From Thermus neutrinimicus (GTDB lineage: Bacteria; Deinococcota; Deinococci; Deinococcales; Thermaceae): a stretch of DNA of 64,000 nt. The position numbers and the translations under genes are program-made. Location of the stretch: positions 2,431 to 66,430 of the forward strand of contig NZ_JAKTNU010000005.1 in the NCBI RefSeq assembly GCF_022760955.1, in the 5' to 3' direction. How positions within the stretch are numbered: the stretch's first letter is position 1; each line of letters starts with the position of its first letter. This document shows positions 1 through 64,000 of this stretch, piece after piece. Under the pieces are notes generated by a model that was not told where the DNA came from, searched no databases, and worked only from the letters and a program-made list of their open reading frames with translations.

Positions 1-1034
1 CGCAAAAGGACCTGGGCCTTCCCCCCTTTCCTACCACCACCATCGGCAGCTTTCCCCAGACCCAGGAACTGAGGGCACTCCGCCGGCGCCTGCGCTCAGG
101 GCAGCTGGACCCCGCGGCCTACCGGGCAAGGATACAGGAGGCCATCCGGGAGAACATCCGCCTTCAGGAGGAGCTGGGCTTGGACGTTCTGGTCCACGGG
201 GAGCCAGAACGAAGCGACATGGTGGAGTTTTTTGCGGAGCGCCTGGAAGGCTTCCACACCACCCAGGGGGGTTTTGTCCTCTCCTACGGGAGCCGGGTCT
301 GGCGCCCCCCCATCCTCTTTGCCCCGCCCAAGCGCCGGGGATCCTTGGTCCTGGAGGAAACCCTCTACGCCCAAAGCCTAACCCCCAAGCCGGTAAAGGC
401 CATTCTCACAGGCCCCATCACCCTGGCCGCCTGGAGCTACCTGCCCCAGGGGGTAGGGTTCCGGGAAGCCGTCTTGGCCCTGGCGGAGGCGCTGAGGGAG
501 GAGGTGAGGGAGGTGGCCGCCCATGGCATCCGAGTGGTGCAGGTGGATGAGCCCGCCCTCCTGGAGAAACTCCCCTTACGGGCTGAGGACCACGCGGGTT
601 ATCTGGCCCTGGTGGGGGAGGCCTTCTCACGGGTGGTGGGGGGCCTGGGCCCTGGGGTGCAGGTGCACCTTCACCTTTGCTACTCCGACTACGCCGCCTT
701 AAGGCCCTTTCTGGAGGCCATGGACCCGGATGTGGTGAGCCTCGAGGGGGCCAGGCAGGACCCGGGCTTCCTGGAGGCCCTAGCGGACCTCCCCGTGGAC
801 CTGGGCCCCGGGGCCTTTGACGTCCACTCCCCCCTGGAGGCCAGGGTGGAGGAGATCCTAGCCCGGCTCCAGGGTTACCTGCGGCACCTGCCCCCGGAGC
901 GCCTGTGGGTGAATCCCGACTGCGGCCTCAAAACCCGGAAGCCGAAGGAGGCCGTGGCCAACCTCAGGAACATGGTGGAAGCCACCAAAAAGCTAAGGGA
1001 GCGCATGGGAGGAAAGGATGCTGACAGAACCTAG
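1..1034 (+). CDS. metE: Cobalamin-independent methionine synthase, C-terminal part (partial)
   Basis: The 5' end lies outside the window; the reading frame starts at base 3. The visible 343 residues are the C-terminal barrel of 5-methyltetrahydropteroyltriglutamate-homocysteine methyltransferase, which makes methionine in the cytoplasm without B12. The zinc and homocysteine ligands are visible: an H-x-C pair in HLHLCYSDY, a Glu in VVSLEGAR and the late Cys in NPDCGLKTR. The TTTIGSFPQT opening of the catalytic half is near the left edge. The end overlaps the start of the ribonucleotide reductase gene by 17 bases, so they are probably co-transcribed. It is notable next to a B12 assembly locus, as a B12-independent enzyme. 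Confidence 0.95.
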   Translation, partial: QKDLGLPPFPTTTIGSFPQTQELRALRRRLRSGQLDPAAYRARIQEAIRENIRLQEELGLDVLVHGEPERSDMVEFFAERLEGFHTTQGGFVLSYGSRVWRPPILFAPPKRRGSLVLEETLYAQSLTPKPVKAILTGPITLAAWSYLPQGVGFREAVLALAEALREEVREVAAHGIRVVQVDEPALLEKLPLRAEDHAGYLALVGEAFSRVVGGLGPGVQVHLHLCYSDYAALRPFLEAMDPDVVSLEGARQDPGFLEALADLPVDLGPGAFDVHSPLEARVEEILARLQGYLRHLPPERLWVNPDCGLKTRKPKEAVANLRNMVEATKKLRERMGGKDADRT

Positions 1035-1989
1035 ACCCCACTACCGCCCCTACGAGTACCCCAGGCTTCTGGACTATCGGGACGCCATCCGGCACAGCTA
1101 CTGGCTCCACACGGAGTTTAGCTACACCGCCGACGTGCAGGACTACGCCCTCGCCCCCAAGGAGGTGCGCTCCCTGGTGGAGCGCTCCCTCCTCGCCATC
1201 GCCCAAGTGGAGCTTTCCGTGAAGCTCTTCTGGGCCAGGGTTTACGAGGTCTTCCCCAAACCCGAAGTGGCGGAGGTGGGCATGACCTTTGCGGAAAGCG
1301 AGGTGCGCCATGCCAACGCCTACGCCCACCTCCTGGAGCTCCTGGGCCTCGAGGACCGCTTCCAAGAAGCCCTGGAAAGGGAAACCGCCCTCCGGGAAAG
1401 GCACCGCCGGTTGGGAGAGGTGCTGGCCCTTGCCCACAAGGGTAGCCTTAGGGACTACGCCCTGGCCCTCCTCCTCTTCTCCGCCTTCACCGAACACGCC
1501 TCCTTGTTCTCCCAGTTCTACGTGCTCATGGCCTTGAACAAGCGCCTAGGCCGGTTCAAGGGGATCTCCAACGCCATCGAGGCCACCAGCAAGGAGGAGA
1601 ACCTCCACGGCCTCTTCGGGGTGGAGCTCCTCCGCATCCTCAAGGAGGAAAGGCCGGAACTCTTCCGCCCCCCCCTCGAGGAGGAGGTGCTGGACGCAGT
1701 CCGGGCCTTCTTCCGCGCGGAGGAGGCCCTGCTGGACTGGATCTTCGCCCAAGGGGATGTGGCGGCGGTGGCAAGGGATGAGGTTCTGGAGTTCTTGAAG
1801 TGGCGGTACAACCAGACCCTCTCCCTCCATGGCCTTCCCGCCCCCTTCCCCGTGCAAAGGGATCTCCTGAAGGACACGGAGTGGTTTGACCTGGAGCTGT
1901 TGGCGGACAAGGAGGTGGACTTCTTCAACAAGAGGAGCGTGGCCTACGCCCGCAGGGTGCAAAGCTACGACCCGGAAAGCCTTTTCTAA
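1018..1989 (+). CDS. nrdB: Class I ribonucleotide reductase, beta (R2) subunit
   Basis: 323 residues, a ferritin-like radical-generating subunit that partners the alpha subunit directly downstream (12-base gap). Metal ligands are visible: Glu in QVELSVK, E-x2-H in EVRH, Glu in AFTEHASLF and E-x2-H in EENLH. A Tyr four residues after the first E-x2-H histidine (EVRHANAY) sits where the radical Tyr lies in class Ia R2 proteins, so a tyrosyl radical is likely rather than a Phe/Leu-type R2c cofactor. The ATG overlaps the metE end; a GGAGG-like ribosome binding site (ggaaagg) lies inside metE. Confidence 0.93.
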   Translation: MLTEPRPHYRPYEYPRLLDYRDAIRHSYWLHTEFSYTADVQDYALAPKEVRSLVERSLLAIAQVELSVKLFWARVYEVFPKPEVAEVGMTFAESEVRHANAYAHLLELLGLEDRFQEALERETALRERHRRLGEVLALAHKGSLRDYALALLLFSAFTEHASLFSQFYVLMALNKRLGRFKGISNAIEATSKEENLHGLFGVELLRILKEERPELFRPPLEEEVLDAVRAFFRAEEALLDWIFAQGDVAAVARDEVLEFLKWRYNQTLSLHGLPAPFPVQRDLLKDTEWFDLELLADKEVDFFNKRSVAYARRVQSYDPESLF

Positions 1990-2001
1990 GGGGAGGCGAG
2001 G

Positions 2002-3672
2002 ATGCTAAAGACCAAAAGGGAATACGAGCCCTGGTACTGGGCCAATGAGTGGACGAGGCTCTACATGAGCCGGGGGTACCTGCTCCCCGGGGTGACGGTG
2101 GAGGAGCGGGTGAGGGAGATCGCCCACCGGGCGGAGGCCCTGACCCGCATAGAGGGCTTCTCCCGCAAATTCCAGGAGTACATGGCCAGGGGCTGGTACT
2201 CCTTGGCCACCCCCATCTGGGCCAACTATGGCCTCAGGCGGGGCCTTCCCATCTCCTGCTACGGCACCTACGTGGAGGACGATACCGCCTCCATTCTCAA
2301 GGCGGTGGCCGAGATCGGCATGATGAGCAAGCAGGGCGGGGGAACCTCCGTCTACCTGGGCACCTTGCGCCCCCGGGGAGCCCCCATCCGGGACAATGGG
2401 GAGAGCAACGGTTCCTACGCCTTCGCCTCCCTCTTTGACCGGGTGATCGAGGTGTTCAACCAGGGCTCAACCCGGCGGGGCCAGTGCGCCGCCTACATCC
2501 CCATAGAGCACCCTGATTTTGAAGAGTGGCTGAAAATCCAACGGGAAGGAGGGGAGATCCAGTCCCTCTTCTGGGGGGTCTCCGTGGGGGATGCCTGGCT
2601 GGAGGAGGCCATCGCCGGGGACAGGGAGAAGCGGGAACGGTGGGCCAAGGTCCTCAAGAGCCGTGCGGAGGTGGGGATTCCCTACCTTTTCTTCCGGGAC
2701 AACGCCAACCGCCATGCCCCAGAGATCTTCAAGAAACTGGGGAAGATCATCCACGCCTCCAACCTCTGCACCGAGATCATGCTCCCCTCCGGCCCCGAGG
2801 AGAGCTTCGTCTGCTGCCTTTCCTCCTTAAACCTTCTCCACTTTGACGAGTGGAAGGACACGGATGCCGTGGAAACCCTCACCATCTTCCTGGACTCGGT
2901 GCTGGACGATTTCATTGAAAAGGCGGAGGGCATCCCCTACATGGAACGCGCCGTGCGCTTTGCCAAGCGGTATAGGGCCATCGGCATCGGAGTCCTGGGC
3001 TGGCACAGTTACCTGCAGTCCAAGGGGATCCCCCTGGAGAATCCCGAGGCCCTGTTCCTCAACAACCTCATCTTCAAGACCATCCGCGAGAAGGCGGAGG
3101 AGGCAAGCCGCTGGCTGAGAAAGCGCCACCCTGAGGACGAGCTGGCCCAGGTCATGGAAAGGCGAAACGCCACCCTTCTGGCCGTCGCCCCCACCAAGAG
3201 CAGCTCCTTCATCCTGGGGCAGGTTTCCCCCTCCATCGAGCCCTACACCAGCAACTACTACCTCAAGGACCTGCAAAAGGCCCGGGTGCCCTTCAAGAAC
3301 CCCTTTCTGGAAGAGCTGCTTCGGCAAAAGGGCAAGGACGAGGAAAGGGTGTGGCGGAGCATCCTGGAGAGGAACGGCTCCGTGCAGCACCTGGATTTCC
3401 TCTCGGACGAGGAGAAGGACGTTTTCAAGACCTTCGCCGAGGTGTCCCAGAAGACCCTCATCAACCTGGCCATCGGGCGGCAGAAGTACATCGACCAGGG
3501 GCAGTCCCTGAACCTGGTGATCCACCCTGAGGCCCCGCCCAAGGACGTGAACGAGCTCTACCTGCACGCCTGGCGAGGCGGCCTCAAGGCCCTCTACTAC
3601 CAGTTCAGCACGAGCACCGCCCAGGCCTATAGCCGCGACCTCCTCCTCTCCTGCCGGGCCTGCGAGGGCTAG
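2002..3672 (+). CDS. nrdA: Class I ribonucleotide reductase, alpha (catalytic) subunit, short form
   Basis: 556 residues; reduces ribonucleotides to deoxyribonucleotides with the R2 subunit encoded just upstream. Seen: the ISCYGTY cysteine, the N-x-C-x-E active-site motif (NLCTE) and the distal CCLSS cysteine, plus a C-terminal C-x2-C (CRACEG) that fits the swinging-arm cysteine pair. It is much shorter than the E. coli enzyme (about 760) because it lacks the N-terminal ATP-cone, so overall activity control by ATP/dATP is not expected from this polypeptide. Its stop codon overlaps the stop of the convergent aquaporin gene at a shared CTAG. Confidence 0.93.
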   Translation: MLKTKREYEPWYWANEWTRLYMSRGYLLPGVTVEERVREIAHRAEALTRIEGFSRKFQEYMARGWYSLATPIWANYGLRRGLPISCYGTYVEDDTASILKAVAEIGMMSKQGGGTSVYLGTLRPRGAPIRDNGESNGSYAFASLFDRVIEVFNQGSTRRGQCAAYIPIEHPDFEEWLKIQREGGEIQSLFWGVSVGDAWLEEAIAGDREKRERWAKVLKSRAEVGIPYLFFRDNANRHAPEIFKKLGKIIHASNLCTEIMLPSGPEESFVCCLSSLNLLHFDEWKDTDAVETLTIFLDSVLDDFIEKAEGIPYMERAVRFAKRYRAIGIGVLGWHSYLQSKGIPLENPEALFLNNLIFKTIREKAEEASRWLRKRHPEDELAQVMERRNATLLAVAPTKSSSFILGQVSPSIEPYTSNYYLKDLQKARVPFKNPFLEELLRQKGKDEERVWRSILERNGSVQHLDFLSDEEKDVFKTFAEVSQKTLINLAIGRQKYIDQGQSLNLVIHPEAPPKDVNELYLHAWRGGLKALYYQFSTSTAQAYSRDLLLSCRACEG

Positions 3673-4393
3673 CCCTTGAAAACCCCAAGGCGGTGGTAGA
3701 GGAGGGTGGCCCCCAGGGCTCCCAGAAGGGGGAAGAGGGCCGGGACCAGAAGATAGGGGCTAGCGGCTCCCTCTACCCCCAAAAGGCCCGCCAGAAGCCT
3801 GGGGGAAAGGTCCCGGGCAGGGTTGAGGGCAAAGCCGCCAGGCCCTCCCAGACCATAGCCCACCGCCGCCACGGTGAGGCCCAGAAAGAGGGGAAGAAGC
3901 CGGGTGTCCCGTGCGGCCACCAGGATGACGGCCATGATGGCGAAGGTGCCCAGGGCCTCGGCCACCGCCGGGCCGGTCCAGCCATAAAGGGCCTCGGGCG
4001 CGGTGCGCAGGAAGCCCGGTCCCGTGGAGAACACGTTGGGCATCCCTTGGGCAATAAGCCCCTCCCGGTAGGCCAGGAAGGCCCCTAAAGCGCCCAGGAA
4101 ACCCCCGGTAAATGCCCTATCAGGTAAAGGGGAACCAGGCGCCAGGGAAAGAGGCCAAAAGCCGCTAGGGCCAAGGTCACCGCCGGGTTCAAGTGAGCCC
4201 CGGAAAGGGGCCGGCTGGCCAGAACCCCCACCAGCACCGCCAGCCCCGATCCCAAGGCGATGGCGTCATAGCCGTAGGCACCCGGGGAGAGCCGGAGCTC
4301 CAGCAGCGCATCGGCCGCACTGCCCACCGTCAGAAGGACCGGGAGAAAGGTTCCAAGAAGCTCACCAATGAAAGCCTTTGCCACGCGCATCAC
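3669..4393 (-). pseudogene. Aquaporin / glycerol facilitator (MIP) gene with a frameshift
   Basis: Two adjacent minus-strand frames form one MIP channel. The first (4393 down to 4085) holds the first NPA motif (GAHLNPAVTLAL); the second (about 4125 down to 3669) holds the second (FALNPARDLSPR). The Asp after the second NPA-R, as in NPARD, is typical of glycerol facilitators. Around 4115-4122 the frame changes by one base: the first frame ends in an atypical tail (HLPGVSWAL, stop), whereas the other frame continues naturally as AFTGGFLGALGAFLAYREG. Restoring one base gives a normal channel of about 241 residues. It is either a real inactivating mutation or a sequencing error. An ATG start at 4393 (or 4390) has an aggaggt site upstream. 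Confidence 0.82.
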
Positions 4394-4454
4394 CTCCTGT
4401 CGCTATAGGCCTTTCGTCAGGTAATGGTCAAAGATTTAAAAGAGGAAAGAGGGT

Positions 4455-4460
4455 TAAGCT
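4455..4460 (+). promoter_or_regulatory. -10 hexamer of a leaderless promoter
   Basis: TAAGCT ends exactly six bases before the GTG start at 4467, with no ribosome binding site between. The same TAnnnT-N6-start layout recurs at several genes in this window. No convincing -35 element is visible. Confidence 0.5.
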
Positions 4461-4466
4461 AAGAGG

Positions 4467-5327
4467 GTGCGGGTGGTCAGCCTGGTGCCCTCGGGAACCC
4501 TCCTCCTAAGGGCCTTGGGCCTCGAGCCCGTAGGGGTAAGCCACAGCTGTCCTAATCCCCAAGGCGTTCCCGTGGTGACGGAAGGCCTTATCCCCAAGGG
4601 CCTCCCCCAGGAGGAGATCGACCGGCGGGTGCGGGAGGCCCACGGGAGGGGGGAGCCCCTCTACAAGATCCGGGGGGAGGTCCTGGCGGTCTTAGAGGCA
4701 GACCTGCTGGTCAGCCAAGGGGTCTGCCAGGTGTGCGCGGTCACCCCCCAGCAGGCGGCCCTGGCCACCGCCTTCTTCCCAAGGCCCCCCAGGGTGTTGG
4801 AACTCCGGGGCACCCAGCTGGAAGGGCTCTTCCTGGATATACGGGCCCTGGCCCAAGCCCTGGACGTGGAGGAGAGGGGAAGGCATTTGGCTCAGGAGAT
4901 ACGGGAAGGGCTTTCCCGTCTGCCCCCGCCTCCCCCTAGGCGTCCCTCCGTGGCCTTTCTGGAGTGGCTGGACCCCCCCTACCTGGGCGGGCACTGGGTA
5001 CCGGAGCTGGTGGCCCTGGCTGGGGGCCGGTACCTGGGGCCTGAGCCGGGTACGCCCAGCCTGCGGGTGGACCCCATGGACCTCCCGGAAGCGGAGGTGG
5101 TCTTTATGGCCTTCTGCGGCTACAGCCTCGAGGAGGCCCTGGCCGCGGTGGCGGACCACCGGGCAAGAGGAGGGTATTTGGACCGCTATCTTCGGGGACG
5201 GCAGGCCTACCTTGTGGACGCTGGGCCCTTCCAGGCCCTGACCCACCGGGTGGCAGAGGGGGTCTGGACCTTGGCCCACCTTCTACGAGGGAAGGGGGTT
5301 TCGCCTCATCTAGCCAGGCCTCTTTGA
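4467..5327 (+). CDS. Cytoplasmic cobalamin/iron-type binding protein (BtuF-like)
   Basis: 286 residues of the periplasmic-binding-protein helical fold family (BtuF/FepB): it opens RVVSLVPSGTLLLRALGLEPVGVSHSC, the usual start of a mature BtuF, and includes PQEEIDRRV and the SQGVCQVCAV segment. There is no signal peptide or lipobox and the GTG start is six bases after a -10 hexamer, so the protein appears to stay in the cytoplasm. In many bacteria such short forms are annotated cobalamin-binding protein; the cobalamin genes a few kb downstream agree, but ligand and role are inferred. It could bind corrinoid for trafficking or another metal chelate. Confidence 0.72.
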   Translation: MRVVSLVPSGTLLLRALGLEPVGVSHSCPNPQGVPVVTEGLIPKGLPQEEIDRRVREAHGRGEPLYKIRGEVLAVLEADLLVSQGVCQVCAVTPQQAALATAFFPRPPRVLELRGTQLEGLFLDIRALAQALDVEERGRHLAQEIREGLSRLPPPPPRRPSVAFLEWLDPPYLGGHWVPELVALAGGRYLGPEPGTPSLRVDPMDLPEAEVVFMAFCGYSLEEALAAVADHRARGGYLDRYLRGRQAYLVDAGPFQALTHRVAEGVWTLAHLLRGKGVSPHLARPL

Positions 5328-5382
5328 GGGGTAGGGGACAAAAGGGGGTAGCCCAAGGGCTGCCCCCCCATAGCCCTACCCC
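5328..5382. terminator. Bidirectional hairpin terminator
   Basis: Nested inverted repeats lie between convergent genes: outer arms GGGGTAGGG (5328-5336) and CCCTACCCC (5374-5382), inner arms GGGGGTAGCCC (5344-5354) and GGGCTGCCCCC (5357-5367). There is no clear T tract. Confidence 0.7.
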
Positions 5383-5387
5383 GGGTC

Positions 5388-6293
5388 CTACGAGGTCCGG
5401 AAACGGCCGTTCAGGCCTTGGGGGAAGAACCCACCCATGCTGACGCCGGTGTTGCCGGTGAGGTAGACGATCCTAAGCACCTCGCTCACCGTGCGGCCAA
5501 AGGCCACCCCGTTGGCATCCGCGGGGACCAGGTTGGCCTTTCCCATCTTGGTGATCCCCTCGTCCTTACCCCCGCCCACCTGGGCCCTGAGGTTGCTGAT
5601 GGCCTGAACCACCTGCTCCACGGTGAGGTCTGGGGTCACCGGCTCATCCTTTCTCTGGTAGAGGAAAAGGCGGGTGGCCCCCGCATGGTAAGCCTCCACG
5701 GCCAGGATGCCGGCGGCAGGGTCCAGCACGTTGTTTCTATCGGTGATGAGGGGTGCCGCCCCCTTGTAGGCCGTCACCCCCACATCCTCGAAGATGAAGG
5801 CCCCATGCAGGAAGAAAAGCTCGTTGGCAAAGGGGTTAAAGTTGGTGATGGCCCCATTGCTGGCCAGCCGGCCAGCCTCGCGGAAGGCCTGGTCCAGGTC
5901 GATGACGGGCCTGGCTACAGCCGCGCTCCCCAGGGCTTGGCGCAGGAAGCGCACGTGGGCCAGCTCATCCTCGGCCAGCTCCTCGGCAAACTGCCTCACC
6001 GCCGGGCTCAGGCCCGGCACCGGCTGGGTGCCGTCGAAACCCTGGGGCAGGCGGATTTCCGCGTTGCCCCCCAGGTTGCGTATATCCCCGATGCGGCCCA
6101 CGGCGGCCAGGTAAAAGGCCGCCTCCAGGTACTCCAGGTTCAAGGCGAAGTTGAGGATGTCCACGTCCTGGTTAGGGCTTTGCCCCATGCCAGGGGAGCA
6201 GGCCACCAGGCCGCCCCCACCCATCACCAACCCCGCTCCTACCAAACCCGCGCGTTGCAAAGCCTCCCTACGGCTTAAAAGGGCCTTTTTCAT
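5388..6293 (-). CDS. Tat-exported ferritin-like lipoprotein (Ferritin_2 family)
   Basis: 301 residues. The N-terminus has a twin-arginine motif (SRREALQRAG), a hydrophobic stretch and a lipobox ending in LVAC, so it is probably a folded lipoprotein exported by Tat. The remainder matches the Ferritin_2 / desiccation-related PCC13-62 family: DILNFALNLEYLEAAFY, AEDELAHVRFLRQAL and VEAYHAGATR supply Glu and His residues for a possible di-metal site. Its catalytic role is not established. It is the last gene of an operon starting with an ECF sigma factor and is a distant paralogue of the gene at 6835-7461. Confidence 0.8.
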   Translation of the reverse strand: MKKALLSRREALQRAGLVGAGLVMGGGGLVACSPGMGQSPNQDVDILNFALNLEYLEAAFYLAAVGRIGDIRNLGGNAEIRLPQGFDGTQPVPGLSPAVRQFAEELAEDELAHVRFLRQALGSAAVARPVIDLDQAFREAGRLASNGAITNFNPFANELFFLHGAFIFEDVGVTAYKGAAPLITDRNNVLDPAAGILAVEAYHAGATRLFLYQRKDEPVTPDLTVEQVVQAISNLRAQVGGGKDEGITKMGKANLVPADANGVAFGRTVSEVLRIVYLTGNTGVSMGGFFPQGLNGRFRTS

Positions 6294-6319
6294 GGGATAT
6301 CTCCTCCCTTTCCCATCTC

Positions 6320-6826
6320 CTACCGCACTGGGATTTGCCCCCGTAGCTCCCCGGCACGGAAGGCGGTGGTGTGGATGTCCAGGTAGAGCTCTCCCCGGAA
6401 AAGCCGGGAGCGGTCCTCGAGGCTAAGCTCAATCCGGTCCACAAAGGTGGCGCTCCTCCCATCCGGTGCGGGGTTGACCCGCAGAGCCTGAATCAAGGGT
6501 CCGTTCTGTCCCCGGGGGCCCCGGTGGAGGTGAACGGCGCTGGTGAGCCGAGCGTTGAGGACAGGATCCTCCACCGGGTCCCGGGTGTAGTCGCGGAAGG
6601 GCCCCGCCAGGTTGGCCACCGCCCCCTGGAGCAGAAGGCTTGGCCCCTGCACCTCCACCCGTACCACCGCCAGGGCCGGGGTGTCCACGGGATTCGGCAC
6701 CACCTCCGCTCCCGTCAGGAGGACGGCCCGGACCAGGCCCCCCTGGGCCCGGGCCGAGTCCAGAAACACCGCCACCCAGCCTGCTCCCAGTAGACCGGCC
6801 AGGGTCAGCGCGTCCCTACGGTTCAC
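6320..6826 (-). CDS. Exported CHRD-domain protein
   Basis: 168 residues. The leader MNRRDALTLAGLLGAG reads as a twin-arginine signal with an A-x-A-type site near DSARAQG. The mature part matches the CHRD domain (first described in chordin): an opening VLLTGAEVVPNP, a central AVHLHRGPRGQNGP and a C-terminal LYLDIHTTAFRAGELRGQI. CHRD proteins are extracytoplasmic beta-sandwich proteins without a settled function. It sits between two ferritin-like genes with only a few bases on either side, so all three are probably made together. Confidence 0.85.
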   Translation of the reverse strand: MNRRDALTLAGLLGAGWVAVFLDSARAQGGLVRAVLLTGAEVVPNPVDTPALAVVRVEVQGPSLLLQGAVANLAGPFRDYTRDPVEDPVLNARLTSAVHLHRGPRGQNGPLIQALRVNPAPDGRSATFVDRIELSLEDRSRLFRGELYLDIHTTAFRAGELRGQIPVR

Positions 6827-6834
6827 CCTACCCC

Positions 6835-7461
6835 CTATTTGCGGATGAAGCCCTGAACCGCCTTGGTGGCTTCCTCCGGAGTGATGGCCTTGGCGAAGGC
6901 CCGGCCCACGGGGGTCTGGGGACCCTCTACCTTACCCCCTAGCTCAAGCACGGCGTCCCGGGCCAGGGCCAGGTGGGCCTCCTCGTTCATGGCGATGCTG
7001 GCCGCCGCTGAGAGGACCGCCTTGTTCTGGATAAGGGGAATGGCCCCCAGGTAGGCGCCGGTGAAGGCGGTCTCCAAGGCGATCAGGGTTTCCAGAACCC
7101 TAAGCCGGCTGGCGGCATCAAACCGCAGGTCCCCATAGGTGAACTGGGGCCGGGCCACCGGGGTGGCCTTGAAGGGCCCCGCTATGGTGTCCCTCAGGGC
7201 CTGGACGTGGGCCTCCTCGTGCTTGAGGGCCTCGGCCAGGTAGTCGCGGATCTCCCCGGGGAAGGGGACCATGAGGGCGCGGGTGTAGAAGTCGCTGGCC
7301 AGGTACTCCGCGGTGAGGGCCAGGTTGAGGATGTCCAGGTCCTCCACCCCCTTGGCCTGGGCCAGGGCCTGGCCCAGGAGCCCCTTGGCAAAGGCCGTGG
7401 AGAGCCCGGCCGCGGTCAACACCTTCACAAACTGCCTGCGCACCATGGTTTTCTCTTGCAT
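6835..7461 (-). CDS. Tat-exported ferritin-like protein (Ferritin_2 family)
   Basis: 208 residues from the first ATG; a second ATG at 7446 (MVRRQFVKVL) gives a more usual leader. A twin-arginine-type signal with an ALAQA cleavage region precedes a four-helix ferritin-like domain: DILNLALTAEYLASDFY, LKHEEAHVQALRDTI, ALETAFTGAY and NEEAHLALARDAV give the repeated E and E-x2-H ligands expected of a di-metal carboxylate centre. It lies 71 bases after the anti-sigma gene. A role in oxidative or metal stress is inferred from the fold and the sigma factor. Confidence 0.82.
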   Translation of the reverse strand: MQEKTMVRRQFVKVLTAAGLSTAFAKGLLGQALAQAKGVEDLDILNLALTAEYLASDFYTRALMVPFPGEIRDYLAEALKHEEAHVQALRDTIAGPFKATPVARPQFTYGDLRFDAASRLRVLETLIALETAFTGAYLGAIPLIQNKAVLSAAASIAMNEEAHLALARDAVLELGGKVEGPQTPVGRAFAKAITPEEATKAVQGFIRK

Positions 7462-7532
7462 AACCTCACCTCCCGTGAGAGGGCTCCTCTGCCCCCTCGC
7501 TCTCCCCTTCGCAAGGAGGTGGGGTTTTGGAT

Positions 7533-8150
7533 TTAGCGGGGAAGACCGAACAGGGTGGTGGGCTTGGGGCTTCCCCCAGGGGGCTCCAGGGAAACCGCTA
7601 TGGCGAGGGCTTCTGGTGGTAGGCGAAGGCTCTTTAGGGGCAGACGGAAGGTGGATAGGGGCATGGGGTCGCCTCCACCCAGTCCCCAGGCTTGGAACAC
7701 CTTTCCCCTGGGGCTGGACCGGTTCAACAGGACCAGGGCGGTCCGGTCAGCCCTTAGGATCACCCGGCCCACCACCTCCCCTTGGGGGCTCATCAGGGTA
7801 AGGACCTGGGTGGTGGGCTCCCGCAGGGCCAAGAGCCAGCCTCCCCCCAGGAAGGCCCCATACCCCAGGGCCAGCAGGAGGAGGACCGCCGCCGCCCGCC
7901 CCACCCAGCCCCAGGGTGAGGGGCGCCGGAGGGCGCGGATGCGGGCCATCACCTTGGCCTCGAGGCCCGGGGGAATGGGGGCAGGAGGAACCCCCTCCGC
8001 CAGCTGGGAAGCGGCCTCCATCAAGGCCTTGGCCTCGGCCCAAAGCTCGGGGTAACGGGACAGGGCCTCCTCCACCCGGGAGCGCTCCTCCGGGGAGAGG
8101 GCACCCAAGGCGTAGAGGGGCAGGAGGTCGCGCACCTCCTCAGGGCTCAC
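7533..8150 (-). CDS. Anti-sigma factor, RskA-like, membrane-anchored
   Basis: 205 residues: a short N-terminal helical domain (SPEEVRDLLPLYALGALSPEE) typical of RskA-type anti-sigma factors, one transmembrane helix around residues 85-105 (AAAVLLLLALGYGAFLGGGW) and an extracytoplasmic RskA C-terminal domain (FQAWGLGGGDPMPLSTF). The zinc-binding H-x3-C-x2-C of ZAS-type factors is absent. It overlaps the upstream sigma factor gene by 11 bases, the standard arrangement for a cognate pair. Confidence 0.85.
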   Translation of the reverse strand: MSPEEVRDLLPLYALGALSPEERSRVEEALSRYPELWAEAKALMEAASQLAEGVPPAPIPPGLEAKVMARIRALRRPSPWGWVGRAAAVLLLLALGYGAFLGGGWLLALREPTTQVLTLMSPQGEVVGRVILRADRTALVLLNRSSPRGKVFQAWGLGGGDPMPLSTFRLPLKSLRLPPEALAIAVSLEPPGGSPKPTTLFGLPR

Positions 8151-8697
8151 GGAGCACCTCCTTGAGGCGCAGCAGGGCGCGCCTAACCCGGGTCTTTAGG
8201 GTGCCCAGGGGGATCCCCAAAAGCCTCGCGGCCTCCTGGTGGGAGTGGCCTTGGTAGTAGAGGATCTGGATCACCTCCTGCTCCTCTGGGTCCAGGTGCC
8301 TTAGGGCCCCTTGGAGACGGATACGGTCCAGATGGCCCTCCTCGTCCAGGCCGTCCCCAGGCAGGTCGAAGGCCTCCTCCGCCTCCTCCCCCTGGGGCTC
8401 CAGGGGCTTGGGGCGGGCCTCGAGGCGGCGGACGAAGTCCACGGCGGTGTGGTGACCAACCGCCAGGAGCCAGGCCCGGGCCGAGGCCCGCCGGGGGTCA
8501 AACTGGCGGGCGTTTTTCCAAACCCTGACAAAGGCCTCCTGCACCACATCCTCCTGGGCATTGGCGTCTAGGCCCATCCTGCGGGCCAGGCCCAAAAAGG
8601 CCCCCGCGTAGCGCCGGAAGAGCCACCGGAGGGCCTCCTCCTCGCCCCTAGCCACCAGGGCTAGGAGGGCTTCGTCGGAAAGGCCCTCGAGGCTCAT
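8140..8697 (-). CDS. RNA polymerase ECF sigma factor
   Basis: 185 residues with sigma region 2 (LFRRYAGAFLGLARR, DVVQEAFVRVWKNA, ARAWLLAVGHHTAVDFVRR) and region 4 (LDPEEQEVIQILYYQGHSHQEAARLLGIPLGTLKTRVRRAL). It is an ECF19/SigK-like factor judged by its RskA-type partner. It should direct RNA polymerase to the downstream exported ferritin/CHRD genes when the anti-sigma factor is disabled. The ATG at 8697 has a gggcggagg site just upstream. Confidence 0.9.
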   Translation of the reverse strand: MSLEGLSDEALLALVARGEEEALRWLFRRYAGAFLGLARRMGLDANAQEDVVQEAFVRVWKNARQFDPRRASARAWLLAVGHHTAVDFVRRLEARPKPLEPQGEEAEEAFDLPGDGLDEEGHLDRIRLQGALRHLDPEEQEVIQILYYQGHSHQEAARLLGIPLGTLKTRVRRALLRLKEVLREP

Positions 8698-8715
8698 CCT
8701 CCGCCCATCCTACCC

Positions 8716-8740
8716 TACGCACACCCCCTGGGGGTTGGTT
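8716..8740 (-). promoter_or_regulatory. Possible ECF-type autoregulated promoter
   Basis: On the minus strand an AACC element (8737-8740) is followed after 17 bases by CGTA (8716-8719), then the sigma factor gene. ECF sigma factors usually recognise AAC-containing -35 and CGT-containing -10 motifs, so this could be an autoregulated promoter. With one instance in the window this remains weak. Confidence 0.28.
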
Positions 8741-9184
8741 TTAGCGCCCTTCCCGAAGCCAGCTGGCTCTAGAATACCATTCACTTCCTGCTCTCAAGAG
8801 CTCCTTGACCTTCTGCAAAGCTCTATCCCGGCCATCCCGGCTTCCTAGTCGGGCTCCGGCGAACACCCTTAGGCCCTGTCTCCCTCCTGGAGGCCCGCAG
8901 CCGGTTCCACGGCCCACCCCCAGGGGAGGAGGTCCGCTACACCTTCCCGGTCCTCGCCCCCCCAGGACCCCAGGCACTACGTGCGCCTGGCCAGCCGGAT
9001 GGGGTACCGGAGGAGAGGGCACCTGGACTATCCCTCCCATGCGACCCTAGGGGATCCTCGCCTAACGCCAGGCACCCATTCCTGCGGCGTGGGGCCAGAC
9101 CTTGGTCCACCGCCATTTCCAAGCCACCCCCCTTCCCTACCCGAGATCGTCGCCCCACCTAAGATGCCCTCAGGAACCCCGCCC
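8741..9184. other. Gene-free stretch, probably decayed coding sequence
   Basis: No intact gene. On the plus strand, open but frameshifted segments can be read: LEARSRFHGPPPGEEVRYTF near 8890-8950 and, one frame over, RHYVRLASRMGYRRRG near 8968-9020. They look more like worn coding sequence than random DNA, but the family was not recognised. No cobalamin riboswitch core was found although cobalamin genes follow. Confidence 0.35.
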
Positions 9185-9190
9185 TAACAT
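9185..9190 (+). promoter_or_regulatory. -10 hexamer of a leaderless promoter
   Basis: TAACAT lies exactly six bases before the ATG at 9197. The duplicate gene at 45642 has TAGCAT at the same distance with a similar GGGG spacer, so the element is conserved between the two copies. Confidence 0.55.
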
Positions 9191-9196
9191 GGGGTT

Positions 9197-10189
9197 ATGT
9201 TGGACGACGTCTTGAAGCCCATCCATGGCGGTCCCGACGGGGGGCCTGAGCCCCTTTACGACTTCTCCACCAACGCCAACGCCCTGGGCCCCAACCCCGT
9301 GATCCTGGAGTACCTGGAGGCGAAGGACCCAAGCCGCTACCCCGACCCCCTTTACCGGAACCTTCGGCAAATGCTGGCGGAAGCCCACGGGGTCACCATG
9401 GAACAGGTGGCGGTGGGCACGGGCAGCAGCGAGCTCATCCACCGCCTGGCCCGCTGGAACTACCTAAGGGGCCCCATCCTCCTCCTGAAGCCCACCTTCA
9501 GCGAGTACGCCCGGGCCGCCAGGGCCCTGGACCTACCCCTTTGGGAGGCGGAAACCCCGGAGGACTTCCTAAGGCTTCTTCCGCGAAGCTCCCTGGCCTT
9601 TCTTTGCGTGCCCAACAACCCCACGGGGGAGGTTTACCCCTTTTTGGAGGAAGCGGCCGAAAGGGCGGGCGGAGCCTTGGTCCTGGACCTGGCCTATTAT
9701 CCCCTCCTGGAGGGCCCTCCTCCCCTGCCCCAGGAAGCTTGGCTCCTCTTTGGCCCCAACAAGGCCCATGGCCTTACGGGGGTGCGGGCCGGGTACCTGG
9801 TAGCCCCCTTGGACCTCACCTATTTCCAGCACCTGGCCCCTTCCTGGCCGGTTTCCGTGTACGGGGAAGCCCTCCTGGAAGGCCACCTAGACCCCAGGGC
9901 CCAGGCGTGGCTGGAAAAGAGCAAAAGGGAGCTCCAAAGGCTTAGGCGCCTTCTGGCCCAGGGCCTGAGGGGCCTGGGCCTCGAGGTGCGGGAAAGCCCC
10001 GCCAACTTCCTCCTGGTGCGGGTGGGTCGGGCCACGGAGGTGGCAAGAGCCCTCCGGGAAGAGGGCATCCGGGTGCGGGACGCCACCAGCTTTGGCCTAG
10101 GGGAGTGGCTCAGGCTTTCCGCCCAAAGGGAGGAGGCCATCCAGGCCCTTTTGCAAGCCCTAAAGGAGATCTTGGCCCGGGTACACTGA
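9197..10189 (+). CDS. CobD/CobC-type class I aminotransferase, copy 1 (threonine-phosphate decarboxylase-like)
   Basis: 330 residues, fold type I PLP enzyme related to histidinol-phosphate aminotransferase. The Schiff-base Lys is K189 in GPNKAHGLTGVRAGY; substrate/PLP features include DFSTNANALGPNP, GTGSSELIHR, VPNNPTGEVYPF and the C-terminal RESPANFLLVR. Because a CobQ-CobU fusion and other late B12 genes follow, its likely job is making (R)-1-amino-2-propanol O-2-phosphate from L-threonine phosphate for CbiB. HisC activity cannot be excluded by sequence alone. A close paralogue lies at 45642-46634. Confidence 0.82.
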   Translation: MLDDVLKPIHGGPDGGPEPLYDFSTNANALGPNPVILEYLEAKDPSRYPDPLYRNLRQMLAEAHGVTMEQVAVGTGSSELIHRLARWNYLRGPILLLKPTFSEYARAARALDLPLWEAETPEDFLRLLPRSSLAFLCVPNNPTGEVYPFLEEAAERAGGALVLDLAYYPLLEGPPPLPQEAWLLFGPNKAHGLTGVRAGYLVAPLDLTYFQHLAPSWPVSVYGEALLEGHLDPRAQAWLEKSKRELQRLRRLLAQGLRGLGLEVRESPANFLLVRVGRATEVARALREEGIRVRDATSFGLGEWLRLSAQREEAIQALLQALKEILARVH

Positions 10190-10193
10190 GGGG

Positions 10194-10361
10194 ATGAAGG
10201 ACCTGGCCCCTTGCCTCAAGGAGACAGCTTGGCTATGGGAGGCCCTCTATCCCTTCAGCCCCCATGCCCGCCTACCCTTGAACCGGGATCCCCTAGGACG
10301 CGGTCTGGTCCCCGGGGGGGATAGGGCAGGTCCTGGCCGCCCCAGTGGGGGAGTGCCATGA
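10194..10361 (+). CDS. Possible small ORF of unknown function
   Basis: An ATG at 10194, four bases after the aminotransferase stop, opens a 55-codon frame beginning MKDLAPCLKETAWLWEALYP and stopping at 10361 in an ATGA overlap with the next gene. Neat spacing suggests translational coupling, but the C-terminal half is rich in Gly/Pro/Arg as random high-G+C frames are, and the duplicate locus has no equivalent. I do not recognise it. Confidence 0.25.
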   Translation: MKDLAPCLKETAWLWEALYPFSPHARLPLNRDPLGRGLVPGGDRAGPGRPSGGVP

Positions 10362-12268
10362 GGGCCAAGGCGCTTGCCATCTGGGGCACGGGAAGCGGCG
10401 TGGGGAAAAGCCTCCTCACGGCAGGACTCCTCCGCCACTTCCAGCGCCTGGGCCTAAGGGTAGCCCCCTTCAAGGCCCAGAACATGTCCAACCACGCCCG
10501 GGTGGTGGTGGGGGGGGAGATGGCCAGCGCCCAGTGGCTCCAGGCCATGGCGGCGGGCGTTCCCCCTGAGCCCCGCATGAACCCCGTGCTCCTGAAGCCC
10601 ATGGGGGAAAGGGGTTCCCAGGTCATGCTCCTGGGCCGGGCCAGCCCGGAGCTCTCCCGCCTGTCCTGGCAGGAGCGGCGGGCCCATCTGGATGGGACGG
10701 TGCGGGAGGCCCTAGAAGGGCTTCTCCAGGAGTACGACCTGGTGGTGATGGAAGGGGCGGGAAGCCCCGTGGAACGAAACCTTTGGCCCGACCTTCCCAA
10801 CCTGAAGGTGGCCGAGTGGGCGGGGGCCAAGGCCCTGCTGGTGACGGATGTGGACCAGGGCGGCGCCTTGGCCGCCCTCTACGGCACCTGGGCCCTTCTC
10901 GGGGAGCACCGGAAGCGGCTACTGGGGTTCGTGCTCAACAAGTTTCGGGGAGACCTGGAGCTTCTAAAGCCCGCCTACGGGCTTCTGGAGGGGTGGACCG
11001 GGGTACCCGTTCTGGGAACCCTACCCATGCTGGGGCTGGAGCTTCCCGAGGAGGATGGGTTCCGCCATCGGCCAAAGCCGGGCCTGGGCCCCAAGGTGGC
11101 GGTGCTCCGTTACCCCCATACCTCCAACCTGGATGAGTTTTGGCCCCTAAGCGAGCTGGCCCAACTGGTGCACGCCCGCACCCCCGAGGAGGCGGAAGGA
11201 GCCTGGCTCCTCATCCTTCCGGGAAGCCGGCTACCCGCAGAGGACCTCCCCTGGCTAAGGGGCTTCCTACCCCTGATCCAAGGCCACCTGGCCCAGAACA
11301 AGCCGGTGCTGGCGGTCTGCGGCGGAGCGGAGATGCTTTCCGAGGCCATCTGGGACGAGGAGGGGGTGGAGAAATGCGGCCACTTCCCCGGGCTCGGCCT
11401 ACTTCCCTTCCAGGTGCGGCTGGAAGGGTCCAAGACCTTGGAAGAGAGGCGCATCCGCCTGGAGGGCTTGCGGGGCTTTTGGAGCAGCCTGAATGGCCTC
11501 GAGGTGGAGGGGTACGAGATCCACCACGGCCAGGGCCTGCCCCTCCTCCACCAGGAAGGCTCCCTCCTCGCCACCTGGCTCCACGGCCTCCTGGAAAACC
11601 CCGGGGTGCAACGGGCCCTCTTCGGTAAGGAGGCCAAGGGGCTGGAGGATTCCTTGGAAGAGCTGGCCCAAGCCCTGGAGAACCACCTGGACCTGAAGGC
11701 CCTTCACCGGGCCCTGGGGCTTGGGGGAAAACCCCAGTCCCTCGCCTCCTGGCCAAAGACCCCAGACCCTCCCCCTAGCCCCGGCCTCGTCCTTCTCCTA
11801 GGCGGGGCGAAAAGCGGCAAAAGCCGCCACGCCCAACGCCTGGCCGGGCCCTTGGCCACCCTCATCGCCACCGCGGAGGCCCGGGACGAGGAGATGACGG
11901 CCAGGATCGCCCGCCACCAGGCCGAGCGCCCCCCCACCTGGCAAACCCTGGAGGAACCCCTGAACCTGGTGGAAGCCCTGGCCAAGGCCCACCACCCCAC
12001 GGTGGTGGTGGATTGCCTGACCCTCTGGGTGGCCAACCTTCTGGAAAGGGGCCTGGATCCCTTGGAGGAGGCCAGGCAGTTCCTGGAAACCCTACGCCAT
12101 AGCGGCAAGCGGGTCATCGCCGTGAGCAATGAGGTGGGCATGGGGATCGTGCCCGCCCACCCCTTGGCCCAGCGCTACCGGGACCTCTTAGGGGAGGTGA
12201 ATGCCCTTTTCGCCCGGGAGGCAAAGGAGGTTTACCTCATGGTGGCGGGCCGGGCCCTTAGGCTTTAG
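10358..12268 (+). CDS. Cobyric acid synthase fused to adenosylcobinamide kinase/guanylyltransferase (CobQ-CobU), copy 1
   Basis: 636 residues with two enzymes in one chain. Residues 1-455 are CobQ/CbiP: an ATP-binding [21 protein letters not shown], the AQNMSNH motif, DVDQGG, and a type I glutaminase half with Cys321 (AVCGGAEML) and His409 ([10 protein letters not shown]). Residues about 476-636 are CobU/CobP with a P-loop [12 protein letters not shown] (from 482), the [10 protein letters not shown] segment and [14 protein letters not shown]. CobQ amidates the corrin ring; CobU phosphorylates and GMP-activates adenosylcobinamide. A low-complexity Pro-rich linker joins them. The usual GGYQM of CobQ is GGAEM here. 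A paralogue with the same fusion is at 46828-48741. Confidence 0.9.
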
Positions 12269-12828
12269 TGCTCTATCCCCCTTTGCGCCGGAACCCCTTG
12301 GTCAAAGGCGTGCTTGACCTTGCGCATCTCCGTGACCGTGTCGGCCACGTCCAGCAGGGCCCCCGGGGCAAGCCGGCCCGTCACCACCACGTGCACGTGG
12401 GAGGGCCGGTGCTTTAGGACATCCACGAACTCCTCCAGGGAAACCCATCCGTAGCGCAAGGGATAGGTGGCCTCGTCCAGGACCACCAGGTCCCACTCCC
12501 CCGAGAGGATGGCCTTCTTGGCCCGCTCCCAGCCCTCTTGGGCCAGGGCCTTGGAGGCCTTGAGGTCCCGGCTTTTCCAGGTGAAGCCATCCCCCAGGCC
12601 CTCTATGGGGATGCCCAGCCGGGCCAGGGCCCGGTGCTCCCCAAAGCGGGCGCCTTGGTGCTTAAGGAACTGGAAGATGCGAACGTTTAGGCCCCGGCCA
12701 TGGGCCCTTAGGGCCAGGCCGAAGGCGGCGGTGCTTTTGCCCTTGCCGTCCCCCGTGTAGACCAAAAGGAGGCCCCACCGCTCCCCCTCGGGCTTAACGT
12801 ACGGCTTCACCCGCTTAGGCTCTTCCAT
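12265..12828 (-). CDS. cobO: Cob(I)yrinic acid a,c-diamide adenosyltransferase (CobA/CobO family)
   Basis: 187 residues from the ATG at 12828. P-loop [20 protein letters not shown], then [24 protein letters not shown] and the C-terminal [16 protein letters not shown], all diagnostic of CobO/BtuR adenosyltransferases that attach the 5'-deoxyadenosyl group to corrinoid cobalt. A much longer open frame reaches upstream but runs antisense to cobS and has no family match. It overlaps cobS by 22 bases and meets the CobQ-CobU gene tail to tail with a 4-base overlap. Confidence 0.92.
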
Positions 12829-13505
12829 AGGGCATAGCCTAACAAGCCCCCAAGCTCCGAGAGGGCGATCATGGCCCCGAGGACATCCCCGTTGATCCCG
12901 CCCAGGCGGGCCACCGCAAAGCGGGCCACCAGGTAGGCGGCGAGCACGGTCCAAAGGGCAGGCCAGGGGTAAAGGAGGGGAAAGGGAAGGGCGAGGAGGA
13001 AGGCCCCCCAAACCGGCCCCCCGCGGATGAGCCCAGCCATCCCCGGGTGCAGAAGGGGATACCGGTTCAGGAAGGGTAGGATGGCGAAGCGGGCGAAGCC
13101 GGGGAGGAGAAGGAGGAAAAGGGGTTCGGGCCCCAGGGCCAAGGCCTGCCAAAGGAGGAGGAGGTAAAGCCCCCCCACCCCAAAGGCGAAGGGACCCAGG
13201 TGGGGGTCCTTAAGGATGCGAAGCCTTTCCTCCTTGGATCTCGAGGCCAAAAGGGCATCGGCGGAGTCCAGAAGCCCGTCCAGGTGCAAAAACCCCGTGA
13301 GGCCCAAAAGGCAGGCGAGTAGCAAGGCCGCCAAGAACCCCTGGGGAAGGGGGAGAAGGGCCAAGAGGAATAGGGGAAGCCCGAGGGCATAGCCCGCCAA
13401 GGGGAAGAACAGGGTACTTCGCCGAAAGTCCTCCGGACTGGTCCCCTTGGGGGCCAGGGGATACACGGTGAGAAGGCCCAAGGCCAGGCGCAGGGCGCGG
13501 AGCAT
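12807..13505 (-). CDS. cobS: Adenosylcobinamide-GDP ribazoletransferase (cobalamin synthase)
   Basis: 232 residues, polytopic membrane enzyme that joins adenosylcobinamide-GDP and alpha-ribazole (phosphate). Family motifs are clear: [19 protein letters not shown], the metal-binding [28 protein letters not shown] and the late [12 protein letters not shown]. Five or so hydrophobic helices are visible. It starts just downstream of cobT (13510) and overlaps cobO. Confidence 0.94.
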
Positions 13506-13509
13506 GGGC

Positions 13510-14523
13510 CTAGGCGCGGTCGGAAACCCCCGCCTCCTCGAAGGTGGCCATGTGCAGAATGCGGGCCGCCGCCCGCAGCAAAGGCATGGCCAGCACCGCC
13601 CCTGTTCCCTCCCCCAGGGCCAGGTCCAGGTCCAATAGGGGCCTTAGGCCCAGGGCCTCGAGGATGTACCGGTGCCCGGGCTCCCGGCTCCTGTGCCCGG
13701 CGAAGAGGTGGTCCTTTACCCGGGGATTCAGCCTAAAGGCCAAAAGGGCCCCGGCGGAAACGGGAAAGCCATCCAGGACCAAGGGAAGACCCCTTTCGTA
13801 CCCCTCCAGATAGACCCCCGCGATGGCCAAAAGCTCCAGTCCTCCCAGCTCCGCCGCCACCTCCAAGGGGTGCATCCCCGGGCGCAGGCGGCTCAAACCC
13901 CGGGCCACCGCCTCCCGTTTCCGCCCAAGACCCTCCTCCCCCACCCCCGTGCCCGGGCCCACCACCGCCTCCGGGGCAAGGCCCAAGAGGGCAGCGGTGA
14001 GGGCGCTGGCCGCGGTGGTGTTGCCGATGCCCATGTCTCCCGCCGCCAGCACCCTGGCTCCCCGGTCCACGGCCCAACGGGCCGCCTCCCTTCCCGCCTC
14101 TAAGGCCCTTTCCGCCTCCAGAAGCGTCATGGCGGGCTCCCTGGCCAGGTTTCCCGTCCCCGGGCGCACCTTACGCTTAAGCAAACCCGGATGGTCAGGC
14201 AACTCCCCCTTTACCCCCACGTCCAGGACGTAGACCTGGCAGTCTGCCACCTGGGCTAGCTGGTTGATGGCCGCCCCTCCCCGGAGGAAGTTCAGGACCA
14301 TCTGGTAAGTGACCTCCTGGGGGTAGGCGGAAACCCCTTCCGCCACCACCCCGTGGTCGGCGGCGGCCACCACCACCGCCCCTGGGCCCAGCTCCGGTTT
14401 CAGCCTTCCCTGGATGGCGGCAAGCCGTATCCCTACCTCCTCCAGGTACCCTAAGGACCGGGGCGGCTTGGTAAGCCGGTCCATGCGCTTCTGGGCCGCC
14501 TCTAGAACCTCCTGGTACCCCAT
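13510..14523 (-). CDS. cobT: Nicotinate-nucleotide-dimethylbenzimidazole phosphoribosyltransferase
   Basis: 337 residues from the ATG at 14523. It makes alpha-ribazole phosphate from the lower-ligand base. Motifs: RMDRLTKPPRSLG, VVVAAADHGVVAEGVSAYP, AAGDMGIGNTTAASAL, VGPGTG, FAGHRSREPGH and the catalytic Glu in LALGEGTGAVLAMPLL. The frame is open for another 200 codons upstream but that part is antisense to the phosphatase gene and unlike CobT. A TATACT hexamer 8 bases before the ATG supports this start. Confidence 0.93.
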   Translation of the reverse strand: MGYQEVLEAAQKRMDRLTKPPRSLGYLEEVGIRLAAIQGRLKPELGPGAVVVAAADHGVVAEGVSAYPQEVTYQMVLNFLRGGAAINQLAQVADCQVYVLDVGVKGELPDHPGLLKRKVRPGTGNLAREPAMTLLEAERALEAGREAARWAVDRGARVLAAGDMGIGNTTAASALTAALLGLAPEAVVGPGTGVGEEGLGRKREAVARGLSRLRPGMHPLEVAAELGGLELLAIAGVYLEGYERGLPLVLDGFPVSAGALLAFRLNPRVKDHLFAGHRSREPGHRYILEALGLRPLLDLDLALGEGTGAVLAMPLLRAAARILHMATFEEAGVSDRA

Positions 14524-14548
14524 ACGCCCGGAGTATAAGCTAAAGCCC
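14524..14548. promoter_or_regulatory. 25-base divergent promoter, cobT and phosphatase
   Basis: Two start codons on opposite strands are separated by 25 bases. On the minus strand TATACT (14532-14537) lies 8 bases before the cobT ATG; on the plus strand TAAGCT (14536-14541) lies 7 bases before the GTG at 14549. The two -10 elements overlap, so both transcripts would be leaderless or nearly so and could compete for polymerase. Confidence 0.5.
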
Positions 14549-15067
14549 GTGGAGCTCTGGTTGGTGCGCCACGGGGAGACCCAGTGGAACCGGGAACACC
14601 GGCTTTTGGGCTGGACCGACCTGCCCCTTACCCCCTTGGGGGAAGCCCAGGCCCTGGGCCTAAAGGGGAGGCTTCCCTCCTTCCCCGCCCATAGCTCGGA
14701 CCTAAAGCGGGCCTGGCAAACCGCTACCCTGGCGGGCTTCCAACCAAGCCTGGCCCCCGCCTTGAGGGAGATCCACTTTGGCGCCCTGGAGGGTACCCTG
14801 TGGGAGGAGCTGGAGCGCGGGTACCAGGAGGCCCTCCTCCGGTTCCAGGGCTTCAGCCCCCCTGGGGGGGAGAGCCTCGAGGCCTTCCAGGAAAGAGTTT
14901 TCCGCTTTCTGGAAGGGCTTGCCGGTCCCGCCCTTCTCTTTACCCACGGAGGGGTGATCCGGGCGGCCTTAAGGGCTCTGGGGGAGGATGGCCTCATCCC
15001 ACCGGGAAGCGCCTTGATCCTGGACTGGCCCAGGCGCGTTTTGGACCAGCTGGCGCCCGGAGCATGA
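14549..15067 (+). CDS. Histidine phosphatase, probable alpha-ribazole phosphatase (CobC-type)
   Basis: 172 residues from the GTG at 14549. It carries the phosphoglycerate-mutase-like LVRHGETQWN motif, a second catalytic His in LFTHGGVIRAAL, and SDLKRAWQTA. Position between cobT and cbiB suggests removal of the 5'-phosphate from alpha-ribazole phosphate or adenosylcobalamin phosphate. The frame is open further upstream, but the earlier in-frame ATGs lie inside cobT and the TAAGCT element 7 bases upstream supports this GTG. It overlaps cbiB by 4 bases (ATGA). Confidence 0.82.
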   Translation: MELWLVRHGETQWNREHRLLGWTDLPLTPLGEAQALGLKGRLPSFPAHSSDLKRAWQTATLAGFQPSLAPALREIHFGALEGTLWEELERGYQEALLRFQGFSPPGGESLEAFQERVFRFLEGLAGPALLFTHGGVIRAALRALGEDGLIPPGSALILDWPRRVLDQLAPGA

Positions 15068-15909
15068 CCCTTCTCCTCGCCCTCCTCCTGGATGCCCTCC
15101 TCGGGGAACCCCCGGCCCGCTTTCATCCCGTGGTCCTCATGGGCCGGTACCTGGCCTGGGCCTGGCCCCGGGTGCGGGGTTTCTGGTCCGGGGCCTTCTA
15201 CTGGGGCCTCGGGGTTTTCCTCTTCACCTTCCCCGCCCTCCTTCTGGACCTCCTCCTGAGGCCCCTGGCCTGGGACTGGGTGGCCTTAGGGTTTCTCCTA
15301 AAGCCCCTTTTCAGCTTGCGGATGCTCCTGGAGGAGGTGCGGGCGGTGGAAGCCTCCTTGGGCCGGGACCTGGAGGAGGCCAGGGGCAGGCTTTCCCGGA
15401 TCGTGAGCCGCCCCACGCAGGACCTCTCCCCGGAGGAGATACGGGAGGCAGCCTTGGAGAGCCTGGCGGAAAACCTCTCGGATAGCCTCCTGGCCCCCCT
15501 CCTCTACTACGCCCTCTTCGGTCTGGCCGGGGCAGCCCTGTACCGGTATGCCAACACCGCCGACGCCATGTGGGGCTATCCCCAGCATGGCTCCCGGGGC
15601 ACCGTGGCCGCCCGAGCCGACGACCTTCTTAACCTGGTTCCCGCTCGCATCACCGGCCTCCTCCTATGTCCCCCCAGGCTTTGGCTCAGGCTTTTTAGGG
15701 AGGCTCCCAAGACCCCTTCCCCCAACGCGGGATTTCCCATGGCCGCCTTGGCTTTGAGGCTTGGGGTGCGTCTGCGCAAACCAGGAGCGTACGCCCTCAA
15801 CGAAGAGGCCCCCTCCCCTACCCCTGAAAGCACGGCAAGGGCTTTGTTCCTCGGGGGTTCGCTGGGCTACGGGGCGGGTATGGTTCTAGGGCTCCTCCTT
15901 GGACCCTAA
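15064..15909 (+). CDS. cbiB: Adenosylcobinamide-phosphate synthase (CbiB/CobD)
   Basis: 281 residues, membrane protein with several hydrophobic helices, attaching the aminopropanol (phosphate) arm to adenosylcobyric acid. Family signatures: LLDALLGEPPARFHPVVLMGR at the N-terminus, VSRPTQDLSPEEIREAALESLAENLSDS, RYANTADAMWGY and a late PNAGFPMAALALRLGVRL. The ATG at 15064 overlaps the phosphatase stop; a longer open frame upstream is out of keeping with CbiB. It ends the right-hand arm of the cobalamin locus. Confidence 0.94.
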   Translation: MTLLLALLLDALLGEPPARFHPVVLMGRYLAWAWPRVRGFWSGAFYWGLGVFLFTFPALLLDLLLRPLAWDWVALGFLLKPLFSLRMLLEEVRAVEASLGRDLEEARGRLSRIVSRPTQDLSPEEIREAALESLAENLSDSLLAPLLYYALFGLAGAALYRYANTADAMWGYPQHGSRGTVAARADDLLNLVPARITGLLLCPPRLWLRLFREAPKTPSPNAGFPMAALALRLGVRLRKPGAYALNEEAPSPTPESTARALFLGGSLGYGAGMVLGLLLGP

Positions 15910-15954
15910 AACCCATCTCCGTTTACCCCCCGGTATCCCCTCCTGCGGCGGTAC

Positions 15955-15998
15955 ATTGGGGGCAGGGGCCCCACCCTTACCCCAAAGGGTCGCCCAAT
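15955..15998 (+). terminator. Nested hairpin after cbiB
   Basis: ATTGGG (15955-15960) pairs with CCCAAT (15993-15998), enclosing ACCCTT (15973-15978) and AAGGGT (15985-15990). There is no T tract. It could end the cbiB transcript. Confidence 0.35.
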
Positions 15999-16184
15999 CC
16001 CCTTTGGTGCCCTCCCCCCACCCCAGAACCGGCGAGGCTCTAGCCCTGCACGAGGGCCATGGGGATGAGCCCCAAGGCCCGCTCCACGCGCACGGCTGGA
16101 CCAAGGGGGGGGCCTGTGCCCCGCGGGTTAGGGGTCAGATGCCAGGAGCATTCCGGCGGGCGAGGGGTTCCACCAGGATTAGCC
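15999..16184. other. Gene-free stretch between cbiB and the amylase
   Basis: Together with the hairpin just before it, about 300 bases hold no intact gene. On the minus strand a short frame ending at 16040 reads VRVERALGLIPMALVQG and could be the tail of a lost gene, but I cannot place it in a family. Confidence 0.3.
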
Positions 16185-16203
16185 TATAATGGAAGCGCTT
16201 TTA
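16185..16203 (+). promoter_or_regulatory. Amylase promoter with LacI/CcpA-like operator
   Basis: A consensus -10 TATAAT (16185-16190) is followed at once by TGGAAGCGCTTTTA (16190-16203), which agrees with the catabolite/MalR-type consensus TGWNANCGNTNWCA at 12 of 14 positions and has a perfect AAGCGCTT core. A repressor bound here would cover the transcription start. No good -35 is visible, and no LacI-family gene lies in the window. Confidence 0.6.
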
Positions 16204-16225
16204 TGCTGCAGGGACAGGAGGCCAT

Positions 16226-18367
16226 ATGCTGAGGATCCTGGCGGTTTGGATAGGCCTAAGCCTAGCCCTGGCGGTACCGGTCACCTTCCGCTACACCCCT
16301 CCCCCTGGCCTCGAGGTGCGGTCGGTCAGCCTAAGGGGCTCCTTCAACCAGTGGGGGGAAACCCCCATGCAAAGGGAAAACGGGTCCTGGGCGGTCACCG
16401 TGGACCTGGACCCTGGAGAACACCAGTACAAGTTCTTCATCAACGGCCAGTGGCCCAAGGACATGTGCCACGATCCCACCTTCGGCACGCCCATGGTGGA
16501 CCCCACGGCGGCGGGTTGCGTGGACGACGGGTTTGGGGGCCAAAACGCCGTGATCCTGGTCCAGGCCATGGCCCCATCCCCGCCTCCCACAGGGCCCGTA
16601 GCCCTGGAGTTCGCCCACGACCCCGGAAAGGCCCAGTACGTCTCCGTGGCGGACGGCAAGCTTTCCCTCCGCTTTACCGCTGGTGAAGGGGCGGTGGCCG
16701 CCGCCTGGCTCGAGGCCCCCTTCCTGGGAAAGGTCCCCATGCACCGCCAGCTGGTTTTCCCAGGAACGGAGGTGTGGCGGGTGGCGCTGCCTTCGGCACC
16801 GGAGACCTACCGCATCCTCATCAAGACCCAAGGTGGGGAGGAGGAGGCCTTCGGGCCCTTCCGCCCTCCCACCCGCCCCTTTTCCCAGGTCCCCTGGGTG
16901 GGCGGGGGCGTGGGGTACCAGATCTTCCCCGAGCGCTTTTACAACGGGGATCCCCAAAACGATGCCCTTGCCTTGGAGAGCGACGAGTACCTGTACAACC
17001 TCCTTTGGCAGCGCTCCGGAGGTCCAAAACCCCACCTTTCCCGCTGGACCGACCCCCCTTCCCCCCTGCACTGTTGCCACCAGTACTTCGGAGGGGATCT
17101 CGCCGGGGTCTTGGCCAAGCTTCCCCACCTCGAGGCCCTGGGGGTGACCCTGATCTACTTCAATCCCCTTTTTGACTCCGGTTCAGCCCACGGCTACGAC
17201 ACCCACGACTACCTTAAGGTCTCACCCAAGTTTGGTGACAAGGACCTTTTGCGAAGGGTTTTGGACGAGGCCCACCGCCGGGGCATGCGGGTGATCTTCG
17301 ACTTCGTGCCCAACCACACCGGCCTAGGTTTTTGGGCCTTCCAGGACGTGGTGAAGCGGGGCCCCCGTTCCCCGTATTGGAACTGGTACTTTGTCAAACG
17401 CTGGCCCTTCGTGCCCGGGGACGGAGCCGCCTACGAGGGATGGTGGGGCCTGGGAAGCCTGCCCAAGCTGAACACCGCCCATCCCGGGGTCAAGCGTTAC
17501 CTGATGGAGGTGGCCAAGTACTGGATCCGCTTTGGTTTTGACGGGGTGCGGGTGGATGTGCCCGGGGACGTGCTGGACCCCCACGCCTTCTTTAGGGACA
17601 TGCGGGCCGAGCTGAAGGCCATCAGGCCCGATGCCTACCTGGTGGCGGAGGTGTGGCAGAGGGACCCAAGTTGGCTCCAAGGGGACGAGTTTGACTCCCT
17701 CATGAACTACGCCATAGGCAGGGATATTCTCCTGCGGTTCGCCAAAGGCGGCCACCTGGCCCTCTACAACGCCCGCCGGGCCCTTGCGGACCTGGCGCGG
17801 GTATACGCCCTTTACCCCGAGGCCGTGGCCGGCATGGGCTTCAACCTGATCACCTCCCACGACACCGCCCGCCTGCTCACCGAGCTCGGGGGCGGGGGCC
17901 TCAAGGACACCCCAAGCCCGGAATCCCGAGCCCGGCAAAGGCTTGCGGTTGCCCTGCTCTATGCCCTCCCCGGGGTCCCGGTAACCTTCCAGGGGGATGA
18001 GTGCGGCTTCACCGGGGAGCGGCCAGCCGAGTCTCCCCATGATCTCCAGCGGTATCCCCTTCAGTGGGAGAGGTGCCATGGGGAAACCCTGGCCTTCTAC
18101 CAGGGGCTGGCCCAGCTGCGCCGGGAGCTTCCCGCCTTAAGGAGCGCGGTGTTCCGCACCTACCTTGGCGAGGGGCACCTGCTGGCCTTCCTGCGGGGCG
18201 AGCCTGGGGAGGGGGAGGTGCTTTCCGCCTTCAACAGCGGCCTCGAGGCCACCATCCTTCCCCTGCCCCCGGGAGGGTGGCAAGACCCCTTGGAGGGGCG
18301 CACGTACCGGAGGGAGGTGAGCATACCCCCCCTGGGCTTCCGCTATCTGGTCCACATGGGCCGCTAG
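16226..18367 (+). CDS. Secreted GH13 alpha-amylase / neopullulanase-type glycosidase
   Basis: 713 residues. A signal peptide (LRILAVWIGLSLALAVP) is followed by a starch-binding E-set domain of CBM20/48 type (LRGSFNQWGETPM, GEHQYKFFINGQW, about 25-115), a second beta domain (to about 225) and the catalytic barrel. GH13 motifs: VIFDFVPNHTG, GVRVDV with nucleophile Asp444, LVAEVW with acid Glu475 and TSHD with Asp546. A long CCHQYFGGDL stretch and the FNPLFDSGSAHGYDTHDY block resemble neopullulanase/cyclomaltodextrinase. It should cleave starch or pullulan fragments outside the cytoplasm. An aggagg site precedes the ATG. Confidence 0.9.
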   Translation: MLRILAVWIGLSLALAVPVTFRYTPPPGLEVRSVSLRGSFNQWGETPMQRENGSWAVTVDLDPGEHQYKFFINGQWPKDMCHDPTFGTPMVDPTAAGCVDDGFGGQNAVILVQAMAPSPPPTGPVALEFAHDPGKAQYVSVADGKLSLRFTAGEGAVAAAWLEAPFLGKVPMHRQLVFPGTEVWRVALPSAPETYRILIKTQGGEEEAFGPFRPPTRPFSQVPWVGGGVGYQIFPERFYNGDPQNDALALESDEYLYNLLWQRSGGPKPHLSRWTDPPSPLHCCHQYFGGDLAGVLAKLPHLEALGVTLIYFNPLFDSGSAHGYDTHDYLKVSPKFGDKDLLRRVLDEAHRRGMRVIFDFVPNHTGLGFWAFQDVVKRGPRSPYWNWYFVKRWPFVPGDGAAYEGWWGLGSLPKLNTAHPGVKRYLMEVAKYWIRFGFDGVRVDVPGDVLDPHAFFRDMRAELKAIRPDAYLVAEVWQRDPSWLQGDEFDSLMNYAIGRDILLRFAKGGHLALYNARRALADLARVYALYPEAVAGMGFNLITSHDTARLLTELGGGGLKDTPSPESRARQRLAVALLYALPGVPVTFQGDECGFTGERPAESPHDLQRYPLQWERCHGETLAFYQGLAQLRRELPALRSAVFRTYLGEGHLLAFLRGEPGEGEVLSAFNSGLEATILPLPPGGWQDPLEGRTYRREVSIPPLGFRYLVHMGR

Positions 18368-18422
18368 CAAACCCCCAGGAGGCCAAAGCTCGAGGACGCC
18401 CACCCAAAACCCTCCCTTGCCG

Positions 18423-18428
18423 TAGCAT
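18423..18428 (+). promoter_or_regulatory. -10 hexamer of a leaderless promoter
   Basis: TAGCAT ends exactly six bases before the ATG at 18435, with a GGGCCC spacer. The hexamer and spacing are the same as at the gene at 45642. Confidence 0.5.
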
Positions 18429-18434
18429 GGGCCC

Positions 18435-19121
18435 ATGCGCCTCATCGGCATCGCCACCCAGTACCGCATGGCCGAGGGCCTCCTAGCCAAAAGGTTCTGG
18501 GGCCTTTTGGAGTTCTATCTGGAAGCCCTCTCCTCCCAGGGCCTGGCCTATGTTCTCCTCCCGCCCCAGGGCCCGGAGGCCCTGGAGAAGATCCTCCCCC
18601 ACCTGGACGGCCTGCTCCTACCTGGGGGAGGGGATGTGGACCCGGATCGCTTTGGGGAAGAACCCCATCCTAGGCTAGGCGAGGTCCTTCCTGAGCGGGA
18701 CGAGCACGAGATCTTCTTGGCTCGCTACGGAGCGGAAAAGGGCCTTCCCACCTTGGGGATTTGCCGGGGAATCCAGGTGATGAACGTGGCCATGGGGGGA
18801 ACCCTTTACCAGGACCTCGAGGCCCAGGGCTTCCACGAGATCCAGCACCAACAAAAAAGTCCCCCTCCTGCCCTGGCCCATGGGGTGAAGCTGGTGGCCG
18901 AAAGCCCCCTCTCCCGCCTCTTCCCCCCTAGCTTCCGGGTGAACTCCTACCACCACCAGGGGATCAAGGCACTGGGAAGAGGCCTAAAACCCATCGCCCT
19001 GTCCCCGGATGGCCTGGTGGAGGCGGTGGCCCTGGAGGGCCACCCCCTTTTCCTGGGGGTACAGTGGCACCCGGAACTTCTCAAAAAACACTGGCCTCTT
19101 TTTAGCTTGCTTAAAACCTAG
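18435..19121 (+). CDS. Gamma-glutamyl hydrolase-type class I glutamine amidotransferase (peptidase C26)
   Basis: 228 residues of the PuuD / gamma-glutamyl-GABA hydrolase family: LLLPGGGDVDPDRFGEE, the nucleophile elbow LGICRGIQVMNVAMGGTLYQDL with its Cys, and the catalytic His-x-Glu in GVQWHPELL. SYHHQGIK is also typical. It hydrolyses gamma-glutamyl amides; the actual substrate is unknown. It has its own leaderless promoter and the neighbours give no clear clue. Confidence 0.85.
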   Translation: MRLIGIATQYRMAEGLLAKRFWGLLEFYLEALSSQGLAYVLLPPQGPEALEKILPHLDGLLLPGGGDVDPDRFGEEPHPRLGEVLPERDEHEIFLARYGAEKGLPTLGICRGIQVMNVAMGGTLYQDLEAQGFHEIQHQQKSPPPALAHGVKLVAESPLSRLFPPSFRVNSYHHQGIKALGRGLKPIALSPDGLVEAVALEGHPLFLGVQWHPELLKKHWPLFSLLKT

Positions 19122-19124
19122 TCG

Positions 19125-19179
19125 TTCACCTTCTGTTCACAGTACCGGCCTCCCTCTTTCACCCGACCAGGCCTAGCCT
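19125..19179 (+). promoter_or_regulatory. Phased TTCAC repeats and -10 element
   Basis: TTCAC occurs at 19125, 19136 and 19158, that is at 11- and 22-base steps (one turn and two turns of DNA), followed by a possible -10 TAGCCT at 19174-19179. The layout resembles OmpR-type direct-repeat sites; compare the 11-base repeats at 21610 and 22891. Confidence 0.4.
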
Positions 19180-19226
19180 TAAGCCGACCTGGGGTGAGGA
19201 AGCCCGGGTCGGAAAGGAGAGGGATC

Positions 19227-19805
19227 ATGAAAGGCAAAGCTTGGATCGCTATTGTAGGGCTCGCGGCGGTAGGGTTGGCGCTGGCCTACGGGCCTAGGGG
19301 GGGCCTTGGGGGTCCCAACGTGCCAGGGACCGGTATGGCTTCCCCGCAGCTGGGAGTGACCACGGGGCTTGCGGGAACCCTCCACGATGAGGTGGCTGCC
19401 CTTTTGGGCGTAACCCCGGAAGAGCTCATCGCCCTGCACCAACAGGGGAAAACCCTGGCCCAGATCGCCCAGGAGCTGGGAGTGGACCCCGCTAAGCTGG
19501 AAGCCCAACTGATGGAGATCCGCAACGCTGCCATCGAGGAGGCGGTTAAGTCCGGGGCTCTCACTGAGGCCCAGGCGGCCATGATGAAGGCCCGCACCCA
19601 ACAGGTGGTCCGGGCCATGCTCCAACGGGAGATCGGGCCCAATGCAGGCTTCGTCTATGGTCCCGCCTGGGGAGCCCAGGCCTACGGCCGCCGTACGGGC
19701 CAGCCCGTGGGTCCCGGCGCACCCCAGGGCCCCGGGTATCCCACCTGCCCCTACTTCCCTCAAGGGGGTAGCTTCGGCCCCTTCGGCCCCTGGCGGGGTA
19801 GATAA
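19227..19805 (+). CDS. Secreted helical protein of unknown function, upstream of a two-component system
   Basis: 192 residues from the ATG at 19227 (ggaaaggagaggg just upstream). A signal peptide (KAWIAIVGLAAVGLALAYG) precedes a helical centre: LAGTLHDEVAALLGVTPEEL, then IALHQQGKTLAQIAQELGVD, like the repeats in DUF2680-type envelope proteins. A Gly/Pro/Tyr-rich C-terminus (PQGPGYPTCPYFPQGGSFGPFGPW) with one Cys follows. The function is unknown; it is close to the response regulator and may belong to its regulon. Confidence 0.72.
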   Translation: MKGKAWIAIVGLAAVGLALAYGPRGGLGGPNVPGTGMASPQLGVTTGLAGTLHDEVAALLGVTPEELIALHQQGKTLAQIAQELGVDPAKLEAQLMEIRNAAIEEAVKSGALTEAQAAMMKARTQQVVRAMLQREIGPNAGFVYGPAWGAQAYGRRTGQPVGPGAPQGPGYPTCPYFPQGGSFGPFGPWRGR

Positions 19806-19817
19806 GCTAAAGCCCAA

Positions 19818-19844
19818 GGGGCTCCCCCACGGTGGGGGAGCCCC
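19818..19844 (+). terminator. Hairpin between the secreted protein and the response regulator
   Basis: Perfect 13-base arms GGGGCTCCCCCAC and GTGGGGGAGCCCC around a single G. There is no T tract. The response regulator promoter follows 6 bases later, so this hairpin insulates the two genes. Confidence 0.7.
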
Positions 19845-19850
19845 CTCGAA

Positions 19851-19856
19851 TAAGCT
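19851..19856 (+). promoter_or_regulatory. -10 hexamer of a leaderless promoter
   Basis: TAAGCT lies six bases before the ATG at 19863 and directly abuts an earlier ATG at 19857. The spacing favours 19863 as the real start. Confidence 0.5.
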
Positions 19857-19862
19857 ATGGGC

Positions 19863-20534
19863 ATGCCCGGCGAACTGGTTTTGGTGGTAGAAGACGAGCC
19901 CCAGATTGCCGACACCCTGGAACGCTACTTGAGGGCAAACGGCTTTCGAACCGAACGAGCAGGGGATGGAGAGAAGGCGCTGGAGCTCTGGCGGCGTGCG
20001 CGGCCCGACCTGATCCTCCTGGACCTCATGCTACCCAAAGTGGATGGCCTCGAGGTCCTCAAGCACATCCGGCAAGAGGACCGCACCCCCATCATCGTCC
20101 TTACCGCCAAGGCAGAGGAGGTGGACCGGCTCTTGGGACTCGAGCTGGGAGCAGACGACTACGTGGTCAAGCCCTTCAGCCCCCGCGAGGTGGTGGCCCG
20201 GGTCAAAGCGGTCCTCCGCCGGGCCCAGGGCCTGGTACGCTTACCCAGCCACGTGCAGGTGGGCCCTTTGCAAATCGACCTGGAGGCCTTTCGTGTGCGC
20301 TGCCAAGGTAAGGACCTCGTCCTGACCCCCATTCAAGTGCGCCTCCTCTACCTGTTGGCCAGCCGGACGGGAAAGGCCCTGACCCGAGAGGAGCTACTTT
20401 TGGGGCTGGGCACCGACGCCGACGAACGCACCGTGGACGCCCATGTGAAGAACCTACGAGCCCGCCTAGGCCCCTGTGCCGCCATGGTGGAAACCATCCG
20501 GGGCTACGGGTACCGCTTAAGGGAAACGCTATGA
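19863..20534 (+). CDS. Two-component response regulator, OmpR/PhoB family
   Basis: 223 residues from the ATG at 19863 (225 from 19857). Receiver domain with acidic pair VVEDEPQ, phospho-acceptor Asp in LILLDLMLP, Thr in VLTAKA and Lys in DDYVVKPFSP; C-terminal winged helix (LVLTPIQVRLLYLLASR, ERTVDAHVKNLRARLG, VETIRGYGYRL). Paired with the kinase that overlaps it by 4 bases. OmpR-type regulators bind direct repeats with an 11-base period, which are present upstream of three nearby genes. Confidence 0.9.
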   Translation: MPGELVLVVEDEPQIADTLERYLRANGFRTERAGDGEKALELWRRARPDLILLDLMLPKVDGLEVLKHIRQEDRTPIIVLTAKAEEVDRLLGLELGADDYVVKPFSPREVVARVKAVLRRAQGLVRLPSHVQVGPLQIDLEAFRVRCQGKDLVLTPIQVRLLYLLASRTGKALTREELLLGLGTDADERTVDAHVKNLRARLGPCAAMVETIRGYGYRLRETL

Positions 20535-21604
20535 GCCTCACGACGCGCCTTGCCCTATCCATGGCCCTAGTCGCCCTCCTGGTGGCTGGGCTATCGGGCT
20601 TTCTAGCCTACAAAGTTGCCTCGGGCCACCTGGAAAGAGCTTTCGCACTAGGAGCCGGTCCAGGTAATCCCTTGGCGCCTCGCCCAGGGCTACGACAGGG
20701 AAGGATGTTAGCCGAACTTAGGTCCTCCATCGCCCTCTCAGCAGGAGCCGCTTTGCTCCTAGGCTTGGGAACGGGAACCCTTTTGGCCCTGGGCCTAGTC
20801 CAACCAGTGCGGGAACTTTCACGAACCGCTGAGGCCTACCGTCAGGGGAACCGGACCCGCCGGGCCCGGGTGAAGGGACGGGACGAGCTGGCTCAGCTGG
20901 CCCAAGGGTTTAACCAGCTCCTGGAGGAGCTGGCTCAGAAGGAAGCCCAGGAAAAGTTGCTTCTCTCGGACATCGCCCACGACCTCCGTACCCCCCTCAC
21001 GGTGTTGCAGGCGGACCTCGAGGCCCTAGAGGACGGCCTCCTTCCTTGCACGCCCGAACACTTAAGGCGACTGCAGGGAGAGGTCCACCTTCTCTCCCGT
21101 TTGGTGGAGGACATCCGCCTCCTGAGCCTGGCCGAAGCCGGGGGACTGCACCTCTCCTTAGAGCCCTTGCATCCCGGGGCCTTGGCCCTGGAGGTACTCC
21201 AGGCCCATGCCTCTCGGGCAGGGGCTAAAGGAGTGCGCCTGGCCTTAAAAGGGGAGGCCCCTCTTATCCGGGCGGATAGGGAGGCCTTCCTACGCATCCT
21301 CAACAACCTAATGGACAACGCCCTCCGCTATACCCCTGAAGGCGGTACGGTCACCCTGGAACTTTCCCAGGAAGAGGGATGGGTACGCCTGACCGTCCGG
21401 GATACTGGGCCTGGGCTGAAGCCCGGAGAAGAGGAGGCCGTCTTCCGTCGCTTTTACCGGGGTGATCCCGCTCGGTCTCGGGGAGGAAGCGGGCTCGGTC
21501 TAGCTATTGCCAAGGCCTTAGTGGAAGCCATGGGAGGGCAAATCCAGGCGGGTAACCATCCCGAAGGCGGAGCCATGTTTACCCTCGGACTACCAAAAGC
21601 CTAG
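20531..21604 (+). CDS. Sensor histidine kinase
   Basis: 357 residues. Two transmembrane helices (about 8-30 and 72-95) flank a short periplasmic loop of about 40 residues; a HAMP domain follows (LVQPVRELSRTAEAYRQGN), then a HisKA box with the phospho-His in DIAHDLRTPLTVL and the N, G1 and G2 boxes of the ATPase (ILNNLMDNALRYTPEG, VRDTGPGL, GGSGLGLAIAKALVEAMGG). The small sensor loop favours a signal from within the membrane or an accessory protein, perhaps the secreted protein encoded upstream. Confidence 0.9.
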   Translation: MSLTTRLALSMALVALLVAGLSGFLAYKVASGHLERAFALGAGPGNPLAPRPGLRQGRMLAELRSSIALSAGAALLLGLGTGTLLALGLVQPVRELSRTAEAYRQGNRTRRARVKGRDELAQLAQGFNQLLEELAQKEAQEKLLLSDIAHDLRTPLTVLQADLEALEDGLLPCTPEHLRRLQGEVHLLSRLVEDIRLLSLAEAGGLHLSLEPLHPGALALEVLQAHASRAGAKGVRLALKGEAPLIRADREAFLRILNNLMDNALRYTPEGGTVTLELSQEEGWVRLTVRDTGPGLKPGEEEAVFRRFYRGDPARSRGGSGLGLAIAKALVEAMGGQIQAGNHPEGGAMFTLGLPKA

Positions 21605-21609
21605 GCCGC

Positions 21610-21640
21610 TTACGCTCCGTTTACGGGGAGGGATTAGCAT
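21610..21640 (+). promoter_or_regulatory. TTACG direct repeat and -10, DUF5666-like gene
   Basis: TTACG-N6-TTACG (21610-21625) has an exact 11-base period; nine bases later comes TAGCAT (21635-21640). The repeat covers the place of a -35 element, as for an activator of the OmpR/PhoB class. The same arrangement, with the same 9-base gap, is found at 22891-22921. Confidence 0.6.
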
Positions 21641-21658
21641 CAAGGTTGGAGGTGAACC

Positions 21659-22849
21659 ATGGCAAAGGAAACACCTTCCCTCCGGTTGGTCTGGCTGGCC
21701 TTGGGTCTAGCCCTCCTGGCCTCCTGCCAGATGAGCCCCTCGGGGTCCGCTCCCCAGGCGGTTCAGGTGGCAGGAGTGGTGGGGGGCACGGAAACTATTC
21801 CCACCCTTCTGGGCAAGCCTTTGGACCTACAAGGAGTACCCCTGATCAAGGAGGGGGAAGCCTATGGCGGCCCGGTGCTGCCGGGGATGGTGGTGGTGGC
21901 GCAGGGAACCGACCAGGGAAACGTCCTCCGCCTCCAGAGCCTCGAGGTGCGGGTGGAACTCAAGGGCCCCATCGCCGCTCTGGACGGGAACGCCGGAACC
22001 CTAACGGTCCTTGGGCAGCAGGTAATCACCGATGCCAACACCCGGATTTATGAAAAGGTAGGGGGTTCTTACCGCAACCTCCTCCCTTCCGATTTGGCGG
22101 TGGGCGATTGGGTGGAGGTCCAGGGTACCGCCACGGAAAGTGGCGTCCTCGCCACCTACATCGAGCGCCACCCGGGCCAGGACTCCCAGGTGGAGCTGGA
22201 AGGCCGGGCCACTAACCTGGACCAGGCGGCCAAACGCTTCACCTTGAACGGCTACACGGTGGACTACGCCCAGGCAAAGGTGGTGGGATCCCCCACGGAG
22301 GGGGTGTGGGTGGAGGTGAAGGGAACCCTTTCCGGGACCACGGTCTTGGCCACCAAGGTGGCGTTCAAGACCTCGGGGAACAACGGGTATGGGGCCTCGA
22401 GGCGGGTAGAGCTGGAAGGCCCCATCCTTGGACTTGACGAGGCCGCCAAAACCTTCGGGCTTCTGGGCTATACCGTGGACTATAGCGCTGCCAGGGTGAC
22501 TGGCACCCTGGCGGATAGGGTTTACGTGGAGGCCAAGGGCCAGGTGGATGCCAACGACCCCACCCTCTTCCACCCCCAGCTGGTGAAGGTGAAGTACCCC
22601 AGGAGCTACCCGGCCAAGGCGGAGGCCGAGGGAACGGTAAGCGCCATCGATCACGGCCAAGGCACCTTTGCCTTGGGGAGCCTGGGATTCTATGTGGACC
22701 CGAACACCATTCTCAAGCGGGATGACCCCGATCGGCCCATCGCCTTCACCGACATCCAGGTGGGGGATTACGTGGAGGTCAAATTCGACCCCAGCCGCAC
22801 GGAAGAAGGGCGGTACTATGCGGTAAAGGTAGAGCTCGAGCGCCGCTAG
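21659..22849 (+). CDS. Lipoprotein with repeated DUF5666-like beta domains
   Basis: 396 residues. The leader ends in a lipobox (LALLASC), so it should be a lipoprotein. Four to five repeats of about 65-75 residues follow, each resembling DUF5666 / OB-like units: RVELKGPIAALDGNAGTLTV, QVELEGRATNLDQAAKRFTL, RVELEGPILGLDEAAKTFGL and AEAEGTVSAIDHGQGTFALG, each followed by a GDWVEVQG / VYVEAKG / GDYVEVKF strand. Function unknown. Ribosome binding site ggaggtg. It is transcribed from a promoter with a TTACG direct repeat and followed by a strong terminator. Confidence 0.78.
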   Translation: MAKETPSLRLVWLALGLALLASCQMSPSGSAPQAVQVAGVVGGTETIPTLLGKPLDLQGVPLIKEGEAYGGPVLPGMVVVAQGTDQGNVLRLQSLEVRVELKGPIAALDGNAGTLTVLGQQVITDANTRIYEKVGGSYRNLLPSDLAVGDWVEVQGTATESGVLATYIERHPGQDSQVELEGRATNLDQAAKRFTLNGYTVDYAQAKVVGSPTEGVWVEVKGTLSGTTVLATKVAFKTSGNNGYGASRRVELEGPILGLDEAAKTFGLLGYTVDYSAARVTGTLADRVYVEAKGQVDANDPTLFHPQLVKVKYPRSYPAKAEAEGTVSAIDHGQGTFALGSLGFYVDPNTILKRDDPDRPIAFTDIQVGDYVEVKFDPSRTEEGRYYAVKVELERR

Positions 22850-22864
22850 CCGGGCATACCTTGG

Positions 22865-22887
22865 GGTGGGGCCCTCGAGGCCCCACC
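22865..22887 (+). terminator. Hairpin terminator after the DUF5666-like gene
   Basis: GGTGGGGCC and GGCCCCACC (9-base arms) enclose CTCGA and are followed by TTCTT. Confidence 0.75.
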
Positions 22888-22890
22888 TTC

Positions 22891-22921
22891 TTACGTTCCA
22901 TTTACGCCTAGATTCTAGCCT
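22891..22921 (+). promoter_or_regulatory. TTACG direct repeat and -10, YceI-cytochrome operon
   Basis: TTACG-N6-TTACG (22891-22906, TTACGTTCCATTTACG) followed after nine bases by TAGCCT (22916-22921). Sequence and geometry match the site at 21610-21640, which makes a shared response regulator likely. Confidence 0.6.
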
Positions 22922-22940
22922 CGAGGTGGGAGGTGAGGCC

Positions 22941-23456
22941 ATGGTGCGAGGAATAGCCATGCTTTGGTTGCTGGGATGGGCCATGGCGGCCAACTTCCAG
23001 GTACAGGGGGAGGCCACCTATGAGGCCCGGGCCCCCTTGGGAACCTTCCGCGGGGTCAACCCGAGCCTGGAGGGGGTGGTGTCCTTTGAGCCCGGCAAGG
23101 GCCTTCTCCAAGGCAGGGTCTGCGTGGACCTTTCCGCATGGGATTCCAAGGAGCCCCTGCGGGACCGCCATACTCGGGAGATGTTCCAAGTGGACCGGTA
23201 CCCCCAGGCCTGCCTGCTCATCCAAGGCTGGGATGCCAACCAGAACCTGGTTCATGGGGTTCTCAGCCTCCACGGGGTGGAACGAAGGGTGACCGTGCCC
23301 GTGCGCCATACCCTGGAGGGTGGGCGGATCCTGCGCTTCGAAGGGGAGTGGGAACTCCTCCTCAGCGACTACGGGCTCAAGGCCCCTAGCTTCATGGGCA
23401 TGCGGGTGCAGGACCGGGTGGTGGTGCGGGTGAAGGGACAGGGGGTGGCCAAGTGA
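22941..23456 (+). CDS. Secreted YceI-family protein
   Basis: 171 residues from the ATG at 22941 (gggaggtgagg upstream). Signal peptide (AMLWLLGWAMAANF), then a YceI lipocalin-like barrel: YEARAPLGTFRGVNPSLEG, LQGRVCVDLSAWDSKEPLRDRHTREMFQVDRYPQ and GVLSLHGVERRVTVPV. YceI proteins bind isoprenoid lipids such as polyprenyl or quinone precursors in the periplasm. Here it overlaps a multiheme cytochrome gene by 4 bases (GTGA), so a link to periplasmic electron transfer or quinone handling is plausible. Confidence 0.85.
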   Translation: MVRGIAMLWLLGWAMAANFQVQGEATYEARAPLGTFRGVNPSLEGVVSFEPGKGLLQGRVCVDLSAWDSKEPLRDRHTREMFQVDRYPQACLLIQGWDANQNLVHGVLSLHGVERRVTVPVRHTLEGGRILRFEGEWELLLSDYGLKAPSFMGMRVQDRVVVRVKGQGVAK

Positions 23457-24244
23457 GGAGGCTTTGGCCCGTACTCCTCTTGGGCCTAGCCCTGGCCGGG
23501 GAAGGGGAGCGCTACCTCTACGTGCGTTGGGATGCGGAAAAAGCCCAAGCCTTCCTCTCGAACGGCGCCCCCCTTCCTCCGGGAGTTTCCCTGATCCCCG
23601 GCCAGTACGTGGAGGTGAAATACGGTCAGCTCAAGCCCAAAAAGCAGTGGCAAGCGCCTCAGGATCTGGTCAAGGTTTTTCAACCCAAAGAGGCCAGCCG
23701 GGTGGTCTTTAGCCACGAGCGCCACTTTGCCGCCCTAGGGGCCAAGGGTAGCACCTGCGATACCTGCCACACGGCCTTAGACGAGAATAAGGCCTGGAAG
23801 AGCCTGGCCCCAAGCCCGGCCCTCGAGGCCCACGGGGCCAACTCCTTAGGCCGCTTTTGCGCCACCTGTCACGACGGCAAAACCCACCCCGGAAGGGTTG
23901 CTGGAAGTCAAAGCTCCCTTAAGGACCCCATCTTCACCGCTTTTGGCCGCAAGGGCGACGCCTCCTGCGGCCAGTGCCATGCCCCCAAGGACCACGGGCA
24001 AGACTTTACTCAGGGCCATGGGGACAAGGCGGAACACGGTGGAGCCAGGGAATGCGCCACCTGCCACCGGGGGGCCCTGAGCATCTCCGCCAAGGAGGTG
24101 GCCCAGGTGCAAGCCTTCCAGAAGGCCCAGCTGGCCCTGATTCAAAACCCTGAGGACGAGAAGGCCTTTAACCTGGTCCTGCCCGCCAACTTCTGCGCCT
24201 ACTGCCACGGGCTGGACGGAGAGGCCTGGGATAGGAAACACTGA
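23453..24244 (+). CDS. Periplasmic pentaheme c-type cytochrome
   Basis: 263 residues starting at a GTG that overlaps the YceI stop. A signal peptide (RLWPVLLLGLALAGEG) precedes five C-x2-C-H haem sites: CDTCH, CATCH, CGQCH, CATCH and CAYCH. VFSHERHFAALGAKGSTCDTCH resembles the cytochrome c7/c3-type and NapC-like fold with distal His ligands ahead of the haem motif. The N-terminal 70 residues are a separate region with no haem. It should shuttle electrons in the periplasm; the donor and acceptor are not visible in this window. Confidence 0.85.
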   Translation: MRRLWPVLLLGLALAGEGERYLYVRWDAEKAQAFLSNGAPLPPGVSLIPGQYVEVKYGQLKPKKQWQAPQDLVKVFQPKEASRVVFSHERHFAALGAKGSTCDTCHTALDENKAWKSLAPSPALEAHGANSLGRFCATCHDGKTHPGRVAGSQSSLKDPIFTAFGRKGDASCGQCHAPKDHGQDFTQGHGDKAEHGGARECATCHRGALSISAKEVAQVQAFQKAQLALIQNPEDEKAFNLVLPANFCAYCHGLDGEAWDRKH

Positions 24245-24255
24245 AGGAGGTACCC

Positions 24256-24696
24256 ATGCGTGAGGTATTGCTGAAGCGGTTTCCCGAACTTGTCGCCCTC
24301 TTCGCCGCCTTGGGTTTCCTAACCCTCCTGGCGGAGCTCCTCCTCACAGGGCACACCGAGGGCATCCAGGCCCTGGCGCCCCTGGCGGCGGCAGTGGGAG
24401 CAGGGGTAGTCCTCCTAGGCCTTTGGGTGAGGGGAGGGCGGTTTTGGGCCGTAGGCCTACTCCTCCTCGTGGGGGGTACCGGGCTTGTGGGCCTTGTTCA
24501 GCATGCAGAGGAAGCCCTGGAGGCCCTGGCGCCGGCCAGGGTGCAACTGGTGGACAAGGAAGGCAGGGAGTACTTCGCCTACCCGGGCCTAGGGGAAGAG
24601 GGGGAAAAGGAAACCCCTCCCCCACCCCTGGCCCCCTTAGCCCTGAGTGGCCTGGGTATCCTTGGGGCCTTGGCCCTTTACGTGCGCACACCATGA
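24256..24696 (+). CDS. Small membrane protein of unknown function
   Basis: 146 residues (aaggaggt upstream of the ATG). Four hydrophobic segments, about residues 12-32, 41-58, 65-82 and 122-142, with a hydrophilic loop (ALAPARVQLVDKEGREYFAYPGLGEEGEKE) between the third and fourth. No family recognised. It lies between the pentaheme cytochrome and a two-component system, overlapping the latter by 4 bases, and might be a membrane partner of the cytochrome or an input for the kinase. Confidence 0.68.
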   Translation: MREVLLKRFPELVALFAALGFLTLLAELLLTGHTEGIQALAPLAAAVGAGVVLLGLWVRGGRFWAVGLLLLVGGTGLVGLVQHAEEALEALAPARVQLVDKEGREYFAYPGLGEEGEKETPPPPLAPLALSGLGILGALALYVRTP

Positions 24697-25349
24697 GGGT
24701 TTTGGTGGTGGAGGACGAGCCTGGGATTTTGGAGCCTATCCTGGCCCTGCTTAAGCGGGAGCGGTACCAGGTACAAGGGGCGAAGAGCCTCCAAGAGGCC
24801 TGGGAGCTTCTGGCAGAGGGAGAGCCCGACGTGCTTGTCCTAGACATCATGCTCCCCGAGGGAGAGGATGCAGGGTTCCGCTTCGCCGAGACCCTGCGCC
24901 AAGGGGGCTTCCGCGGGGGCATCCTGTTCCTCACCGCGAGGGATGCCCTCCAGGACCGCATCCATGGCCTGGAGCTGGGTGGGGACGACTACCTGGTGAA
25001 GCCCTTCCACCTGGAGGAGCTCCTGGCCCGGGTCAAGGCCCTCGCCCGCAGGCACGCCGATTTCAAGGGACGTATCCTGAGAAGGGGCCCCCTCGAGGTG
25101 GATCTGGTGGCCAGGCGGGTGACCCTGGGCGGGAGGGAGGTGGCCCTTTCCCCCAAGGCCTTTGCCCTCCTGGAACTCCTGGCGCAAAACCCCGACAGGA
25201 CCTTTAGCCGTGAGGAGCTCCTCGAGCGGCTCTTCCCGGGAGCCGAAACGGATGCGGTGCTCCGGGTGTACGTGCAAAAGCTCCGCCAAAGCCTCGCCCC
25301 TTGGGTGGTGGAAAGGGTACCCGGGGGCTACCGCCTGGGGAAGCCATGA
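24693..25349 (+). CDS. Two-component response regulator, OmpR/PhoB family (second system)
   Basis: 218 residues from the ATG at 24693. Receiver domain VVEDEPG, Asp in VLVLDIMLPEG, Thr in FLTARD, Lys in YLVKPFHLEEL; winged-helix C-terminus (VALSPKAFALLELLAQNP, DAVLRVYVQKLRQSL, VERVPGGYRLG). It overlaps the membrane protein before it and the kinase after it by 4 bases, so this is one operon with the YceI-cytochrome genes. The frame extends upstream inside the membrane protein gene, without support. Confidence 0.9.
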   Translation: MRVLVVEDEPGILEPILALLKRERYQVQGAKSLQEAWELLAEGEPDVLVLDIMLPEGEDAGFRFAETLRQGGFRGGILFLTARDALQDRIHGLELGGDDYLVKPFHLEELLARVKALARRHADFKGRILRRGPLEVDLVARRVTLGGREVALSPKAFALLELLAQNPDRTFSREELLERLFPGAETDAVLRVYVQKLRQSLAPWVVERVPGGYRLGKP

Positions 25350-26647
25350 GCCTTAGGGCCCGCTTAGCCTATGCCTTCTTCCTTCTGGCCGCCGCCATCG
25401 GCCTCCTTTCCCTCCTTCTGGGGTACGTGGTCTTCCGCAACCTGGTGGAGCGGGACATCGCCCTGGACCTGGCGGAGGTGACGGGACGGGTCCTGAAAGC
25501 CTTGGAAATCACCGATGCGGGCCCCAGGCTCAGCCAGGGGGATGTCTTCCTGGGGACCCATTATGTCTTCGGCTTCCGCCTTTCCCGGGATGGAGTGCCC
25601 ATCCTGGAGGGAGGTTTCGCCCCCAAGGAGGGAGATGCCTGGCGCACGGCCAAGGTCCCCTGGAAAGAGTACGTGTTAGAGGTCCACCTCCGGGTTGAGG
25701 AGTACCGGCGGGCCCTTGGCACCTATCTCAGGGCAAGCCTGAGCCTCCTCTTGCCCCTCCTGCTCCTGGCCGCCTTTCTCGGGTCCTACTTCGCCGGGGT
25801 TCTTTCTAGGCCCCTGCAGGAGCTGGCCCAGGCGGTGGAAAGCCTCTCCTCCCTTCGCTTTCCCAAACCCCTGGCCCCGGTCCGGGAACGGGAACTCGCC
25901 CGGGTTATCCATAGCTTCAACCGCCTGGTGGAGGCGGTCCGGGGAGCGCTGGAACGGGAAAGGCTCCTCACCCGCTACGCTTCCCACGAGCTCCGAAGCC
26001 CCCTGGCGGTGCTCCGGAGCCAAGTGGAGGCGCTCAAGGGAGGTCTTCTCCCCTTAGAACGGGTCCTCCCCCACCTGGAAGGTGCCCTGGCCCGCATGGA
26101 AAGGACCCTCGAGGGACTCCTGGCCCTAAGCCGAGCGGAGGGGGACCTGGAAGTGGACCTGCTTCCCCTAGAGCTTACGGGGTTCCTGAGGGACTACCTG
26201 AAGGGTCAGGAGGGGGTGCGGTTTCGGTACCTTCCCGCTGCGGAAAGTGGTCCAGGGCTAGGCCAACTGGACCCAGGACCCACCGAGCCCGCCTGGATCC
26301 TTGCCCATCCCCTTCTGCTGGAAAGAATGCTGGATAACCTCTTGGAAAACGCCCAGCGCCACGGGGCACCCCCGGTGGAGATCGGGGTTGGCGGTGGAAA
26401 GGAAGAGGTGGTCATAGAGGTGAGGGACCATGGGCCCGGGGTGACGGAAGAAGCCCTGCCCCACTTGACCCAGCCCTTTTTCCGGGAACGTAAAGAGCGG
26501 GAAGGGCTGGGCTTGGGCTTGGCCCTGGTGGAGCAAGGGGTGAAGCGCCTGGGCGGAACGCTGGAACTGGAAAATGCCCGTCCGGGCTTGCGGGTACGCT
26601 TGAGGCTTCCGAGGTGGCGCGGTGAGGCGGCGGACCTTTCTCGTTAA
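25346..26647 (+). CDS. Sensor histidine kinase (second system)
   Basis: 433 residues from the ATG at 25346. Transmembrane helices at about 5-27 and 130-150 flank a periplasmic sensor of about 100 residues; HAMP follows (LSRPLQELAQAVESLSSL), then HisKA with phospho-His in YASHELRSPLAVLRSQ and an ATPase domain (MLDNLLENAQRHGAPP, VRDHGPGV, REGLGLGLALVEQGVKRLGG). The sensor loop is larger than in the kinase at 20531, so it probably reads a periplasmic signal, possibly redox state given the cytochrome in the same operon. Confidence 0.9.
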   Translation: MSLRARLAYAFFLLAAAIGLLSLLLGYVVFRNLVERDIALDLAEVTGRVLKALEITDAGPRLSQGDVFLGTHYVFGFRLSRDGVPILEGGFAPKEGDAWRTAKVPWKEYVLEVHLRVEEYRRALGTYLRASLSLLLPLLLLAAFLGSYFAGVLSRPLQELAQAVESLSSLRFPKPLAPVRERELARVIHSFNRLVEAVRGALERERLLTRYASHELRSPLAVLRSQVEALKGGLLPLERVLPHLEGALARMERTLEGLLALSRAEGDLEVDLLPLELTGFLRDYLKGQEGVRFRYLPAAESGPGLGQLDPGPTEPAWILAHPLLLERMLDNLLENAQRHGAPPVEIGVGGGKEEVVIEVRDHGPGVTEEALPHLTQPFFRERKEREGLGLGLALVEQGVKRLGGTLELENARPGLRVRLRLPRWRGEAADLSR

Positions 26648-27188
26648 GCTTCTCCCCCTCCTGGCTGTGGCCCTCTTGCCCTCAGCATGGGGAGAAGAGG
26701 GGAAGGAAGGGGGGAAAAGGAAAAGTGAGGAGGGGAAAAAGCGCAGGGATGAGGCCAAGGAGGATAACCGGTCCACCCCCCGTTACTACGGCCAGGTGGA
26801 GGGGGTTGAGGAGGACACCCTCTGGGTGGGTGGCCGGGCCCTACAGGTGCGCACCCCCCTTCTCCCCTACCTGGCCCCTGGCATGGTGGTGGAGGTGGGC
26901 CCGGAAGGCCTCGCTGTGCTAAGCCCGGCCACTTGGTCCTACTACCAGGGTCCTGGAAGCCTCGTGGGCCTGGGGCAGGGACCGGTGCGGGCCTGGTGGG
27001 GGGAGGGCGGGCTTCTCTGGCGGGTCCTGCCCGGGTATGGCGGGCAGGCCTCCTTGGTGGCTCGGTACCGCCGGGGAACGTGGCAGGCGGTGCCCAAGGG
27101 CTTTAGCCTCCCCCGCCCTCCGCAGGAGGGATGGTGGCTTTTAGCCCTGGAGGGCAAAACGGGAAAGTTGATCCGGCGGCTGGAGTGA
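26622..27188 (+). CDS. Secreted protein of unknown function, last gene of the island
   Basis: 188 residues from a GTG inside the end of the kinase gene (26-base overlap). Signal peptide (RTFLVKLLPLLAVALLPSAWG), a highly charged stretch (EEGKEGGKRKSEEGKKRRDEAKED, not quoted further) and a beta-rich domain with YYGQVEGVEEDTLWVGGRALQV that resembles a single DUF5666-like unit. It may be a small relative of the lipoprotein at 21659. Function unknown. Confidence 0.65.
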   Translation: MRRRTFLVKLLPLLAVALLPSAWGEEGKEGGKRKSEEGKKRRDEAKEDNRSTPRYYGQVEGVEEDTLWVGGRALQVRTPLLPYLAPGMVVEVGPEGLAVLSPATWSYYQGPGSLVGLGQGPVRAWWGEGGLLWRVLPGYGGQASLVARYRRGTWQAVPKGFSLPRPPQEGWWLLALEGKTGKLIRRLE

Positions 27189-27193
27189 GCAGG

Positions 27194-28354
27194 CTAAGCC
27201 TCCCCCTCCCAAAGCCGCTCCCAAGGGTCTTGTGCCCGAAGCACTTGCCAACCCTCTCCCGTCCAGAGGAGCTCCAAAGGCCTTGGGGTATCCAGGTAAT
27301 GGAGGCTCATGCTGCTTCCATAGGCGCCCGCCTCGAGGATGGCAATGGCCTCCCCCTCCCGGGGCACGGGTAGGCGCACCTCCCGGGCCAGGATGTCGCC
27401 TGCCTCGCAAGCGGGACCCGCCAGGTCAAAAATCCCTTCCTCCCGGCCCCCTCGCGGGTAAAGGGGCAGGACGGGGTGGCGGGCCCCATAAAGGGCAGGC
27501 CGGATGAGGCTGGTCATCCCGGCGTCCAGGAGGACATACCGCCTTCGGGTCTCCTTGAGGCCCACCACCCTGGACACCAGGACCCCCGCCTCGGCCACCA
27601 GGTACCTTCCCGGCTCCAACCACACCTGGGCCCCATAAAGCCGGGCCAGGTTCCCCATGGGTCCTCCTAGGAGCTCCAGGGGAAGGTCCAAGGCGAAGCC
27701 CCCTCCCAGGTCCAAGACCTCCACCGGCCCCACCTGGGGATGGAGGGCCTCGAGGACCCGATAGCCCTCCAGGAAATCCTCCACCCGGCCCAGGGCCGAG
27801 CCCAGGTGGAGGTGAAGGCCCAAAAAGGTTAACCCCCGTTCCCGGATGGACCTCACTAGCCCCGGCACCGCCTCCGGCAACACCCCGAACTGGCTTTCCC
27901 CCCTCCCGGTGGCCAGGTGCCCGTGCGTGCTCACCGGGAGGTCCGGGTTCACCCGCAGCAACACCCTGGCCTCGGGAAGGTGCCGGGCCACCCGCCCCAC
28001 ATCCCCTTCGGAGTCCAGCACCACAAGGGGTGCCCGTCCCCTCAGGGCGGAAAGGGCCTCAGGGGTTTTCACCGGACCGTTCCACACCACCTGGTCCGGA
28101 CTAAAGCCCACCCGGTAGGCCCTGAGCACCTCCCCCAGGGAAACCGCCTCGGCCCCGAGGCCGAGGGCCCTGAGGCGCCGAAGAAGCCCAAGGCGGGGAT
28201 TGGCCTTCAAAGCGTAGAAAAGGCGGGCAAAGGGGAAGGCTTCCCTCAGGCGCGCCCACCGGGCCTGGATCCGCCCCCAGTCGTAGGCGTAAAAGGGGGT
28301 GGGATACCGATCCAAGGCTTCCCGCAAGGCCGTCTGAAAGGCGGGATCCAGCAT
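27194..28354 (-). CDS. Group IV PLP decarboxylase, diaminopimelate decarboxylase-like
   Basis: 386 residues from the ATG at 28354. Alanine-racemase-fold decarboxylase: FYALKANPRLGLLRRL with the PLP Lys, HLHLGSALG, EVLDLGGGFALDLP, EPGRYLVAEAGVLVSRV, GPACEAGDIL with the cross-dimer Cys, and AGAYGSSMSLHYL. It resembles LysA/DapDC most. Thermus makes lysine by the aminoadipate route and uses ornithine in its peptidoglycan, so the substrate may not be diaminopimelate; ornithine, a related diamino acid or a carboxy-polyamine are alternatives. Next to muropeptide-type genes. Confidence 0.82.
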   Translation of the reverse strand: MLDPAFQTALREALDRYPTPFYAYDWGRIQARWARLREAFPFARLFYALKANPRLGLLRRLRALGLGAEAVSLGEVLRAYRVGFSPDQVVWNGPVKTPEALSALRGRAPLVVLDSEGDVGRVARHLPEARVLLRVNPDLPVSTHGHLATGRGESQFGVLPEAVPGLVRSIRERGLTFLGLHLHLGSALGRVEDFLEGYRVLEALHPQVGPVEVLDLGGGFALDLPLELLGGPMGNLARLYGAQVWLEPGRYLVAEAGVLVSRVVGLKETRRRYVLLDAGMTSLIRPALYGARHPVLPLYPRGGREEGIFDLAGPACEAGDILAREVRLPVPREGEAIAILEAGAYGSSMSLHYLDTPRPLELLWTGEGWQVLRAQDPWERLWEGEA

Positions 28355-28355
28355 C

Positions 28356-28421
28356 CTACCCCTTAAGGCTTCCCAGGGTAAGGCCCTGGATGAAGTAGCG
28401 CTGGGCCACATCCTCCGTCAT
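28356..28421 (-). pseudogene. C-terminal scrap of a MalG-type sugar ABC permease
   Basis: A 21-codon frame, starting at an ATG overlapping the serine hydrolase stop, reads MTEDVAQRYFIQGLTLGSLKG. The AQRYFIQGLTLGSLKG part is the standard C-terminus of MalG-family permeases (LQRYFVRGLTAGAVKG-like). The rest of the permease is missing, so this is a deletion scar, fused tidily between the hydrolase and the decarboxylase. Confidence 0.7.
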
Positions 28422-29395
28422 GTCACCTCCGCGGCCAGGGCATTTCCCACCGCCCGCCGCAAGGGGGCCAGGGAGGGGCGGTGCCGGGTGGGATGCACGG
28501 CGTTGGTCAAAAGGGCCCAGGCGTACCCCCGCACGGGGTCCACCCATAGCCCCACCCCGGTGAAGCCCGTGTGGCCGAAGGCCCCTTCCGAGGCCAGGCT
28601 CCCCCCTTGCCAGCCAAGCCTTTTCCTCTCCCAGCCCAAAAGCCTTTCCCCATGGGGCCTTGCCATTTCCTCCAAGGCCGCCCGGGAAAGCCAGGTGCCC
28701 TGGAGGATGGCCGAAAGCTGGTCCAGCACACCCTCGAGGGTGCCAAAAAGCCCCGCGTGCCCGGCCGCCCCCCCAAGGGCAAAGGCGTTTTCGTCGTGCA
28801 CCTCCCCCCTTAGCACCCGCTTCCTCCAGGGGCAAAGCTCCGTGGCCGCGCTCCGCTCCTTGGGAGGGGCAAAGGTGAGGCCAGGCGGTAGGGGAAAGTG
28901 GGCTAGCGGCCTGCCCCGCACCCGCTCCAGCAGGATCCCCAGGAGGATGTAACCGATGTCGGAGTAAGTGGGTTCCCCCAAGGGCCAGGGGTGTTGCAGC
29001 ACCCGGGCCTTTAGGGCCTCCCCCTCTCCCCAGGTGTACAAAGCCTCCCAGGCGGGGAGGCCTGCGGTGTGGGCCAAAAGGGCCCGCACGCTTACCCCCT
29101 TAAGGGGATGGTCCTTAAGCCAGAGGATCTCGGGGAGGTGCTGGGAGAGGGGGTCATCCAGATCCAAAAGGCCCTCCTCCACCGCCCGCAACACCTCCCG
29201 CAAGGTAAAAAGCGGTTTGGTAAGGCTCGCCAGGTCAAAGTAGAAGCCCTCCTCGAGGGGCACGGGCTCAGGCACCTGCTGAGCCAGGCCCAGGTGGAAG
29301 GCCTCCCTGCGCCCATCGGCATACACCACCCCAAAGGCCAGCCCAGGCACCACGCCCCGGACCACCGCCTCCTCCAAGAGGGCCCTGGCCCGCAT
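28418..29395 (-). CDS. Serine hydrolase, beta-lactamase / class C family
   Basis: 325 residues if started at the ATG at 29395, chosen because TACACT lies 7 bases upstream with a TTGCCT -35; a longer frame starts at 29422. Motifs: S-x2-K in LASLTKPLFTL, Y-x-N equivalent YSDIGYILLG and the late HTGFTG. The family includes penicillin-binding-protein-like amidases and esterases. No signal peptide is seen, so it is probably cytoplasmic. Beside AnmK and NagA it could trim muropeptides or acyl amino sugars. Confidence 0.82.
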   Translation of the reverse strand: MRARALLEEAVVRGVVPGLAFGVVYADGRREAFHLGLAQQVPEPVPLEEGFYFDLASLTKPLFTLREVLRAVEEGLLDLDDPLSQHLPEILWLKDHPLKGVSVRALLAHTAGLPAWEALYTWGEGEALKARVLQHPWPLGEPTYSDIGYILLGILLERVRGRPLAHFPLPPGLTFAPPKERSAATELCPWRKRVLRGEVHDENAFALGGAAGHAGLFGTLEGVLDQLSAILQGTWLSRAALEEMARPHGERLLGWERKRLGWQGGSLASEGAFGHTGFTGVGLWVDPVRGYAWALLTNAVHPTRHRPSLAPLRRAVGNALAAEVT

Positions 29396-29448
29396 GGCCC
29401 CAAGTGTATAACGGTCTGCCATTGGTAGGCAAGTGGTAGAATGGCGCC
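29396..29448. promoter_or_regulatory. Divergent promoter region, serine hydrolase and GntR regulator
   Basis: Minus strand: -35 TTGCCT (29427-29432) and -10 TACACT (29403-29408) with an 18-base spacer. Plus strand: -10 TAGAAT (29437-29442) six bases before the GntR ATG. TGCC-N7-GGCA (29417-29431) sits between and is a possible operator for the GntR protein. Confidence 0.5.
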
Positions 29449-30126
29449 ATGGCCCACGGCCCCCTTTACCTGGAACTGGCCCGGCGGCTCAGGGAAGGCA
29501 TCCTGCAGGGCAACTTCCAGGACACCCTCCCCCCAGAACGGGCCTTGTCCGAGGCCTTCGGGGTATCCCGGGACAGCGTGCGCAAGGCCTTGGACCTTCT
29601 GGAGGAGGAAGGCCTGGTGGTGCGCCGGCAAGGAAGCGGCACCTTTGTGGCCAAAAGGGCCACCTTCCGCACCCGGCTCAAGGGGTTTAGCGAGGAGATG
29701 GAGGCCCTGGGGATGAGGCCCGGCACAAGAACCCTGGGAGTGGAAAAGGGCCCGGCCACCCCGGAGGAGGCCATGGCCCTGGGGCTATCCCCGGGGGAGG
29801 AGGTGCTCCGCCTGGTGCGCCTCAGGCTTGCGGACGGGGAGCCCATGGCCCTGGAACGGGCCACCTTGCCCGCCTGGGCCCTGGAGGAGGCCCCCCCGGG
29901 TTCCCTCTACCGGGCCCTCGAGGCCAAGGGCCTTAGGCCCGTGCGCGCCCTGCAACGCCTCCGGGCCGTGGCCGCCCGAGAAGAGGCCAGGCTCCTGGGG
30001 GTGGAGGCAGGAAGCCCCCTCCTTCACCTGGAAAGGATCAGCTACCTGGAGGACGGAAGGCCCATAGAACGGGTGAAAAGCTGGTACCGGGCCGACCGGT
30101 ACGAGCTCTTGGTGGAGCTCTCATGA
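29449..30126 (+). CDS. GntR-family (HutC/UTRA) transcription regulator
   Basis: 225 residues: an N-terminal GntR winged helix (PLYLELARRLREGILQGNF, LPPERALSEAFGVSRDSVRKALDLLEEEGLVVRRQGSGTFVA) and a C-terminal UTRA ligand domain (LGMRPGTRTLGVEK, VLRLVRLRLADGEPMALERA, ERISYLEDGRPIERVKSWYRADRYELLVEL). UTRA members often sense phosphorylated amino sugars (NagR/YvoA). AnmK overlaps its stop codon and NagA follows, so it is probably the repressor of this amino-sugar set. Confidence 0.9.
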   Translation: MAHGPLYLELARRLREGILQGNFQDTLPPERALSEAFGVSRDSVRKALDLLEEEGLVVRRQGSGTFVAKRATFRTRLKGFSEEMEALGMRPGTRTLGVEKGPATPEEAMALGLSPGEEVLRLVRLRLADGEPMALERATLPAWALEEAPPGSLYRALEAKGLRPVRALQRLRAVAAREEARLLGVEAGSPLLHLERISYLEDGRPIERVKSWYRADRYELLVELS

Positions 30127-31163
30127 GGGTACTGGGCCTCATGTCGGGAACCAGCGCCGACGGGGTGGACCTGGTTCTGGCGGAGTTCACGGGCTCCCCT
30201 CCGGATGTGGTTCACCGGGTCCTGGCCCACCGGGAGGTGGCCTACCCGGAGGAGCTTAGGACCCGGGTGCTTCGGGCCATGCGCCACGGGGACACCCGGG
30301 AGCTCGCCCTCCTCCACCACGACCTGGGGCGGTTCTATCTGGAGGCCGCGCTCCCTTTCAAGGGAAGCGCTCACTTGGTGGCCCTTTCGGGCCAGACCGT
30401 CTGGCATGAGCCACCCCGGGCCACCTTCCAGCTGGGGGAGCCCAGCCACCTGGCCCTGGGCCTTAAGGTGCCGGTGGTCCACGGCTTCCGGGGCATGGAC
30501 CTGGCCGCAGGAGGCCAAGGGGCTCCCCTGGTGGCCTATCCGGACCTCCTCCTTTACGGGGAGGCGGGAAAGCGCAAGGCCGTGCACAACCTTGGGGGAA
30601 TCTCCAACCTGACCTATTTCCAGGGAAAGGATCCCAGCTCCCTGTTGGCCTTGGACACCGGGCCTGGGGTCTGCCTTTTCGACGAGGCTGCGGGCACCCT
30701 AGGGCTCAGCTGGGAAGAGGCCACGGCCCTGGCGGAGGAGGCCAAGCCTGATGAGGAGGCCCTCAGGGCCTGGCTTTCTCATCCCTACTTCCAGGCCCCC
30801 CCACCCAAGACCACGGGACGGGAGGTCTGGTGGCTTGGGAACCTCTCTCCCCTCCCCCAGGAAGCCGGGACGCTCCTCCGCTCCCTTTTGGAGCTAACCG
30901 CCAGAAGCATCTTCCTAGCCTACCGCCGGTTCGTGGGCAGGGTGGACCGGGTCCTATTGGCGGGGAGTGGGGCGAGGAACCGGGTTCTGGTGGGGCTTCT
31001 CTCCCAAGAGCTTCCCGTGGAGCTCATGGGGAACCCGAAGGTACGGAAGGCCCTGGCCTTCGCCCTCTTGGGCTACCTGTACGCCATAGGGGAGGTGAAC
31101 GTGCTGGGCCGGGCCACGGGTGGGCGCAACCTAAGGGCCGGCCAGGTGGTGTACCCAGACTAG
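30123..31163 (+). CDS. anmK: Anhydro-N-acetylmuramic acid kinase
   Basis: 346 residues, overlapping the GntR gene by 4 bases. Family signatures: LGLMSGTSADGVDLVLAEF at the N-terminus, LVALSGQTVWHEPPRATFQLGEPSHLA, NLGGISNLTYF, LDTGPGVCLFDEAA and a late GSGARNRVLVGLL. AnmK opens and phosphorylates 1,6-anhydro-MurNAc from peptidoglycan turnover to MurNAc-6-phosphate. No MurQ etherase gene is seen next to it. Confidence 0.93.
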   Translation: MRVLGLMSGTSADGVDLVLAEFTGSPPDVVHRVLAHREVAYPEELRTRVLRAMRHGDTRELALLHHDLGRFYLEAALPFKGSAHLVALSGQTVWHEPPRATFQLGEPSHLALGLKVPVVHGFRGMDLAAGGQGAPLVAYPDLLLYGEAGKRKAVHNLGGISNLTYFQGKDPSSLLALDTGPGVCLFDEAAGTLGLSWEEATALAEEAKPDEEALRAWLSHPYFQAPPPKTTGREVWWLGNLSPLPQEAGTLLRSLLELTARSIFLAYRRFVGRVDRVLLAGSGARNRVLVGLLSQELPVELMGNPKVRKALAFALLGYLYAIGEVNVLGRATGGRNLRAGQVVYPD

Positions 31164-31172
31164 GAGAAAGGC

Positions 31173-32240
31173 ATGCTGCAAGGTCACATCCTTACCCCTC
31201 ACGGCTTCCTGCGGGGCCGGCTCCACTTTTCCCAGCGCATCGAGGCCCTAGAGGAGGCCCCCGTGGAGGGCCCCTACATCCTCCCGGGCTTCCTGGACCT
31301 CCACGTGCACGGGGGAGGAGGCAGGGAGGTGATGGAGGGCCAGGAGGGCGTGGAGGCCACGGTGCGCTTCCACCTCCGCCACGGCACCACCGGCCTTTTG
31401 GCCACCACCGTGACCGCCCCCTTAGGGTCGCTGGAAAAGGCTCTTAGGGGCATCCGAGAGGCCATGGAAGGTCCCCTAGGGAAAGCCCTTCTGGGAGCCC
31501 ATTTAGAAGGTCCTTTCCTCAGCCCAGGCCGCCTGGGGGCCCAGCCCCCCTTCCCTCTCCCCCCTGATAGGGAGGCGGCCGAGCTCCTCCTCTCCCTGGC
31601 CCCTGTACGGGTGGTAACCCTGGCCCCCGAGCTCCCCGGGGCCTTGGGGCTCATCCGCTTCCTGGCGGAAAGGGGCGTCCGGGTCCAGCTGGGGCACACG
31701 GAGGCGGGCTACGGGGAGGCCCTGTCCGCCCTGGAGGCGGGGGCGGTGGGCTTCACCCACCTCTACAACGCCATGACCGGCCTGCACCACCGCTCCCCGG
31801 GGGTGGTGGGCCTGGCCCTGGAGCGGGGGGCGTGGGCGGAGATCATCCCCGATGGCCTCCACGTGCACCCTGCCGCCCTCCGGCTGGCCCTGCGGGCCAT
31901 CCCCGGGCTCTACGGGGTGAGCGATGCCGTGGCGGCGGCGGGGATGCCGGATGGGGTCTACCCCTTGGGGGCCCACCGGGTGGAGAAGCGGGGGGAGGGG
32001 GTGTGGCTGGGGGAGTCCCTGGCGGGGAGCACCCTCACCCTGGACCGGGCCCTCAGGAACCTGGTGGCCTGGGGGTTGCCCCTGGAGGAGGCCAGCAGGC
32101 GGCTATCCCTGTACCCGGCCCGGTACCTGGGCCTATCCGACCGGGGGGAGATCGCCCCCGGCAAGCGGGCGGACCTGGTGGTGCTGGACGAGGCCCTGAG
32201 GGTGGTGGAGGTGTACCTGGAAGGGGAACGGGTAGCCTAG
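31173..32240 (+). CDS. nagA: N-acetylglucosamine-6-phosphate deacetylase
   Basis: 355 residues, a little shorter than E. coli NagA (382). Amidohydrolase motifs: GFLDLHVHGGGG with the metal site, HGTTGLLATTVTAP, GAHLEGPFLSPGRLGAQ, LGHTEAGYGEALSALEAGAVGFTHLYNAM, IPDGLHVHP and the catalytic Asp in LYGVSDAVAA. It deacetylates GlcNAc-6-phosphate in the cytoplasm, completing amino-sugar recycling together with AnmK. Ribosome binding site aggagaaagg. Confidence 0.93.
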   Translation: MLQGHILTPHGFLRGRLHFSQRIEALEEAPVEGPYILPGFLDLHVHGGGGREVMEGQEGVEATVRFHLRHGTTGLLATTVTAPLGSLEKALRGIREAMEGPLGKALLGAHLEGPFLSPGRLGAQPPFPLPPDREAAELLLSLAPVRVVTLAPELPGALGLIRFLAERGVRVQLGHTEAGYGEALSALEAGAVGFTHLYNAMTGLHHRSPGVVGLALERGAWAEIIPDGLHVHPAALRLALRAIPGLYGVSDAVAAAGMPDGVYPLGAHRVEKRGEGVWLGESLAGSTLTLDRALRNLVAWGLPLEEASRRLSLYPARYLGLSDRGEIAPGKRADLVVLDEALRVVEVYLEGERVA

Positions 32241-32246
32241 CGTCCC

Positions 32247-32342
32247 CTAAGGATCCCACACGTCCCTTGGCCCATCCCCCAGGAGGTTGAAGCCCAGAAC
32301 CGTGAGCAGGATCCCCACCGCCGGGGCCGTGGCCGCCCAGGG
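32247..32342 (-). pseudogene. C-terminal remnant of a DppC-type peptide ABC permease
   Basis: On the minus strand, ending with a stop at 32247-32249, the frame reads PAVGILLTVLGFNLLGDG followed by PRDVWDP. FNLLGDGLRDALDPR is the hallmark C-terminus of DppC/OppC permeases. Only about 30 codons survive, cut off where the methyltransferase fragment begins. Confidence 0.75.
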
Positions 32343-32961
32343 AGCCTCTTCCGGCCACACCGCCCTGGCCCTAGCCCCCCTTGTGCGGGAAGTCATCGGG
32401 CTCGACCTGACCCCAGCGATGGCCATGCCCTTCGCTCAGGCCGCCCACGAACGGGGCCTGGGCAATGTCCGCTTCCTGGTGGGGGACGCCGAGTCCCTGC
32501 CCTTTCCTGAGGAGGAGTTCCACCTGGTGACCACCCGGAGGGCCGCCCATCACTTTCCCCACCTCCCTAGGGCCCTGACCGAGATGGCCAGGGTGCTAAG
32601 GCCAGGAGGCCGCTTGGGAATCGCCGATATGGTGGCCCCGGAAAACCCAGAGGCCGCCCATCTCTTCAATGCCCTCGAGGCAACCCGGGACAACTCCCAC
32701 GTACGGGCGTATACCGTGGAGGAGTGGCTGGGGCTCATCGGGGACGTGGGCTTGAACCTTCTTCACCTCGAGGCGTTTGAGGAGGAGGTCGCCTGGCTAG
32801 ATTGGCTCTATCCCCTTGACCCGGAGGGGTGGGAGGCTAAGCGGGCGGAGGAAGTTCTGGCCCAGGCCTTCCCCGGGACCCGCTCCCTGGTGGTCCGGGA
32901 AGGGCCAGGGGGCCTGACCCTCATCAAGCGCCGGATGGTCCTGGTGGCCCTGAAGGGCTAG
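32287..32961 (+). pseudogene. Class I SAM methyltransferase, N-terminus lost
   Basis: From about base 32340 the frame is a good UbiE-type methyltransferase: SGHTALALAPLVREVIGLDL, NVRFLVGDAESLPFPEEEF, RAAHHFPHLPRALTEMARVLRPGGRLGIADM. Before that, the first 18 or so codons are simply the antisense of the DppC tail. The residues that should precede SGHTALALAP (a substrate-recognition region and motif I, normally VLDVATGTGH) are missing, so SAM binding is probably lost. The open frame (224 codons) is a chance fusion across a deletion junction. Confidence 0.75.
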
Positions 32962-32982
32962 GGCCCAAACTTGGCGAAAACC

Positions 32983-33774
32983 TTAAAGGGGCGGGGTGAA
33001 GCGCCCGTCCACCGCCGTCCAACCCCCATCCACCAGGAAAAGGGTGCCGGTCACGTAACTGGAGGCGGGTGAGGCCAGGAACACCACCGCCATGGCCACC
33101 TCCTCGGGCCTTCCCCAGCGTAAGAGAGCGGTTTTCTCCGCATAGGCCCGGTACCAATCCGGGTGGGCTTTGATGGGAGCGGTGAGGGGAGTTTCTATGG
33201 GCCCGGGGGCGATGGCGTTGGCCCGCACCCCAAAGGGCCCGAGCTCGGCAGCCAAGGTGCGCATAATCTGAAGGATCCCCGCCTTGGTGGCCGCATAAAC
33301 CCCTTGTCCCGGTTCCACCACCAAGGCCCTTATGGAGGCAAAGGCGATGAGGCTTCCCCCCCTTTGCTCCCGCATCACCCGCCCCCCAGCCCTTAAAAGC
33401 CGCAAGGTCCCCTTCAGGTTCAGGTCCACCACCCGGTCGATCTCCTCGTCGCTGTAGTCCAGAAGGGGCTTGCGCACATTGATGGCCGGGGTGGAAACCA
33501 AGGTGTCCAGCCGGCCATAGGTCCGGTGCACCCTCCCCACCAGGGCCTCGGCCTCTCCCCTGGCCGCCAGGTCGAGGAGGTGGGCCTCCGCCACCCCTCC
33601 CTGCTCGCGGATGGCCTCGAGGGTCTCCTCCAGGCCCCCTTCATCCCGGTCCGCCAGCATTACCTTGGCCCCAAAGGCCGCCAGGGCCTCCGCGGAGGCC
33701 CGCCCGATTCCGGAGGCCGCCCCCACCACCATGGCCACCTGCCCCTCTAGGTCAAAAAGTTGCCGGTAGTTCAC
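32983..33774 (-). CDS. Short-chain dehydrogenase/reductase (SDR)
   Basis: 263 residues from a GTG at 33774 with a strong aaaggaggt site 5 bases upstream. Cofactor motif [16 protein letters not shown], the acidic LADRD after strand 2 (NAD preference), active-site Y-x3-K in [11 protein letters not shown], catalytic Ser-region [10 protein letters not shown], and C-terminal [32 protein letters not shown]. The N-A-G motif is changed to TPAIN. Substrate unknown; 3-oxoacyl or sugar alcohols are typical. Confidence 0.87.
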
Positions 33775-33844
33775 CGCCACCTCCTTTCGTTTAGGCCAGC
33801 ATACTCTCCCACCTGGGCCTTGGCGTCCAACCCCCAAGCCCGAG

Positions 33845-33992
33845 CCTTGGCCGGATGCTCCGGGAAGCCCAAAGCTTCCTTACCCTTTCCCCCTATCCGG
33901 CCCTGGTTCCCGGGCTGGCCCTTTCCCTGGCCGTCTTGGGCTTTAACCTCCTGGGGGATGGCCTCCGGGACCGCCTGGATCCCCGGCGTTAG
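33845..33992 (+). pseudogene. Second DppC-type permease C-terminal remnant
   Basis: Plus strand, stop at 33990-33992. The frame reads [20 protein letters not shown], then a hydrophobic helix (LALSLAVLGFNLLGDGLRD) and RLDPRR, the normal end of a DppC/OppC permease. About 48 codons remain; upstream is SDR leader sequence. It is not the same copy as the tail at 32247. Confidence 0.78.
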
Positions 33993-34048
33993 GGGCTTGC
34001 ATACCTTTGCAGGCACGTGGTAACTTGCCCCTGACAAAGGAGGAAACC

Positions 34049-34858
34049 ATGTGTGCCCCTCTGGTGATGGAGGAAGTGGCCAAGCAGATCTCCCGTAGGG
34101 CCCTCCTGGGCGCGGGCCTGGGGTTTCTTGCAAGCCGGGCCGTGGCCCAGGCGCAGGTGCCGGGCAAGGCCTTCAGCCGGGCGGTGGACCTCACCCACGA
34201 GCTCTCCCCGGAGATCCCCCTCTTCCCAGGAGCCGAACCCATGCGCATCACCACCCTGGTCACGGTGCGGCAAAACGGGTACTACGGCAACCGCATAGAT
34301 TTCTGGGAGCACTCGGGAACCCATATGGACGCCCCCGCCCACTTCGCGGAAGGGGGGCTCACCGCGGAAAAGCTACCCGTGGAAACCCTCATCGCCCCCC
34401 TGGCCGTGATCCACATCCATGAGAAGGCCGCCCGTAACCCGGATGCCCAGGTGAGCGTGGACGACATCCTGGCCTACGAGCGCCAGCATGGCCGCCTGCC
34501 CAAGGGAGCATTGGTGGCTATGCACTCCGGCTGGGAGGCCCGCTGGCGCGACCCCAGGGCCTTTTTGAACCAGGACGCCTCGGGCACCCTTCACTTCCCC
34601 GGCCTCTCCCCGGAGGCGGCGGAGTTTCTGGTGCGGGAGCGGGAGATCGCGGGGGTAGGCGTGGATACCCTTTCCCTGGACTTCGGCCCCTCCAAGGACT
34701 TTAAGGCCCACGTAACCCTGCTAGGAGCAGGAAAGTACGGCTTGGAAAACCTGGCCAACCTGGCCCAGGTGCCCCCTGCTGGGGCTCTTATCTTCGTGGG
34801 AGCCCCCAAGCACCGGGGGGCCTCTGGGGGGCCCGTGCGGGCGGTGGCGGTATGGTGA
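34049..34858 (+). CDS. Tat-exported cyclase family protein (kynurenine-formamidase-like)
   Basis: 269 residues from the ATG at 34049 (aaaggagg upstream). A twin-arginine leader follows an unusual 20-residue pre-region: ISRRALLGAGLGFLASRAVAQA. The mature part matches the cyclase / KynB-type formamidase family: DLTHELSPEIPLFPG, the metal-binding HSGTHMDAPAHF, LAVIHIHEKA, VAMHSGWEARW and GVGVDTLSLDFGPS. It is a metal-dependent hydrolase of amides or lactones in the cell envelope. It overlaps the AhpD-like gene by 7 bases and heads the transporter operon. Confidence 0.85.
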   Translation: MCAPLVMEEVAKQISRRALLGAGLGFLASRAVAQAQVPGKAFSRAVDLTHELSPEIPLFPGAEPMRITTLVTVRQNGYYGNRIDFWEHSGTHMDAPAHFAEGGLTAEKLPVETLIAPLAVIHIHEKAARNPDAQVSVDDILAYERQHGRLPKGALVAMHSGWEARWRDPRAFLNQDASGTLHFPGLSPEAAEFLVREREIAGVGVDTLSLDFGPSKDFKAHVTLLGAGKYGLENLANLAQVPPAGALIFVGAPKHRGASGGPVRAVAVW

Positions 34859-35400
34859 TCTCCTGGCTACGGGTTCCGGAGGAAGGGGAGCTCGCCCCAG
34901 AGGTCCGGGAGCTTTTCGCCCGGTTCCGGGAGAAAACGGGCTTTGTGCCCAACGTGGCTAGGGCCTTTGCCCTGAGCCCCAGGTTTCTCCTCTGGTTCCG
35001 GTACTATGACGCCCTCATGCGGGGGGAGGGCCTCCTCAGCCGGGAGGAACGGGAGGCCATGGCCGTGGCCATCAGCGGGGAGAACCGGTGCGAGTACTGC
35101 GTGGCCAGCCACAAGCGCTACCTCGAGGACCGCACCGGGGATGGGGCGCTCCCAGAGGTTTTGGCCGCCAACCCTCGCAGGGCGGAGATGCCTAAAAGGA
35201 TGCGGGCCCTGGTGCAGTTTGCCCTCAAGGTCACCCACCAGCATTACGCCATGACCGAGGAGGACCTTGTCCCCTTGAGGGAAGCGGGTCTGAGCGACGA
35301 GGCCATCCTCGAGGCGGCAGAGGTGGCTGCCATGTTCAACTTCACCAATCGCCTCCTCAACGCTTTAGGCATAAAGCCCAACCCCGAGTACTACGCATGA
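34852..35400 (+). CDS. AhpD-like / carboxymuconolactone decarboxylase family protein
   Basis: 182 residues, helical, with the redox motif C-x2-C-x3-H (CEYCVASHKRYL) of AhpD-like alkylhydroperoxidases, and GFVPNVARAFALSPRFLLWF typical of the peroxidase-related (uncharacterised) subgroup. The reducing partner is unknown. It overlaps the ABC transporter ATPase by 4 bases (ATGA), so it is co-expressed with the uptake system. Confidence 0.83.
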   Translation: MVISWLRVPEEGELAPEVRELFARFREKTGFVPNVARAFALSPRFLLWFRYYDALMRGEGLLSREEREAMAVAISGENRCEYCVASHKRYLEDRTGDGALPEVLAANPRRAEMPKRMRALVQFALKVTHQHYAMTEEDLVPLREAGLSDEAILEAAEVAAMFNFTNRLLNALGIKPNPEYYA

Positions 35401-36170
35401 GCTTCCTGGAGTTTAAGCAGGTTTCCGTGGCCTTTGGCTCCTATGTGGCTGTGGAAGGGGTGAGCCTCCGCCTGGCCCCAGGCGAGTTCGTGAGCCTGGT
35501 GGGCCCCACGGGGTGCGGGAAGAGCACCCTCCTAAACGCGGCGGCGGGGCTTCTGGCCCCCACCCAAGGGGAGGTCCTCCTGGAGGGGAGGCCCCTTAGG
35601 GGGTTGAACCCTGTGGCGGGCTACCTTTTCCAACAGGACGCCATCCTGCCCTGGAAGACCGCCCTGGACAACGTGGCCTTGCCCCTGGTCTTCCGGGGCC
35701 AGTCCTGGAGGGAAGCCCGGGAAAGGGCCCAGGCCTGGCTGGAGAAGGTGGGTTTGGGACGGTTTCCCCGCCACTATCCCCACCAGCTTTCCGGGGGGAT
35801 GCGCAAGCGGGTGGGGTTGGCCCAGGTGCTCATCGCCAACCCCAGGCTCCTCCTCATGGACGAGCCCTTTTCCGCCCTGGACGTGCAGACGCGGCAGCTC
35901 ATGGAGAACGAGCTCCTCAGGCTCTGGCAGGAGGATCGCAAGACCGTGCTCTTCGTCACCCACGACCTGGAGGAAGCCATCGCCCTTTCCGACCGGGTGG
36001 TGGTCATGTCGGCGGGGCCCCGCTCCCGGGTCATCGGGGAGTTCCCCATACCCCTTCCCCGGCCCCGGGATGTGGCGGAGATCCGGCTTACCCCGGAGTT
36101 CTTGCGCCTGCACCGGGAGATCTGGGAGCTCCTAAGGGGGGAGGTGATGCGGGCCCATGCGGGGGCTTAG
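35397..36170 (+). CDS. ABC transporter ATPase, nitrate/sulfonate/taurine type
   Basis: 257 residues. Walker A GPTGCGKSTLL, Q-loop FQQDAILPWKTA, signature LSGGMRKRVGLAQVL, Walker B LLLMDEPFSALD and H-loop FVTHDLEEA. LPWKTALDNVALP is the SsuB/TauB/NrtD hallmark. It energises the permease encoded next, with which it overlaps by 14 bases. Confidence 0.9.
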   Translation: MSFLEFKQVSVAFGSYVAVEGVSLRLAPGEFVSLVGPTGCGKSTLLNAAAGLLAPTQGEVLLEGRPLRGLNPVAGYLFQQDAILPWKTALDNVALPLVFRGQSWREARERAQAWLEKVGLGRFPRHYPHQLSGGMRKRVGLAQVLIANPRLLLMDEPFSALDVQTRQLMENELLRLWQEDRKTVLFVTHDLEEAIALSDRVVVMSAGPRSRVIGEFPIPLPRPRDVAEIRLTPEFLRLHREIWELLRGEVMRAHAGA

Positions 36171-36924
36171 GCTACGGCTTTGGCAGGCAGGGTTGCTCCT
36201 CTTCTTCCTCGCCTGGTGGGAGTGGGCCTCCAGGACCGGCCGTCTGGACCCCTTCTTCTTCTCCAAGCCCTCCGAGATCGCGGGAAGGGTCTGGCGCTGG
36301 TTCAGCACCGGGGAGATCTACCCCCACCTTTACATCACCACCCTGGAGATGCTCCTGGCCTTTTTCCTCGGAACCCTACTCGGGGTGGTCTTGGGGCTTT
36401 GGCTGGCCTTGGCCCCCAGTGTGGCGGCGGTCTTAGACCCTTACATCAAGGCCTTAAACGCCATCCCTCGGGTAGTCTTAGCCCCCATCTTCACCCTTTG
36501 GTTCGGCCTGGGGGTGCTCTCCAAGGTGGCCCTGGGGGTCACCCTGGTCTTTTTCGTGGCCTTCTTCAACACCTATCAGGGGGTTAAGGAGGTGAGCCCT
36601 GTGGTCCTGCAAAACGCCAGGCTCCTGGGGGCCCGCCCTGGCCACCTCCTCCGCCACGTCTATCTTCCCTCCGCGGCCAGCTGGATCTTCTCCAGCTTAA
36701 GGACCTCCATCGGCTTCGCGGTGATCGGGGCCGTGGTGGGGGAGTACCTGGGAAGCGCCGCCGGCCTGGGTTACCTCATCGCCCAGGCGGAGGGGGTCTT
36801 TGACACCACCGGGGTCTTCGCCGGCATGGTGGTGCTCATGGCCTTCGTGTTGCTGCTGGATGCCGTGGTGGGCCAGGTGGAAGGGCGTCTAGTCCGCTGG
36901 CGTCCTAGAATGGAGGGGGAATAG
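36157..36924 (+). CDS. ABC transporter permease, nitrate/sulfonate/taurine type
   Basis: 255 residues with about six transmembrane helices; N-terminal LWQAGLLLFFLAWWEWASRTG, the segment ALNAIPRVVLAPIFTLWFGLG and the EAA-like loop ARLLGARPGHLLRHVYLPSAASWIFSSLR. It belongs to the SsuC/TauC family. It works with the ATPase at 35397 and the binding protein at 36951. Confidence 0.9.
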   Translation: MRGLRLRLWQAGLLLFFLAWWEWASRTGRLDPFFFSKPSEIAGRVWRWFSTGEIYPHLYITTLEMLLAFFLGTLLGVVLGLWLALAPSVAAVLDPYIKALNAIPRVVLAPIFTLWFGLGVLSKVALGVTLVFFVAFFNTYQGVKEVSPVVLQNARLLGARPGHLLRHVYLPSAASWIFSSLRTSIGFAVIGAVVGEYLGSAAGLGYLIAQAEGVFDTTGVFAGMVVLMAFVLLLDAVVGQVEGRLVRWRPRMEGE

Positions 36925-36950
36925 CGTTCAAAAGGAGGAAAGGAGGGAAT

Positions 36951-37940
36951 ATGAGGAGGCTGGTTGTGGCGCTTTTGGTGTTGCTCTTGGCGGTGGGCCT
37001 AGCCCAGAAGCGGGTGGTCTTGGGAGTGGGGGGAAAAACAGCGGTGGTCTACCTACCCCTCACCGTGGTGGAGCGCCTGGGATACTTCAAGGAAGAAGGC
37101 CTGGACGTGGTGATCCAGGACCTGCAGGCGGGCTCGAGGGCCCTCCAGGCCCTGGTGGGGGGAAGCGTGGAAGTGGTCATGGGCTTTTACGACCACACCA
37201 TCCAGATGCAGGCCCAGGGCAGGGACATCGTGGCCTTCGTGCAGGTGGGGCGCTATCCGGCCATCGTGCTGGGGGTGCGCTCGGACCTAGCGGACCAGGT
37301 GCGAAGCATTGCCGACCTCAAGGGTCGGAAGGTGGGGGTCACGGCCCCCGGAAGCTCCACCCACTTCTTCCTCAACTACCTCCTGGTGAAAAACGGGCTT
37401 AAGCCCACGGACGTGTCCGTGATCGGCGTTTCCGTGGGGGCCCAGGCGGTGGCCGCGGTGCAAAACCGCCAAGTGGACGCCATCTCCAACGTGGAACCCG
37501 CCATCACCCTTCTGGAGGAAAGGGGCCTCATCAAGATCCTGGCGGACACCCGCTCCACCAAGGGAACCCGGGAGGTTTTGGGCGGGGAGTACCCCGCCGC
37601 CGTCCTCTACACCACCCGGGCCTGGCTGGAGAAGAACCCCGACACCGCCCAGCGCCTGGTGAACGCCATGGTGCGGGGCCTCAGGTGGATGCAGGGCAAG
37701 ACCCCAGAGGAAATCGCCGCCGTATTACCGGAGGAGTACTTCCTGGGTGACCGGGCCCTCTACCTCAAGGTCCTCAGGAACTCCCTGGAGGCCTTCTCTC
37801 CCACGGGGCGCTTTAGCGACACGGCTCCTTTAAGGCCCCTCACGGTACTTTCCGCCTTTGACCCCAACGTGGCCCGGGCCAAGATCGACCTCAAACGCAC
37901 CTACACCAACGAGTTCGTGGACCGGGTACCCAAGCGGTAG
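36951..37940 (+). CDS. ABC transporter substrate-binding protein, SsuA/NMT1 type
   Basis: 329 residues. Signal peptide (RRLVVALLVLLLAVGLAQ), then an NMT1/SsuA-like domain: YLPLTVVERLGYFKEEGLDV, LQAGSRALQALVGGSVEVVMGFYDH, GRKVGVTAPGSSTHFFLNYLL and NRQVDAISNVEPAITLL. The family binds sulfonates, nitrate, thiamine precursors or other small acids; the ligand here is unknown. Two purine-rich sites (aaaggaggaaaggaggg) precede the ATG. Confidence 0.87.
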   Translation: MRRLVVALLVLLLAVGLAQKRVVLGVGGKTAVVYLPLTVVERLGYFKEEGLDVVIQDLQAGSRALQALVGGSVEVVMGFYDHTIQMQAQGRDIVAFVQVGRYPAIVLGVRSDLADQVRSIADLKGRKVGVTAPGSSTHFFLNYLLVKNGLKPTDVSVIGVSVGAQAVAAVQNRQVDAISNVEPAITLLEERGLIKILADTRSTKGTREVLGGEYPAAVLYTTRAWLEKNPDTAQRLVNAMVRGLRWMQGKTPEEIAAVLPEEYFLGDRALYLKVLRNSLEAFSPTGRFSDTAPLRPLTVLSAFDPNVARAKIDLKRTYTNEFVDRVPKR

Positions 37941-37963
37941 CATGGGATAGGAGGTGCATAGGT

Positions 37964-38920
37964 ATGCGGATCCTTTTAGCAGGCCTAGCCTTATTGGCAG
38001 TAGCAGCCCAGGCCCAGAGCTGGAACATGGCCAGCCCGTATCCCCCGGCCAACTTCCACACCCAGAACATTCAGCAGTTCGTAAAGGAAGTGGAGGAGGC
38101 CACGGGGGGCCGGCTGAAGATCACCGTCCACCCCGGAGGCTCCCTCTTCCCCCATCCCCAGATCCTGCCCGCGGTGAGGAACGGGCAGGTGCAGATGGGG
38201 GAGGTGCTGATGTCCCTCCTGGCCAACGAAAACCCCATCTTCAACCTGGACTCCATCCCCTTTGTGGCCACCAGCTACGAGGAGGCCCGCCGGCTTTACC
38301 AGGCCCAGCGCCCTGAGGTGGAAAAGTGGCTGGCCCAAAGGGGAGTGGTCCTTCTCTACGCCGTTCCCTGGCCGCCTCAGGGGCTTTATACCAAGCGGCC
38401 CGTGAACACAGGGGCAGATCTAAGGGGCATGCGGTTCCGGGCCTACAACCCCGCCACCGCCCGGTTGGCAGAACTCCTAAGCATGCACCCGGTGCAGGTG
38501 GAAGCCGCCGACATCCCCCAGGCCTTCGCCACCGGGATCGTGGAGGCCATGATTACCTCCCCGGTCACCGGGGTGGACAGCCAGGCCTGGGATTTCGCCC
38601 GTTACTTCTACGACGTGAAGGCCTGGATCCCCAAGAACATGGTGGTCATCGGCCGGCGGGCCTTTGAAAGCCTCTCCCCCCAGGACCGGGAAGCCCTGGT
38701 GCAGGCGGCCAAGCGGGCGGAGGAGCGGGGCTGGCGGCTGAGCCAGGAACAGGAGGAGAAGGCCCTCCAGACCCTGGCAAGCCGGGGCATGCAGGTGGTG
38801 AAACCCTCCCCTGCCCTCCTGGCCGACCTCAAGAAGGTGGGGCAGACCATGATCCTGGAGTGGCAGAAGCAGGCGGGGGCTACCGGGGTGAAGGTCTACC
38901 GCCAGTACCTTGGACGATGA
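37964..38920 (+). CDS. TRAP transporter substrate-binding protein (DctP family)
   Basis: 318 residues, signal peptide (RILLAGLALLAVAAQAQ) and DctP domain: ASPYPPANFHTQNIQQFVKEV, TGGRLKITVHPGGSLF, GADLRGMRFRAYNP with the conserved carboxylate-binding Arg, and GIVEAMITSPVTGVDSQAWDFARY. Binds an organic acid in the periplasm and delivers it to the DctQM pair that follows. Overlaps DctQ by 4 bases. Confidence 0.92.
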   Translation: MRILLAGLALLAVAAQAQSWNMASPYPPANFHTQNIQQFVKEVEEATGGRLKITVHPGGSLFPHPQILPAVRNGQVQMGEVLMSLLANENPIFNLDSIPFVATSYEEARRLYQAQRPEVEKWLAQRGVVLLYAVPWPPQGLYTKRPVNTGADLRGMRFRAYNPATARLAELLSMHPVQVEAADIPQAFATGIVEAMITSPVTGVDSQAWDFARYFYDVKAWIPKNMVVIGRRAFESLSPQDREALVQAAKRAEERGWRLSQEQEEKALQTLASRGMQVVKPSPALLADLKKVGQTMILEWQKQAGATGVKVYRQYLGR

Positions 38921-39402
38921 ACCTCTTGGGAAAGGCCCTCGAGGGCCTCTTCCGCCTATCCCAGCTCCTGGCGGCCCTCATGGGCCTTTTTATCCTCCTG
39001 GTGATCCTGGCCCAGGTGGCGGGGCGGTATCTGGGCTTCGTGGTGCCCTCGGCTCTGGAGATGGCCGGGTTCGCCACCGCTGGCCTCATCTTCCTGGGCC
39101 TTGCCCCCACCCTGAGGGCCGGGGGGCATATCCAGGTGCGGCTCTTGTTGGGAAAGCTTCCCCCTAAGGCCCGTCGTCCGCTGCAAACCTTCGCCCTGGG
39201 GCTGGGATTCCTGGCTGCCTTTTATGCCTCCGTTCAGGCGTGGCTAAAGGTGGCGGAGAGTTTCCACTACGGGGACCTGGCTCCAGGCCTTCTCCCCCTT
39301 CCCCTGTGGCTACCCCAAAGCTTTCTGGCGCTGGGCCTTAGCCTCTTCACCCTTGCCCTCCTCGAGGCCTGGCTTAAGGCCGTACAGGGGGTGGAGGGAT
39401 GA
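38917..39402 (+). CDS. TRAP transporter small permease (DctQ family)
   Basis: 161 residues from the ATG at 38917. Four transmembrane helices (about 13-38, 48-66, 90-110, 128-150) and the family's E-M-A-x6-F-L-G region (ALEMAGFATAGLIFLGLAPTLR), then GGHIQVRLLLGKLP. It overlaps DctP and DctM by 4 bases each. Confidence 0.9.
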   Translation: MNLLGKALEGLFRLSQLLAALMGLFILLVILAQVAGRYLGFVVPSALEMAGFATAGLIFLGLAPTLRAGGHIQVRLLLGKLPPKARRPLQTFALGLGFLAAFYASVQAWLKVAESFHYGDLAPGLLPLPLWLPQSFLALGLSLFTLALLEAWLKAVQGVEG

Positions 39403-40700
39403 GCCTTCTCCTGGAGGGCCTTATCCTGGTGGGCCTCCTTTTCCTCCTCCTGGCCCTGGGGGTCTACGTGGGTTTGGCCCTCCTCCTGGTGGGCCTGGCG
39501 GGCCTGGCCTTCTTCACCACCGCCCCCCCAGGGTCCAACCTGGCCACCGCCCTATGGTCCGCCACCTCCGGATGGAGCCTGGCCGCCTTGCCCCTTTTCG
39601 TGTGGATGGGGGAGGTTCTCTACCGCTCCCGGCTGGCCCAAGGGCTCTTCCAGGGGCTAAGCCCCCTCCTCTCCCGCCTTCCTGGGGGGCTACTCCATGT
39701 GAACGTGGTGGCCAGTGCCCTCTTCGCTGCCGTCATCGGCTCCTCCGCTGCCACCACCGCCACCGTGGGCCGCTTCACCCTACCCGAACTCCTGCGCCGG
39801 GGTTATCCCAAGCCCCTGGCCTTGGGCTCCTTGGCCGGGGCCGGAACCTTGGGCTTCCTCATCCCCCCCAGCGTCATCATGATCGTCTACGGGGTCATGG
39901 CCGAGGTTTCCGTAGCCCGGCTTTTCATGGCCGGGGTGGTACCCGGAGCGGTCTTGACCTTGCTCTTTATGTTCCTGGTGGCCCTCCTGGCCTTTCTCTA
40001 CCGCCGCCAACTGCCCCAGGAACCCAGGACGCCCCTCGGCCAGACTTTGGGTGGCCTTCTGGCCGTTTTCCCTGTGCTCTTTCTCATCCTCCTGGTCCTG
40101 GGCTCCATCTATCTTGGGGTAGCCACCCCCACGGAGGCGGCGGCCATAGGGGTAGCGGGGTCCCTCCTCCTGGCGGGGCTAAACCGGGAGCTATCCCCCA
40201 GGATGTTCTGGGAAAGCCTGATGGGAGCCATACGCACCACCAGCATGATCGGCCTGATCCTGGCAGGGGCCGGGGTTTTGACCCTGGCCATGGGGTTCAC
40301 CGGGATCCCCAGGGCCTTGGCCACCTGGGCGGTGGAGGCCGGGATCACCCCCGTGGCCCTCATCTTCTTCCTGAGCTTGGTTTACCTCGTTCTGGGCTGG
40401 TTTCTGGACGGGATCTCCATCGTGGTCCTCACCATCAGCGTGATCCTTCCCGTGGTGAAGGCCATTGGCGTGGACCCCTTGTGGTTCGGGGTGTATCTGG
40501 TGATCATGGTGGAACTGGCCCAGATCACTCCTCCTGTGGGCTTCAACCTCTTCGTCATCCAGTCCTTAACCGGGGAGGACCTCTTCCATATCGCCCGGTA
40601 TGCCTTCCCCTTCATGGGGGTACTGCTCCTTATGGTGGTTCTCCTCATGCTGTTTCCCGGAATGGCCACCTGGCTGCCCCGCACCATGACCGGGGGATAG
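39399..40700 (+). CDS. TRAP transporter large permease (DctM family)
   Basis: 433 residues, about 12 transmembrane helices, the ion-coupled transport subunit. Recognisable: SSAATTATVGRFTLPELLRRGY, AGTLGFLIPPSVIMIVYGVMAEVS, TPTEAAAIGVAGSLLLA, LGWFLDGISIVVLTI and ITPPVGFNLFVIQS. Probably sodium-driven. It completes a DctPQM transporter. Confidence 0.93.
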   Translation: MSLLLEGLILVGLLFLLLALGVYVGLALLLVGLAGLAFFTTAPPGSNLATALWSATSGWSLAALPLFVWMGEVLYRSRLAQGLFQGLSPLLSRLPGGLLHVNVVASALFAAVIGSSAATTATVGRFTLPELLRRGYPKPLALGSLAGAGTLGFLIPPSVIMIVYGVMAEVSVARLFMAGVVPGAVLTLLFMFLVALLAFLYRRQLPQEPRTPLGQTLGGLLAVFPVLFLILLVLGSIYLGVATPTEAAAIGVAGSLLLAGLNRELSPRMFWESLMGAIRTTSMIGLILAGAGVLTLAMGFTGIPRALATWAVEAGITPVALIFFLSLVYLVLGWFLDGISIVVLTISVILPVVKAIGVDPLWFGVYLVIMVELAQITPPVGFNLFVIQSLTGEDLFHIARYAFPFMGVLLLMVVLLMLFPGMATWLPRTMTGG

Positions 40701-40846
40701 GGTGCAGGTCATCCCTTTGCAGACGGGATTCCCGGCAAGGACCCATAGGGGCTACCTGGGCGCATGTGCCCGAAGCCATTGCCACGTTGGACCTCTTCTG
40801 CGGGGGGACGGAGGTTAAGCTTACTCTGTAAGGAAAGGAGGTCGGC

Positions 40847-41599
40847 ATGTTCATAGACCTCAACGCCGATGCTGGAGAGTCCTACGGGGCCTTCACCTAC
40901 GGTCACGACCGGGAGATCTTCCCCCTGGTGACCTCGGTGAACCTGGCCTGCGGCTTTCATGGGGGTAGCCCCGTCCGGATGCGGGAGGCGGTAGCCCTGG
41001 CCAAGGCCCATGGGGTGGCGGTGGGGGCCCACCCAGGCTTCCCCGATCTGGTGGGCTTTGGCCGCAGGGACATGGCCCTGAGCCCTGAGGAGGTATATGC
41101 GGACGTGCTCTACCAGATAGGAGCCCTCTACGCCTTTCTGAAGGCGGAGGGGCTACGCCTCCACCACGTGAAGCCCCATGGGGCCATGTACCTTAGAGCC
41201 TGCCGGGACCGGGAAACCGCCCGGGCCATCGCCGAGGCGGTGAGGGCCTTTGACCCTGAAGTGCCCTTGGTGGTGCTTCCTGGCACCGTGTACGAGGAGG
41301 AGGCCCGGAAGGCAGGGCTGAGGGTGGTCCTCGAGGCCTTTCCCGAACGGGCGTACCTGAAGAACGGCCAGCTGGCCCCCCGCTCCCTCCCAGGAAGTTG
41401 GATCAGCGACCCCGAGGAGGCTGCCCGGCGAGCCCTCAGGATGGTTGTGGAAGGAAAGGTGGAGGCCCTGGACGGCGGAGACGTAGAGGTCAGGGCGGAG
41501 ACCCTCTGCATCCATGGGGACAACCCCAACGCCCCCAAGGTGGCACTGGCGGTGCGCAGGGCGCTGGAGGAGGCGGGGATAGGGGTTAGGGCCTTTTGA
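40847..41599 (+). CDS. pxpA: 5-oxoprolinase subunit A (LamB/YcsF family)
   Basis: 250 residues with a strong aaggaaaggaggt site. Family signatures: FIDLNADAGESYGAFTYGHD, VNLACGFHGGSPVRMREAVALAK, GAHPGFPDLVGFGRRDM, LHHVKPHGAMY and ALDGGDVEVRAETLCIHGDNPNA. With PxpB and PxpC it cleaves 5-oxoproline to glutamate using ATP. PxpB/C genes are not nearby, so partners are elsewhere or the protein serves another cyclic amide. Its neighbours are two uptake systems and an exported cyclase-like hydrolase. Confidence 0.9.
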   Translation: MFIDLNADAGESYGAFTYGHDREIFPLVTSVNLACGFHGGSPVRMREAVALAKAHGVAVGAHPGFPDLVGFGRRDMALSPEEVYADVLYQIGALYAFLKAEGLRLHHVKPHGAMYLRACRDRETARAIAEAVRAFDPEVPLVVLPGTVYEEEARKAGLRVVLEAFPERAYLKNGQLAPRSLPGSWISDPEEAARRALRMVVEGKVEALDGGDVEVRAETLCIHGDNPNAPKVALAVRRALEEAGIGVRAF

Positions 41600-41624
41600 A
41601 TCAGGGTCTACCGCCCTGCATTCA
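41597..41624. terminator. Bidirectional hairpin between pxpA and the TAXI gene
   Basis: TGAAT-CAGGG (41597-41606) pairs with CCCTG-c-ATTCA (41614-41624); both stop codons lie inside the arms. Confidence 0.65.
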
Positions 41625-42614
41625 CCGCCAGACGCCCTTCTCCCGGAAGAAGCGCACAGCTCCCTCGTGGTAAGGAACCTTTCCCCCACGGGAGCGTACG
41701 GCATTTTCTAAGTTGGTATCCCGGGCGGGAGCCACCGCCGTATACAGGGTAGGGAGGTTTTCAAACACCGCTTTGACCATGGCATAAGCTAGCTCCTCAG
41801 GAAGGCTGGCAGGACACACAAACACGTTCCAAAACGTTAGGGTCGGGGTGTCGTAGCGGGTGTTGTATACGCTCTTGGGGATGATTCCCGTATCTACTAC
41901 CCCGGGAAAGCGGCGCATGAGGACCTGAACCGGAGTGCTTTCCTTGGCAAGGGGAACCAGATAAAGCCGCTTTCCCTTGCGGGATAAGCTACCAGAAAGC
42001 TCCAGAATGCTTCCGGTCGGAAGACCCCCGGACCAGAAGAAAGCATCCAGGTTACCCTCAGAGAGCATCTGGGCACTTTCCGCTACCCGGATCCTTTCCC
42101 ACTTAGCAAAGTGAACCCGGGGATCGAAGCCAGGAAGAGCAGCGGACATAAGGACTCGGGCCTCGTACTCAATAATACCCCCCGGCACCTCCGTGGAAAC
42201 CCGCTTTCCCTTTAAGTCCTGGAGCACACGGATGCCACCGCCCTCCGTGGTTACCACGTGGAAGTAATTGGGGTACATAGTGAAAAGAATACGCACAGGT
42301 ACCGGCTTCCCTTGGAAACGCTCCTCCCCCTGGTATGCCATTAAAGTAGCATCTGGAAGTGCCGTGCCGCAATAGTAGATGCCCCTGGCCGCATCTGTAC
42401 GGTCTCGGAGAAGCATCAAGTTCTCTATAGATCCCCCAGACTGCATGGCTTGAGCTTGAACCACCCCGCTTTTGGTTAGGATCTCCGCCACCGCGGTACC
42501 GTAGTAGAAGTAAACTCCTCCGATGCCCCCGGTACCGATAAGAACTTGCGGTTTCTGGGCCAGAGCCAAACTTAGAGCCCCCAGTAGGAGATAGGCATAC
42601 AGACCCTGCTTCAC
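41622..42614 (-). CDS. TAXI-family TRAP transporter substrate-binding protein
   Basis: 330 residues from a GTG at 42614 (gcgaggaggcc upstream). Signal peptide (KQGLYAYLLLGALSLALAQ) and TAXI motifs: LIGTGGIGGVYFYYGTAVAEIL, QAMQSGGSIENLMLLRD, LKGKRVSTEVPGG, DAFFWSGGLPTGSILELS. These periplasmic proteins bind glutamate-like or other small acids. No fused DctQM of the TAXI kind is near. Counting two 60-base lines gave 52% and 60% G+C, well below neighbouring genes at about 65-70%, suggesting recent acquisition. Confidence 0.88.
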   Translation of the reverse strand: MKQGLYAYLLLGALSLALAQKPQVLIGTGGIGGVYFYYGTAVAEILTKSGVVQAQAMQSGGSIENLMLLRDRTDAARGIYYCGTALPDATLMAYQGEERFQGKPVPVRILFTMYPNYFHVVTTEGGGIRVLQDLKGKRVSTEVPGGIIEYEARVLMSAALPGFDPRVHFAKWERIRVAESAQMLSEGNLDAFFWSGGLPTGSILELSGSLSRKGKRLYLVPLAKESTPVQVLMRRFPGVVDTGIIPKSVYNTRYDTPTLTFWNVFVCPASLPEELAYAMVKAVFENLPTLYTAVAPARDTNLENAVRSRGGKVPYHEGAVRFFREKGVWR

Positions 42615-42640
42615 GATGGCCTCCTCGCCTGGACCTTAGT

Positions 42641-42669
42641 TTAACTTACACGAAGGCTGGTCGTGTCAA
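42641..42669 (-). promoter_or_regulatory. Promoter with internal inverted repeat, TAXI gene
   Basis: A perfect -35 TTGACA (42664-42669, minus strand) is followed by candidate -10 elements TAAGTT (15-base spacer) or TAAACT (20-base spacer). ACACGA (42648-42653) and TCGTGT (42661-42666) form an inverted repeat with a 7-base centre that lies across the spacer, where a repressor would block polymerase. Confidence 0.5.
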
Positions 42670-42714
42670 GAGGGCTTGCGCCCCTCAAAATATCCTGCTG
42701 ACTAAAAGCCGAGT

Positions 42715-45306
42715 TCACCCGGTAAGGGTTGAGGCCCGAAGCCCTGCCTGGGCCGCGGCAAGCCGGCCGGTGAGCACCCTGAAGGGGCTTGCTGAGGTGT
42801 AATCCAGGAGGTCGGCCACGAAGGCCACGCTACGAGCCTCGCCTCCATGTTCCCCGCAAAGCCCCACCTTAAGCCTGGGGTTAGCCCGCCTTCCCTCCTG
42901 CACCGCAAGCCTAAGAAGCCTTCCCACTCCCTTCTCGTCCAGGCGCTCCGTGGGGTCGAAGGGGAAAAGCCCCTCTTCCACGTACCGGGGCAGGAACTTG
43001 GCGGCATCATCCCGGGAAAGGCCAAAGGCCATCTGGGTGAGGTCGTTGGTGCCAAAGCTGAAAAAGTCCACCAGGGGAGCGATCTCCGAGGCCAGAAGGG
43101 CTGCCCTTGGGGTCTCGATCATGGTGCCGAAGGGAATGGGGCCGTATTCCCGGAAAAGCTCCTCCGCTAAAGCCTTGGCCCGTTCCACCTCCTTGGGATC
43201 CGCCACCAGGGGAATCATGACCTCCGGGCGGGGGTCAAAGCCCTCCTCCCTAAGTTCCTTGGCCGCCTCCAGGAGTGCCCGAAGCTGCATCTGGAAGATG
43301 CCCGGCCTGAGGAGCAAGAGCCGGATGCCCCTGAAGCCCAGCATGGGGTTCTGCTCCGCCAGGGCCTTGGCCCGCCCCCAAAGGGCCTTGGCCTCCTCAT
43401 CCCCGGCCTCCGCCCGCGCCTTTAGTTCCTCGAGGGAGGGCAGGAACTCGTGAAGGGGAGGATCCAGGAGGCGCACGGTTACCGGGAGTCCATCCATGGC
43501 CCTGAGGATGCCCTTGAAGTCCTCTTTCTGGAAGACAAAAAGCCGCTCCAAGGCCTCGGCTTCCTCCTCCGGGGTGCGGGCCAGGATCAACCGCCTGACC
43601 CAAGGCAGGCGTTCCTCCTGGAAAAACATGTGCTCGGTGCGGCAAAGCCCGATCCCCTCAGCGCCGAAAGCCCGGGCCCTTTGGGCATCCAGGGGGGTGT
43701 CGGCGTTGGCCCTGACCCCCAGGGAGCGGTGGGGCTCCGCCCAGGCAAGAAGCTTTTGCAAAAGCTCCTCCCCTGTCGCCTCCGCCAGGGGCACCGCCCC
43801 CAGGTAAACCTCCCCGGTACCCCCGTCCAGGGTGAGGAGGTCCCCTTCCTGGATCTCCAGGCCCTCCACCCAGGCCCGGCCTTCCTCGGGGACCACCCTC
43901 AAGGCCTCCGCCCCCACCACCGCGGGCACCCCCAGGCCCCGGGCCACCACCGCTGCATGGGAGGTCAAGCCTCCCCGGGCGGTGAGGATTCCCTTGGAAA
44001 GGTACATCCCGGTGATGTCCTCGGGGGTGGTTTCCGGGCGCACCAGGATGGTGGGAAACCCCTGGGCCGCGTAGCGCTCCGCCGCCTCATTGGTGAAGAC
44101 CGCATGGCCGAACGCCGCCCCTGGGCTTGCGGGAAGGCCCTTCAGAATGGGCCTGGGAGCCTTCTCCCGATCCACAGTGGGCTTGAGGAGGCCAGGCAGG
44201 GCGTTGGCCTCCACCCGGAGCACCGCCTCCTCCTTGCCGATCAGGCCCTCCTCCGCCATCTCTACGGCGATGCGCACCGCAGCCTGGGCCGTGCGCTTAC
44301 CGGATCGGGTCTGAAGCAGGTAAAGCCTCCCCCGCTCCACGGTGAACTCAAAATCCTGCATATCGCGGAAGTGGCGCTCCAAGAGCTGGGCCACCCGCTC
44401 GATCTCCCCATAGAGCTCGGGGGCGTACTCCTTCAGGCGGGAGAGGGGCTCCGGGGTGCGGATGCCCGCCACCACATCCTCACCCTGGGCGTTCCGCAGG
44501 TACTCCCCGTACAGGCCCTTCTCCCCGGTGGCGGGATTGCGGGTAAATCCCACCCCGGTCCCCGAGTCTTCCCCCAGGTTCCCGTAGACCATGGCCTGGA
44601 CCACCACCGCCGTGCCCAGGTCCTCGGGGATGCCGTAGATGCGGCGGTAGGTCTTGGCCCGGGGATTCAGCCAGCTACGGAAGACCGCCTCGATGGCCCC
44701 CCTTAGCTGAAGCCAGGGGTCCATGGGGAAGGGGGTACCCCGTTCCTCCAGGTGGCGCAAGTACTGGAAGGAAAGGGCCTCGAGGTCCTCGGGGGAAAGC
44801 TCGGTGTCGCTTTGCACACCCCGCTTTTCCCTTAGGGCCGAGAGCAGGCCCTCAAAGACCTCCGCCTTCTCCCCCAAGACCACCTCCCCGTACATGGAAA
44901 GGAGCCTCCTGAAGGCATCCCAGGCGAAACGGGGGTTGCCCGTGGTTCGGGCCAGGCTTTCCACTCCTTCCAAGGTGAGGCCCAGGTTAAGGATGGTGTC
45001 CATCATCCCGGGCATGGAGACGGGAGCCCCACTCCGCACGGAAACCAAAAGGGGAGGGATACTCCCCTCCCCTTCGCCAAAGCGCTTACCTACTAGGCCC
45101 TCGAGGGCCGAAAGCTTGGCCCGGACCTCCTCCCATAGACCCGGCACCGCCCCCTCCCTCAGGAAGCGGCGGCAAGCCTCCGTGGTGACGATAAGGGCTG
45201 GGGGAACGGGAAGCCCCGCCTGGGCCATCTCCACCAGACCAAACCCCTTGCCGCCCAAGAGGTCCCGGGAAAGGCCCCGGGCCTCGGAAAGGAGATACAC
45301 CTGCAT
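42715..45306 (-). CDS. ppdK: Pyruvate phosphate dikinase
   Basis: 863 residues from the ATG at 45306; a GTG at 45318 is possible. N-terminal ATP-grasp domain (LLGGKGFGLVEMAQAGLPVPP, VSVRSGAPVSMPGMMDTILNLGL), central phosphohistidine domain (GGLTSHAAVVARGLGVPAVVG, with the His after TS) and C-terminal PEP/pyruvate barrel (RTEHMFF, GTMIETPRAALLASEIA, FFSFGTNDLTQMAFG, GLCGEHGG with catalytic Cys). It interconverts pyruvate+ATP+Pi and PEP+AMP+PPi, cytoplasmic. The PPDK regulatory protein gene is not nearby. Confidence 0.95.
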   Translation of the reverse strand: MQVYLLSEARGLSRDLLGGKGFGLVEMAQAGLPVPPALIVTTEACRRFLREGAVPGLWEEVRAKLSALEGLVGKRFGEGEGSIPPLLVSVRSGAPVSMPGMMDTILNLGLTLEGVESLARTTGNPRFAWDAFRRLLSMYGEVVLGEKAEVFEGLLSALREKRGVQSDTELSPEDLEALSFQYLRHLEERGTPFPMDPWLQLRGAIEAVFRSWLNPRAKTYRRIYGIPEDLGTAVVVQAMVYGNLGEDSGTGVGFTRNPATGEKGLYGEYLRNAQGEDVVAGIRTPEPLSRLKEYAPELYGEIERVAQLLERHFRDMQDFEFTVERGRLYLLQTRSGKRTAQAAVRIAVEMAEEGLIGKEEAVLRVEANALPGLLKPTVDREKAPRPILKGLPASPGAAFGHAVFTNEAAERYAAQGFPTILVRPETTPEDITGMYLSKGILTARGGLTSHAAVVARGLGVPAVVGAEALRVVPEEGRAWVEGLEIQEGDLLTLDGGTGEVYLGAVPLAEATGEELLQKLLAWAEPHRSLGVRANADTPLDAQRARAFGAEGIGLCRTEHMFFQEERLPWVRRLILARTPEEEAEALERLFVFQKEDFKGILRAMDGLPVTVRLLDPPLHEFLPSLEELKARAEAGDEEAKALWGRAKALAEQNPMLGFRGIRLLLLRPGIFQMQLRALLEAAKELREEGFDPRPEVMIPLVADPKEVERAKALAEELFREYGPIPFGTMIETPRAALLASEIAPLVDFFSFGTNDLTQMAFGLSRDDAAKFLPRYVEEGLFPFDPTERLDEKGVGRLLRLAVQEGRRANPRLKVGLCGEHGGEARSVAFVADLLDYTSASPFRVLTGRLAAAQAGLRASTLTG

Positions 45307-45318
45307 ATGCGCGCCCAC

Positions 45319-45629
45319 GCCCCCAGTTTCCTCCTGGGCATGGAAGCGTGGAAAGGTGTAAGGTCCGCAGGTCTACACCGCCTTGTGCCTGCACACCTGG
45401 GCCTGGTTACCGGTAGGCTTTTCTCGTGGCCTCGAGGCTTGCGGCCCTCCCTTCCGGCGTACTCTTGGGCACGGTGAGTGAAGGGAGCCTGCTCCCGCCC
45501 TCCCCCTCGTGGCCCGGACCCACTTCGCCGCCACCCTCCTTATCCTCACGGGCCTCATGAGCCTTTCCGCCTGGCTGGTGCGGGCCCGGGGGTAGGCCCA
45601 AACCACACTCCAGAGGAGCGGGAAGGGCA
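45319..45629. other. Gene-free stretch with a membrane-protein tail
   Basis: Between ppdK and the second aminotransferase copy, no complete gene. At about 45500-45595 (plus) a frame without a start reads ATLLILTGLMSLSAWLVRAR and stops at 45595, like the last transmembrane helix and basic tail of a lost membrane protein. Family not identified. Confidence 0.4.
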
Positions 45630-45635
45630 TAGCAT
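45630..45635 (+). promoter_or_regulatory. -10 hexamer of a leaderless promoter
   Basis: TAGCAT lies six bases before the ATG at 45642, with spacer GGGGCC. The copy-1 gene has TAACAT and GGGGTT at the same positions. Confidence 0.55.
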
Positions 45636-45641
45636 GGGGCC

Positions 45642-46634
45642 ATGGTGGACGATGTGCTCAAGCCCATCCACGGCGGAGCCGACGGGGGTCCCGACCCCCT
45701 CCATGACTTCTCCACCAACGCCAACGCCCTGGGGCCCAACCCGGTGATCCTGGAGTACCTCAGGCGGGCCGACCCAAGCCGCTACCCCGACCCCCTCTAC
45801 CGCAGAACCCATCGTCTCCTGGCCGAGGCGCATGGGGTTCCGGAGACCCACGTGGCCGTGGGCACGGGCACCAGCGAACTCATCCACCGTCTGGCCCGTT
45901 GGAGCTACCTAAGGGGCCCCATCCTCCTCCTGAAGCCCACCTTCAGCGAGTACGCCAGGTCCGCCCGGGCCCTGGACCTGCCCCTGTGGGAAGCAAAGAG
46001 CCCGGAGGAGTTCCTGAGGCTTCTGCCTCGGAGCTCCCTGGCCTTCCTCTGCGTGCCCAACAACCCCACGGGGGAGGTTTACCCTTTTCTGAAGGAGGCA
46101 GCAGAGCGGGCCGGAGGGGCCTTGGTCCTGGACCTGGCCTACTACCCATTTCTGGAAACCCCCATTCCCTTGCCCCAGAGGGCCTGGCGCCTCTACAGCC
46201 CCAACAAGGCCCACGGCCTCACCGGGGTGCGGGCTGGCTACCTCCTGGCCCCCTTGGACCTTACCTTTTTCCGCCACCTGGCTCCTTCCTGGCCGGTCTC
46301 CGTCTACGGGGAGGCCCTCCTCCTGGGCCACCTGGACCCGAGGGCCCAGGCGTGGTTGGAGGAAACCAAGGGGGAACTCCTCCGCCTCCGCCGCCTCCTG
46401 GCCCAGGGGCTACGGGAGCTGGGCCTAACGGTGCGGGAAAGCCCCGCCAACTTCCTCCTGGTGCGGGTGGGCCGGGCCACGGAGGTGGCCACGAGGCTTA
46501 GGGAAAGGGGCATCCGTGTAAGGGACGCCACCAGCTTCGGCCTGCCCGAGTGGCTTAGGCTTTCCGCCCAGAGGGAGGAGGCCATAGAGGCCCTCCTGGA
46601 GGCCCTCGCCGAGATCCTGGCCGCAAGGGTCTGA
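45642..46634 (+). CDS. CobD/CobC-type class I aminotransferase, copy 2
   Basis: 330 residues, the same length as the gene at 9197 and collinear over its full length with most residues identical. The PLP Lys is again residue 189 (SPNKAHGLTGVRAGYL). Differences are scattered conservative changes, for example LRRADPSRYPD for LEAKDPSRYPD. Predicted role as for copy 1: threonine-phosphate decarboxylase for the aminopropanol arm of cobalamin. Also followed by a CobQ-CobU fusion gene, so the pair was duplicated as a unit, or acquired twice. Confidence 0.82.
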   Translation: MVDDVLKPIHGGADGGPDPLHDFSTNANALGPNPVILEYLRRADPSRYPDPLYRRTHRLLAEAHGVPETHVAVGTGTSELIHRLARWSYLRGPILLLKPTFSEYARSARALDLPLWEAKSPEEFLRLLPRSSLAFLCVPNNPTGEVYPFLKEAAERAGGALVLDLAYYPFLETPIPLPQRAWRLYSPNKAHGLTGVRAGYLLAPLDLTFFRHLAPSWPVSVYGEALLLGHLDPRAQAWLEETKGELLRLRRLLAQGLRELGLTVRESPANFLLVRVGRATEVATRLRERGIRVRDATSFGLPEWLRLSAQREEAIEALLEALAEILAARV

Positions 46635-46680
46635 GGGTTGCATTGCCCAAAGGGCAAATCCATAGGGGATTGAACCCTCA
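46632..46680 (+). repeat. Nested inverted repeat between the copy-2 cobalamin genes
   Basis: TGAGGGTT (46632-46639, starting at the stop codon) pairs with AACCCTCA (46673-46680); inside, TTGCCC (46643-46648) and GGGCAA (46652-46657) form a second stem with an AAA loop. No T tract follows. It may be a weak terminator, an RNA processing element or a regulatory leader for the CobQ-CobU gene. Nothing like it lies between the copy-1 genes. Confidence 0.55.
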
Positions 46681-46827
46681 TGTGCGCGGAAAAGAAGCAG
46701 CCCAAAATGCGGCCCTGGTTCCCCTTGCCCACAACACCTGGCAAGCTGGAGGACCCAGAAGGGCTGGGAGGGACTGCGGAAGGTTTGGAGAGGTTCCAAA
46801 GCATAATTCCGGTGGGGGAGGTCAAGG

Positions 46828-48741
46828 GTGAAGGCTAAGGCCTTCATCGTCTGGGGGACGGGAAGCGGGGTGGGGAAAAGCCTCATCGCCGCTGGGCTCC
46901 TCAGGCACTTCAAGCGCCAGGGCCTAAGGGTGGCCCCCTTTAAGGCCCAAAACATGTCCAACCACTACCGGGTGGTGGCGGGCGGGGAGATAGCCAGCGC
47001 CCAGTGGCTCCAAGCGGTGGCGGCAGGGACCCCACCCGATCCCCGCATGAACCCCATCCTCATCAAGCCCTTGGGCCTCGAGGGAAGCCAGGTGGTGGTC
47101 CTGGGTCGGGTGGACCCCCTTCTTTCCAAGCTTCCCTGGAAGGAGCGGAGACCCCACCTGGAGGCTCCCGTGCGGGAAGCCCTGGAGGCCTTGGGGCAGG
47201 AGTTCGACCTCTTGGTTCTGGAAGGGGCAGGAAGCCCGGTGGAGCGAAACCTTTGGCCGGACCTCCCCAACCTTCTGGTGGCGGAGTGGGCGGGGGCCCA
47301 GGCCCTCTTGGTGGCGGACGTGGACCAGGGAGGATCCCTGGCCGCCCTCTACGGCACCTGGGCCCTCCTGGGGGAGCACCGGGAAAGGCTCCTTGGCTTC
47401 CTCTTCAACAAGTTCCGGGGGGATATCCGCTTGCTGGAACCCGCCTACCGCCTCCTGGAGGACTGGACGGGAATCCCGGTTCTGGGCACCCTGCCCATGC
47501 TCCCCCTGGAGTTACCCGAGGAGGATGGATTCCGCCACCGCCCGAGGATAGGCCAAGGCCCCAAGGTGGCCATCCTCCGTTACCCCCACGCCTCCAACCT
47601 GGACGAGTTCTGGCCCCTTTCGGAGCTGGCCCAGCCCGTGTACGCTCGCACCCTCGAGGAGGCCCAGGGAGCCGAACTCCTGATCCTCCCGGGAAGCCGC
47701 CTGCCCGCCAGGGACCTGGCCTGGCTCCAGGGGTTCCTACCCCTTCTCCGGGGCCACTTGGAGGCGGGAAAACCCGTGCTGGCCATCTGCGGTGGGGCGG
47801 AGATGCTGGCCCAGGCCATCGTGGACGAGGAGGGAGTGGAGGCAAAGGGGGTTTTCCCGGGCCTGGGCCTCCTCCCTTTCCCGGTGCGGATGTTGCCGGG
47901 GAAAACCGTCCGCCCGGCGCAGGTGGTCTTCCGCGGGCTTTCCGGCTTCTGGGCCAGGCTGAATGGCCTGAAGGCCCAGGGCTATGGGATCCACCACGGC
48001 CAGGGAATCCCCTTGGTGCACCAGGAAGGGCCCCTTCTCGCCACCTGGCTCCACGGCCTTTTGGAAAACCCTGGGGTGCAGCAGGCCCTCTTCGGCCGGG
48101 AGGCCAAGGCCCTGGAGGAGGCTCTAGACCAGCTGGCTGATGCCCTGGAGGAGCACCTGGACCTGAAGCACCTCCACCGCAACCTGGGGCTTACGCCCGG
48201 CCCTCCTCCAGCGCCCACAAGAAAGGAGGGGTCCCTTGACCCCCCGCCTCCCCCCGGCCTCCTCCTCCTCCTGGGCGGGGCTAGAAGCGGGAAAAGCCGC
48301 CACGCCCAAAGGCTTGCCGGCCCTTTCGCCACCCTCATCGCCACCGCGGAGGCTCGGGATGGGGAGATGGCGGAGAGGATCGCCCGCCACCGGGCGGAAC
48401 GCCCCCCCACCTGGGAAACCCTGGAAGAGCCCTTGGACCTGGTGGAAGCCCTACAAATGGCCCGTTACCCCACGGTGGTGGTGGACTGCATCACCCTTTG
48501 GGTTTCCAACCTTCTGGAAAGGGATCGCGATCCCTTGGTGGAAACCCGCCGGTTCCTGGAAGCGGTCTCTTCCAGCGGCAAGCGGATCATCGTCATCTCC
48601 AACGAGGTGGGGATGGGAATCGTTCCCGCAAACCCCCTAGCCCGGCGCTACCGGGACCTTTTGGGAGAGGTGAACGCCCTGCTGGCAAAAGCAGCCCAGG
48701 AGGTCTACCTGCTCGTTGCGGGCAAAGCCCTGAGGCTTTAG
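46828..48741 (+). CDS. CobQ-CobU fusion (cobyric acid synthase / adenosylcobinamide kinase), copy 2
   Basis: 637 residues from a GTG (ggaggt upstream). Collinear with the protein at 10358 and clearly a paralogue: [49 protein letters not shown], the glutaminase [23 protein letters not shown], then CobU with [14 protein letters not shown] and VVVDCITLWVSNLL. Active-site Cys and His and both P-loops are intact, so both copies look functional. The Pro-rich linker between the domains differs most. A strong hairpin follows. Confidence 0.9.
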   Translation: MKAKAFIVWGTGSGVGKSLIAAGLLRHFKRQGLRVAPFKAQNMSNHYRVVAGGEIASAQWLQAVAAGTPPDPRMNPILIKPLGLEGSQVVVLGRVDPLLSKLPWKERRPHLEAPVREALEALGQEFDLLVLEGAGSPVERNLWPDLPNLLVAEWAGAQALLVADVDQGGSLAALYGTWALLGEHRERLLGFLFNKFRGDIRLLEPAYRLLEDWTGIPVLGTLPMLPLELPEEDGFRHRPRIGQGPKVAILRYPHASNLDEFWPLSELAQPVYARTLEEAQGAELLILPGSRLPARDLAWLQGFLPLLRGHLEAGKPVLAICGGAEMLAQAIVDEEGVEAKGVFPGLGLLPFPVRMLPGKTVRPAQVVFRGLSGFWARLNGLKAQGYGIHHGQGIPLVHQEGPLLATWLHGLLENPGVQQALFGREAKALEEALDQLADALEEHLDLKHLHRNLGLTPGPPPAPTRKEGSLDPPPPPGLLLLLGGARSGKSRHAQRLAGPFATLIATAEARDGEMAERIARHRAERPPTWETLEEPLDLVEALQMARYPTVVVDCITLWVSNLLERDRDPLVETRRFLEAVSSSGKRIIVISNEVGMGIVPANPLARRYRDLLGEVNALLAKAAQEVYLLVAGKALRL

Positions 48742-48743
48742 AG

Positions 48744-48802
48744 AAGGGTCTGCTGGGGCCCCCACCTTGGGGAAAGCCCAGGTGGGATGGTACTAGACCC
48801 TT
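48744..48802. terminator. Bidirectional hairpin terminator
   Basis: AAGGGTCT (48744-48751) pairs with AGACCCTT (48795-48802); an inner stem CCCACCTTGGG / CCCAGGTGGG has one bulged base. It separates the convergent CobQ-CobU gene and the aromatic operon. Confidence 0.72.
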
Positions 48803-49215
48803 CCCCTAGCCTCCCACCTTTCCCGCAGCCGGGCGAAGAGGGCCTCCACCTTCTCCTTGGGCAGGATCACCTGCTCCGTGCGCCCCCGGCCGATCAGGTC
48901 CCCAAGCTCATTGTAGGCCTCCATGCTGGCGTAGACCCGGTTCCCTTCCGTGGCCTCGAGGCGGGCCACGATCCTCACCCGCATCCCCGGCAGCGCCGAG
49001 GCCAGGTGGCGCACCTCCACGTAGCTACCGATCCCCTCCTCCCCCTCCTCCAAGAAGGGCAGGATGATCTTGCGCCCGGCCAGCTCCATGTGCTTGGCCA
49101 TCCAGTAGGTGGCGTAAACGGGGTGCACGGGGCCCAGTTCCTCAAAGTTCACGGTCATCTCGGGGGTGACCACGGTCTCAAAGACCGCCTCAAAACCGCT
49201 GGGAATGGGACGCAT
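48793..49215 (-). CDS. Hot-dog fold thioesterase, FlK-like
   Basis: 140 residues. [35 protein letters not shown] and [22 protein letters not shown] resemble fluoroacetyl-CoA-type thioesterases (FlK family). Last gene of the aromatic operon, 3 bases after paaK. It probably hydrolyses an acyl-CoA formed by PaaK or its products, perhaps to rescue trapped CoA. Confidence 0.78.
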
Positions 49216-49218
49216 GGC

Positions 49219-50556
49219 CTACTTTCTCAGATCCAAAACCCGTCTCAGCTTCCCCCCCTCGCTCCTCGGGGCCTCCCCCGGGGCCAGGAGGGTCACCTTC
49301 ATGCTCACCCCAATGCTGTCCTTGATCTTGTGGGCCACCTTCTCCCTCAGGGCGTGGAGGCGATGGTCCGCCTCGATAACCTCATCGGAAAGGGCCTTGC
49401 GCCCGATCTCCTGGAAGAAGGCCTGGGAAACCTCCACCCTGAGCTCGGCCTCGTCCAGGGTACCCTCCCGCCGCACCACGATCTGGTAGTGGGGCTCCAC
49501 CTCGAGGATACCCGAAAGCACCGCCTCCACCTGCGTGGGGTAGACGTTCACTCCCCGGATGATGAGCATGTCGTCGGTGCGCCCCAGGACGGGACCCATG
49601 CGCACGTGGGTGCGGCCACAGGAGCAGGCCTCGCGGGTGAGGAAGGTGAGGTCCCCCGTCCAGTACCGCAAGAGGGGCATGGCCTCCTTGGTGAGGGTGG
49701 TGAGGACCAAAACCCCCACCTTGCCCTCCGGAAGGGGCTCCCCGCTATTTGGGTCCACCACCTCGGGCAGGAAGTGGTCCTCCCAGATGTGGCTTCCCTG
49801 ACGTTCCTCCACGCACTCGTTGGCCACCCCGGGGCCGATGATCTCGGAAAGCCCGTAGATGTTGGTGCTCCGCACCCCAAGCCCCTCGTCCACCTGCTTC
49901 CGGATGGCCTCGGTCCAGGGCTCGGCCCCTAAAACGGCATACTCCAGGGATAGCTCCTCCGGGGAAACCCCCCGCTTCCTGAACTCCTCCGCCAGGGTCT
50001 GGGCGTAGGAAGGGGTACAGGAGATCACCTCCGGGCGGAAGTCCTGGATGAGCAGGAGCTGCCTCTCGGTCATGCCGCCGGAAACGGGGACCACCGTCAT
50101 TCCCAAGGCCTCCGCCCCCCCGTGCAGGCCTAACCCCCCGGTGAAAAGCCCGTAGCCGTACGCGTTGTGGAGCATCATGCCCGGCTTGGCCCCCGCCGCG
50201 GCCAGGGAGCGGGCCACCACCTCCGCGAAGACCTGGAGGTCTTTTTTGGTGTAGCCCACCACCGTGGGCTTGCCGGTGGTACCGCTGCTGGCGTGGATAC
50301 GGGCCAACTCCTCCCGGGGCACGGCGAAGAGGCCAAAGGGGTAGTTTTCCCTGAGGTGGTCCTTCCGGGTAAAGGGGATTTTAGGGAGGTCCTCGAGGGT
50401 CCGCACCCCCTTCGGGTCCACCCCTGCCTCATCCAGAACCCGCCGGTAGAAGGGCACCCTCTCGTACACGTAGGCCACGATGGTCCTGAGCCTTTCCTCC
50501 TGCAAAGCCCTAAGCTTTTCCCTGGACAGGGTTTCCCACTCCGGTTGGTACATCAT
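49219..50556 (-). CDS. paaK: Phenylacetate-CoA ligase
   Basis: 445 residues, AMP-forming ligase of the GH3/PaaK group: RIHASSGTTGKPTVVGYTKKDL (P-loop), GYGLFTGGLGLHGGAEALG, NIYGLSEIIGPGVANECVE, RTDDMLIIRGVNVYPTQVE. Activates phenylacetate or a hydroxyphenylacetate to the CoA ester. No phenylacetyl-CoA epoxidase genes (paaABCDE) are in the window. It overlaps the PaaI gene by 4 bases. Confidence 0.92.
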   Translation of the reverse strand: MMYQPEWETLSREKLRALQEERLRTIVAYVYERVPFYRRVLDEAGVDPKGVRTLEDLPKIPFTRKDHLRENYPFGLFAVPREELARIHASSGTTGKPTVVGYTKKDLQVFAEVVARSLAAAGAKPGMMLHNAYGYGLFTGGLGLHGGAEALGMTVVPVSGGMTERQLLLIQDFRPEVISCTPSYAQTLAEEFRKRGVSPEELSLEYAVLGAEPWTEAIRKQVDEGLGVRSTNIYGLSEIIGPGVANECVEERQGSHIWEDHFLPEVVDPNSGEPLPEGKVGVLVLTTLTKEAMPLLRYWTGDLTFLTREACSCGRTHVRMGPVLGRTDDMLIIRGVNVYPTQVEAVLSGILEVEPHYQIVVRREGTLDEAELRVEVSQAFFQEIGRKALSDEVIEADHRLHALREKVAHKIKDSIGVSMKVTLLAPGEAPRSEGGKLRRVLDLRK

Positions 50557-51005
50557 CCCTCCTCCTTAGGCCAAGGGTTCTGCCCGGAAGGTAGCCCTTC
50601 CCCCACAGTGGGAAGGGCATTCCCCTCCAGGCGAAACACCGTTCCCGTAAACAAGGCCACCAGCTTTCCTTCCCACACCACCTCCACCCGGTAGGTGGCC
50701 GTACGCCGGGAGAGGTTGACCTCCTGGGCTCTGGCCTCCACCCGCGCTCCGGCGGCAAGGGGACGGAAGTAATCCATGCGGCAGGATAGGGCCACGGCGG
50801 GCCCCCGGGTGTTGGAGGCCAAGGCGAAGGCACTATCCGCCAAGGCGTAGAGGAATCCCCCATGGGCGGTACCGTGGAGGTTTAGGTGCGCCTCCCCCAC
50901 CACCCCGGACACCACCGCCTCCCCCGGGGCCAGGTACCGCACCTGGAGGCCCAAGGTCCGCATGAAGGCATCCTCCAACCCTTCGCCGGAACCGTCCCGC
51001 CCCAT
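50553..51005 (-). CDS. paaI: PaaI-type hydroxyphenylacetyl-CoA thioesterase
   Basis: 150 residues from the ATG at 51005. The hot-dog motif LNLHGTAHGGFLYALADSAFALASNT carries the HGG of PaaI thioesterases. It removes CoA from dead-end (hydroxy)phenylacetyl-CoA products. It lies 4 bases after livF and overlaps paaK. A longer frame (to 51041) runs into livF and is unlikely. Confidence 0.9.
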   Translation of the reverse strand: MGRDGSGEGLEDAFMRTLGLQVRYLAPGEAVVSGVVGEAHLNLHGTAHGGFLYALADSAFALASNTRGPAVALSCRMDYFRPLAAGARVEARAQEVNLSRRTATYRVEVVWEGKLVALFTGTVFRLEGNALPTVGEGLPSGQNPWPKEEG

Positions 51006-51009
51006 TGCC

Positions 51010-51771
51010 CTACCCCTCCTCCAGGTGTTCCCTCGGCGCAACCGCCGCGTCCGACTCCCGGGAAAGCCCCAGGTACGCCTCCACCACCCGGGGATCCTGC
51101 CTCAAGGCCTCGGCGGACCCCTCGAGGACCATCTCCCCCGCCTCCAGCACCAGCCCGCGGTCCGCCAGGGCCAAGGCCACCTTGGCGTTTTGCTCCACCA
51201 CCAGGAGGGTGGTCCCTTGGCCCTTGAGCTCCCTGAGGATCCGGTAGATCTCCTGCACCATCAGGGGAGCCAAGCCCAAGGAGGGCTCGTCCAGTAGGAG
51301 GAGCCGGGGCCTGGCCATGAGGGCCCGGCCGATGGCCAACATCTGCTGTTCCCCGCCGGAAAGGGTGCCGGCGGGCTGCCTCCTCCTTTCCAAAAGCCTG
51401 GGGAAAAGGGCATAGACCCTTTCCAGGTCCGGCCTCAGGTTCTCCCGGCGGCGGAAACGGGTAAAGCCTCCCAGGAGGAGGTTGTCCTCCACGGAAAGCC
51501 CCGGGAAGAGGGCCCGCCCCTCCGGCACCAGCACCATACCCCAGGAAAGAAGGGCCTCCGGGCTTCGCCCCCGCACCTCCTCCCCGTCCAGGAATACCTT
51601 CCCCTCCGCCTGGGCCAGGCCCAAGAGTCCCCGCAGCACGCTGGTCTTCCCCGCCCCGTTGGGGCCGATGAGGGTAAGCGCCTCCCCCTTCCTTAGGGAG
51701 AAGCTCACCCCCCGCACCGCCTCGAGGGGCCCGTAGCGCACGGTAAGACCCTGAACGGAAAGGAGGCTCAT
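51010..51771 (-). CDS. ABC transporter ATPase, LivF type
   Basis: 253 residues. Walker A GPNGAGKTSVLRGLLGL, GMVLVPEGRALFPGLSVEDNLLLGGF, signature LSGGEQQMLAIGRALM, Walker B LLLLDEPSLGLAP, LLVVEQNAKVALALADRGLVLEAGEMV. It is the LivF-type ATPase of a branched-chain-amino-acid-like importer; the operon suggests the true cargo is an aromatic acid. Confidence 0.9.
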   Translation of the reverse strand: MSLLSVQGLTVRYGPLEAVRGVSFSLRKGEALTLIGPNGAGKTSVLRGLLGLAQAEGKVFLDGEEVRGRSPEALLSWGMVLVPEGRALFPGLSVEDNLLLGGFTRFRRRENLRPDLERVYALFPRLLERRRQPAGTLSGGEQQMLAIGRALMARPRLLLLDEPSLGLAPLMVQEIYRILRELKGQGTTLLVVEQNAKVALALADRGLVLEAGEMVLEGSAEALRQDPRVVEAYLGLSRESDAAVAPREHLEEG

Positions 51772-53525
51772 GCCACCTCCTCCTCCCCCAGGTAGGCCGC
51801 CCGCACCAAGGGGTTTCTCTGGACCTCCTTGGGCGTGCCCTCAGCGATCTTCTCCCCGTAGTTCATCACCACCACCCGGTCCGCAAGCCCCATGATCAGG
51901 TCCATGTCGTGGTCCACGATGAGCACCGTGTAACCCTCCCTGGCCAGGGAGCGGAGAAGGGAAGCGAGCTCCCGCTTCTCCTGGGCCCGAAGCCCCGCCC
52001 CCGGTTCGTCCAGGAGAAGCACCTCCGCCCCGGAGGCCAGGAGCCGGGCGATCTCCAGAAGCCGCTGCTGGCCCACGGAAAGGCGCTCCGCCTTTTCCAG
52101 GGCCAAGGACTCCAGCCCCACCCGCTTCAAGGCCCGGTAGGCGGTGGCCAAGGCCCGCTCCTCCTCCTTCCGGGAAAGGCCCAAGAGAGCCTGCAAAAAG
52201 CCAGCCCGGGTACGGCTGTACGTGCCCAAGGCGGCGTTTTCCAGCACCGTGAGCTCCGGAAAAAGGTGCGGGTGTTGGAAGGTGCGGCCCAGGCCCAGGG
52301 CGTGGATCCGGTAAGGGGGAAGCCCCGTGATCTCCTTACCGAAGAGGCGGACCTGGCCCCGGTCGGGGATTAACGCCCCCGCCACCAGGTTGAAGGTGGT
52401 GCTCTTCCCCGCCCCGTTAGGGCCAATCAAGGCCAGGATCTCTCCCCGTTTCAGGTTGAAGGAAACCCCGGCCACCGCCATAAGCCCCCCGAAGGACTTC
52501 TGTAGGCCCAGGACCTCCAGTACCACCTCGCCTTGGCGGCCGCCGGGGGGGCTAAGGGGAAGGGGTTCCGCCTTGGGAATCCCTGGGTCCCTGCTGGGCA
52601 GGTAGCGCTCCACCAGGGGCCACAGGCCCTTGGGGGCCAGGATGAGGATCAGGGCCAGGATTAGGCCGTAGCCGATGGTTTCGTAGTTGCCCTGCTGCCC
52701 CAAGAGGAGGGGCAGGAGATCCTTCAACCAGTCCTCGAGGCCGGTGAAGAAGGCCGCCCCCAGCATCACCCCGGGAATGCTCCCCACCCCCCCGGCCACG
52801 GCCATCACCAGGTACTTAATGGAAGCCTCCAGGGAAAAGGGCGTGGGGTTGACAAAGCGCAGGAAGTGGGCGTACAGGAAACCCGCCAGGCCGGCGATGG
52901 CCCCCGAGAGCAGGAAGGCCTTAAGCCTGAGGGCTGCCGGGTCCACCCCGAAGCTGGCCGCCGCCAGGGCATCCCCCCTAAGGGCGAGAAGGGCCCGGCC
53001 CATGCGGCTATGGCGCAGGTTGTAAAGGCTGAGGACCAACAGGGCCAGGAGGCCAAGGGTGAGGAAGGCATAGCGGAACCCGGTGTCCAAGGGCAGACCC
53101 AGGACGCTCAAGGGAGGCAGATCCGTAAGCCCGGTATGCCCCCCCGTGAGCCCCACCAGGTTCCCCGCCAGGATGTACAAGGCCACCTGCCAGGCGATGG
53201 TGGAAAGGGGAAGAAAATGCCCCTTAAGCCGCACCGTTAGGGCGCCCAGGAGCCAAGCTAAAAGGAGGGCGAAGAGGAGCCCAGCCCCAAGCCCAACCCA
53301 AGGGGAAAACCCCGCCTTAACCGTGAGGAGGGCGGTGGCGTAGGCCCCCATGCCCATGAAGGCCGCCTGGGCGAAGCTGGTCATCCCTGCCAAACCCGTG
53401 AGCACATATAGGGAAAGGGCCACCATGGCGGAGAGGGCGAAGAAGTTCAGGAGGGTGAGGTAGTAGGGAAAGGGGGACAGGGCCAGGGGCAGCAGGAGCA
53501 ACAAGAACCAGAGGTAGCGCATCAC
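51768..53525 (-). CDS. Fused LivM permease - LivG ATPase of a Liv-type ABC importer
   Basis: 585 residues in one frame. Residues about 1-305 are LivM: ALSLYVLTGLAGMTSFAQAAFMGMGAYATAL, VGLTGGHTGLTDLPPL, LVMAVAGGVGSIPGVMLGAAFFT. After a linker (about 305-330) the LivG ATPase follows: LALIGPNGAGKSTTFNLVAG, LGRTFQHPHLFPELTVLENAAL, LSVGQQRLLEIARLLASG, VLLLDEPGAGL, LIVDHDMDLIMGLADRV. Such fusion fixes the permease to ATPase pairing. Overlaps livF and livH by 4 bases. Confidence 0.9.
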   Translation of the reverse strand: MMRYLWFLLLLLPLALSPFPYYLTLLNFFALSAMVALSLYVLTGLAGMTSFAQAAFMGMGAYATALLTVKAGFSPWVGLGAGLLFALLLAWLLGALTVRLKGHFLPLSTIAWQVALYILAGNLVGLTGGHTGLTDLPPLSVLGLPLDTGFRYAFLTLGLLALLVLSLYNLRHSRMGRALLALRGDALAAASFGVDPAALRLKAFLLSGAIAGLAGFLYAHFLRFVNPTPFSLEASIKYLVMAVAGGVGSIPGVMLGAAFFTGLEDWLKDLLPLLLGQQGNYETIGYGLILALILILAPKGLWPLVERYLPSRDPGIPKAEPLPLSPPGGRQGEVVLEVLGLQKSFGGLMAVAGVSFNLKRGEILALIGPNGAGKSTTFNLVAGALIPDRGQVRLFGKEITGLPPYRIHALGLGRTFQHPHLFPELTVLENAALGTYSRTRAGFLQALLGLSRKEEERALATAYRALKRVGLESLALEKAERLSVGQQRLLEIARLLASGAEVLLLDEPGAGLRAQEKRELASLLRSLAREGYTVLIVDHDMDLIMGLADRVVVMNYGEKIAEGTPKEVQRNPLVRAAYLGEEEVA

Positions 53526-54499
53526 TCCTCCACCGTCCGCGCCCGCAGGCTCTGGTAGAAAAGAGCGGGCACCAAGAGCAGGAAGACCAAGGCCTCCTTG
53601 TAGGCGCTGGCGTAGAAGCTGGTGAAACTCTCAAAAAAGCCCACGAGGAGGGCTCCCACAAAGGCCACCGGGTAGCTAGCAAGCCCGCCCAGGATGGCGG
53701 CCACGAACCCTTTGAGCCCCAGCATGAACCCCATGAAGTAGGCGGCGTTGATGAGGGGGGCCAAGAGAAGCCCGGAGAGGGCCGCCAAAAGGCTGGCAAT
53801 GCCGAAGGCCACCATCCCCGCCTCCTCCGGGCGTATCCCCAGGAGCCTGGCCCCAAGCCGGTTCTCTGCCGCCGCCAAGAGCGCCTTTCCGAAAAGGGAG
53901 AGGCGGAAGAAGAGGTAGAGGGCCACGAGGCCCAAAGCAGCGAAGAGGAGGACCAAAACCCCCTGCCAGGAGAGGCCCACCACCACCTCCCCTGAAAGGA
54001 GAGGGGCTGGACGGAACTGCTCGGGACCGAAGAAGACCAGGCCAAGACCCTGGTAAGCCACGTGAAGGCCCACGGCCATGATGAGGAGGGAAAGCACCGT
54101 GGCCCCCCGCATGGGCTGGAAGAAAACCCGGTAGCTGGCCACCCCCAGGTACACTACGAGGAGCACCGCCGCCAGGTAGGCCAGGGGGGGAACCCCTTTA
54201 GCCAGAAGGGAGAGGAGGAAAAGCCCCACCCCGCCCAAAAGGGGCAGAAGGGCTCCCCGGCCCCGGGCCATGAGGGCCCAAGCCCCTCCCAGGACCAGGG
54301 CCAGCCACAGGGTGCCGGGGAGCTTCCCTTCTAAAAGCCACACCAGGGAAAGGGGGGCGAACATCAAAAGCTCCCCGATGGGCACCAGGATCACCCGGGT
54401 GACGGCAAAGACCAGAACCAGGGAGAGGGCCAAAAGGCCGTAGACCACCCCGTTTTGCAACCCGTCCAAGAGCAGGAAGCTGAGGATGGTGGCGTCCAT
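53522..54499 (-). CDS. ABC transporter permease, LivH type
   Basis: 325 residues with about eight transmembrane helices: LLLDGLQNGVVYGLLALSLVLVFAVTRVILVPIGEL, ENRLGARLLGIRPEEAGMVAFGIASLLAALSGLLLAPL, FVAAILGGLASYPVAFVGALLVGFFES. It pairs with the LivM half of the downstream fusion. An insertion around residues 60-110 makes it somewhat longer than E. coli LivH (308). Confidence 0.9.
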   Translation of the reverse strand: MDATILSFLLLDGLQNGVVYGLLALSLVLVFAVTRVILVPIGELLMFAPLSLVWLLEGKLPGTLWLALVLGGAWALMARGRGALLPLLGGVGLFLLSLLAKGVPPLAYLAAVLLVVYLGVASYRVFFQPMRGATVLSLLIMAVGLHVAYQGLGLVFFGPEQFRPAPLLSGEVVVGLSWQGVLVLLFAALGLVALYLFFRLSLFGKALLAAAENRLGARLLGIRPEEAGMVAFGIASLLAALSGLLLAPLINAAYFMGFMLGLKGFVAAILGGLASYPVAFVGALLVGFFESFTSFYASAYKEALVFLLLVPALFYQSLRARTVEE

Positions 54500-54502
54500 G
54501 GC

Positions 54503-55675
54503 TTAGCGGAAGGTGCGCTCCAGCTTCCAGCGGCCCCCCTCCACCCGAACCATCACCGCGGCATCCTCAAAGCGCAGACCCAGGTGATCCTCCTTGCTGA
54601 AGGTGAAGACCCCGTGGGTGGCCACCAGGTTCCGGGTGGCCTCGATCTCGTCCCTGAGGGCAGCGCGGAAAGCAGCCAAGTCCTTGGCAGGATCGGCCCG
54701 CTTCAAAGCCCGCTCCAGGGCCGGCTTCAGGATCAGCCAGGCATCCCAGGCATGGGCGCCGAAGGTGGAGTAGCTACCGATGCCGTACTTGGCCTCGTAA
54801 CGCTGGATGTAGTCCAGGGCCACCCGCTTGCTGGGGAAGGTGCCGGGGAGTTGCTCCGCCACCAGGATGGGCCCGGCCGGGAGGAGGGTGCCCTCCACGT
54901 CCTTGCCCCCTACCCGGAGGAAGTCGGGGTTGGCTACCCCGTGGGTCTGGTAGATGAGGCTGGCGTAGCCCCGTTCCTTCAGGGTGCGCTGGGGAAGCAC
55001 GGCGGGGGTGCCGCTGGCACCGATCAAGACCGCATCGGGCCGCCGGGCGATGATGCGGAGCACCTGGCCCGTCACGGAGGTATCCGTCCGGTTGTAGCGC
55101 TCGCTGGCCACCACCTGCAGGCCCTTGGCCTTGGCCTCCGCCTCGAAGAAACGGGCCCAGCCCTCCCCGTAGGCATCGTTAAAGCCGATGTAGGCCACGG
55201 TCTTGACCCCCCTGGCCACCATGTCCGCCACGATGGCCCGGGCCATGAGCTCCTCCGTCTGGGGGGTCTTGAACACCCAGTACCGCTGAGCGTCCACGGG
55301 GTGGATGATGTCCTTGCTGGCCGCCAGGGAGATCATGGGCACCTTGGCCTCGGCCACCACGGGAATCATGCCCAAGGAGGCCGGGGTGGTGGTGGTGCCC
55401 ACCACGGCCACCACCCCCTCCTCCACCAGGCGCCGGGTATTCCGTACCGCCTGGGTGGTATCCGAGGCATCGTCCAGGATCACGAACTGTACCTTGCGCC
55501 CGGCCACGCCGCCCGCGCGGTCCAGCATCTCCTGAAGCATGAGGAAGGTGTTCCGCTCGGGGATACCCAAGGAGGCGGCAGGGCCGGTGGCCGAGACCAC
55601 CACGCCCACCTTGAGAGCCTCCTGAGCCAGGGCCGAAAGGCCTAAAACCAACAGGGCTACCAACCAGCGCTTCAT
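54503..55675 (-). CDS. ABC transporter substrate-binding protein, LivK-like
   Basis: 390 residues from the ATG at 55675 (aaggagggg upstream). Signal peptide (RWLVALLVLGLSALAQ), then the type I periplasmic binding fold: LKVGVVVSATGPAASLGIPERNTFLMLQEMLDRAGG, VVAVVGTTTTPASLGMIPVVAEAKVPMISLAAS, VAYIGFNDAYGEGWARFFEAEA. The relatives nearest in logic are aromatic-acid binding proteins of the Liv type. It has its own promoter and operator at 55741-55789. Confidence 0.9.
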   Translation of the reverse strand: MKRWLVALLVLGLSALAQEALKVGVVVSATGPAASLGIPERNTFLMLQEMLDRAGGVAGRKVQFVILDDASDTTQAVRNTRRLVEEGVVAVVGTTTTPASLGMIPVVAEAKVPMISLAASKDIIHPVDAQRYWVFKTPQTEELMARAIVADMVARGVKTVAYIGFNDAYGEGWARFFEAEAKAKGLQVVASERYNRTDTSVTGQVLRIIARRPDAVLIGASGTPAVLPQRTLKERGYASLIYQTHGVANPDFLRVGGKDVEGTLLPAGPILVAEQLPGTFPSKRVALDYIQRYEAKYGIGSYSTFGAHAWDAWLILKPALERALKRADPAKDLAAFRAALRDEIEATRNLVATHGVFTFSKEDHLGLRFEDAAVMVRVEGGRWKLERTFR

Positions 55676-55740
55676 CTTCTTCCCCTCCTTCGTCCTCTTT
55701 GCCGTCCATTCCCACCGGGCGAGACCCGGATTGGGTCTAA

Positions 55741-55789
55741 CTAACGCTCGTTTGCCTTCCAGTTTAACCAGGGACTTCTGTCCCGTCAA
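55741..55789 (-). promoter_or_regulatory. Promoter and PaaR-like operator before the transporter genes
   Basis: Minus strand -35 TTGACG (55784-55789) and -10 TAAACT (55761-55766) with a 17-base spacer. CTAACGCTCGTTTG (55741-55754) follows and fits CNAACGNNCGTTNG, the palindrome I recall for the Thermus thermophilus TetR-type repressor PaaR, which responds to phenylacetyl-CoA. The paaR gene is not in the window. Confidence 0.72.
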
Positions 55790-55790
55790 G

Positions 55791-56747
55791 CTAGGTCACG
55801 TGCTCGGGGATGCCCGCCAGGGGTGAAGGCCGCGTGGCCACGGGCTTCCCCTCCAGGTCCAAAAGCGCGCTTCCCTCCAGGAACCAGCTCTTCGGGGTCC
55901 TGTGCCCCCAGAGGGTCTGGCGCCTGGGGTCGTTCAGGCTCCAGCGCACCGGGGGCAGGTCGGGGTCCACGGTGAGGTAGTCGGAGGTGTAAAGCTCGAT
56001 GCGGTGTCCGTCTGGGTCCTTAAGGTAAAGGAACATGGCGTTGGAGATCCCGTGCCGCCCGGGCCCTCTTTCGATCTGGTCCGTCCTGCGGGCTCCCGCC
56101 AGGATGTCCGCCGCCTTGAGGATGGCCATGGGATCGGGAAGCCAGTAGGCGAAGTGGTGGAGCCTCGGGCCCTCCCCGTTGGTAAAGGCCACGTCGTGCA
56201 CGTTCCCCTTGCGGTGGAGCCAGCTGGCCCAAAGCCTCCCCTCCTCGTCCTCCGTGTACTCGGTGAGGCGGAAGCCTAGCCTCTCCTGGTAATAGCGGGT
56301 GGCCCGCTCCACCTCGGGGGAAAAGAGGTTCAGGTGGTCGATGCGCAAAACCCCCGGCCCCCGGTAGAGGTGGTACTCCTGCAACACCCGAGGAAGCTTC
56401 TCCGCCCCCGCGTAGAAGACCAGGGGATAGCCGAAGGGGTCCTGGACGCGGAGCATCCTGGGCCTACCCCAGTCCGTTTCCAACCGGTGGGGAAGCCCCT
56501 CCCCTTCCGCCCAGGCCTGGGCCTGCTCCATCCCGTTCTCGTCCACCTTGAAGCCCAGGCTCCGCACCGCGGGCCCTTCCGCCTGGGTGAGCTTCAGGCT
56601 CCACTCCAGCTCCTCGTAGCCCCTGAGGTAGGCGCTTTGCCCCTCCCTACGCTCCAGGCGGAAGCCCAAAAGCCCCTCGTAGAACTCCAGGCTCCTCTCC
56701 AGGTCCCTCACCCAAAGCTCTATGAACCCCACCCTCACGATGGCCAT
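55791..56747 (-). CDS. hpaD: Homoprotocatechuate 2,3-dioxygenase
   Basis: 318 residues from the ATG at 56747; a longer frame to 56873 is antisense/overlap to hpaC and unlike the family. Type I extradiol dioxygenase with two vicinal-oxygen-chelate modules; metal ligands are in LRIDHLNLF (His), RLHHFAYWL (His) and HRIELYTSDY (Glu). It opens the ring of 3,4-dihydroxyphenylacetate. YTSDYLTVDPDLPPVRW is typical of this enzyme. It overlaps hpaC by 13 bases. Confidence 0.93.
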   Translation of the reverse strand: MAIVRVGFIELWVRDLERSLEFYEGLLGFRLERREGQSAYLRGYEELEWSLKLTQAEGPAVRSLGFKVDENGMEQAQAWAEGEGLPHRLETDWGRPRMLRVQDPFGYPLVFYAGAEKLPRVLQEYHLYRGPGVLRIDHLNLFSPEVERATRYYQERLGFRLTEYTEDEEGRLWASWLHRKGNVHDVAFTNGEGPRLHHFAYWLPDPMAILKAADILAGARRTDQIERGPGRHGISNAMFLYLKDPDGHRIELYTSDYLTVDPDLPPVRWSLNDPRRQTLWGHRTPKSWFLEGSALLDLEGKPVATRPSPLAGIPEHVT

Positions 56748-57238
56748 ACCAACCTCCTGTAACCCCGGCCGAAGTACACCAAGGGAAGGCCCGGCTCCCC
56801 CAGCTCCACCCCCTCCACCCGGCCCACCACCAACCGGTGGTCCCCCCCGGGGTAGGCCGCCTCCAGGCGGCAAAAGAGCACCGCCAGGGCCCCGGGCACC
56901 CTGCCCGCCACCAACCCCACCCCTTCCTGGGGCTTTCCGGCAAAGTGTTGGGAAACTGCCTCCTGCCCCTCCCTCAGGAAGCTTATGGTAAAGGCCCTCG
57001 AGGCCTCCAATAGGGGTAGGAGCCTCGCCTTCTCGTGGATGCCCAGGGCCACCAGGGGAGGCTCGAGGCTCAAGGACATGAAAGCGGTGGCGGTCATGCC
57101 CCTCTCCTCCTCCCCTAGCCGGGCGGCGACCACGGTCACCCCAGCGGCAAACCGGCTTAGGGCCTCCTTGAAGGCCTCCCTTAGGTGTTCCGCCGGGGAA
57201 GCGCCTGTCTTATGGAGGCCCATAGAACCCTCGGTCAC
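56735..57238 (-). CDS. hpaC: Flavin reductase of 4-hydroxyphenylacetate 3-monooxygenase
   Basis: 167 residues from a GTG at 57238; a start some 15-20 codons later would suit family length (about 150). Flavin-reductase-like split barrel: REAFKEALSRFAAGVTVVAA, GMTATAFMSLSLEPPLVALGIHE, AFTISFLREGQEAVSQHFAG, GDHRLVVGRVEGVEL. It supplies reduced flavin to HpaB. It overlaps hpaB by 4 bases. Confidence 0.9.
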   Translation of the reverse strand: MTEGSMGLHKTGASPAEHLREAFKEALSRFAAGVTVVAARLGEEERGMTATAFMSLSLEPPLVALGIHEKARLLPLLEASRAFTISFLREGQEAVSQHFAGKPQEGVGLVAGRVPGALAVLFCRLEAAYPGGDHRLVVGRVEGVELGEPGLPLVYFGRGYRRLVWPS

Positions 57239-58686
57239 GCCTCCACCTCCGCAAACACGGCAAGCGCCCTCTTCAGGTAGGCGCGGATCCGCTCCTTGTA
57301 GGGTTCCTTGTCGTACACGCTGAAGAGGGTCTGGTACATGCGCACGGGATCCCCGAAGAAGAAGCGCTCGTAAAGCTCCTGCCGGGCCCCGAATCCCGAG
57401 AGGGTCATGTCCCAGGCAAGGCGGAAGAGGGCCACCCGCTCCTTGGCCTCGAGGGTAGCCCCTTGCAGGTACTTCTCCAACATGGGGGCCAGGGGTCCCT
57501 TGAAGTCCCGCTCCGAGGGGAGGGTGATCAGGCCGCTGGCCCCGATCTGCTCCAGGATCTCCCTAAGCCGGGGGTAGAGCCTGGGGTAAAGGTTCCGCGC
57601 CCCGTCCAACGCCCCCCGGTCGGGTACCAGAAGGCCAAAGGCATTCTCCTTGGCCTCCTCCTCCGCCCGGGTCCAAAAGGCCCGCATGGCCTCCAGATAG
57701 ACGATGATCTCGGCGATCTTTTCCTGCACGTGGCTGTAGGCGTCGGCCCCGATCCCCTCGGCCATCAAAGCCGCCACCCCCAAAAAGGCCTCGGTCTTGG
57801 CGGTCTTCAGGGCCACCACCTGGTGGGCCATGTGGTGAAGGGCCCCCGTGGCCGCGTAGGCGTTGTTGCAAAGCTCCACGTTTCCCAGGATGAAGACCCG
57901 CTCCCATGGGACCAGCACGTCGTCGAAGATCACCAGGCAGTCCATCTCCTCGAGGCGGCTGCTAAGGGGGTAGTCGAAGGGGCTATCCCCGCCCACCAAG
58001 GCCTCGCGGCAGAGGAAGTGCAGGCCCGGGGTGGAGGTGGGCAGGGCGAAGGCGATGGCGTACTTCTCGCTGCCCGGCCCCTCCTTAAGGAGGGTGGAAG
58101 GGAAGATGAGGACCTCATCCGCCAAGGGAAAGGTGGCGGTCATGCGGGCCCCCCGCACCACGATGCCCTTTTCCGTCTGGCGCACCACCCCCACGGGGAT
58201 GTAGGGGTCGGGCTGGGCCGAGGGAGGCTTGGCCCGGTTCACCTGGGGGTTGGTGAGGGCGTGGGTGGTGGCCAGGTCGCGGTCGCGGAGGTAGCGGTAA
58301 TAGGCCCGCACGTGCTCGGCGAACTCCCCGAAGTACTCGGCGCTGGCGGCATAGGCCATGACCACGGCGTTCAAGTAGTCCGGGCTACGCCCCATCATCC
58401 CCAGGTTCTGGTCAGCCCAGAGCTTGTAGGCCTGGCCCCGCCGCTTTAGGTCCTCCTTGGTCTTGGGGATGAGGAAGCTCATCCCGTGCCGCCTCCCCTC
58501 CTCCTCGTAGGTGAGGGCCTCCCGGTACCGGGGGTCGTGTTGCAGGTCATAAAGGGCAGCCATGGTGCGCACGATGCCCCGGAAGACGGGATGGGTGGTG
58601 GGGTCCTCCACCTTCTCCCCCTTGTACCAGAGGTTGGGGGGCCGCTCCTTCAAGGCTTCCAGATACTCCGCTCCAGTCCTTGCCAT
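57235..58686 (-). CDS. hpaB: 4-Hydroxyphenylacetate 3-monooxygenase, oxygenase component
   Basis: 483 residues, close in length to the T. thermophilus enzyme (481 as I recall). MARTGAEYLEALKERPPNLWYKGEKV, HPVFRGIVRTMAALYDLQHDP, FGEFAEHVRAYYRYLRDRDL, VFILGNVELCNNAYAATGALHHMAHQ are typical HpaB blocks. It hydroxylates 4-hydroxyphenylacetate to 3,4-dihydroxyphenylacetate with FADH2 from HpaC. Confidence 0.95.
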   Translation of the reverse strand: MARTGAEYLEALKERPPNLWYKGEKVEDPTTHPVFRGIVRTMAALYDLQHDPRYREALTYEEEGRRHGMSFLIPKTKEDLKRRGQAYKLWADQNLGMMGRSPDYLNAVVMAYAASAEYFGEFAEHVRAYYRYLRDRDLATTHALTNPQVNRAKPPSAQPDPYIPVGVVRQTEKGIVVRGARMTATFPLADEVLIFPSTLLKEGPGSEKYAIAFALPTSTPGLHFLCREALVGGDSPFDYPLSSRLEEMDCLVIFDDVLVPWERVFILGNVELCNNAYAATGALHHMAHQVVALKTAKTEAFLGVAALMAEGIGADAYSHVQEKIAEIIVYLEAMRAFWTRAEEEAKENAFGLLVPDRGALDGARNLYPRLYPRLREILEQIGASGLITLPSERDFKGPLAPMLEKYLQGATLEAKERVALFRLAWDMTLSGFGARQELYERFFFGDPVRMYQTLFSVYDKEPYKERIRAYLKRALAVFAEVEA

Positions 58687-58690
58687 CCTC

Positions 58691-60241
58691 TCACCTCTTC
58701 CCGAACTTGGGCACGTGGGGGGACCTCAGGGGAAGCCCCACGGCCTTGAGGTCGGTGTAGAACTCCAGGGCGTATAGGCCACCTTCCCGCCTCTCCCCGC
58801 TGGCCTTCACCCCGCCAAAGGGGGTGGGCAGGTGGCGCACGTTATGGCTATTGAGGTATACGAGGCCCGCCTCTAGCTCCAAGGCCAGGCGGTGGGCCCT
58901 TTCCAGGTCCTTGGTGAACACGTAGGCGGCAAGCCCATACCGGGTGTCGTTGGCCTTCCTGAGAGCTTCCTCCTCGTCCTTGAAGGGGATGGCCACCAGG
59001 ACGGGCCCGAAGATCTCCTCCTGGGCGATTTTCATGTGGTTCTCCCCCACGAAGAGGGTGGGCAAAAGGTAGTTCCCCTGGGAAAGATCCTCCCCGCGGA
59101 AGGAGGTGGTGGCCCTCTTCCCGCCCACCAGAAGCCTCGCCCCCTCCTCGAGGCCCGCTTCCACATACCCCAAGACCCTCTCCAGGTGCTCGGGGTGGAT
59201 GAGGGGGCCCACCTCGGTCTCGGGGTCCAGGGGATGGCCCACCCGGATGGCCCGGGCCCTTTCCGCCACCCTCTCCACAAAAGTCTCAAAGATGGCTTCC
59301 TCCACCAGGAGGCGGGAGCTCGCCGTGCACCGCTCCCCGTTGAAGGAGTAGATCTGGAAGACCACCGCGTCCAAAGCCCTTTCCAGATCCGCATCGGCAA
59401 AGACCAAGGCCGGGCTTTTCCCGCCAAGCTCCAAGGAGAGCCGCTTGAGGTGGCGGGCAGCGTTTTGCATGACGATCTTCCCGGTCTCCGTCTCCCCGGT
59501 GAGGGTGATGAGGGGAACGAGGGGATGGGCCACCAAGGCGGCCCCCGCCTCCTCGCCGTAGCCCTGGACCAGGTTGAAGACCCCAGGAGGAAGGTCAGCC
59601 TCCTGCACGATCTCCGCCAGCTTGCTGGCGGTTAAGGGGCTCCACTCCGCGGGTTTCAGCACCACCGTGTCCCCAAAGGCCAGGGCCGGGGCGATGCGCC
59701 AGGTGGAGAGCATCAAGGGGGCGTTCCAGGGGGTGATGATGCCCACCGGCCCCGCCGGAACCCTCAGGCTGTAGTAGAGCCAGTCCTGGTCCACGGGGAA
59801 GGTGCGGTCCTCCATGGCGTGCTCGGCGTACTCGGCGTAGAAGGCAAAGTTCTCCGCAGACCGGGCCACCTGGGCCTTCACGATCCGGAGCACCTGCCCA
59901 GCATCCAAGGCCTCCACCACCGCCAGCTCATCCGCGTGCTTTTCCAAAAGCTCGGCGATCCTCAGGAGGTAGCGCTTCCTCTCCCGGGCTGGGGTGCGGC
60001 TCCACCGCTGGAAGGCCTCGTGGGCGGCCTTGGCCGCCCGGTCCACCTCCCTTTCCCCACCCCGGGCCGCATGGGAGAGCACCTCGTTGGTGGAAGGGTC
60101 CAAGGTGGGAAAGACCTCCCCGCTTTCCGAGGGGCGGAACTCCCCGCCGATGAGGTGGAGGGCCGTCCACCCCTTTAGGGCCTTCCGAATAGCCTCAATC
60201 CTTTCCCAGGGAATCCCCGCCACCTGGTCCTGGTACCTCAT
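58691..60241 (-). CDS. hpaE: 5-Carboxymethyl-2-hydroxymuconate semialdehyde dehydrogenase
   Basis: 516 residues, aldehyde dehydrogenase superfamily: PAGPVGIITPWNAPLMLSTWRIAPALAFGDTVVLKPAEWSPLTASKL, catalytic Glu in LELGGKSPALVFADAD and catalytic Cys in NGERCTASSRLLVEE, NSHNVRHLPTPFGGVKASGERREGG near the end. Oxidises the ring-cleavage semialdehyde with NAD. It overlaps the FAH-family gene by 4 bases. Confidence 0.92.
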   Translation of the reverse strand: MRYQDQVAGIPWERIEAIRKALKGWTALHLIGGEFRPSESGEVFPTLDPSTNEVLSHAARGGEREVDRAAKAAHEAFQRWSRTPARERKRYLLRIAELLEKHADELAVVEALDAGQVLRIVKAQVARSAENFAFYAEYAEHAMEDRTFPVDQDWLYYSLRVPAGPVGIITPWNAPLMLSTWRIAPALAFGDTVVLKPAEWSPLTASKLAEIVQEADLPPGVFNLVQGYGEEAGAALVAHPLVPLITLTGETETGKIVMQNAARHLKRLSLELGGKSPALVFADADLERALDAVVFQIYSFNGERCTASSRLLVEEAIFETFVERVAERARAIRVGHPLDPETEVGPLIHPEHLERVLGYVEAGLEEGARLLVGGKRATTSFRGEDLSQGNYLLPTLFVGENHMKIAQEEIFGPVLVAIPFKDEEEALRKANDTRYGLAAYVFTKDLERAHRLALELEAGLVYLNSHNVRHLPTPFGGVKASGERREGGLYALEFYTDLKAVGLPLRSPHVPKFGKR

Positions 60242-60978
60242 GCCTCCTCCTCTATGGGGTTTTCCAGGGCGCCAAGCCCTTCGATCTCCAGCCGCATGAC
60301 ATCCCCAGGGAGCACCCGGCTTATGCCCTTGGGCGTCCCGGTGAGGATGACGTCGTAGGGCTCCAGGGTCATGAACTCGGATATGTATTCCAAAAGCTCG
60401 GCCACGGAGTAGAGCATCCTCGAGGTGTGCCCCTCCTGGCGAAGCTCCCCGTTCACATAGGCCCTTAGGGTGAGGTTCTGGGGGTCCTGCACCTCCCCCA
60501 CCACCAGAAAGGGCCCAAGGGGGCCGAAGGTGTCCCGTCCCTTGGCCCGGATGGGAGGGCGGAAGGTGTTGGAAACATAGTCCCGCACCACCAGGTCGTT
60601 GGCGATGGTGTATCCCAGGACGTAGTCCAGGGCGTCCTTGGCCTTCACCCTGCGCATGGGCCGGCCCACCACCGCCGCCAGCTCCACCTCATAGTGCATG
60701 TACTCCGCCCCCTTTGGGTAACGCACCACCCCCTTGTGGGGGAGAAGGCTACTATTGGGTTTCCAGAAAAGGGCCGGCTCCTCGGGGCGGGAAAGGCCCA
60801 GCTCCTCGGCGTGGTCCGCATAGTTTAGGGCCACCCCTATCACCTTTCCCGGGGTGAAGGGAAGGAGCCAGGCCACCTCTTCGGGATCGTGGGCCTCCCC
60901 CGCCTCATCCAGGAGGACCCCATCCCTATAAACCCCGTGATGGAGCCTTCCCCTAGCCAGGAAACGGCAGAGCTTCAT
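60238..60978 (-). CDS. hpaG: Fumarylacetoacetate hydrolase family protein (HpaG-like isomerase/decarboxylase)
   Basis: 246 residues from the ATG at 60978. FAH fold: VIGVALNYADHAEELG, the metal-binding EYMHYEVELAAVVG, GYTIANDLVVRDYVSN, ILTGTPKGISRVLPGDVMRLEIEGLG. In this pathway such proteins decarboxylate and isomerise 5-oxopent-3-ene-1,2,5-tricarboxylate. The usual enzyme is a duplicated chain; this single-domain form must do both steps or have a partner. Confidence 0.85.
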   Translation of the reverse strand: MKLCRFLARGRLHHGVYRDGVLLDEAGEAHDPEEVAWLLPFTPGKVIGVALNYADHAEELGLSRPEEPALFWKPNSSLLPHKGVVRYPKGAEYMHYEVELAAVVGRPMRRVKAKDALDYVLGYTIANDLVVRDYVSNTFRPPIRAKGRDTFGPLGPFLVVGEVQDPQNLTLRAYVNGELRQEGHTSRMLYSVAELLEYISEFMTLEPYDVILTGTPKGISRVLPGDVMRLEIEGLGALENPIEEEA

Positions 60979-61865
60979 GCCTCCTCCCCGATCAGGCGGT
61001 AGCGCCGGGCCATGGCCCTCAGCCTTTCCTCCACCTCGGGGGTGGCGGGCCCCAAGGGGAGGCGCCACTCCTTCTCCAAAAGGCCCATCCAGGACAGGAC
61101 GGTTTTCAAGGGGATGGGGTTGGTGTCCCAGAAGATGGCCTCGTTGGCCTCGAGGAGGTGGTAGTGGAGCTCCCTAGCCCCCCGGAAATCCCCTGCCAGG
61201 GCCAGCTCCGTCAGCCTGGCCACCTCCTTGGGAAGCCAGTTGGCGGTGGCGGCGATGGTCCCAACCGCCCCCAGGCTCATCATGGGCAGGGTGAGGCTTT
61301 CCAAGCCGCAGAACACCAGGAAGTCCTCTCCCACCTCTTGGAAGAGCTGGGAGAGGTACTCCAGGTCCTTGGAGGAGTGCTTGAGCCCCACGATGTTGGG
61401 AAAGTCCCGCCGGAGGCGGGCCACGGTCCTGGGGGCGATCTCCACCCCCGCCCGGCCCGGGATGTTGTAGATGAGGATGGGAAAGTCGGGCACCGCCTTG
61501 GCCACCTCGGCGAAGTAGCGGTAAAGCCCTTCCTGGTTGGGCTTCAGGTAGTAGGGAACGATGACCATGGCCCCCTGGGCCCCTGCCTCCTTGGCGAAGC
61601 GGGTGAGCTCGAGGGTTTCCTCGAGCCGGAGGGCCCCGGTGCCGGGGATGACGGGAACCCGGCCCGCCGCCTGCTCCAGGGCCACCTCCATCACCCGCTT
61701 CCTCTCCTCCAGGGTCTGGGTGCCGGGTTCGCCCGTGGTGCCCCCCACGCTGAGGCCGTGGGAGCCCCCTTGGATCACCCGCTCCACCAAGCCCCGAAGG
61801 GCCTCCTCGTCGATATGGCCTCGCCGAAAGGGTGTGGGTAAGGGAGGAATGGACCCGCGGAACAT
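60975..61865 (-). CDS. DapA-family (N-acetylneuraminate lyase/dihydrodipicolinate synthase-like) aldolase
   Basis: 296 residues from the ATG at 61865 (ggaggaaaggag upstream). Class I aldolase barrel: GSIPPLPTPFRRGHIDEEALRGLV, GTTGEPGTQTLEERKRVM, Tyr in LIYNIPGRAG and Schiff-base Lys in VGLKHSSKDLEYL. First gene of the Hpa operon, overlapping the FAH gene by 4 bases. Thermus makes lysine by the aminoadipate route, so dihydrodipicolinate synthesis is unlikely; a pyruvate aldolase in the Hpa pathway (replacing HpaI) is the better guess. Confidence 0.83.
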   Translation of the reverse strand: MFRGSIPPLPTPFRRGHIDEEALRGLVERVIQGGSHGLSVGGTTGEPGTQTLEERKRVMEVALEQAAGRVPVIPGTGALRLEETLELTRFAKEAGAQGAMVIVPYYLKPNQEGLYRYFAEVAKAVPDFPILIYNIPGRAGVEIAPRTVARLRRDFPNIVGLKHSSKDLEYLSQLFQEVGEDFLVFCGLESLTLPMMSLGAVGTIAATANWLPKEVARLTELALAGDFRGARELHYHLLEANEAIFWDTNPIPLKTVLSWMGLLEKEWRLPLGPATPEVEERLRAMARRYRLIGEEA

Positions 61866-62009
61866 GCTGCTCCTTTCCTCCCCCAGGATGGCCGTCCCAG
61901 CCCTGGAGGGCAACTGTAGATAGCACAAGATTATGCAGAGAATTGTCCTTACATACAAAAGGCCCTCCCTTGTAGCCGGGCCTAACGGGGTGTATTGTGC
62001 AACAGAACA
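61866..62009. promoter_or_regulatory. Divergent control region, Hpa operon and PucR-type regulator
   Basis: AT-rich for this genome. Plus strand: -35 TTGTAG (61970-61975) and -10 TATTGT (61993-61998), spacer 17, for the regulator. Minus strand: -10 TAATCT (61928-61933), with a weak TTGTAT -35, for the Hpa operon. GCACAA (61923-61928) and TTGTGC (61995-62000) mirror each other over the region, each touching a -10, and may be regulator sites. Confidence 0.5.
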
Positions 62010-63386
62010 ATGGCCATGCCCGAGTTTAGCTCCACCTCCATCTCCTTCCTCCGCCTGGCCCAGGACCTGGGCCTCGAGGTCCTGGTCCCTTCCCATAGGC
62101 CGGTCCTCTACCTGTTGGAAGAGGCCAAGCCCCTTCTGCCCCTGGAGGGGGCCCTTCTCCTCTCCCGCCCCGAGGGAAGCCTCTGGCGCTACCGCACCGC
62201 CAGCGGCTTCCTCCTTCCCGACCCGGATGCGGAACTCCTGGAGTATGCCCGGAAGGAGGGCCTGGGGGTGGGGGTCTACCCCCCTTGGCTGAAGCGGGAG
62301 GAGCTGGCCAAGGCGGTGGCCCTGCGCCTCTTCCACCTGGGTTCCGGCCTGGGGATGGCCGGGCTTTTGGACCTGCTGATGAGGCTTCCGGAAAGGCCCT
62401 TCCTGGAAGTCCTCTACCAGGCCACGGGGCTGGCCCTGGCCCGGGTAGCCCCATGGGGGGAGGTGTTGGGATTTGCCGGCCTTGTGCCTCCCCAGCACCC
62501 CAAGGAGCCCGGGGAAGGCCGGGGATGGCTTTCCCTGGAGGCAGGGGAGGGTGTTCTGGTGGCCTACGGGGAGGAGGAGGGCTTGCGGCAAGCCCGGGGC
62601 CTCCTCGAGGTGGCCGCCCGCCTCCTCCGGGTCAGGGCCCTGGAGCGCTCCTTGGAGAGAATGCAGGAGGAATCCCTGGGCGGGGCCCTCCTGGATGGCC
62701 TCATCCTGGGGGAATCGGAGCCCGACCGGCTCTTCGCCTTCGGCTTCACCGAGGGGGTGGAATGGGTCCTGGCCCTGGTGGAACCCAAGGCGGTGCCGGG
62801 CCGCCACCGGCTGGCGGAGGAGCAAAGGAGGGAGGCCACCCTGGAACTGAGGCGCCGGGCCGGCACCTTCCTGGACCGGCTGGGGGTGCCCTACCTCCTC
62901 ACCACCCGGGGAAACCGCCTGGCGGCCATGTGGCAGGTGCACAACCCCAGAAGAGAGGCGCAAAGCCTCCTGGCCGCCCTGCCCCCGGGGAGCCGCCTGG
63001 GGTATTCCGCGGTCCACGCCGCTGGCGAGGAGGTGCAAAACGCTTACCGCGAGGCCCTCATCGCCCTCAAGGCGGCCCGGGCTGGTGAGGCCCTTTCCTT
63101 TAGCGGCCTGGACCCCGTGGCCTTCGTGCTCCTCCAGCAGTCCCCCGAGGACCTCAAGGCCCTGGTGGAGCGCTACCTACCCCTGCCCCCAAAGCTCCTG
63201 AAGACCCTCGAGGTGTACATGGCCACGGGCAGCGTGGAGGAGGCGGCCTCTTCCCTCCACATCCACCCCAACACCCTGCGCTACCGCCTCAAACGCATAG
63301 AAGCCGCCCTGGGTTCCCTGTCCCGCCCCGAGGTCCTGGCCCAGGTCCACCTGGCCCTCAGGGCCCGAGACCTCCTCATGGGGTAA
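62010..63386 (+). CDS. PucR-family transcription regulator
   Basis: 458 residues from the ATG at 62010 (456 from 62016). The N-terminal PucR-type sensor domain (FLRLAQDLGLEVLVPSHRPVLY) is followed by a GAF-like middle part and the C-terminal PucR helix-turn-helix, VYMATGSVEEAASSLHIHPN with TLRYRLKRIEAALG. Divergent from the Hpa operon and so its likely regulator, probably sensing hydroxyphenylacetate or a catabolite. The PaaR-like operator at 55741 would be a separate layer of control. Confidence 0.85.
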   Translation: MAMPEFSSTSISFLRLAQDLGLEVLVPSHRPVLYLLEEAKPLLPLEGALLLSRPEGSLWRYRTASGFLLPDPDAELLEYARKEGLGVGVYPPWLKREELAKAVALRLFHLGSGLGMAGLLDLLMRLPERPFLEVLYQATGLALARVAPWGEVLGFAGLVPPQHPKEPGEGRGWLSLEAGEGVLVAYGEEEGLRQARGLLEVAARLLRVRALERSLERMQEESLGGALLDGLILGESEPDRLFAFGFTEGVEWVLALVEPKAVPGRHRLAEEQRREATLELRRRAGTFLDRLGVPYLLTTRGNRLAAMWQVHNPRREAQSLLAALPPGSRLGYSAVHAAGEEVQNAYREALIALKAARAGEALSFSGLDPVAFVLLQQSPEDLKALVERYLPLPPKLLKTLEVYMATGSVEEAASSLHIHPNTLRYRLKRIEAALGSLSRPEVLAQVHLALRARDLLMG

Positions 63387-63389
63387 AAT
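63384..63389 (+). promoter_or_regulatory. -10 hexamer of a leaderless promoter
   Basis: TAAAAT, beginning with the TAA stop of the PucR gene, lies exactly six bases before the ATG at 63396. No ribosome binding site is present. Confidence 0.5.
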
Positions 63390-63395
63390 CCCCTT

Positions 63396-63827
63396 ATGCG
63401 ACAGCCCAGGGTGGTTCTCCTGGTCCTCCTGCTCCTGGGTGGGGTGGGCTTGGCCCAGACCCTCCTGGAGGCCACCGCGGTGGTGGCCCTGGCCTCCAGC
63501 CTGGACCCGGCGGTGCGCCTACCCGCGGGAAGCTATCGGGCCAAAAACCCTGACCCCCTGCTCCTCCGCTTCCCCGAGGCCAAGGGGTATGCCCTCGAGG
63601 CCTTCGTGGCCAAAGGCATCGCCAGCAGGCTCCACGCCGCCTTCGTCCAGCAGGTGCTCACCAGCTTCGCCGCCGCGGGCTACTTCGTGGAAAAGCAGGA
63701 GGAAAGGACCGTGGACGGGGAGGTGCGAAGCCTTTACCTCCTCAAGGATAGCCTAGGCCGGTCCGCCATCCTCCTGGTGGTGCGCAAGGAGGAGGAGCTG
63801 GTCTACGGGTTCGGGAAAGGGCGCTGA
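63396..63827 (+). CDS. Small secreted protein of unknown function
   Basis: 143 residues. Signal peptide (RVVLLVLLLLGGVGLAQ), then LPAGSYRAKNPDPLLLRFPEAKGYALEAFVAKGIASRLHA and an alpha/beta part with FAAAGYFVEKQEERTVDGEVRSLYLL. No family recognised. It probably starts from a leaderless transcript and is convergent with the gene at the right edge. Confidence 0.72.
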   Translation: MRQPRVVLLVLLLLGGVGLAQTLLEATAVVALASSLDPAVRLPAGSYRAKNPDPLLLRFPEAKGYALEAFVAKGIASRLHAAFVQQVLTSFAAAGYFVEKQEERTVDGEVRSLYLLKDSLGRSAILLVVRKEEELVYGFGKGR

Positions 63828-63831
63828 AGCC

Positions 63832-64000
63832 CTAGAACTCCCCCCGCCAAGCCACCCAATAGCGCCATATTCCTTCCCCACCCGCCATGCTCAGGCCGAA
63901 CCCCTCCAGCTCCAGGCCCACCCCCCACCCTAAGCCCTCCCGGTAGTTAAGCTGGAGCCAGTAATACGCACCCTCGCTCCCTCCCACCCAGCGCACACCC
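63832..64000 (-). CDS. C-terminal end of a beta-rich protein (partial)
   Basis: The last 55 codons of a minus-strand gene whose start lies beyond the window; stop at 63832-63834. The sequence alternates aromatic and small/polar residues (GAYYWLQLNYREGLGWGVGL, then IWRYWVAWRGEF) like transmembrane or fibrous beta strands, with an aromatic end. It may be an outer-membrane or secreted beta-barrel-type protein. Family not recognised. Confidence 0.55.
   Translation of the reverse strand, partial: GVRWVGGSEGAYYWLQLNYREGLGWGVGLELEGFGLSMAGGEGIWRYWVAWRGEF

Follow-up and report, generated by a model that had tools for sequence, protein, structure and literature searches.

The window analysed here is a 64,000-nucleotide stretch of Thermus neutrinimicus DNA, in which five genes form a single head-to-tail run on the minus strand. 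The first encodes an ECF sigma factor, SigE of Thermus (8140..8697, 185 aa), and is followed by the genes for an RskA-type anti-sigma factor (7533..8150), a Ferritin_2 protein of 208 aa (Ferritin_2-1, 6835..7461), a CHRD protein of 168 aa (6320..6826) and a second Ferritin_2 protein of 301 aa (Ferritin_2-2, 5388..6293). The sigma and anti-sigma genes overlap by 11 bases, and the three following gaps measure 71 bases (anti-sigma/Ferritin_2-1), 8 bases (Ferritin_2-1/CHRD) and 26 bases (CHRD/Ferritin_2-2). The same order of five genes was found in locus L078 and in six Meiothermus-group loci, with a partial order in others, and this recurrence across relatives argues that the order is not due to chance. 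The coordinates, together with the Pfam and NCBIfam assignments, thus confirmed the five-gene operon (sigma, RskA-like, ferritin-like, CHRD, ferritin-like) put forward by an earlier sequence-only reading. All that is reported below on genes, on the conservation of promoter elements and ligands, on export signals and on predicted folds was obtained by computation, and no published account of the regulon was found in the open-licence literature searched.

The sigma factor is a short protein possessing both region 2 and region 4 (Pfam Sigma70_r2, 5e-17; Sigma70_r4_2, 8e-13), as in ECF sigma factors, and was identified as sigma E by the NCBIfam model PRK13919 (2.5e-96, 321 bits versus a cut-off of 226). 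Two Sigma70_r2 matches were detected in the genome, SigE being one of them, and the sigE product was the one alternative sigma factor found. Its partner was recognized as anti-sigma E by PRK13920 (2.7e-70). With an N-terminal anti-sigma domain, one hydrophobic stretch (read from the sequence) and an RskA_C domain, this protein is an RskA-type anti-sigma factor; in Pfam, RskA_C (1e-13) and zf-HC2 scored above their cut-offs and RskA_N below. The HxxxCxxC zinc motif was present in none of 30 anti-sigma orthologues, that of the window included in its lack of both motif and cysteine, and 29 of the 30 contained no cysteine at all, which places the anti-sigma factor outside the ZAS type. Similarly, cysteine is absent from the sigma factor of the window and from 20 of 30 orthologues, and the redox cysteine pair of the SigK type was not recovered. 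Because no cysteine is conserved in the pair, thiol or zinc redox sensing by these two proteins was rejected. The pair itself is already known as SigE/anti-SigE of T. thermophilus; what is new is its link to the three downstream genes, whose products are hereafter called the effectors.

Upstream of sigE, an ECF-type promoter, AAACCAAC-N14-CGTAGGGTA (8711..8741, minus strand), is conserved in the Thermaceae. A model trained on 31 sigE upstream regions only, which the sigE upstream regions of L099, L102, L103 and L105 fit poorly, revealed a second promoter of this type upstream of Ferritin_2-1, AATCCAAA-N14-CGAAGGGGA (7503..7533, minus strand), whose first base coincides with the final base of the anti-sigma stop codon. 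The sigE-trained model matched upstream of Ferritin_2-1 in 22 of 24 Thermaceae loci (P ≤0.0092 for each match against 4000 random windows), related loci being non-independent tests. The two misses, L106 and L111, come from genomes G010 and G007 respectively, both of which are devoid of a sigE orthologue. For Ferritin_2-2, the element was found in 7/7 cases where the gene stands alone and in 0/9 where it comes after CHRD; L011, L079, L087 and L091, in which the gene is fragmented or cut by a contig end, were left out. Furthermore, AhpC/TSA genes divergent from Ferritin_2-1 bear the same element.

In the T. neutrinimicus genome, just two sites match the element with one mismatch; both lie within the operon and they are the two best matches. 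When up to three mismatches were allowed, 43 matches were counted versus 108 in the reversed control, and a wider regulon in this genome was found to be unsupported, since the matches outside the operon were fewer than those of the control. In 50 Thermaceae genomes, a stricter pattern gave 48 matches versus 44 in the control (table sums), 19 of the 48 sitting at Ferritin_2 loci as judged from their positions. Across 50 Thermaceae genomes, a sigE orthologue and Ferritin_2 occurred together in 24, sigE only in 3, Ferritin_2 only in 4 and neither in 19 (Fisher 4e-7, without correction for relatedness). The effectors are kept without sigE in G007 and G010, a state seen in two Meiothermus species.

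Among Deinococci outside the Thermaceae, a similar element was observed upstream of 13 of 21 Ferritin_2 genes versus 3 of 216 other frames (shuffles gave a mean of 0.012), the other 8 Ferritin_2 genes being without it; one of the 21 upstream windows, that of L167, comprised only 149 bases. CHRD genes also lie downstream of the element in these organisms, sigma/anti-sigma/CHRD clusters are present at L188-L190, and the element precedes related sigma or anti-sigma genes as well. The sigma factors outside the Thermaceae are related to SigE without being strict orthologues, and no sigE-like gene physically linked to Ferritin_2 was found there in 20 stretches. In D. radiodurans, plasmid MP1 encodes a 54% identical Ferritin_2-family protein, which we take to be DRB0118, the relative with a desiccation phenotype. 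The region upstream of DRB0118 was examined and the element was absent, so that a link through this protein was rejected.

The suggestion that the sigma factor is devoted to the effectors was strengthened by these comparisons, as the sigE element recurs upstream of the effectors, goes missing where sigE is absent and finds its best genome matches in the operon. Control of the effectors by SigE is thus well supported by the sequence comparisons, although the element could possibly be read by a different regulator. If it belonged to another regulator or to SigA, sigE would adjoin the effectors without controlling them; this would agree with the effectors retained in G007 and G010 and with the -10 part, which in our reading also resembles a TAtggT-type sequence. 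However, the spacing of the element is ECF-like, its absence upstream of Ferritin_2-1 concerns exactly G007 and G010, and its presence at sigma and anti-sigma genes of other Deinococci also speaks against such an arrangement, which we judge very improbable.

All three effectors carry the twin-arginine leader of Tat substrates, and the leaders noticed earlier proved to be conserved, with twin arginines in 22/22 orthologues of Ferritin_2-1, 16/16 of CHRD and 16/16 of Ferritin_2-2. TatC is encoded in the genome, and export by the Tat route is predicted on the strength of these signals. The Ferritin_2-1 leader contains an AQA cleavage site, and that of Ferritin_2-2 ends in LVAC, a lipobox. As a cysteine follows a lipobox-like motif in 16/16 orthologues, Ferritin_2-2 is probably a lipoprotein.

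Both Ferritin_2 proteins matched PF13668 above the cut-off of 24.7 bits (Ferritin_2-1, 8e-26, 91.3 bits; Ferritin_2-2, 1e-42, 145.7 bits) and contain complete two-metal ligand sets (E, ExxH, E, ExxH) that are invariant in the orthologues: E52, E82xxH85, E130 and E160xxH163 in Ferritin_2-1, and E54, E110xxH113, E169 and E200xxH203 in Ferritin_2-2. The closest fold to the monomer model of Ferritin_2-1 was RvFeMP-1 (Z 20.4, rmsd 2.3, 156 aligned; others ≤16.4), a tardigrade Ferritin_2 protein (RvY_06210, PDB 8KCE) whose two-metal site is reported as solved (PMC11616004). Profile alignment to 8kce mapped the M1 residues E51, E90, H93 and D162 of RvFeMP-1 onto E52, E82, H85 and E160, and this RvFeMP-type M1 site (E, ExxH, D/E) is invariant in 22/22 sequences. 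In contrast, the position of the M2 residue Asp135 is occupied by Phe133, also invariant in 22/22.

This relationship raises the question of whether, instead of forming an antioxidant set, the effectors might be hydrolases of metabolites or phosphoesters that are exported and induced to clear damaged phosphorylated compounds. The fold and the shared M1 ligands are in favour of such a role, and RvFeMP-1, RvFeMP-2 and DRB0118 are all reported to act as phosphatases (PMC11616004). However, Asp135 is described there as required for the activity of RvFeMP-1, even if DRB0118, with Gly at this position, is active; the reported activities are low (PMC11616004), cytoplasmic nucleotide pools would be out of reach of exported proteins, and the AhpC/TSA partners suggest oxidants. 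We therefore regard a hydrolase function as unlikely.

The CHRD gene product matched Pfam CHRD (2e-19). On its predicted model (pLDDT 70), it has the SOD barrel fold, the best matches being Cu,Zn SOD (Z 8.8, near the level that the tool terms common; rmsd 3.1, 105 aligned); each of the best 50 fold matches listed was a Cu,Zn SOD entry, a SOD/chaperone complex being among them. The invariant histidines H99-x-H101 and H152 occupy Cu-ligand-like positions in the model. Histidine is found at these three positions only, and the zinc ligands and bridging histidine of Cu,Zn SOD are absent. No Sod_Cu match was obtained for 16 Thermaceae CHRD proteins at E up to 10, and comparison of the CHRD profile with four Sod_Cu domains did not reach significance (hhalign probability 3.5%). 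On the basis of the Pfam result and the incomplete ligand set, the reading of the protein as a true Cu,Zn SOD was rejected; the model suggests that the three histidines may bind copper. In another Deinococci genome, the CHRD protein of L203 gave a CHRD match of 2.5e-7 and a weak Sod_Cu match of 0.0058, below the cut-off.

The sequence-only reading had stated that Ferritin_2 and CHRD proteins lack clear functions. These widespread families are indeed still little assigned, but the statement needs to be updated in view of the phosphatase activities of RvFeMP-1 and DRB0118 and of human CHRD domains, for which a superoxide-dismutase fold, a Greek-key barrel, is reported (PMC13382577).

The invariant ligand sets and the three-histidine CHRD protein would also suit effectors whose main task outside the cytoplasm is the sensing or storage of iron, manganese or copper, with metal excess triggering SigE, and iron/hemin transporter genes lie close to sigE in HB8 and T. 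aquaticus. However, no metal-responsive element was seen and the neighbours of sigE differ from species to species, and we find this role rather improbable.

We consider it probable on balance that the operon is a minimal SigK-like regulon, which exports folded, probably metal-carrying proteins against oxidant or metal stress outside the cytoplasm. SigE would be kept at the membrane by the RskA-type anti-sigma factor and freed by a signal from outside the cytoplasm, probably via proteolysis of the anti-sigma factor, the pair having neither redox cysteines nor a zinc finger. Two promoters of one type would then be used by free SigE: AAACC-N17-CGTA, for its own operon, and ATCCAAA-N14-CGAA upstream of Ferritin_2-1, for the effectors. 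Folding of the effectors, and probably their loading with metal, would take place in the cytoplasm, ahead of export by Tat. The exported set would comprise soluble and lipid-anchored two-metal ferritin-like proteins and a SOD-fold CHRD protein, perhaps copper-binding, and together they would most likely act outside the cytoplasm to clear or buffer oxidants and redox metals. We infer this function, as well as the signal, the proteolysis, the metals and the chemistry; of the two stresses suggested by the sequence-only reading, oxidants would be favoured because AhpC/TSA genes bear the same element, and none of the computed results indicates a response to drying.

A broader proposal, of which we are doubtful, is that RskA-controlled ECF sigma factors read CATCC/ATCC-N17-(C/T)GTA class-wide in the Deinococci and drive their own set of exported proteins, from families without a clear role (Ferritin_2, CHRD, DUF4331, DUF4397 and DUF7282). 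In Thermus, this would correspond to a Tat-exported metalloenzyme chain, with a zinc-free three-histidine copper SOD-fold protein acting against superoxide and the soluble and lipid-anchored two-metal ferritin-like proteins against peroxide or released metal.

A promoter signature that ties Ferritin_2 and CHRD to one membrane-controlled sigma factor offers a genetic switch for learning their role. The lone alternative sigma factor found in the genome seems to work almost exclusively for these effectors, so the challenge that they meet must be important beyond the cell membrane.

One of the closest known systems is found in T. thermophilus HB8, where TTHB212 is reported as anti-SigE (Sakamoto 2008, Gene 423:153). 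Both proteins of the Thermus neutrinimicus pair score above the cut-offs of their NCBIfam models (sigma E and anti-sigma E), the sigma factor is 72% identical to that of HB8, and in both organisms the Ferritin_2-1 gene comes next after the pair. Unlike the window, the HB8 locus is without CHRD and its second ferritin gene is reduced to a fragment. The laboratory strain T. thermophilus HB27 possesses sigE and anti-sigE together with the two ferritin-like genes.

The Thermus SigE operon also provides a parallel to the SigK regulon outside mycobacteria. The mycobacterial SigK promoter consensus is close to CCATCC-N16/17-CCGAAT, and its likeness to the Thermus element is a lead only. In M. tuberculosis and M. 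bovis, SigK-RskA is described as having a very small regulon of two loci, with secreted MPB70 and lipid-anchored MPB83 as the main targets (PMC7509140, PMC10540498), and thus resembles the present system in its RskA-type anti-sigma factor, its tiny regulon and its pair of secreted and lipid-anchored homologues. In contrast, the mycobacterial targets are reported to be FAS1 proteins (PMC7509140, PMC10540498), and the two cysteines described for SigK (133 and 183) are absent from the Thermus sigma factor.

With RvFeMP-1 and DRB0118, Ferritin_2-1 shares the Ferritin_2 family and the conserved M1 site, and it differs from RvFeMP-1 by Phe133 in place of the M2 residue Asp135, by its Tat leader and by its place in a sigma-factor operon. 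Unlike Cu,Zn SOD, the Thermus CHRD protein has neither zinc ligands and bridging histidine nor long loops. Its SOD-like barrel, predicted by the model, is shared with the CHRD domains of human chordin; whereas the metal ligands of chordin are reported as lost (PMC13382577), three histidines are retained in the Thermus protein.

The sequence-only reading had placed five genes head to tail, and its order and coordinates were borne out, all five being on the minus strand: an ECF sigma gene, sigE (8140-8697), an RskA-type anti-sigma gene (7533-8150), a first Ferritin_2 gene (6835-7461), a CHRD gene (6320-6826) and a second Ferritin_2 gene (5388-6293). The sigma and anti-sigma genes overlap by 11 bases, followed by gaps of 71, 8 and 26 bases. 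The domains of all five products were confirmed by Pfam and NCBIfam, the latter naming the first two SigE and anti-SigE. Since the whole genome (G000; 2.06 Mb, 42 contigs) contained two Sigma70 region-2 matches in all, no alternative sigma factor of that type other than the operon's own was found. Elsewhere in the window, an aquaporin-like (MIP) gene at 3669-4393 (-) appears to be broken, in the manner of a frameshift, into two frames, 3669-4043 (the part run through Pfam) and 4085-4393. At 9197-10189 and ~45640 (+), the window seems to encode two aminotransferase-like (CobC-like) proteins that resemble each other, the second behind a weak promoter match.

A conserved two-block element was found upstream of sigE (AAACCAAA, 13-14 bases, CGTATGGTA; 8711..8741 (-) in the window), and a related element, AATCCAAA-N14-CGTA or CGAA, precedes the first ferritin gene (7503..7533 (-)). 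When a two-block matrix trained on 31 sigE upstreams alone was scored on the remaining upstreams, the element was detected before the first ferritin gene in 22 of 24 cases, each with P <= 0.0092 against 4000 random windows from the same loci. The two misses, L106 and L111, come from both genomes that keep the effectors without a sigE orthologue (G010 and G007, respectively). The second ferritin gene had an element in 7/7 loci where it lies apart from CHRD and in 0/9 where it lies behind CHRD; thus every transcription unit has its own element, whatever the gene order. A pattern scan of G000 allowing up to 3 mismatches gave 43 matches versus 108 in the reversed control, and the sole two with one mismatch were the sigE and ferritin elements of the operon. 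The proposal that the sigma factor controls the effectors is strengthened by an element that stands before them and is lost where sigE is absent. SigE very probably reads these elements, and the inducing signal is rather likely to be extracytoplasmic and to free SigE by proteolysis.

In a joint matrix scan, the gene that diverges from the first ferritin gene was likewise preceded by the element in L012, L014, L015, L087 and L089. Pfam marks this gene as AhpC/TSA-like in L012 and L014, and in the other three it is taken to be so from N-termini or annotation. L091 has a site at the corresponding divergent position, but frame calling at 100 aa gave none there. In the same locus, the sigE-divergent gene, for a small 153-aa protein that looks exported, has a strong element before it (523 (-), score 25.6); the sigE-divergent gene of T. 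thermophilus HB8 and HB27 is annotated DUF5602.

Among the loci drawn from Thermaceae genomes, all five genes occur in order in the window genome (L076), in L078 and in the Meiothermus-group loci L079, L081, L083, L084, L085 and L090, and the last one is missing in three further loci (L080, L082, L086). In HB27 and similar loci (L012, L015, L089, L091; also L014, L087), extra genes separate the anti-sigma gene from the first ferritin gene. HB8 carries a homologous sigma/anti-sigma pair on pTT27, already published, according to a review, as sigE and TTHB212, followed by the first ferritin-like gene. After the latter, a "hypothetical protein" (L011 7913-8098) matches residues 56-104 of ferritin-like protein 2 and, as judged by this match, is a remnant of the second ferritin-like gene. 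In G017 (L100, L101), sigE has an in-frame stop codon, no neighbouring anti-sigma gene was found, and the effector operon lies ~20 kb away; the sigE promoter there reads CCTA instead of CGTA, and the element before the distant operon is kept. Among 50 genomes, a sigE orthologue and Ferritin_2 were both present in 24, sigE only in 3, Ferritin_2 only in 4 and neither in 19 (Fisher 4e-7, uncorrected for relatedness). Within Thermus alone, the corresponding counts were 7/0/2/18 (4e-5, likewise uncorrected), both "Ferritin_2 only" cases being weak partial matches.

The block has probably moved by lateral transfer, because in a quick tree the SigE of the window lineage (L076-L078) groups with that of Meiothermus (L081, L083, L084; support 0.94), away from T. 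thermophilus, and because ferritin-like protein 1 shares ~80% identity with Meiothermus and ~55-58% with most other Thermus. Its T. tenuipuniceus counterpart is 96% identical.

In other Deinococci families, no sigE-like genes adjoin the Ferritin_2 genes (20 stretches). CATCC[A/G]A[A/T/C]-N13/14-[C/T]GTA was found within 250 bases upstream of 13/21 such genes, versus 3/216 other long frames, 1/21 when the opposite strand was searched, and 0.012 on average in shuffles. A close variant precedes sigma or anti-sigma genes in L191-L194 and L196, and sigma, anti-sigma and CHRD genes are clustered in L188-L190. Scanning eight whole genomes gave 56 matches versus 18 in the reversed control. Thirty were viewed with their loci, and of the genes behind these, nine were run through Pfam: CHRD (L203), DUF7282 with CHRD (L214), DUF4331 (L218, L227), DUF4397 (L204) and a sigma factor (L210) accounted for six, while the other three (L209, L211, L230) seem unrelated or without assignment. 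Outside these nine, several genes are Ferritin_2. The DUF4397, DUF4331 and DUF7282 proteins look exported. Many remaining matches fall inside coding frames and look like chance matches. As the quick tree leaves the sigma factors of these families out of the Thermaceae SigE clade, the likeness is one of promoter type, shared by related sigmas, and does not prove a single inherited regulon. What appears to be new, within the open papers searched, is the dedicated regulon with its promoter and their echo across Deinococci; the sigma pair and the protein families were already known.

The twin-arginine leaders ascribed to all three effectors were confirmed and are conserved (ferritin-like protein 1, 22/22; CHRD, 16/16; ferritin-like protein 2, 16/16), and TatC is encoded in the genome. 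In ferritin-like protein 2, a lipobox-like motif is followed by a Cys in 16/16 sequences, a feature absent from the leaders of the other two. In D. radiodurans MP1, the annotated start of a ferritin-like protein taken as DRB0118 (L200 4866-5765) is internal; TRRRFLGMAGA lies in frame upstream and, joined with the annotated MGAGAVLAGCA, gives a Tat lipoprotein leader as in ferritin-like protein 2.

There is about an even chance that the effector set serves to handle oxidants or redox metal. For the CHRD model (pLDDT 70), the best match among those listed was Cu,Zn SOD (Foldseek E 7e-3; Z 8.8, rmsd 3.1, 105 aligned residues), all 50 listed being SOD entries. All 16 Thermaceae sequences share H99-x-H101 and H152, which, assigned by position, are also present in 10/10 further domains from the class. 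Strand order and MAFFT with four Sod_Cu domains match these histidines to the HxH of SOD strand 4 and the His ending strand 7, which are Cu ligands. Profile comparison with these four domains was not significant, and Pfam found no Sod_Cu gene in the genome. Copper binding by CHRD is proposed tentatively. The L203 CHRD protein (1040-1465 (-)) has a C-terminal end resembling that of SOD (GGIACGNV) and hits CHRD and, weakly, Sod_Cu; it may possibly bridge the two families. Human CHRD domain crystal structures have a SOD fold with the metal ligands lost (PMC13382577).

The ligand sets of ferritin-like protein 1 (E52, E82xxH85, E130, E160xxH163) and ferritin-like protein 2 (E54, E110xxH113, E169, E200xxH203) are kept in 22/22 and 16/16 sequences. 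The nearest solved relative of the former is tardigrade RvFeMP-1 (PDB 8KCE; profile E 3e-4), and the predicted model of ferritin-like protein 1 (pLDDT 73.8) matched RvFeMP-1 with a fold Z of 20.4 versus <=16.4 for other ferritin-like folds; a shorter profile match was to 9viw, a "bacterioferritin" entry. PMC11616004 describes a two-metal site and phosphatase activity for RvFeMP-1 and reports DRB0118 as active as well. When its ligand numbers were mapped onto the profile alignment by our own conversion (paper number = chain index + 3), Asp135 of RvFeMP-1 was replaced by Phe133 in ferritin-like protein 1, and the M1 ligands were all present.
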